A DNA stretch of 11,679 nt from Deltaproteobacteria bacterium (lineage in GTDB: Bacteria > Myxococcota > UBA796 > SXON01). The stretch is from NCBI GenBank assembly GCA_947483545.1, contig CANKNP010000154.1:1-11679 (forward strand), given 5' to 3'. Positions 1 through 11,679 of this stretch are shown piece by piece. A program made the translations under genes and the position numbers. Below the pieces are notes generated by a model that was given only the letters and a program-made list of their open reading frames with translations, did not search any database and was not told the origin of the DNA. Each line of letters opens with the position of its first letter. Within the stretch, counting starts at the first letter, position 1.

Positions 1-1117
1 CCCCGGCGGGGGCGCTCGGGGCGGCGGGAGGTTTCGCCTTCGTCAAGATCGGGTTGCGGGTGCTCGTGCGAACCGCGCTCCCCTCGTCGACCAGCCCCTC
101 ATCGTCGTCCGCGAGGGTGCCTCCATCTTCGGTCAGCACCGAGTCGGTGAGCGGGTTCGGCTCCCGGGGCGCCTCGCGCATCGCCTTGACCAGCGGGGGG
201 ATCATCGTCTCCGCCCACTCGGTCAGGCCGTCGCCATCGAAGGCGCGAGACAGCGCACGACAGCGCGCCACGACGTCCGCCGCGCTCGGCCGCTCCTTCA
301 CGCCGTGGGCCAGCAGCGAGCGCAGGAACTCCAGGAGCTGCTCGCCCGCCGTCCCCGACATCGACGGGGTGTTCGCGCGCAGGAACTCCAGGCGTTCATC
401 GACAAATTCAGCGTGCTTCTCCGGGCGGGAGCGCGCCTTCCCGAACCGCTCGAGGGCCAGCAACTCAAACAGGGTCGCGCCCACCGAGTACACATCGCTC
501 GCGGGCGTGTCCGGCTCCATGAACAGCCGCTCGGGCGCCATGTACTCGATGGACCCGAATTGCATCTCCTGGGTGTGGCTCTCGCGCTGGTCGAACTCGG
601 CGCGTGCAACGCCGAAGTCGAGCACCTTCACCGTGCCCGACTCGTCCAGCATGATGTTCGACGGCTTGATGTCCCGGTGAATCACCCGCAGCGGGCGCTC
701 GCCCTGGTAAGGTGGCCGGTTGTACGCCGCATCCAACGCGCTCGCGACGAAGCTGATCGCCTCCAAGGCGCCCCGTGGCGGCACCGGCACGCCCCGGTCC
801 ACGTGCGCCTGGACCACCGCCTTGAAGTCCACCGCCTCCAGGTACTCCATCACGACCGCGACGCGCCCGCCGATCGTGGTCAGCCCGATCACATCGACGA
901 TGTTGCGGTGCCGCAGCCAACCCAAGAGCCGCGCCTCGTCCCGCATGCGCCGGGCGACCTCATGGTCCTGGCTCCATTGCTGGTGCAGCAGTTTGACGGC
1001 CGCGAGCCGCGAAAACCCGTCATGGTGCATGACCTTCGCCAGGTACACGCTACCGAATCCCCCGGCCGCGATCTCGCGGAGGAAGTGGAACTTGCGGGCG
1101 GCTTCACGGCTGGCCAG
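1..1117 (-). CDS. Eukaryotic-type Ser/Thr protein kinase, C-terminus cut by window edge
   Basis: Cytoplasmic protein kinase that phosphorylates Ser/Thr of unknown partners. About 372 residues are visible and the frame is open to the left edge. Counting from a CTG at 1117, the glycine loop GGFGSV is at residues 19-24, the ATP-anchoring Lys of AAVKLL at about 42, and the helix-C Glu of RDEA at about 61. HRDIKPSN has its catalytic Asp at about 149, LDFG its metal-binding Asp at about 167, and MAPE its Glu at about 196. All key catalytic residues are present, so it should be active. The tail after about residue 285 is acidic, then Ala/Pro-rich. The start is odd: between the in-frame stop at 1187-1189 and the glycine loop there is no ATG, GTG or TTG. 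CTG at 1115-1117 has a GGAG six bases upstream (1124-1127) and gives a protein starting (M)ASREAARKFHF. It lies 58 bases after the 178-aa gene on the same strand, probably in one transcript. The kinase call is very sure; the start is not. Confidence 0.93.
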   Translation of the reverse strand, partial: MASREAARKFHFLREIAAGGFGSVYLAKVMHHDGFSRLAAVKLLHQQWSQDHEVARRMRDEARLLGWLRHRNIVDVIGLTTIGGRVAVVMEYLEAVDFKAVVQAHVDRGVPVPPRGALEAISFVASALDAAYNRPPYQGERPLRVIHRDIKPSNIMLDESGTVKVLDFGVARAEFDQRESHTQEMQFGSIEYMAPERLFMEPDTPASDVYSVGATLFELLALERFGKARSRPEKHAEFVDERLEFLRANTPSMSGTAGEQLLEFLRSLLAHGVKERPSAADVVARCRALSRAFDGDGLTEWAETMIPPLVKAMREAPREPNPLTDSVLTEDGGTLADDDEGLVDEGSAVRTSTRNPILTKAKPPAAPSAPAG

Positions 1118-1175
1118 ACGGGACTCCGAGTCGGCGCCAGCGTAGCACGCTGGGCGGGAACGCGATCCGAGCCTG

Positions 1176-1712
1176 TCAGCGCCGGATCAGCATGAAGTAG
1201 TCGCCCGTGGGCTTGTCCGACCGGAAGGCGGCGCCGATCAACGCGCTCGTGCCGACCCGGCGGAGCTTGTCGATCATGCCGCCGTACACCAACTTGTCCG
1301 GGAACCCGGTGTTGTCCTTGATCGGCGGAAATTCGCTGGGCGCGTCGGCCGCGACCTGTGTGTAGTCGAACCAACTCCCGGTGCCATCCGTCTGTACCAG
1401 GAAATGCCCAGGGCCCGTGATCCAGCTCATCGCCTGGTGGTTGTAGCCCTGCACCTTGCCGCTGCGCTTCATCACCCGCTTCTGAAATGCGTTGAACAAA
1501 GGCAGCGAGTTCTGCCCTTCATGGATGATCACCTGGCCGTCTTCGCCATGCAGCGCATCCAAGGGCGCTTCCCTTCCGGAAGCCTTCTCCCACAGCGCGA
1601 CGAGGTCCCGCTTGCCCAACCCGCGCATCCAGTTCACCCGCTCGTCCACGGTGTGCGCCTCCATCCCGGCGATGACGGCGTCCAGCGAGTCGAGTGAGGG
1701 CAAGGGGATCAT
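1176..1712 (-). CDS. Hypothetical protein, 178 aa, upstream of the kinase
   Basis: I do not recognise this family. The protein is soluble-looking, with no signal peptide or membrane segment. The N-terminal third is helical and charged (DERVNWMRGLGKRDLVALWEK). A central stretch, QNSLPLFNAFQKRVMKR at about residues 67-83, is followed by an aromatic and glycine-rich section (MSWITGPGHFLVQ at about 95-107) that looks like beta strands. It ends in GDYFMLIRR. I chose the ATG at 1712 because GGAG (1718-1721) stands five bases before it. An in-frame ATG at 1769 would add 19 residues, but it lacks a ribosome site and lies inside the 1761-1795 dyad. The kinase follows on the same strand after a 58-base gap, so the two are probably co-transcribed. 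A role as kinase substrate or regulator is only a guess. Confidence 0.72.
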   Translation of the reverse strand: MIPLPSLDSLDAVIAGMEAHTVDERVNWMRGLGKRDLVALWEKASGREAPLDALHGEDGQVIIHEGQNSLPLFNAFQKRVMKRSGKVQGYNHQAMSWITGPGHFLVQTDGTGSWFDYTQVAADAPSEFPPIKDNTGFPDKLVYGGMIDKLRRVGTSALIGAAFRSDKPTGDYFMLIRR

Positions 1713-1760
1713 CGCGGCTCCAAGTCGGCCGGGGCTAACCGGCTGCCGGGCTTGTCGCCG

Positions 1761-1795
1761 ATGGAACATAAGTGAGGGGCTCAGTTATGTTCCAT
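1761..1795. promoter_or_regulatory. 35-bp near-perfect dyad, candidate operator
   Basis: Arms ATGGAACATAA (1761-1771) and TTATGTTCCAT (1785-1795) are perfect inverted repeats of 11 bp. Inside them TGAG (1773-1776) pairs with CTCA (1780-1783), with one G/G mismatch on each arm boundary and a GGG centre. The dyad sits about 50 bases upstream of the 178-aa gene start (1712) and about 240 bases upstream of the lipoprotein gene. No T-run follows it, so an operator fits better than a terminator. GGAAC at both outer ends also resembles an ECF-sigma -35 element on each strand; this is a weaker reading. Confidence 0.6.
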
Positions 1796-1941
1796 TTGGA
1801 ATCGCGGGAGGAGGAGGGGCGGCTTGGGACCCGGGGCCGCAGGGTCACCGCGGGCCGTGAAACGCCGCTTCGCACCCGGATCTCAGGTGTGCCGAGCTCA
1901 CCCAACAGCGCTCAGCCTCGCACCCACAGCCCGGCCGGCCG

Positions 1942-1967
1942 CTCCGAGGATCTCCCATTCCTCGGAG
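1942..1967. repeat. 9-bp hairpin upstream of the MopE-type lipoprotein gene
   Basis: CTCCGAGGA (1942-1950) and TCCTCGGAG (1959-1967) are perfect complements with an 8-base loop. The hairpin ends 70 bases before the ATG at 2038. It could lie in the mRNA leader of that gene or act as a protein-binding site. No T-tract follows, which argues against a classical terminator. Confidence 0.45.
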
Positions 1968-2037
1968 GTCCCGCGGATCCGCAGGCGATGCAAGCTCCCG
2001 AACAGCAGCCGCTCGGAGCCGAGATCGTCAAGTTCGC

Positions 2038-4719
2038 ATGTTGCTTTTCCTCCTCGCCTGTACCGGCGCCCCCAAAGGCCCCGATGACACGAACAATGAC
2101 GCGGACAACGACGGATCCCTCGCCTCCGTAGACTGCGACGACCAGGACGCTGGCGTGCACCCCGGCGCCGACGAGCGCTGCAACGGGGCCGACGACGACT
2201 GCGACGGAGATGTCGATGAGGACGCGATCGACGCGTCCTCCTGGTACCCGGACGCAGACGGGGACAGCTTCGGCGACCCTGCGGCCGGGACAGTGTCCTG
2301 TGTGCAGCCTGAGGGCTACATCGAGGATGCGACCGACTGCGACGACGGCCGGCCGGACGTAAACCCCGCCGCGATCGAGGTCTGCGCCGAGGGCGACGAG
2401 GACTGTGACGGCCTGGAGGGCGAAGCCGACCCCTCCGTGGACGCGACGGTGTGGTACCGCGATCAGGATGGCGACGGCTTCGGGCCGGACGACGCCGTGA
2501 CCCTCGCGCAGTGCGAGGCCCCCGCCGGCTACGCGCCGTTCACCGGCGACTGTGACGACCTCGATGCGTTGGCCAACCCCGACGATTGTGACGACGCCGA
2601 GGCGACAGCCCACCCCGGCGGCACCGAGCTCTGCGATGCGCTTGGCATCGACGAGGACTGCGACGGCGCGATCGACACCGACGACCCGGACGCGGTCGGG
2701 GGCCCGGAGCGCTGGGCGGACGGCGACGGGGATCGGTTCGGCGCTGGCGTGTCCGTGGCCTCCTGCTGGCCCATCGTCGGGTACGTCGAGGTCGATGGCG
2801 ACTGTGACGACGCCGACGGGGCCGTGAACCCCGACGCCTCTGAGGTCTGCGACGACGCCGATACCGACGAGGATTGCGACGGCGCCGCTGACGATCTCGA
2901 CGCGTCCGTGGACCCGTCCGGCTGGACGAGCCGATTCCGGGATGCAGACGAGGACGGCTTCGGGGATCCCACCGCCTCCGTTGCCGCCTGCGACGTGCCC
3001 CTCGGCTACGTCGAGAACCCGGCTGACTGCGACGACACGCGGGCCGAGGCCAACCCACTCGGCGACGAGATCTGCGACGGGCTGAGCGTGGACGAGGACT
3101 GCGATGGCCTGGTCGACACCGACGACGACAGCGCGACCGGCGGCCCCGACTGGTTCGTGGATCGCGATGGGGACGGCTACGGCACCCCCGACGCCCCCAC
3201 CATCGCCTCCTGCTGGGAGGTCTCGGGCCGGGTCACCGACGAAGGCGATTGCGACGACGGGAACAGCACGACGTACCCGGGCGCGGCCGAGCTCTGCAAC
3301 GATGTGGACGACGATTGCGATGCCGCGACCAGCGAAGACGGCACCGCCTCCTTCGAGGCCGCAGACGGAACGTGGGAGGATTGGAGCACCGTGCTCTCCA
3401 CGGACCGGACCGACCCCACCTCCGTGGTCGTGGACGGGGCCGGCGCCCTTCACCTGTGCGCGGGCACCTGGTCCGCGCTGTTCGATGTCTCCGCGGACTT
3501 CGACGTGGACGGGCGGGACGGCGCGACCATCGACGGCGGCTACGGCGGCACGCTCTTCGATGTGGACGGCGCGGACCTGAGCGTGACCGACGTCGTCCTG
3601 ACCGGCGGGGCCGGCGATGCGAGGCTCCCGAGCGGCTTGGACGCAGGTGGCGTCCTCGCGTGTACAGGCGGGGCCGAGGTCACGTTCTCGTCGGTGGAGA
3701 TGACCGACAACGCCGCAGAGCTGGGCGGCGCGCTCGCTGTCGATGACTGCTCGGTACAGGTGAGCGATTCGACGGGCGACGACAACGTGGCCAGCTTGGG
3801 AGGCGCCATCTACGTCGTAGACGGCAAGGTCGCGCTCGATGGCGTGACCTGGAGCGCGAGTGAGGCCGACGGTGGGGGCGGCGCCTACGTGGGCGAGGGG
3901 GGGGCGTTGGACATGCAGGACAGCTTGTTCGACGGGAGCGATGCGATCGAAGGCGGGGGTTTGTTGCTGGAGGGCGATGGGTCGGCGTCATGCAGCGGCT
4001 CGGACGGGGTCTACGCGGGCATCGTGGGAACCCGTGGGGGCAGCGCAGTCGTGATCGCGTCCCGATCGGACGCGAGCTTCGACGCGCTCTTGTGCGACCT
4101 CGGTACCGGCGCCGACGAGAACCTGCCGGCCGACATCACCGCCGGCTCGGCCGGCACGTGGACCTACGACGACGATGCCACGTTCACCTGCGACAGCGAC
4201 GGGTGCGGCGACAATTCAACGACGTGGGCGGTCGGCAGCGAATCGTCGGAGAACGAGAGCGCCGAGATTGCGGTCGGCAACATCGTCCAGGCGACCACAA
4301 ACGGCGTGCTGGACGAGTTCGCGATGTACATGGTCGTGCCCAGCGGGTGCCTGTTTGATTGGTACGTCTTCAGCTCCGACGCGGCGGAGAGCGGGGTCTG
4401 GACCCTGGAGTGGGGGGACACGGGGGTGGTTCCGGCGTCGGGCACCGGGTGGTACGCCAGCGGGCCGGTCGGCCTGTCCGTGACATCCGGCCGGTTCTAC
4501 GTGCCCATGATCGGGTACACGTGCTCGGCATCGGCGACGATCTACTACGAAACAGGCACCGGGGGCGACGCGGGGTGGGGGACGCTGAAGAACTACGCCC
4601 TGGACACGGAGACCATCGAAAGTGGGAGCTATGCGCCGCGAACCACGGATACCGAGCTCACGGTCTCGGATTGGCTCGATGTCACTTTGTATATGAGCTA
4701 CACGTTCTCGGCGGGGTGA
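2038..4719 (+). CDS. Large acidic MopE-type repeat protein, putative lipoprotein, 893 aa
   Basis: Probable surface or periplasmic metal-binding protein. The N-terminus MLLFLLAC fits a lipobox (LLAC, Cys8) but is very short for a signal peptide. No in-frame ATG/GTG/TTG alternative and no good ribosome site lies just upstream. Residues 28-435 hold about six modules of the kind named putative metal-binding motif (MopE type). Each has DCDD (at about 32, 100, 171, 255, 330 and 404), an NP or HPG step, a C-DEDCDG step, then W--D-DGDxFG (at about 72, 142, 229, 302 and 375). A degenerate extra half-module is at 182-195. The Asp-rich loops should bind Ca2+ or other divalent metal. Residues 455-700 are Gly/Asp-rich with short strands and GGA/GGG steps, as in right-handed beta-helix proteins. 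Residues 725-893 form a separate beta-rich region with Cys771 and Cys829. No C-terminal sorting tag is seen. It is convergent with the KS-like gene, 15 bases apart. The family is typical of Myxococcota; the exact function is unknown. Confidence 0.88.
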   Translation: MLLFLLACTGAPKGPDDTNNDADNDGSLASVDCDDQDAGVHPGADERCNGADDDCDGDVDEDAIDASSWYPDADGDSFGDPAAGTVSCVQPEGYIEDATDCDDGRPDVNPAAIEVCAEGDEDCDGLEGEADPSVDATVWYRDQDGDGFGPDDAVTLAQCEAPAGYAPFTGDCDDLDALANPDDCDDAEATAHPGGTELCDALGIDEDCDGAIDTDDPDAVGGPERWADGDGDRFGAGVSVASCWPIVGYVEVDGDCDDADGAVNPDASEVCDDADTDEDCDGAADDLDASVDPSGWTSRFRDADEDGFGDPTASVAACDVPLGYVENPADCDDTRAEANPLGDEICDGLSVDEDCDGLVDTDDDSATGGPDWFVDRDGDGYGTPDAPTIASCWEVSGRVTDEGDCDDGNSTTYPGAAELCNDVDDDCDAATSEDGTASFEAADGTWEDWSTVLSTDRTDPTSVVVDGAGALHLCAGTWSALFDVSADFDVDGRDGATIDGGYGGTLFDVDGADLSVTDVVLTGGAGDARLPSGLDAGGVLACTGGAEVTFSSVEMTDNAAELGGALAVDDCSVQVSDSTGDDNVASLGGAIYVVDGKVALDGVTWSASEADGGGGAYVGEGGALDMQDSLFDGSDAIEGGGLLLEGDGSASCSGSDGVYAGIVGTRGGSAVVIASRSDASFDALLCDLGTGADENLPADITAGSAGTWTYDDDATFTCDSDGCGDNSTTWAVGSESSENESAEIAVGNIVQATTNGVLDEFAMYMVVPSGCLFDWYVFSSDAAESGVWTLEWGDTGVVPASGTGWYASGPVGLSVTSGRFYVPMIGYTCSASATIYYETGTGGDAGWGTLKNYALDTETIESGSYAPRTTDTELTVSDWLDVTLYMSYTFSAG

Positions 4720-4734
4720 GCGGCGGGGGCGCCT

Positions 4735-5502
4735 CTATAAAACCCCCCATAATCCCGCCACCGGCCCACAATCCCCCATCGCCGTGGACCAGTCGAGGTT
4801 GCCGATCTCGTCCGCCTCCCCCGGCCCGAACAGCACGAACACGGCCGCCTCTCCGGGGGGTGTGAGCTGTCCGAGCCGTAGCCGATCCCGAGCGCTTGCC
4901 AGGTCTGTGGCTGAGAATGCCGCTCCGGCCAGGGCGAATGGCGCGCGGCCTTCATCGACCGCGAGCTGGGCGGCACGGATGGCCTGACGGCCCGCGCTGG
5001 CCTCGCCGGCGAAGGTGCCGTTCTCGCCGCGCAGGCCGTGTTGAATGGAGACGTGGGCGAGCACCATGTTTGGCAACGTGCGGAGCGGAAGGAGCGGCGG
5101 GTACAGTTCGCGTCCGCGGCCGCCGAGCCGATCCCGATCGAGCATGCCGGCATGGTGCATGGCCAGCAGCGATGGCTCGGCCTCGGGGTCGTCGGGCGGC
5201 TCGCGGCCGATGGCGACGAAGATGGCGGTCTCTTCCGCCGCGCCGGCGGGCAACGCGCGGAGCGCACGACCGGCGGCAGGCAGCGCGAGGCGGGCCGCCC
5301 GGGCGAGCAGGCGGGCGTCCTTCTTGCGCGCCAGCCAGCCGGTGAGATCCGGGCCTTGAACGCACGCAGCGCGGGGCTCAGGGAGCGCTTCGAGGTGGGG
5401 TTGGGGAGCGAGGGCCGAGCGCCCCTCGCGGATCGCTGTGAGCACCTCCGCGACGTCGTCCCCGAGGGGGGTGACGATCCCGACGCCGAGGATGCGGCTC
5501 AT
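4735..5502 (-). CDS. KS-like protein without catalytic Cys (chain-length-factor-like), 255 aa
   Basis: Half-length relative of beta-ketoacyl-ACP synthases. It starts MSRILGVGIVTPLGDDV, the usual first strand of a KS. Its segment HGLRGENGTFAGEASAG (about 155-171) aligns without gaps to GPRSTVSTACTSSS of the preceding KS, so the nucleophilic Cys is replaced by Ala168. The C-terminal thiolase half with the two His motifs is absent (KS is about 400 aa). It therefore cannot condense on its own and more likely partners a real KS, as chain-length factors do; this is inference. ATG overlaps the TGA of the upstream KS (ATGA, 5499-5502) and has no ribosome site of its own, which implies translational coupling and possibly a heterodimer. 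A longer open frame to 5946 is only the shadow of that KS. It belongs to the small 'ketoacyl-synthase N-terminal-like' group that includes ApeC of aryl-polyene clusters. It is a paralogue of the gene at 7248-8021. Confidence 0.83.
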   Translation of the reverse strand: MSRILGVGIVTPLGDDVAEVLTAIREGRSALAPQPHLEALPEPRAACVQGPDLTGWLARKKDARLLARAARLALPAAGRALRALPAGAAEETAIFVAIGREPPDDPEAEPSLLAMHHAGMLDRDRLGGRGRELYPPLLPLRTLPNMVLAHVSIQHGLRGENGTFAGEASAGRQAIRAAQLAVDEGRAPFALAGAAFSATDLASARDRLRLGQLTPPGEAAVFVLFGPGEADEIGNLDWSTAMGDCGPVAGLWGVL

Positions 5503-6725
5503 GGCGCCGAGAACACAAGGCTCCCGTTCGAGCCGCCGAAGCCAAAGGCGTTGGTGAGCGTGTGGCGCAGGGTGCCGTGCGTGGGCCTTGCGACCAGCAG
5601 GTGGTCGAGATCCCCGCACGCCGGGTCGGGGTTGTCCAGGTTGCGCGTGGGGGGCAGGATCTGGTCCCGCAGCGCGAGGATGCAGAGGATGGCCTCGACG
5701 GCGCCGCATGCCGCGACGAGGTGGCCCATCTGGCCCTTGGTGCTCGACACCGGGACGCGCTGAGCGCCGAAGACCCGGTGAATCGCCTGGCTCTCGGACT
5801 GGTCGTTCTGCACGGTGCTGGTGCCGTGCGCGTTGATGTAGCCGACGTCGGCGGGCGTGATGCCGGCGTCCTCCAGGGCCTCCAACATCGCCGCGGCGGC
5901 GCCCCGGCCGTCTGGCGGCGAGTCGGTGATGCGCCAGGCGTTGCACGAGCAGCCGTAGCCGGTGACCTCCGCGAGGATCGGCGCACCGCGCGCCATCGCC
6001 ATCTCTCGTTCCTCAAGCACCAGCATGCCGGCGCCCTCGCCGAGCACGAAGCCATCGCGGTGAATGTCAAACGGCCGACTCGCGTGCTCCGGGGCGTCAT
6101 TTCGCGTGGACAGCGCGCCCAACTTGGAGAAGCCGACGACCATCAGCGGCTCCGAGAGCACATCCACGCCGCCAGCGATCATCGCGTCCACCTCGCCGCG
6201 TCGGATGCGCAGCACCGCCTCGCCGATCGACTGGCTGCTGCTCGTACACGCCGTGGATACCGTGCTCCGCGGGCCGAGCGCCCCGAGTCGCTGGGCGATC
6301 AGCTTCGTCGGCGCGTCGGGCGCCAAGGCTGCGATCTCCTCGACGCGCGGCGGCTCGCTGCGAAACAGCCACTCCAGCGGGGGCCGGGCGGCCTCGCTGC
6401 CGAGGCAGACCCCCAGCCGTTCGCCAGTTGGCGGTGGCCCACCCCCGGCACGATTCATCGCGCCTGGGTAGCTCCCCCACGCCTCGTCGAGCGCAAGCAG
6501 CGCGAGCCGGCGTTTGAGGTCCGCGCCCGCGCCCTCGACCGGGACCTCGGCCGAGAACCGCACCGGGTAATCCGTGGCGTCAAACCGTCGAATCGTCCGC
6601 ACGCCGTTCTCCGCGGCGACGGTGGCGCGCCACGAAGCCTCGACCCCCACGCCCAGCGGCGTCACCATCCCGATCGCGGTCACGACGACGCGACGGCGGG
6701 CGTCCCGAAGAAGGGGGTCAGTCAC
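5499..6725 (-). CDS. Beta-ketoacyl-ACP synthase (FabF/KASII-like), 408 aa
   Basis: Condensing enzyme that joins malonyl-ACP to a growing acyl chain with loss of CO2, in the cytoplasm. Full family length. The catalytic triad is intact: Cys160 in STACTSSS, His300 in NAHGTST, and His334 in KGQMGH with Lys330. The C-terminal TNAFGFGGSN loop is present. Start GTG (6723-6725) overlaps the end of the dehydratase gene by 8 bases (GTGACTGA). It lacks a clear ribosome site, so coupling is likely. The 3' end overlaps the Cys-less KS-like gene by ATGA, the same arrangement as KS-alpha/chain-length factor pairs of type II polyketide loci. Whether it serves fatty-acid or secondary metabolism cannot be read from the sequence, but the neighbours favour a specialised pathway. 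Confidence 0.95.
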   Translation of the reverse strand: MTDPLLRDARRRVVVTAIGMVTPLGVGVEASWRATVAAENGVRTIRRFDATDYPVRFSAEVPVEGAGADLKRRLALLALDEAWGSYPGAMNRAGGGPPPTGERLGVCLGSEAARPPLEWLFRSEPPRVEEIAALAPDAPTKLIAQRLGALGPRSTVSTACTSSSQSIGEAVLRIRRGEVDAMIAGGVDVLSEPLMVVGFSKLGALSTRNDAPEHASRPFDIHRDGFVLGEGAGMLVLEEREMAMARGAPILAEVTGYGCSCNAWRITDSPPDGRGAAAAMLEALEDAGITPADVGYINAHGTSTVQNDQSESQAIHRVFGAQRVPVSSTKGQMGHLVAACGAVEAILCILALRDQILPPTRNLDNPDPACGDLDHLLVARPTHGTLRHTLTNAFGFGGSNGSLVFSAP

Positions 6726-7200
6726 CCGGGTAGCCGGGCCACAGGCGCGCGAGCTCGCTCCGCTCCAGCCGCTCCAGCCGCTCGGCCTCGGCCGGGCTCG
6801 CCAAAGGTACCGCGTTGAAGACGAACACCTCCTCGGCTTGGGCCACCACCTTCCCGTCCACGCGGGTCTTCACCGCGACGACGCTGCTCTCCTCGCGCAG
6901 CTCCAGGATCGTGGACTCGAAGCAGGCAAGTTCGCCGGGGCGGACGAATTTCCGGAACTTCACGTTGTTCGCCATCGACAGGATCGGGAAGGGCCAGTCG
7001 CCCCGATCCTTCCGCACGGTGTAGCCGATCAATTTGCCGGAGAGCTGCGCCATCGCCTCCAGAAGGAGCACGCCAGGAACCACCGGAAAGCCTGGGAAGT
7101 GGTCCTCGAAGAACGGGGAGTCGTCCGGGAAGACCATGGAGCCGCTGGCCGAACGGCCAAGGTCGATGTGGTCGATGCGGGTCAGCCAACGCCAGCGCAC
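6718..7200 (-). CDS. 3-hydroxyacyl-ACP dehydratase, FabZ-type hotdog fold, 160 aa
   Basis: Removes water from 3-hydroxyacyl-ACP to give the trans-2-enoyl chain. The hotdog signature FFEDHFPGFPVVPGV (about 30-44) carries catalytic His34, and LLLEAMAQ carries Glu48. Both match FabZ. FabZ is usually about 145-150 aa; this one has a short charged C-terminal extension (residues 142-160, Glu/Arg/Leu-rich). I chose GTG at 7198-7200 because GGAG (7206-7209) lies five bases before it. A longer frame reaching 7452 only runs over the end of the upstream gene out of frame. It sits 47 bases after the 257-aa KS-like gene and overlaps the next KS by 8 bases. With two KSs and no visible enoyl reductase, the chain may keep its double bonds; this is inference. 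Confidence 0.92.
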   Translation of the reverse strand: MRWRWLTRIDHIDLGRSASGSMVFPDDSPFFEDHFPGFPVVPGVLLLEAMAQLSGKLIGYTVRKDRGDWPFPILSMANNVKFRKFVRPGELACFESTILELREESSVVAVKTRVDGKVVAQAEEVFVFNAVPLASPAEAERLERLERSELARLWPGYPGD

Positions 7201-7205
7201 GGGGT

Positions 7206-7209
7206 CTCC
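7206..7209 (-). promoter_or_regulatory. Ribosome binding site for the dehydratase GTG start
   Basis: GGAG on the minus strand, five bases before GTG at 7200. It fixes the start in preference to upstream codons of the same frame that lie inside the preceding gene. Confidence 0.6.
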
Positions 7210-7247
7210 GAAGGGGGGCGAGGGTAACCCGCAGCGCGGGCGCGGCC

Positions 7248-8021
7248 TCAGCTGCTCCACGCCCCCCGCACCCCGCCGATGTCCACCACGCGGTTCGTGA
7301 GCCAGGCCCGCGCCCAAGCCACCGATACCGCCGCGGCGCCCATCGCCCCGAAGCCCTCCTCTACGCCGTCCTCGGAGGGGAGGCCTGCGGTCACGATGGC
7401 ATCTCCTCGCTCGCCGGCGACGAGCACGACGAACGCCGCGCCCTCCGAGCACGGCCCGCCAACGACGGCCTCAGCGCCGACGAGCGAGTCCGCTGCTCCT
7501 GCGATCGCGAGGTCCACGCGCCCCTCGGCCACGGCGTGCACCGCCTGGGCCAACGCGATGGCCCCGCCAAGCGCCCCATCGCACCAGTTGCCGTTGTCCC
7601 CGCGCAGGTCGTGCTGCGCGGAGGCGTAGCCCAGCACGTTGTTGGAGAGTCCCTTCACGAGCCACAACGGCGGGATCAGCGGCACGCCCTCGCGCGCAAA
7701 CTTGCCAGGGTCTCCCTGGGCGATCGCCAACGCGCCGGCGAGGTCCTCCGCGTCCCCGGCTTGGGGCGAAGCCCCGACGTACAGGCCGCGTCGCTCGGGA
7801 GGTACAACCTGCCACTCTGGCGCGCCGGCGAGCGCTGAGTTCACCCCGGCCACGCCCAACTGCACCGCCCGGGTCATGGTCTTCAGGTGCTTCTTCGGCA
7901 CCCCAAACGCGATGGGGTCAAAGCCGGGCACGCTGCCCGGCTCGGCAGGACCGAGGCCGAAGATCCCGATGCCGGCGGGGCAGAACAGGGACGCGGAGAC
8001 GATTCGTACGTGGCGGGGCAT
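7248..8021 (-). CDS. Second KS-like protein without catalytic Cys, 257 aa
   Basis: Paralogue of the 255-aa protein at the other end of this operon. It begins MPRHVRIVSASLFCPAGIG, a KS-type first strand. The segment around residues 120-168 (NNVLGYASAQHDLRGDNGN, then LAIAGAADSL) aligns with the sister protein (NMVLAHVSIQHGLRGENGT, then FALAGAAFSA). At the nucleophile position it has Ala150, the same replacement as Ala168 in the sister. A nearby Cys147 is offset by three residues and is not the canonical site. The C-terminal half of a KS with its two His is absent. Expected role: non-catalytic partner or chain-length/priming factor for a KS, perhaps the one at 9306-10473; this is inference. ATG at 8021 precedes the conserved first strand; the ribosome site is weak. 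An in-frame extension to 8108 reads into the repeat region and is rejected. Confidence 0.78.
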   Translation of the reverse strand: MPRHVRIVSASLFCPAGIGIFGLGPAEPGSVPGFDPIAFGVPKKHLKTMTRAVQLGVAGVNSALAGAPEWQVVPPERRGLYVGASPQAGDAEDLAGALAIAQGDPGKFAREGVPLIPPLWLVKGLSNNVLGYASAQHDLRGDNGNWCDGALGGAIALAQAVHAVAEGRVDLAIAGAADSLVGAEAVVGGPCSEGAAFVVLVAGERGDAIVTAGLPSEDGVEEGFGAMGAAAVSVAWARAWLTNRVVDIGGVRGAWSS

Positions 8022-8048
8022 GGGTTCACGGTCTAACCTCCGAACGGG

Positions 8049-8071
8049 CGACGCTGGGGGCGAACACTTCG
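8049..8071 (-). repeat. Inverted 23-bp copy of the 52-bp repeat core
   Basis: The reverse complement of these 23 bases is identical to 8355-8377, the first 23 bases of tandem unit 1. With the direct copies at 8355-8582 it forms an inverted pair around about 280 bases. It lies just upstream of the KS-like gene starting at 8021. Confidence 0.8.
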
Positions 8072-8257
8072 CGGGTGATCGCCACTGGGGGCAACGACGA
8101 CTGGCCACTGCGCAACGAGCACCAGCTGGCGAGCCAGCGCAGCCAACTCGGTGCTTGCGCCTGGAGGATTCTCAACTTGGCGGGACCCCCGGCGCGGGGG
8201 CGCGGCGCTCCATCTGCCGGAGGGGCGGCGCGGTCTGGCGGCCTGGCACAACGGACC

Positions 8258-8346
8258 GGACAGAGGTGGGTACCCTCAACTGAGGGTGGGTACCTGTGTC
8301 CGGACAGAGGTGGGTACCCTCAACTCGAGGGTGGGTACCTGTGTCC
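8258..8346. repeat. Two tandem 44/45-bp dyad units carrying GGTGGGTACC
   Basis: Unit 1 is 8258-8301 and unit 2 is 8302-8346, differing by one inserted C. Each begins GGACAGAGG, ends TGTGTCC and is an imperfect palindrome. The 10-mer GGTGGGTACC occurs four times in direct orientation (8265, 8285, 8309 and 8330), spaced 20, 24 and 21 bases. The block is bounded by perfect inverted repeats GGACCGGACA (8253-8262) and TGTCCGGTCC (8342-8351). About two helical turns between copies suggests stacked protein-binding sites, such as a transposase end or an operator array. Confidence 0.75.
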
Positions 8347-8354
8347 GGTCCCGA

Positions 8355-8582
8355 CGAAGTGTTCGCCCCCAGCGTCGTCTTCGGCCTCGGTGGCGTTCAC
8401 CACCCCCGAAGTGTTCGCCGCTGGCGTCGTCTTCGGCCTCGGTGGCGTTCACCACCCCCGAAGTGTTCGCCCCCAGCGTCGTCTTCAGCCTCGGTGGCGT
8501 TCACCACCCCCGAAGCGTTCGCCCCCAGCGTCGTCTTCGGCCTCGGTGGCGTTCACCACCCCCGAAGCGTTCGCCGCTGGCG
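8355..8582. repeat. 52-bp tandem repeat, about 4.4 copies, each able to form a hairpin
   Basis: Units start at 8355, 8407, 8459, 8511 and 8563 (partial) with an exact 52-base period. They are nearly identical. The core after GTTCGCC or CGTTCGCC is CCCAGCG in units 1, 3 and 4 but GCTGGCG in units 2 and 5. Across each unit boundary CTTCGG pairs with CCGAAG and GGTGG with CCACC (for example 8379-8411), giving a repeated stem-loop. Unit 3 has one stem mismatch (CTTCAG). The period is not a multiple of three, so the array is unlikely to be coding. Confidence 0.88.
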
Positions 8583-8585
8583 ACA

Positions 8586-8608
8586 TGTACGGCACACATG
8601 TCCGTACA
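8586..8608. promoter_or_regulatory. Candidate operator of the toxin-antitoxin pair
   Basis: TGTACGG (8586-8592) and CCGTACA (8602-8608) are perfect 7-bp inverted repeats with a 9-base centre. ACATGT occurs twice in the same stretch (8583-8588 and 8596-8601). The site ends 10 bases before the antitoxin ATG at 8619, where ribbon-helix-helix antitoxins commonly bind to repress their own operon. Inference from position and symmetry. Confidence 0.55.
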
Positions 8609-8618
8609 ACGAGCCGCA

Positions 8619-8864
8619 ATGTCTACCGCGCGCATCGAACTCCGGATCAAGCCGGACGCCAAGGCCCTCATCCAACGAGCTGCCGCACTCTCGCACGTCT
8701 CGCTGACCGACTTCATCACGGACATGGCTCTCGCCCGTGCCCGAGAGCTCGTGAACGGGGTGGCGTCTCCCCCGTTGCGCCAGCCGCGTCCGATCGGCGG
8801 CTGGTCCTTCGAGCTGCCGGAGGGCTGGGACGCGTCGCTCGACGACATGGCTGAGTACCGATGA
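8619..8864 (+). CDS. DUF1778-type (TacA-like) ribbon-helix-helix antitoxin, 81 aa
   Basis: Antitoxin expected to bind and silence the toxin encoded by the next gene and to repress the pair's promoter. Residues 3-45 (ARIELRIKPDAKALIQ, then AAALSHVSLTDFITDMAL) match the DUF1778 pattern: a short DNA-binding strand followed by two helices. The C-terminus, LPEGWDASLDDMAEYR (about 66-81), resembles the acidic tail (a D-LDDF-EYM-like ending) of antitoxins that partner PIN toxins of the Sll0205-like type. The gene thus looks like a DUF1778 DNA-binding head on a VapB/Phd-type toxin-binding tail. ATG 8619 is preferred; ATG 8598 is also in frame (seven extra residues) but falls inside the candidate operator. 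Neither has a strong ribosome site. Its TGA overlaps the toxin ATG (ATGA, 8861-8864). DUF1778 proteins normally pair with GNAT acetyltransferase toxins, so the pairing is unusual. Confidence 0.85.
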   Translation: MSTARIELRIKPDAKALIQRAAALSHVSLTDFITDMALARARELVNGVASPPLRQPRPIGGWSFELPEGWDASLDDMAEYR

Positions 8865-9265
8865 GGTTTCTGATCGACACCCACATCCTGCTCTGGGCCG
8901 CGCTGGACAGTCCTCGCCTGCGCGGCTCTGCGCGCCAGGACTTCGAGAACCCGGAGAACTCGCTCGTGGTCAGCGTCACGACGATGTGGGACATCGGCAT
9001 CAAGTATTCCATCGGCAAGCTGCCCTTGCCCGTGGCGCCCCGGGACTTCTTCGCGCGCGAGATCGCCACCCGGCGCTACGAGGTCATAGACGTCCAGCGT
9101 CCCCATGCCGAGTGGCAGGCCGAGCTTCCGTTCCCGGCAGACGGACACCGCGATCCCTTCGATCGGCTGCTCGTCAGCCAGGCCATCGTCGAGGGGATCC
9201 CCCTGCTCTCCGGCGACGGTCGCCTCCACGCCTACACAACGTGGGGCCTGGTGCTGCGCCGATGA
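8861..9265 (+). CDS. vapC: PIN-domain ribonuclease toxin (VapC, Sll0205-like), 134 aa
   Basis: Type II toxin, a Mg2+-dependent RNase expected to cut tRNA or rRNA when free of antitoxin. It starts MRFLIDTHILLWAALDSPRL, with the first acidic residue at Asp6. MWDIGIKYSIGKLPLP (about 42-57) is the usual WEIAIK-SLGKL block of this subfamily, but Asp44 replaces the common Glu. GHRDPFDRLLVSQA (about 95-108) carries Asp98 and Asp101, and LSGDGRL (116-122) carries Asp119. The acidic site is thus complete with one conservative change. Length is normal for the family. It overlaps the antitoxin gene by four bases, so expression is coupled. It is convergent with the ketoacyl synthase on the other strand, 40 bases apart. 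Confidence 0.93.
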   Translation: MRFLIDTHILLWAALDSPRLRGSARQDFENPENSLVVSVTTMWDIGIKYSIGKLPLPVAPRDFFAREIATRRYEVIDVQRPHAEWQAELPFPADGHRDPFDRLLVSQAIVEGIPLLSGDGRLHAYTTWGLVLRR

Positions 9266-9305
9266 ACGTTCCGCCTTCGCGCCCTTGTTGGTTCGACCCG
9301 CGCCC

Positions 9306-10473
9306 CTACGGCGCCTCCACGATCAACGCGCAGTTCTGCCCGCCAAAGCCGAAGGAGTTGGAGAGGATGTATCGGGCCTGGTGGGCCAGCGGCTCCCGGA
9401 GGACGTGGGCGCGCAGCTCCAAGTCCACCTCGACGAGCCCTGGGGTGCCTGGCAGCACCCCAGACGGGAAAATACCAAGGCACAACGCGAGCTCTACCGC
9501 GCCAGCCGCCGCGATGGTGTGCCCGACGGCGCCCTTGAAGGAGCTGACCGGTACCCCGCCCAGGACCCGGTAGATCGCGAGGCACTCGGCGTGATCGCCT
9601 ACCGGCGTGCCTGTACCGTGCGCGTTGACGTAGTCGATGTCCGCGGGCTCCAGGTTCGCCTCCTTGAGCGCCCGCCGCATCGCCAGCTCCGCGCCGTCCC
9701 CCGTCGGGTGCGGGTGCGTGACGTTGTACGCATCCACGCTCGTGCCACCCCCTACGATGTAGCCCAGCACGTGATCGTCGCTGGAGACGTCTGCCTCGCG
9801 CTGGAGCCGGAAGATCGCGGCGCCCTCGCCGATGAGGAAGCCATCCCGGTGGCGGTCGAACGGCCGGCCCGCGGTGGGGGAGAGGGCGCCGAGCACTACG
9901 AAGGAGAGGTAGCCGATGGGGTGGAGCATCGAGTCGTGGCCGCCGGCGTAGGCGACATCCACGTCGCCGCGGTGAACGGCGCGGGCGGCCTGCAGGATGG
10001 ACTGGGCGGAGGCGGCGCAGGCCGAGAAGCTGGTCTCCTGGACGGTCGCGCCAATGGCGTCGCCCAGTACCTGGGTGACCCGCTCAGGCTGATGGCGACG
10101 AGGGGAGGGGCGGCCGGGGGCGAGGTCGCGGGCGATGGCCTCGCGGTCGAACTCGGCGCCGCCGATGCGGATGTGCGGGTACAGGTCGATCGCCAGCTCC
10201 GCGGGGGTCAAGCTGGAGAGCCCGGTGCCGAGGTAAAGACCGACGCGGGCGCTGGGGGGGGGCGGGGGGCAACGCACCGGCCAAGGCGGCGGCGGCGAGG
10301 CTCCCCTTGCGGTCGTCGGGGAACCGCGGATCGTCTGGCACGGCGGCGCGCGCGACCCCGGGGATGCCGAGGATCAACCCGTCGAGATCGGGCGTGGCCA
10401 GGCAGCGGGTGGGGGGGGTGAGGGCATCGCCGGCGGCGCAGCGGACGGCGGCGGCGGTGATGGCGATGCGCAC
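9306..10473 (-). CDS. Beta-ketoacyl-ACP synthase broken by a frameshift at a G9 tract
   Basis: A second full-size condensing enzyme. The N-terminal part reads from GTG 10473 (MRIAITAAAVRC, then DRKGSLAAAALAGALPP) to the G-rich tract at 10254-10269. The remainder (SARVGLYLGTGLSS onward, to stop 9306) is in another frame. Removing one base from the tract joins both parts into about 388 aa, normal for a KS. In composite numbering the triad is complete: Cys152 in SFSACAAS, His285 in NAHGTGT, and His318 in KGAVGHT. The C-terminal SNSFGFGGQN is present. A GTG at 10277 could start the second part alone (323 aa), but this would lack the first KS strand. The coding is otherwise undamaged, so a sequencing or assembly error, a recent mutation or poly-G phase variation all remain possible. 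It is transcribed toward the KS-like operon at 8021, from which it is separated by the toxin-antitoxin island, and is divergent from the SulP gene. Confidence 0.85.
10254..10269. repeat. Poly-G tract (G9-C-G6) at the frameshift point
   Basis: Nine G (10254-10262), one C, then six G (10264-10269) on the plus strand, read as C6-G-C9 within the synthase gene. The downstream frame is restored if the tract is one base shorter, for example G8. A further G8 run (10411-10418) lies in the same gene without disturbing the frame. Such tracts are prone to replication slippage and to sequencing error. Confidence 0.75.
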
Positions 10474-10664
10474 GGGGGCGGGAGGTATCCCGCCGCGCCG
10501 GGGTGCAGCGGCGGTTCACGGCCAAGGTGGGCGGCGCGGGAAGCCGACCGAAGCCGCCCATCTCCCGAACGACGTCTGCATCCGCTCTGCACCGCAATTC
10601 GGTCCCCTGCCGCAGATGCGCGGATTAGCCCTGCGCCCCTGCCGTTGTCGGCCTGGAGTCCCTG
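10474..10664. promoter_or_regulatory. Divergent promoter region, ketoacyl synthase / SulP permease
   Basis: These 191 bases separate two divergently transcribed genes and should carry both promoters. I cannot name -35/-10 elements. A 7-bp inverted repeat with a 4-base loop, GGCGGGA (10477-10483) and TCCCGCC (10488-10494), lies directly before the synthase GTG. In mRNA it could cover the ribosome-entry region. Confidence 0.4.
10655..10658 (+). promoter_or_regulatory. Ribosome binding site deciding the SulP TTG start
   Basis: GGAG six bases before TTG 10665. The first ATG (10692) has no such site. Confidence 0.6.
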
Positions 10665-11679
10665 TTGTCTGCCGCTTCCCCCGCCCTCGAAATGCTGTAC
10701 CGGCGTGTTCCGGCCCTGGACACGCTTCGGACCTACAGCCTCGCAGACGCGCGGGGTGATCTGGTCGGGGGGCTCTCGGTCGCCGCGGTCGCGGTACCTC
10801 AGGCCATGGCGTACGCGATGATCGCGGGCCTGCCTGCACAGTACGGCCTTTACACCGCGATCGTGATGACCGCGGTGGGGGCGGTGTTCGACTCCAGCAG
10901 GCGGCTGATCAACGGCCCGACGAACGCGATCTCCATCGCGCTGCTGTCCGCGATCGGCGGGATTGAAGGCCAGGATCAGAAGATCCAGGCTGCAGCGTTC
11001 CTCGCGGCGATGATCGGCAGCATCCAGCTCCTGATGAGCTTCGCCCGAATGGGCGACCTGACGCGGTACATCTCCCACTCCGTGATTGTCGGGTTCACGG
11101 CGGGCGCGAGCCTGTTGCTTGTATTGGATCAGACAAAGAACCTGCTTGGGCAGAAGGCCGTCGGAGATGTGCACGACCACTTCCTCCTTCGCGTATGGCG
11201 CTCGCTGACACAGGGGGGCGACGTTCACCTGCCGACGTTGCTCACCGGCCTGGCGGCGATCGGGCTCATCCTGGCTTTCCGCTGGCTCAAGGCAAAAACC
11301 CGTACGCCGCTGTTCCCTGAGTTCCTGGTTGTCGTGATCGTGATGGCGCTCGTCACCCAGCACTTTGGGCTCGACAAGCTGGGTGTGCGCGTGGTGGGCG
11401 AGATCCCGGTCGGGCTCCCCTCCCTGCGCGCGTTGCACTTTGATGCGGCGCTGATGCGGGAGCTTGCTCCCAGCGCGCTCGCTATCGGAGTGCTTGGGCT
11501 CTTGGAGGCCATCGCGATGTCGAAGGCCATCGCGGCCGTGACCCGAGACAAGCTGGATCCGAACCAACAGTGCTTCTCCGAGGGGTTCGCCAACCTGATC
11601 GGCAGCTTGTTCGGTTGTATGCCCGGATCCGGCTCGCTGACTCGCTCGGCGATCAACTTGCAGGCGGGCGCGCGCACCC
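10665..11679 (+). CDS. SulP-family inorganic anion permease, C-terminus cut by window edge
   Basis: Inner-membrane transporter of the SulP/SLC26 family, carrying sulfate, bicarbonate or similar anions; the substrate cannot be told. About 338 residues are visible. The N-terminus LDTLRTYSLADARGDLVGG leads into the family hallmark LSVAAVAVPQAMAYAMIAGLP and QYGLYTAIV, then several hydrophobic segments (for example VGFTAGASLLLVL, LTGLAAIGLILAF and EFLVVVIVMALV). The second hallmark, GSLFGCMPGSGSLTRSAIN followed by LQAGART, ends the visible part. The rest of the membrane domain and the usual C-terminal STAS domain would lie outside. I prefer TTG 10665 (GGAG at 10655-10658) over ATG 10692, which has no ribosome site. 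It is transcribed away from the ketoacyl synthase. A link to the lipid/polyketide genes is not evident. Confidence 0.94.
   Translation, partial: MSAASPALEMLYRRVPALDTLRTYSLADARGDLVGGLSVAAVAVPQAMAYAMIAGLPAQYGLYTAIVMTAVGAVFDSSRRLINGPTNAISIALLSAIGGIEGQDQKIQAAAFLAAMIGSIQLLMSFARMGDLTRYISHSVIVGFTAGASLLLVLDQTKNLLGQKAVGDVHDHFLLRVWRSLTQGGDVHLPTLLTGLAAIGLILAFRWLKAKTRTPLFPEFLVVVIVMALVTQHFGLDKLGVRVVGEIPVGLPSLRALHFDAALMRELAPSALAIGVLGLLEAIAMSKAIAAVTRDKLDPNQQCFSEGFANLIGSLFGCMPGSGSLTRSAINLQAGART

Follow-up and report, generated by a model that had tools for sequence, protein, structure and literature searches.

Two half-size, cysteine-less ketosynthase-like families recur with two intact ketosynthases and an acyl-thioester reductase in Myxococcota

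The window analyzed here, a stretch of 11,679 nucleotides, appears to encode the core enzymes for condensation and dehydration in a conserved synthase of the discrete-protein (type II) fatty-acid/polyketide kind. Two half-length ketosynthase (KS)-like proteins without the catalytic cysteine, KSN1 and KSN2, recur in related loci with two ketosynthases, KSA and KSB. In our view, the best explanation of this arrangement, and a reasonably probable one, is a type II synthase that has its KS/chain-length-factor pair in duplicate and releases its product as an aldehyde. KSN1 and KSN2 would be its non-catalytic, chain-length-factor-like partners, with the greater part of the KS C-terminal domain gone.

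Results

Gene layout of the window

The genes considered are the following.

2-1048, minus strand: Ser/Thr protein kinase, gene cut by the window edge
1176-1712, minus strand: 178-aa protein without Pfam match, upstream of the kinase
4735-5502, minus strand: KSN1, 255 aa, half-length Cys-less KS-like protein, its start overlapping the KSB stop by 4 bases
5499-6725, minus strand: KSB, 408 aa, intact FabF-like ketosynthase (Cys-His-Lys-His)
6718-7200, minus strand: FabZ/FabA-like 3-hydroxyacyl-ACP dehydratase, 160 aa, with a Pfam FabA-like domain; start codon GTG, chosen to give the length found in relatives
7248-8021, minus strand: KSN2, 257 aa, half-length Cys-less KS-like protein, nearest in the tree to the full-length Cys-less KS (F14) of distant loci
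9306-10473, minus strand: KSA, second ketosynthase, upstream of KSN2, with what looks like a frameshift within a C-rich stretch

The coordinates that a sequence-only reading had given for KSN1, KSB, KSN2, and KSA were right, and its description of two half-size proteins around a dehydratase and a true KS (KSB) stands, but the second KS, which it placed just upstream, lies 1.28 kb from KSN2, and its homology is split over two frames (10473-10300 and 10250-9309). Since this gap, which contains an opposite-strand antitoxin/PIN toxin pair and tandem repeats, separates KSA from KSN2, the compact gene group is KSN2-dehydratase-KSB-KSN1. KSA may be dead in this window; the KSA queries taken from L001, L002, and L003 each run in one open frame. 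The 178-aa protein is also found upstream of the kinase in L001, L003, and L009 and is tied to the KS system through neighborhood only.

Related loci

We found 45 related loci, many of them partial, with a common set of dehydratase-KSB-KSN1-Ser/Thr kinase-KSA-(malonyltransferase)-KSN2-ACP-acyl-thioester reductase (F3). Genes for chain-length factors stand beside that of the catalytic KS, typically with overlapping stop and start. Both half-KS genes combine the loss of the Cys with a position beside a catalytic KS gene: KSB and KSN1 adjoin in 15 of 15 cases, 12 of them with a 4-base overlap, and KSA and KSN2 are same-strand neighbors in 18 of 32. Kinase homologs directly precede KSA in 23 of the 29 records holding both and are absent from the distant loci L040-L045. 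In the distant loci, the KSN2 position is occupied by F14, whose members lack the Cys but retain both His and the Lys (6/6), and KSN1 is fused to KSA, not to KSB, in four of them (L041, L043, and L044, read whole, and L045, judged from length and cluster). In the main group of loci, neither a ketoreductase nor an enoyl reductase family is a recurrent member. A mirror-tree test favored no KS/half-KS pair, the highest partial correlation being that between KSN1 and KSN2 (0.66).

Sequence and predicted fold of KSN1 and KSN2

The two half-size proteins are paralogs, as the sequence-only reading had noticed from shared motifs: BLASTP aligns them with 33% identity over 174 columns (E value of 8e-14), and their profile-profile probability is 99.5. 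Pfam detects the KS N-terminal domain (PF00109) alone in KSN1 (1.4e-11) and KSN2 (2.6e-06), which thus do not have the full two-domain KS fold found in F14, and matches both KS domains in KSB. Neither half-KS of the window gives a thiolase match, and the placement in an unrelated thiolase group that the earlier reading had named as fatal to it did not come about.

At the position of FabF Cys164, both window proteins carry Ala, as had been proposed, whereas KSB and KSA of the window have the complete Cys-His-Lys-His set. Ala is nevertheless not a conserved state, since the nucleophile position varies freely across the families, with A7, P4, E3, R2, F1, W1, M1, and H1 in the 20 rows of the KSN1 alignment and R7, E5, A4, P3, G2, and Q1 in the 22 rows of the KSN2 alignment, none of which has Cys. 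His304 is missing from all 20 KSN1 and 22 KSN2 rows (41 gaps and one Arg), Lys336 from every row of both, and His341 from all 22 KSN2 rows and all but one of the 20 KSN1 rows. The sequence-only reading had both proteins stop before the His-containing half, but they are not simply truncated: an internal deletion has taken out the greater part of the C-terminal domain, and a piece that aligns with the helix following FabF His341 is retained, usually without the His.

The predicted folds of KSN1 and KSN2 match FabF across most of their length; the KSN1 model is weak, with a pLDDT of about 45 at residues 131-140, where conservation is high. In each family, conservation peaks in one 38-residue segment, picked after the alignments had been inspected, that holds 18 invariant residues. 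This segment presumably lies at the KS dimer interface, where it should face the partner and line its pocket. KSN1 and KSN2 are conserved protein families rather than remnants.

Phylogeny

Of 107 rows, 87 entered a quick tree and 57 a careful one, with the ApeC-like proteins of genomes G001 and G003 as ApeC references. In the careful tree, KSN2 and F14 form a group (support of 95/94), the FabF branch includes neither KSA nor KSB, and KSB is not recovered as a single group, two changes being needed. A KS row of the aryl-polyene (APE)-like kind, itself on a long branch, joins KSA (99/96). Among the outside rows, the one closest to KSN1, KSN2, and F14 is the Cys-less KS encoded in L133, a cluster on a Streptomyces plasmid (89/80). 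ApeC occupies its own long branch. Approximately unbiased (AU) tests did not reject KSN1 with ApeC (P = 0.278), KSN1 with KSN2 as one group (P = 0.185), or ApeC with KSN1, KSN2, and F14; because none of these three other groupings was rejected, independent shrinking of the partners is favored but not proved.

Acyl-thioester reductase F3 and distribution across genomes

F3 matches PigE (2.7e-34) and the cyanobacterial AAR (2.4e-15) by profile, and its catalytic Cys, which by our count on the alignment lines up with chain position 296 of PigE, is invariant in 10 of 10 rows. It adjoins the ACP in 25/25 and 7/7 places examined. From these sequence features, F3 probably releases the finished chain as an aldehyde.

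Among 377 genomes, taken as Myxococcota since the group contains the genomes behind loci so assigned, 57 hold KSN2-type proteins, 51 hold F3, and 47 hold both. The KSN2-type count comprises 39 genomes at 220 bits or more (half-length form) and 18 at 80-185 bits (full-length form), by cutoffs set by hand after viewing the list; the rest of the 131 matching genomes were dropped as likely ordinary KS and were not read individually. For F3, 51 genomes scored at least 175 bits, and 4 weaker matches (75-92 bits, in long reading frames) were dropped. With few candidates scored per genome, F3 was not seen in 8 of the 18 full-length-form and 2 of the 39 half-length-form genomes. A separate canonical FabF exceeds the family cutoff in 6 of the 7 relatives' genomes checked, with none above it in G009. 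We therefore reject a housekeeping fatty-acid locus, and the ordinary complete fatty-acid locus against which the earlier reading had hedged did not appear.

Discussion

We propose that each half-size protein probably pairs with an intact KS as a heterodimer, its retained N-terminal half forming the KS dimer interface and reaching the partner's acyl pocket. KSB would pair with KSN1, its constant neighbor with the 4-base overlap, and KSA most simply with KSN2, although the fusions of KSN1 to KSA in distant loci make this assignment ambiguous. A malonyltransferase, either housekeeping FabD or locus encoded, would load malonyl units onto the dedicated ACP, KSA and KSB would extend the chain, a FabG-type ketoreductase encoded elsewhere would reduce it, and the dehydratase would remove water. 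By shaping the pocket, the half-size partners would limit or select chain length, and F3 would convert the finished acyl-ACP to an aldehyde via a Cys-linked thioester. The Ser/Thr kinase, present in most loci outside the distant group, may regulate the system.

Alternatively, the loci may encode a specialized second fatty-acid synthase under kinase control, in which KSN1 and KSN2 act as ACP-docking or assembly factors and not as pocket partners. Retention of the fold despite the loss of catalytic residues would suit such a role, as would the linkage between kinase and KS genes at many loci, but conservation is highest in the very segment that should line the partner's pocket, and the full-length relatives retain a complete KS, so we judge this alternative unlikely.

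The APE systems offer a close likeness to our proposed synthase. PMC8358021 describes ApeC as a chain-length factor that is roughly half as large as its KS and contains a single thiolase fold domain. Like the window, the ApeO-ApeC system joins an intact KS to a half-size Cys-less partner in which mainly the first thiolase domain is left, and a second KS is present in APE loci too. A variant APE locus, with KSN1 or KSN2 as ApeC beside ApeO and an aryl polyene as product, would also fit the grouping of the APE-like KS with KSA and the AU tests that leave ApeC free to join KSN1, or KSN1, KSN2, and F14. The likeness to ApeC that the sequence-only reading drew is supported for the build of the partner, whereas Pfam lends no support to family membership: no match of KSN1 or KSN2 to PF13723 (ketoacyl-synt_2) was reported at E values up to 10 (HMMER filters drop most matches above about 0.1), whereas the ApeC-like proteins of L068 and L069 match it (1.7e-15 and 7.5e-09). 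Fold searches listed no ApeC chain among their matches, which excludes nothing. Moreover, G001 and G003 each have an additional APE-like locus with a half-size protein that matches PF13723, ApeO-ApeC has one half-size partner where our system has two, and the window-type loci are linked to the acyl-thioester reductase and the kinase. Neither the ACP-reductase pair nor the kinase is known to belong to the APE genes, and we consider a variant APE locus less likely still.

KSQ-domain decarboxylation probably requires both His and the Lys. The full-length F14 proteins, with these residues and no Cys, could accordingly invite the view that the half-size proteins make the starter as KSQ-like malonyl-ACP decarboxylases instead of setting length, but the near-complete loss of these residues from KSN1 and KSN2 makes this improbable. 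Finally, that we are looking at the decayed leftovers of a KS operon, either pseudogenes or artifacts of truncation, as the frame-broken KSA and the toxin-antitoxin pair inside the cluster might suggest, is hardly credible, because it is contradicted by the conservation of KSN1 and KSN2, with many homologs, the invariant residues of each family, and the same neighbors in many genomes.

Compared with other systems, our preferred doubled synthase resembles the ishigamide-type highly reducing type II polyketide synthases (KS/CLF with discrete KR, DH, and ACP), the make-up that we read in the gene list of L133, in combining a KS and a Cys-less partner with a dehydratase, a malonyltransferase, and an ACP. 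The ishigamide-type partner is full length, whereas here there are two, of half size, and release is probably reductive. KSA and KSB are FabF-like and the dehydratase is FabZ-like, as in a canonical FabF synthase, from which the system differs in the tree position of both KS and in the separate FabF of 6 of the 7 genomes checked. F3 belongs by profile to the same reductase family as the thioester reductase domain of PigE/TamH and AAR, with the catalytic Cys kept (for PigE, PMC8341465), but it stands alone, at about 300 residues and without an aminotransferase domain.

The two-module condensing system suggested from the window is plausible and gains strength, since loci repeatedly combine two KS with two half-KS families and a duplicated KS/partner pair would fit the tree, although KSB does not form one group. 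More tentatively, it is possible that an ancestral KS/chain-length-factor pair was duplicated as a unit and that both inactive partners afterwards became smaller, each on its own and separately from ApeC, down to a minimal half-KS. The outcome would be a two-stage, kinase-regulated machine in which one pair serves the starting or medium range and the other elongates, and which makes a chain of set length that is let go as an aldehyde; this machine would be a trait of the lineage in a large, uncultured section of the Myxococcota.

As the sequence-only reading had supposed, our literature searches listed no paper on this gene combination: the individual parts are of known kinds, their combination is apparently new, and a chain-building machine present in many uncultured Myxococcota has apparently gone undescribed. 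An antiSMASH-based survey reports type II polyketide synthases to be rare in the phylum (PMC13213394); our hand-set cut adds a widespread synthase. Because the related loci offer a natural series from full-length to half-size Cys-less KS, the minimal needs of a chain-length factor become directly testable, and the system points to an aldehyde-derived lipid or metabolite.

Gene layout

The window carries on its minus strand the genes for two ketosynthases (KSA and KSB), two half-length, Cys-less KS-like paralogues (KSN1 and KSN2) and a dehydratase, in the 5' to 3' order KSA, KSN2, dehydratase, KSB, KSN1, and no ketoreductase is present in its 11,679 nt.

Features of the window
10473-9306, minus: KSA
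8619-9265, plus: TacA1-like antitoxin and PIN-domain toxin pair, between KSA and KSN2
8021-7248, minus: KSN2
7200-6718, minus: dehydratase
6725-5499, minus: KSB
5502-4735, minus: KSN1
2038-4719, plus: 893-aa protein, flanked by KSN1 and the kinase, both encoded on the other strand
1176-1712, minus: 178-aa protein without Pfam match, past KSN1, adjoining the kinase here and in relatives L001, L003 and L009
2-1048, minus: Ser/Thr kinase, past KSN1

KSA and KSN2 are 1.28 kb apart, with the antitoxin/toxin genes, at a place where the gap of L001 measures 15 bases, and tandem repeats between them. The repeat arrays (8256-8575; a 44-base unit in 2.1 copies and a 52-base unit in 4.2 copies) lie beside the toxin-antitoxin pair. 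The 893-aa protein has six matched, putatively metal-binding MopE-type stretches. The KSA homology is split over two frames by an apparent frameshift, with the junction in a C-rich stretch at 10300-10250 (minus strand), and the KSA queries from L001, L002 and L003 are single open frames; the window copy may be dead (true loss) or misread (sequencing error).

Conserved gene set and distribution

A single KSN2-profile scan of genome contigs yielded 45 related loci, hence 46 records with the window, and our own gene calling and clustering gave the following presence counts, many records ending inside the cluster: KSN2 39, KSA 32, kinase 29, acyl-thioester reductase (F3) 25, ACP 25, KSB 19, dehydratase 17, malonyltransferase 11 and a full-length Cys-less KS (F14) 6. 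KSN1 is separate in 16 records, fused in 4 and cut in one. Where both partners are present, adjacency is complete for KSB/KSN1 (15/15), dehydratase/KSB (17/17) and ACP/F3 (25/25), and is seen in 23/29 for kinase/KSA, 9/16 for KSN1/kinase and 18/32 for KSA/KSN2. The most complete arrangement reads dehydratase-KSB-KSN1-kinase-KSA-(malonyltransferase)-KSN2-ACP-F3. The window's closest relatives, L001 and L002, have the order KSA-KSN2-dehydratase-KSB-KSN1, which L009 and L029 keep with extra genes inserted; in L003, the two halves are divergent. In all five, F3 lies away from the KS genes and adjoins ACP.

In L004, L005, L012, L020, L024 and L036, a lipoprotein-like family (F12, 340-395 aa) is encoded upstream of the dehydratase but on the other strand, in some with one gene in between; its L005 member gave no Pfam match. 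The record titles of L002, L007, L010 and L013 name Bifidobacterium breve or Klebsiella pneumoniae, and these MAG titles look mislabelled because the loci are so close to Myxococcota ones.

In the distant loci L040-L045, F14 occupies the KSN2 position and the kinase is absent. Four of them carry a KSN1-KSA fusion (three read whole). A ketoreductase family lies near four and an OYE-type reductase family near five, as assigned by a Pfam run on one member of each.

F3 was present in 11/11 genomes examined. Across the phylum of genome G001, 131 of 377 genomes have a KSN2-profile match with E<=1e-3, the weaker matches probably being mostly ordinary KS; by hand count, 39 have half-length-type and 18 full-length-type scores. 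F3 reaches at least 175 bits in 51/377. With only 5 to 7 candidates scored per genome, KSN2-type and F3 occur together in 47 genomes and F3 alone in 4, F3 accompanying the half-length type in 37/39 and the full-length type in 10/18 (Fisher p 4e-45, kinship of genomes ignored). The KSN1 profile matches 73 genomes at E<=1e-12, some of these being cross-hits to KSN2.

F3 matched no Pfam family above its cut-off. NCBIfam relates it to the PigE reductase half (L020 protein, 7.4e-33), and its profile matches PigE (2.7e-34) and acyl-ACP reductase (2.4e-15) in the PDB. A Cys invariant in 10/10 F3 rows aligns, as counted by hand, with PigE chain position 296, and Cys296 is the conserved reductase Cys according to PMC8341465. 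The motif AESL occurs in all 12 ACP sequences or starts inspected. Five whole ACPs (L005, L012, L020, L028, L036) have a conserved C-terminal extension, ∼60 residues past the usual ACP length.

Origin and conservation of the half-size proteins

A careful tree of 57 N-terminal halves grouped KSN1 (100/98), KSN2 (100/99), KSN2 with F14 (95/94) and all three (94/96). KSA, KSB, a Streptomyces KS and an aryl polyene (APE)-like KS clustered at 98/96, outside canonical FabF, and KSB was not recovered as one group. This tree is compatible with, and no proof of, duplication of a KS/partner pair. AU tests rejected no alternative grouping (KSN1 with KSN2 without F14, p 0.185; KSN1 with ApeC, the half-size partner of APE synthesis, 0.278; all with ApeC, 0.256), so that independent shrinking of the half-size proteins is favoured, though unproved. 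Two of five genomes tested (G001, G003) contain a separate APE-like locus (L068, L069) that encodes a KS together with a half-size protein resembling ApeC, the remaining genes being named from first residues only.

When each family is aligned by itself, the columns at FabF positions 127-164, a segment picked post hoc on alignments already inspected, have a mean identity of 0.89 in KSN1 versus 0.64 elsewhere and 0.87 in KSN2 versus 0.65, values reached by 4/254 and 7/256 circular shifts, respectively. In one common KS alignment, the segment/elsewhere values are 0.75/0.50 (KSN1), 0.83/0.48 (KSN2), 0.87/0.72 (F14), 0.59/0.48 (KSA) and 0.55/0.60 (KSB); like for like, the half-size proteins thus show the sharpest contrast, KSA a mild one and KSB none. 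By comparison with known KS structures, this segment should span the dimer interface and line the partner's pocket. A Cys-Asp-Gly just ahead of the lost nucleophile position (window KSN2 residues 147-149) is invariant in 30/30 KSN2 rows.

Proposed mechanism

Adjacency and overlap suggest that KSB pairs with KSN1, and adjacency that KSA pairs with KSN2; the KSN1-KSA fusions favour a different pairing, in the distant group if not elsewhere. Our literature search, whose coverage left out most subscription papers, found nothing on this gene combination. The closest pathway logic is presumably that of ishigamide-type synthases. ApeC is the closest known half-size partner (PMC8358021), and PigE and the cyanobacterial acyl-ACP reductase AAR are the closest known counterparts of the release step. 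The best-supported mechanism would be a machine in which the KS/chain-length-factor unit is doubled, the partners are minimal and the chain is probably released by reduction.
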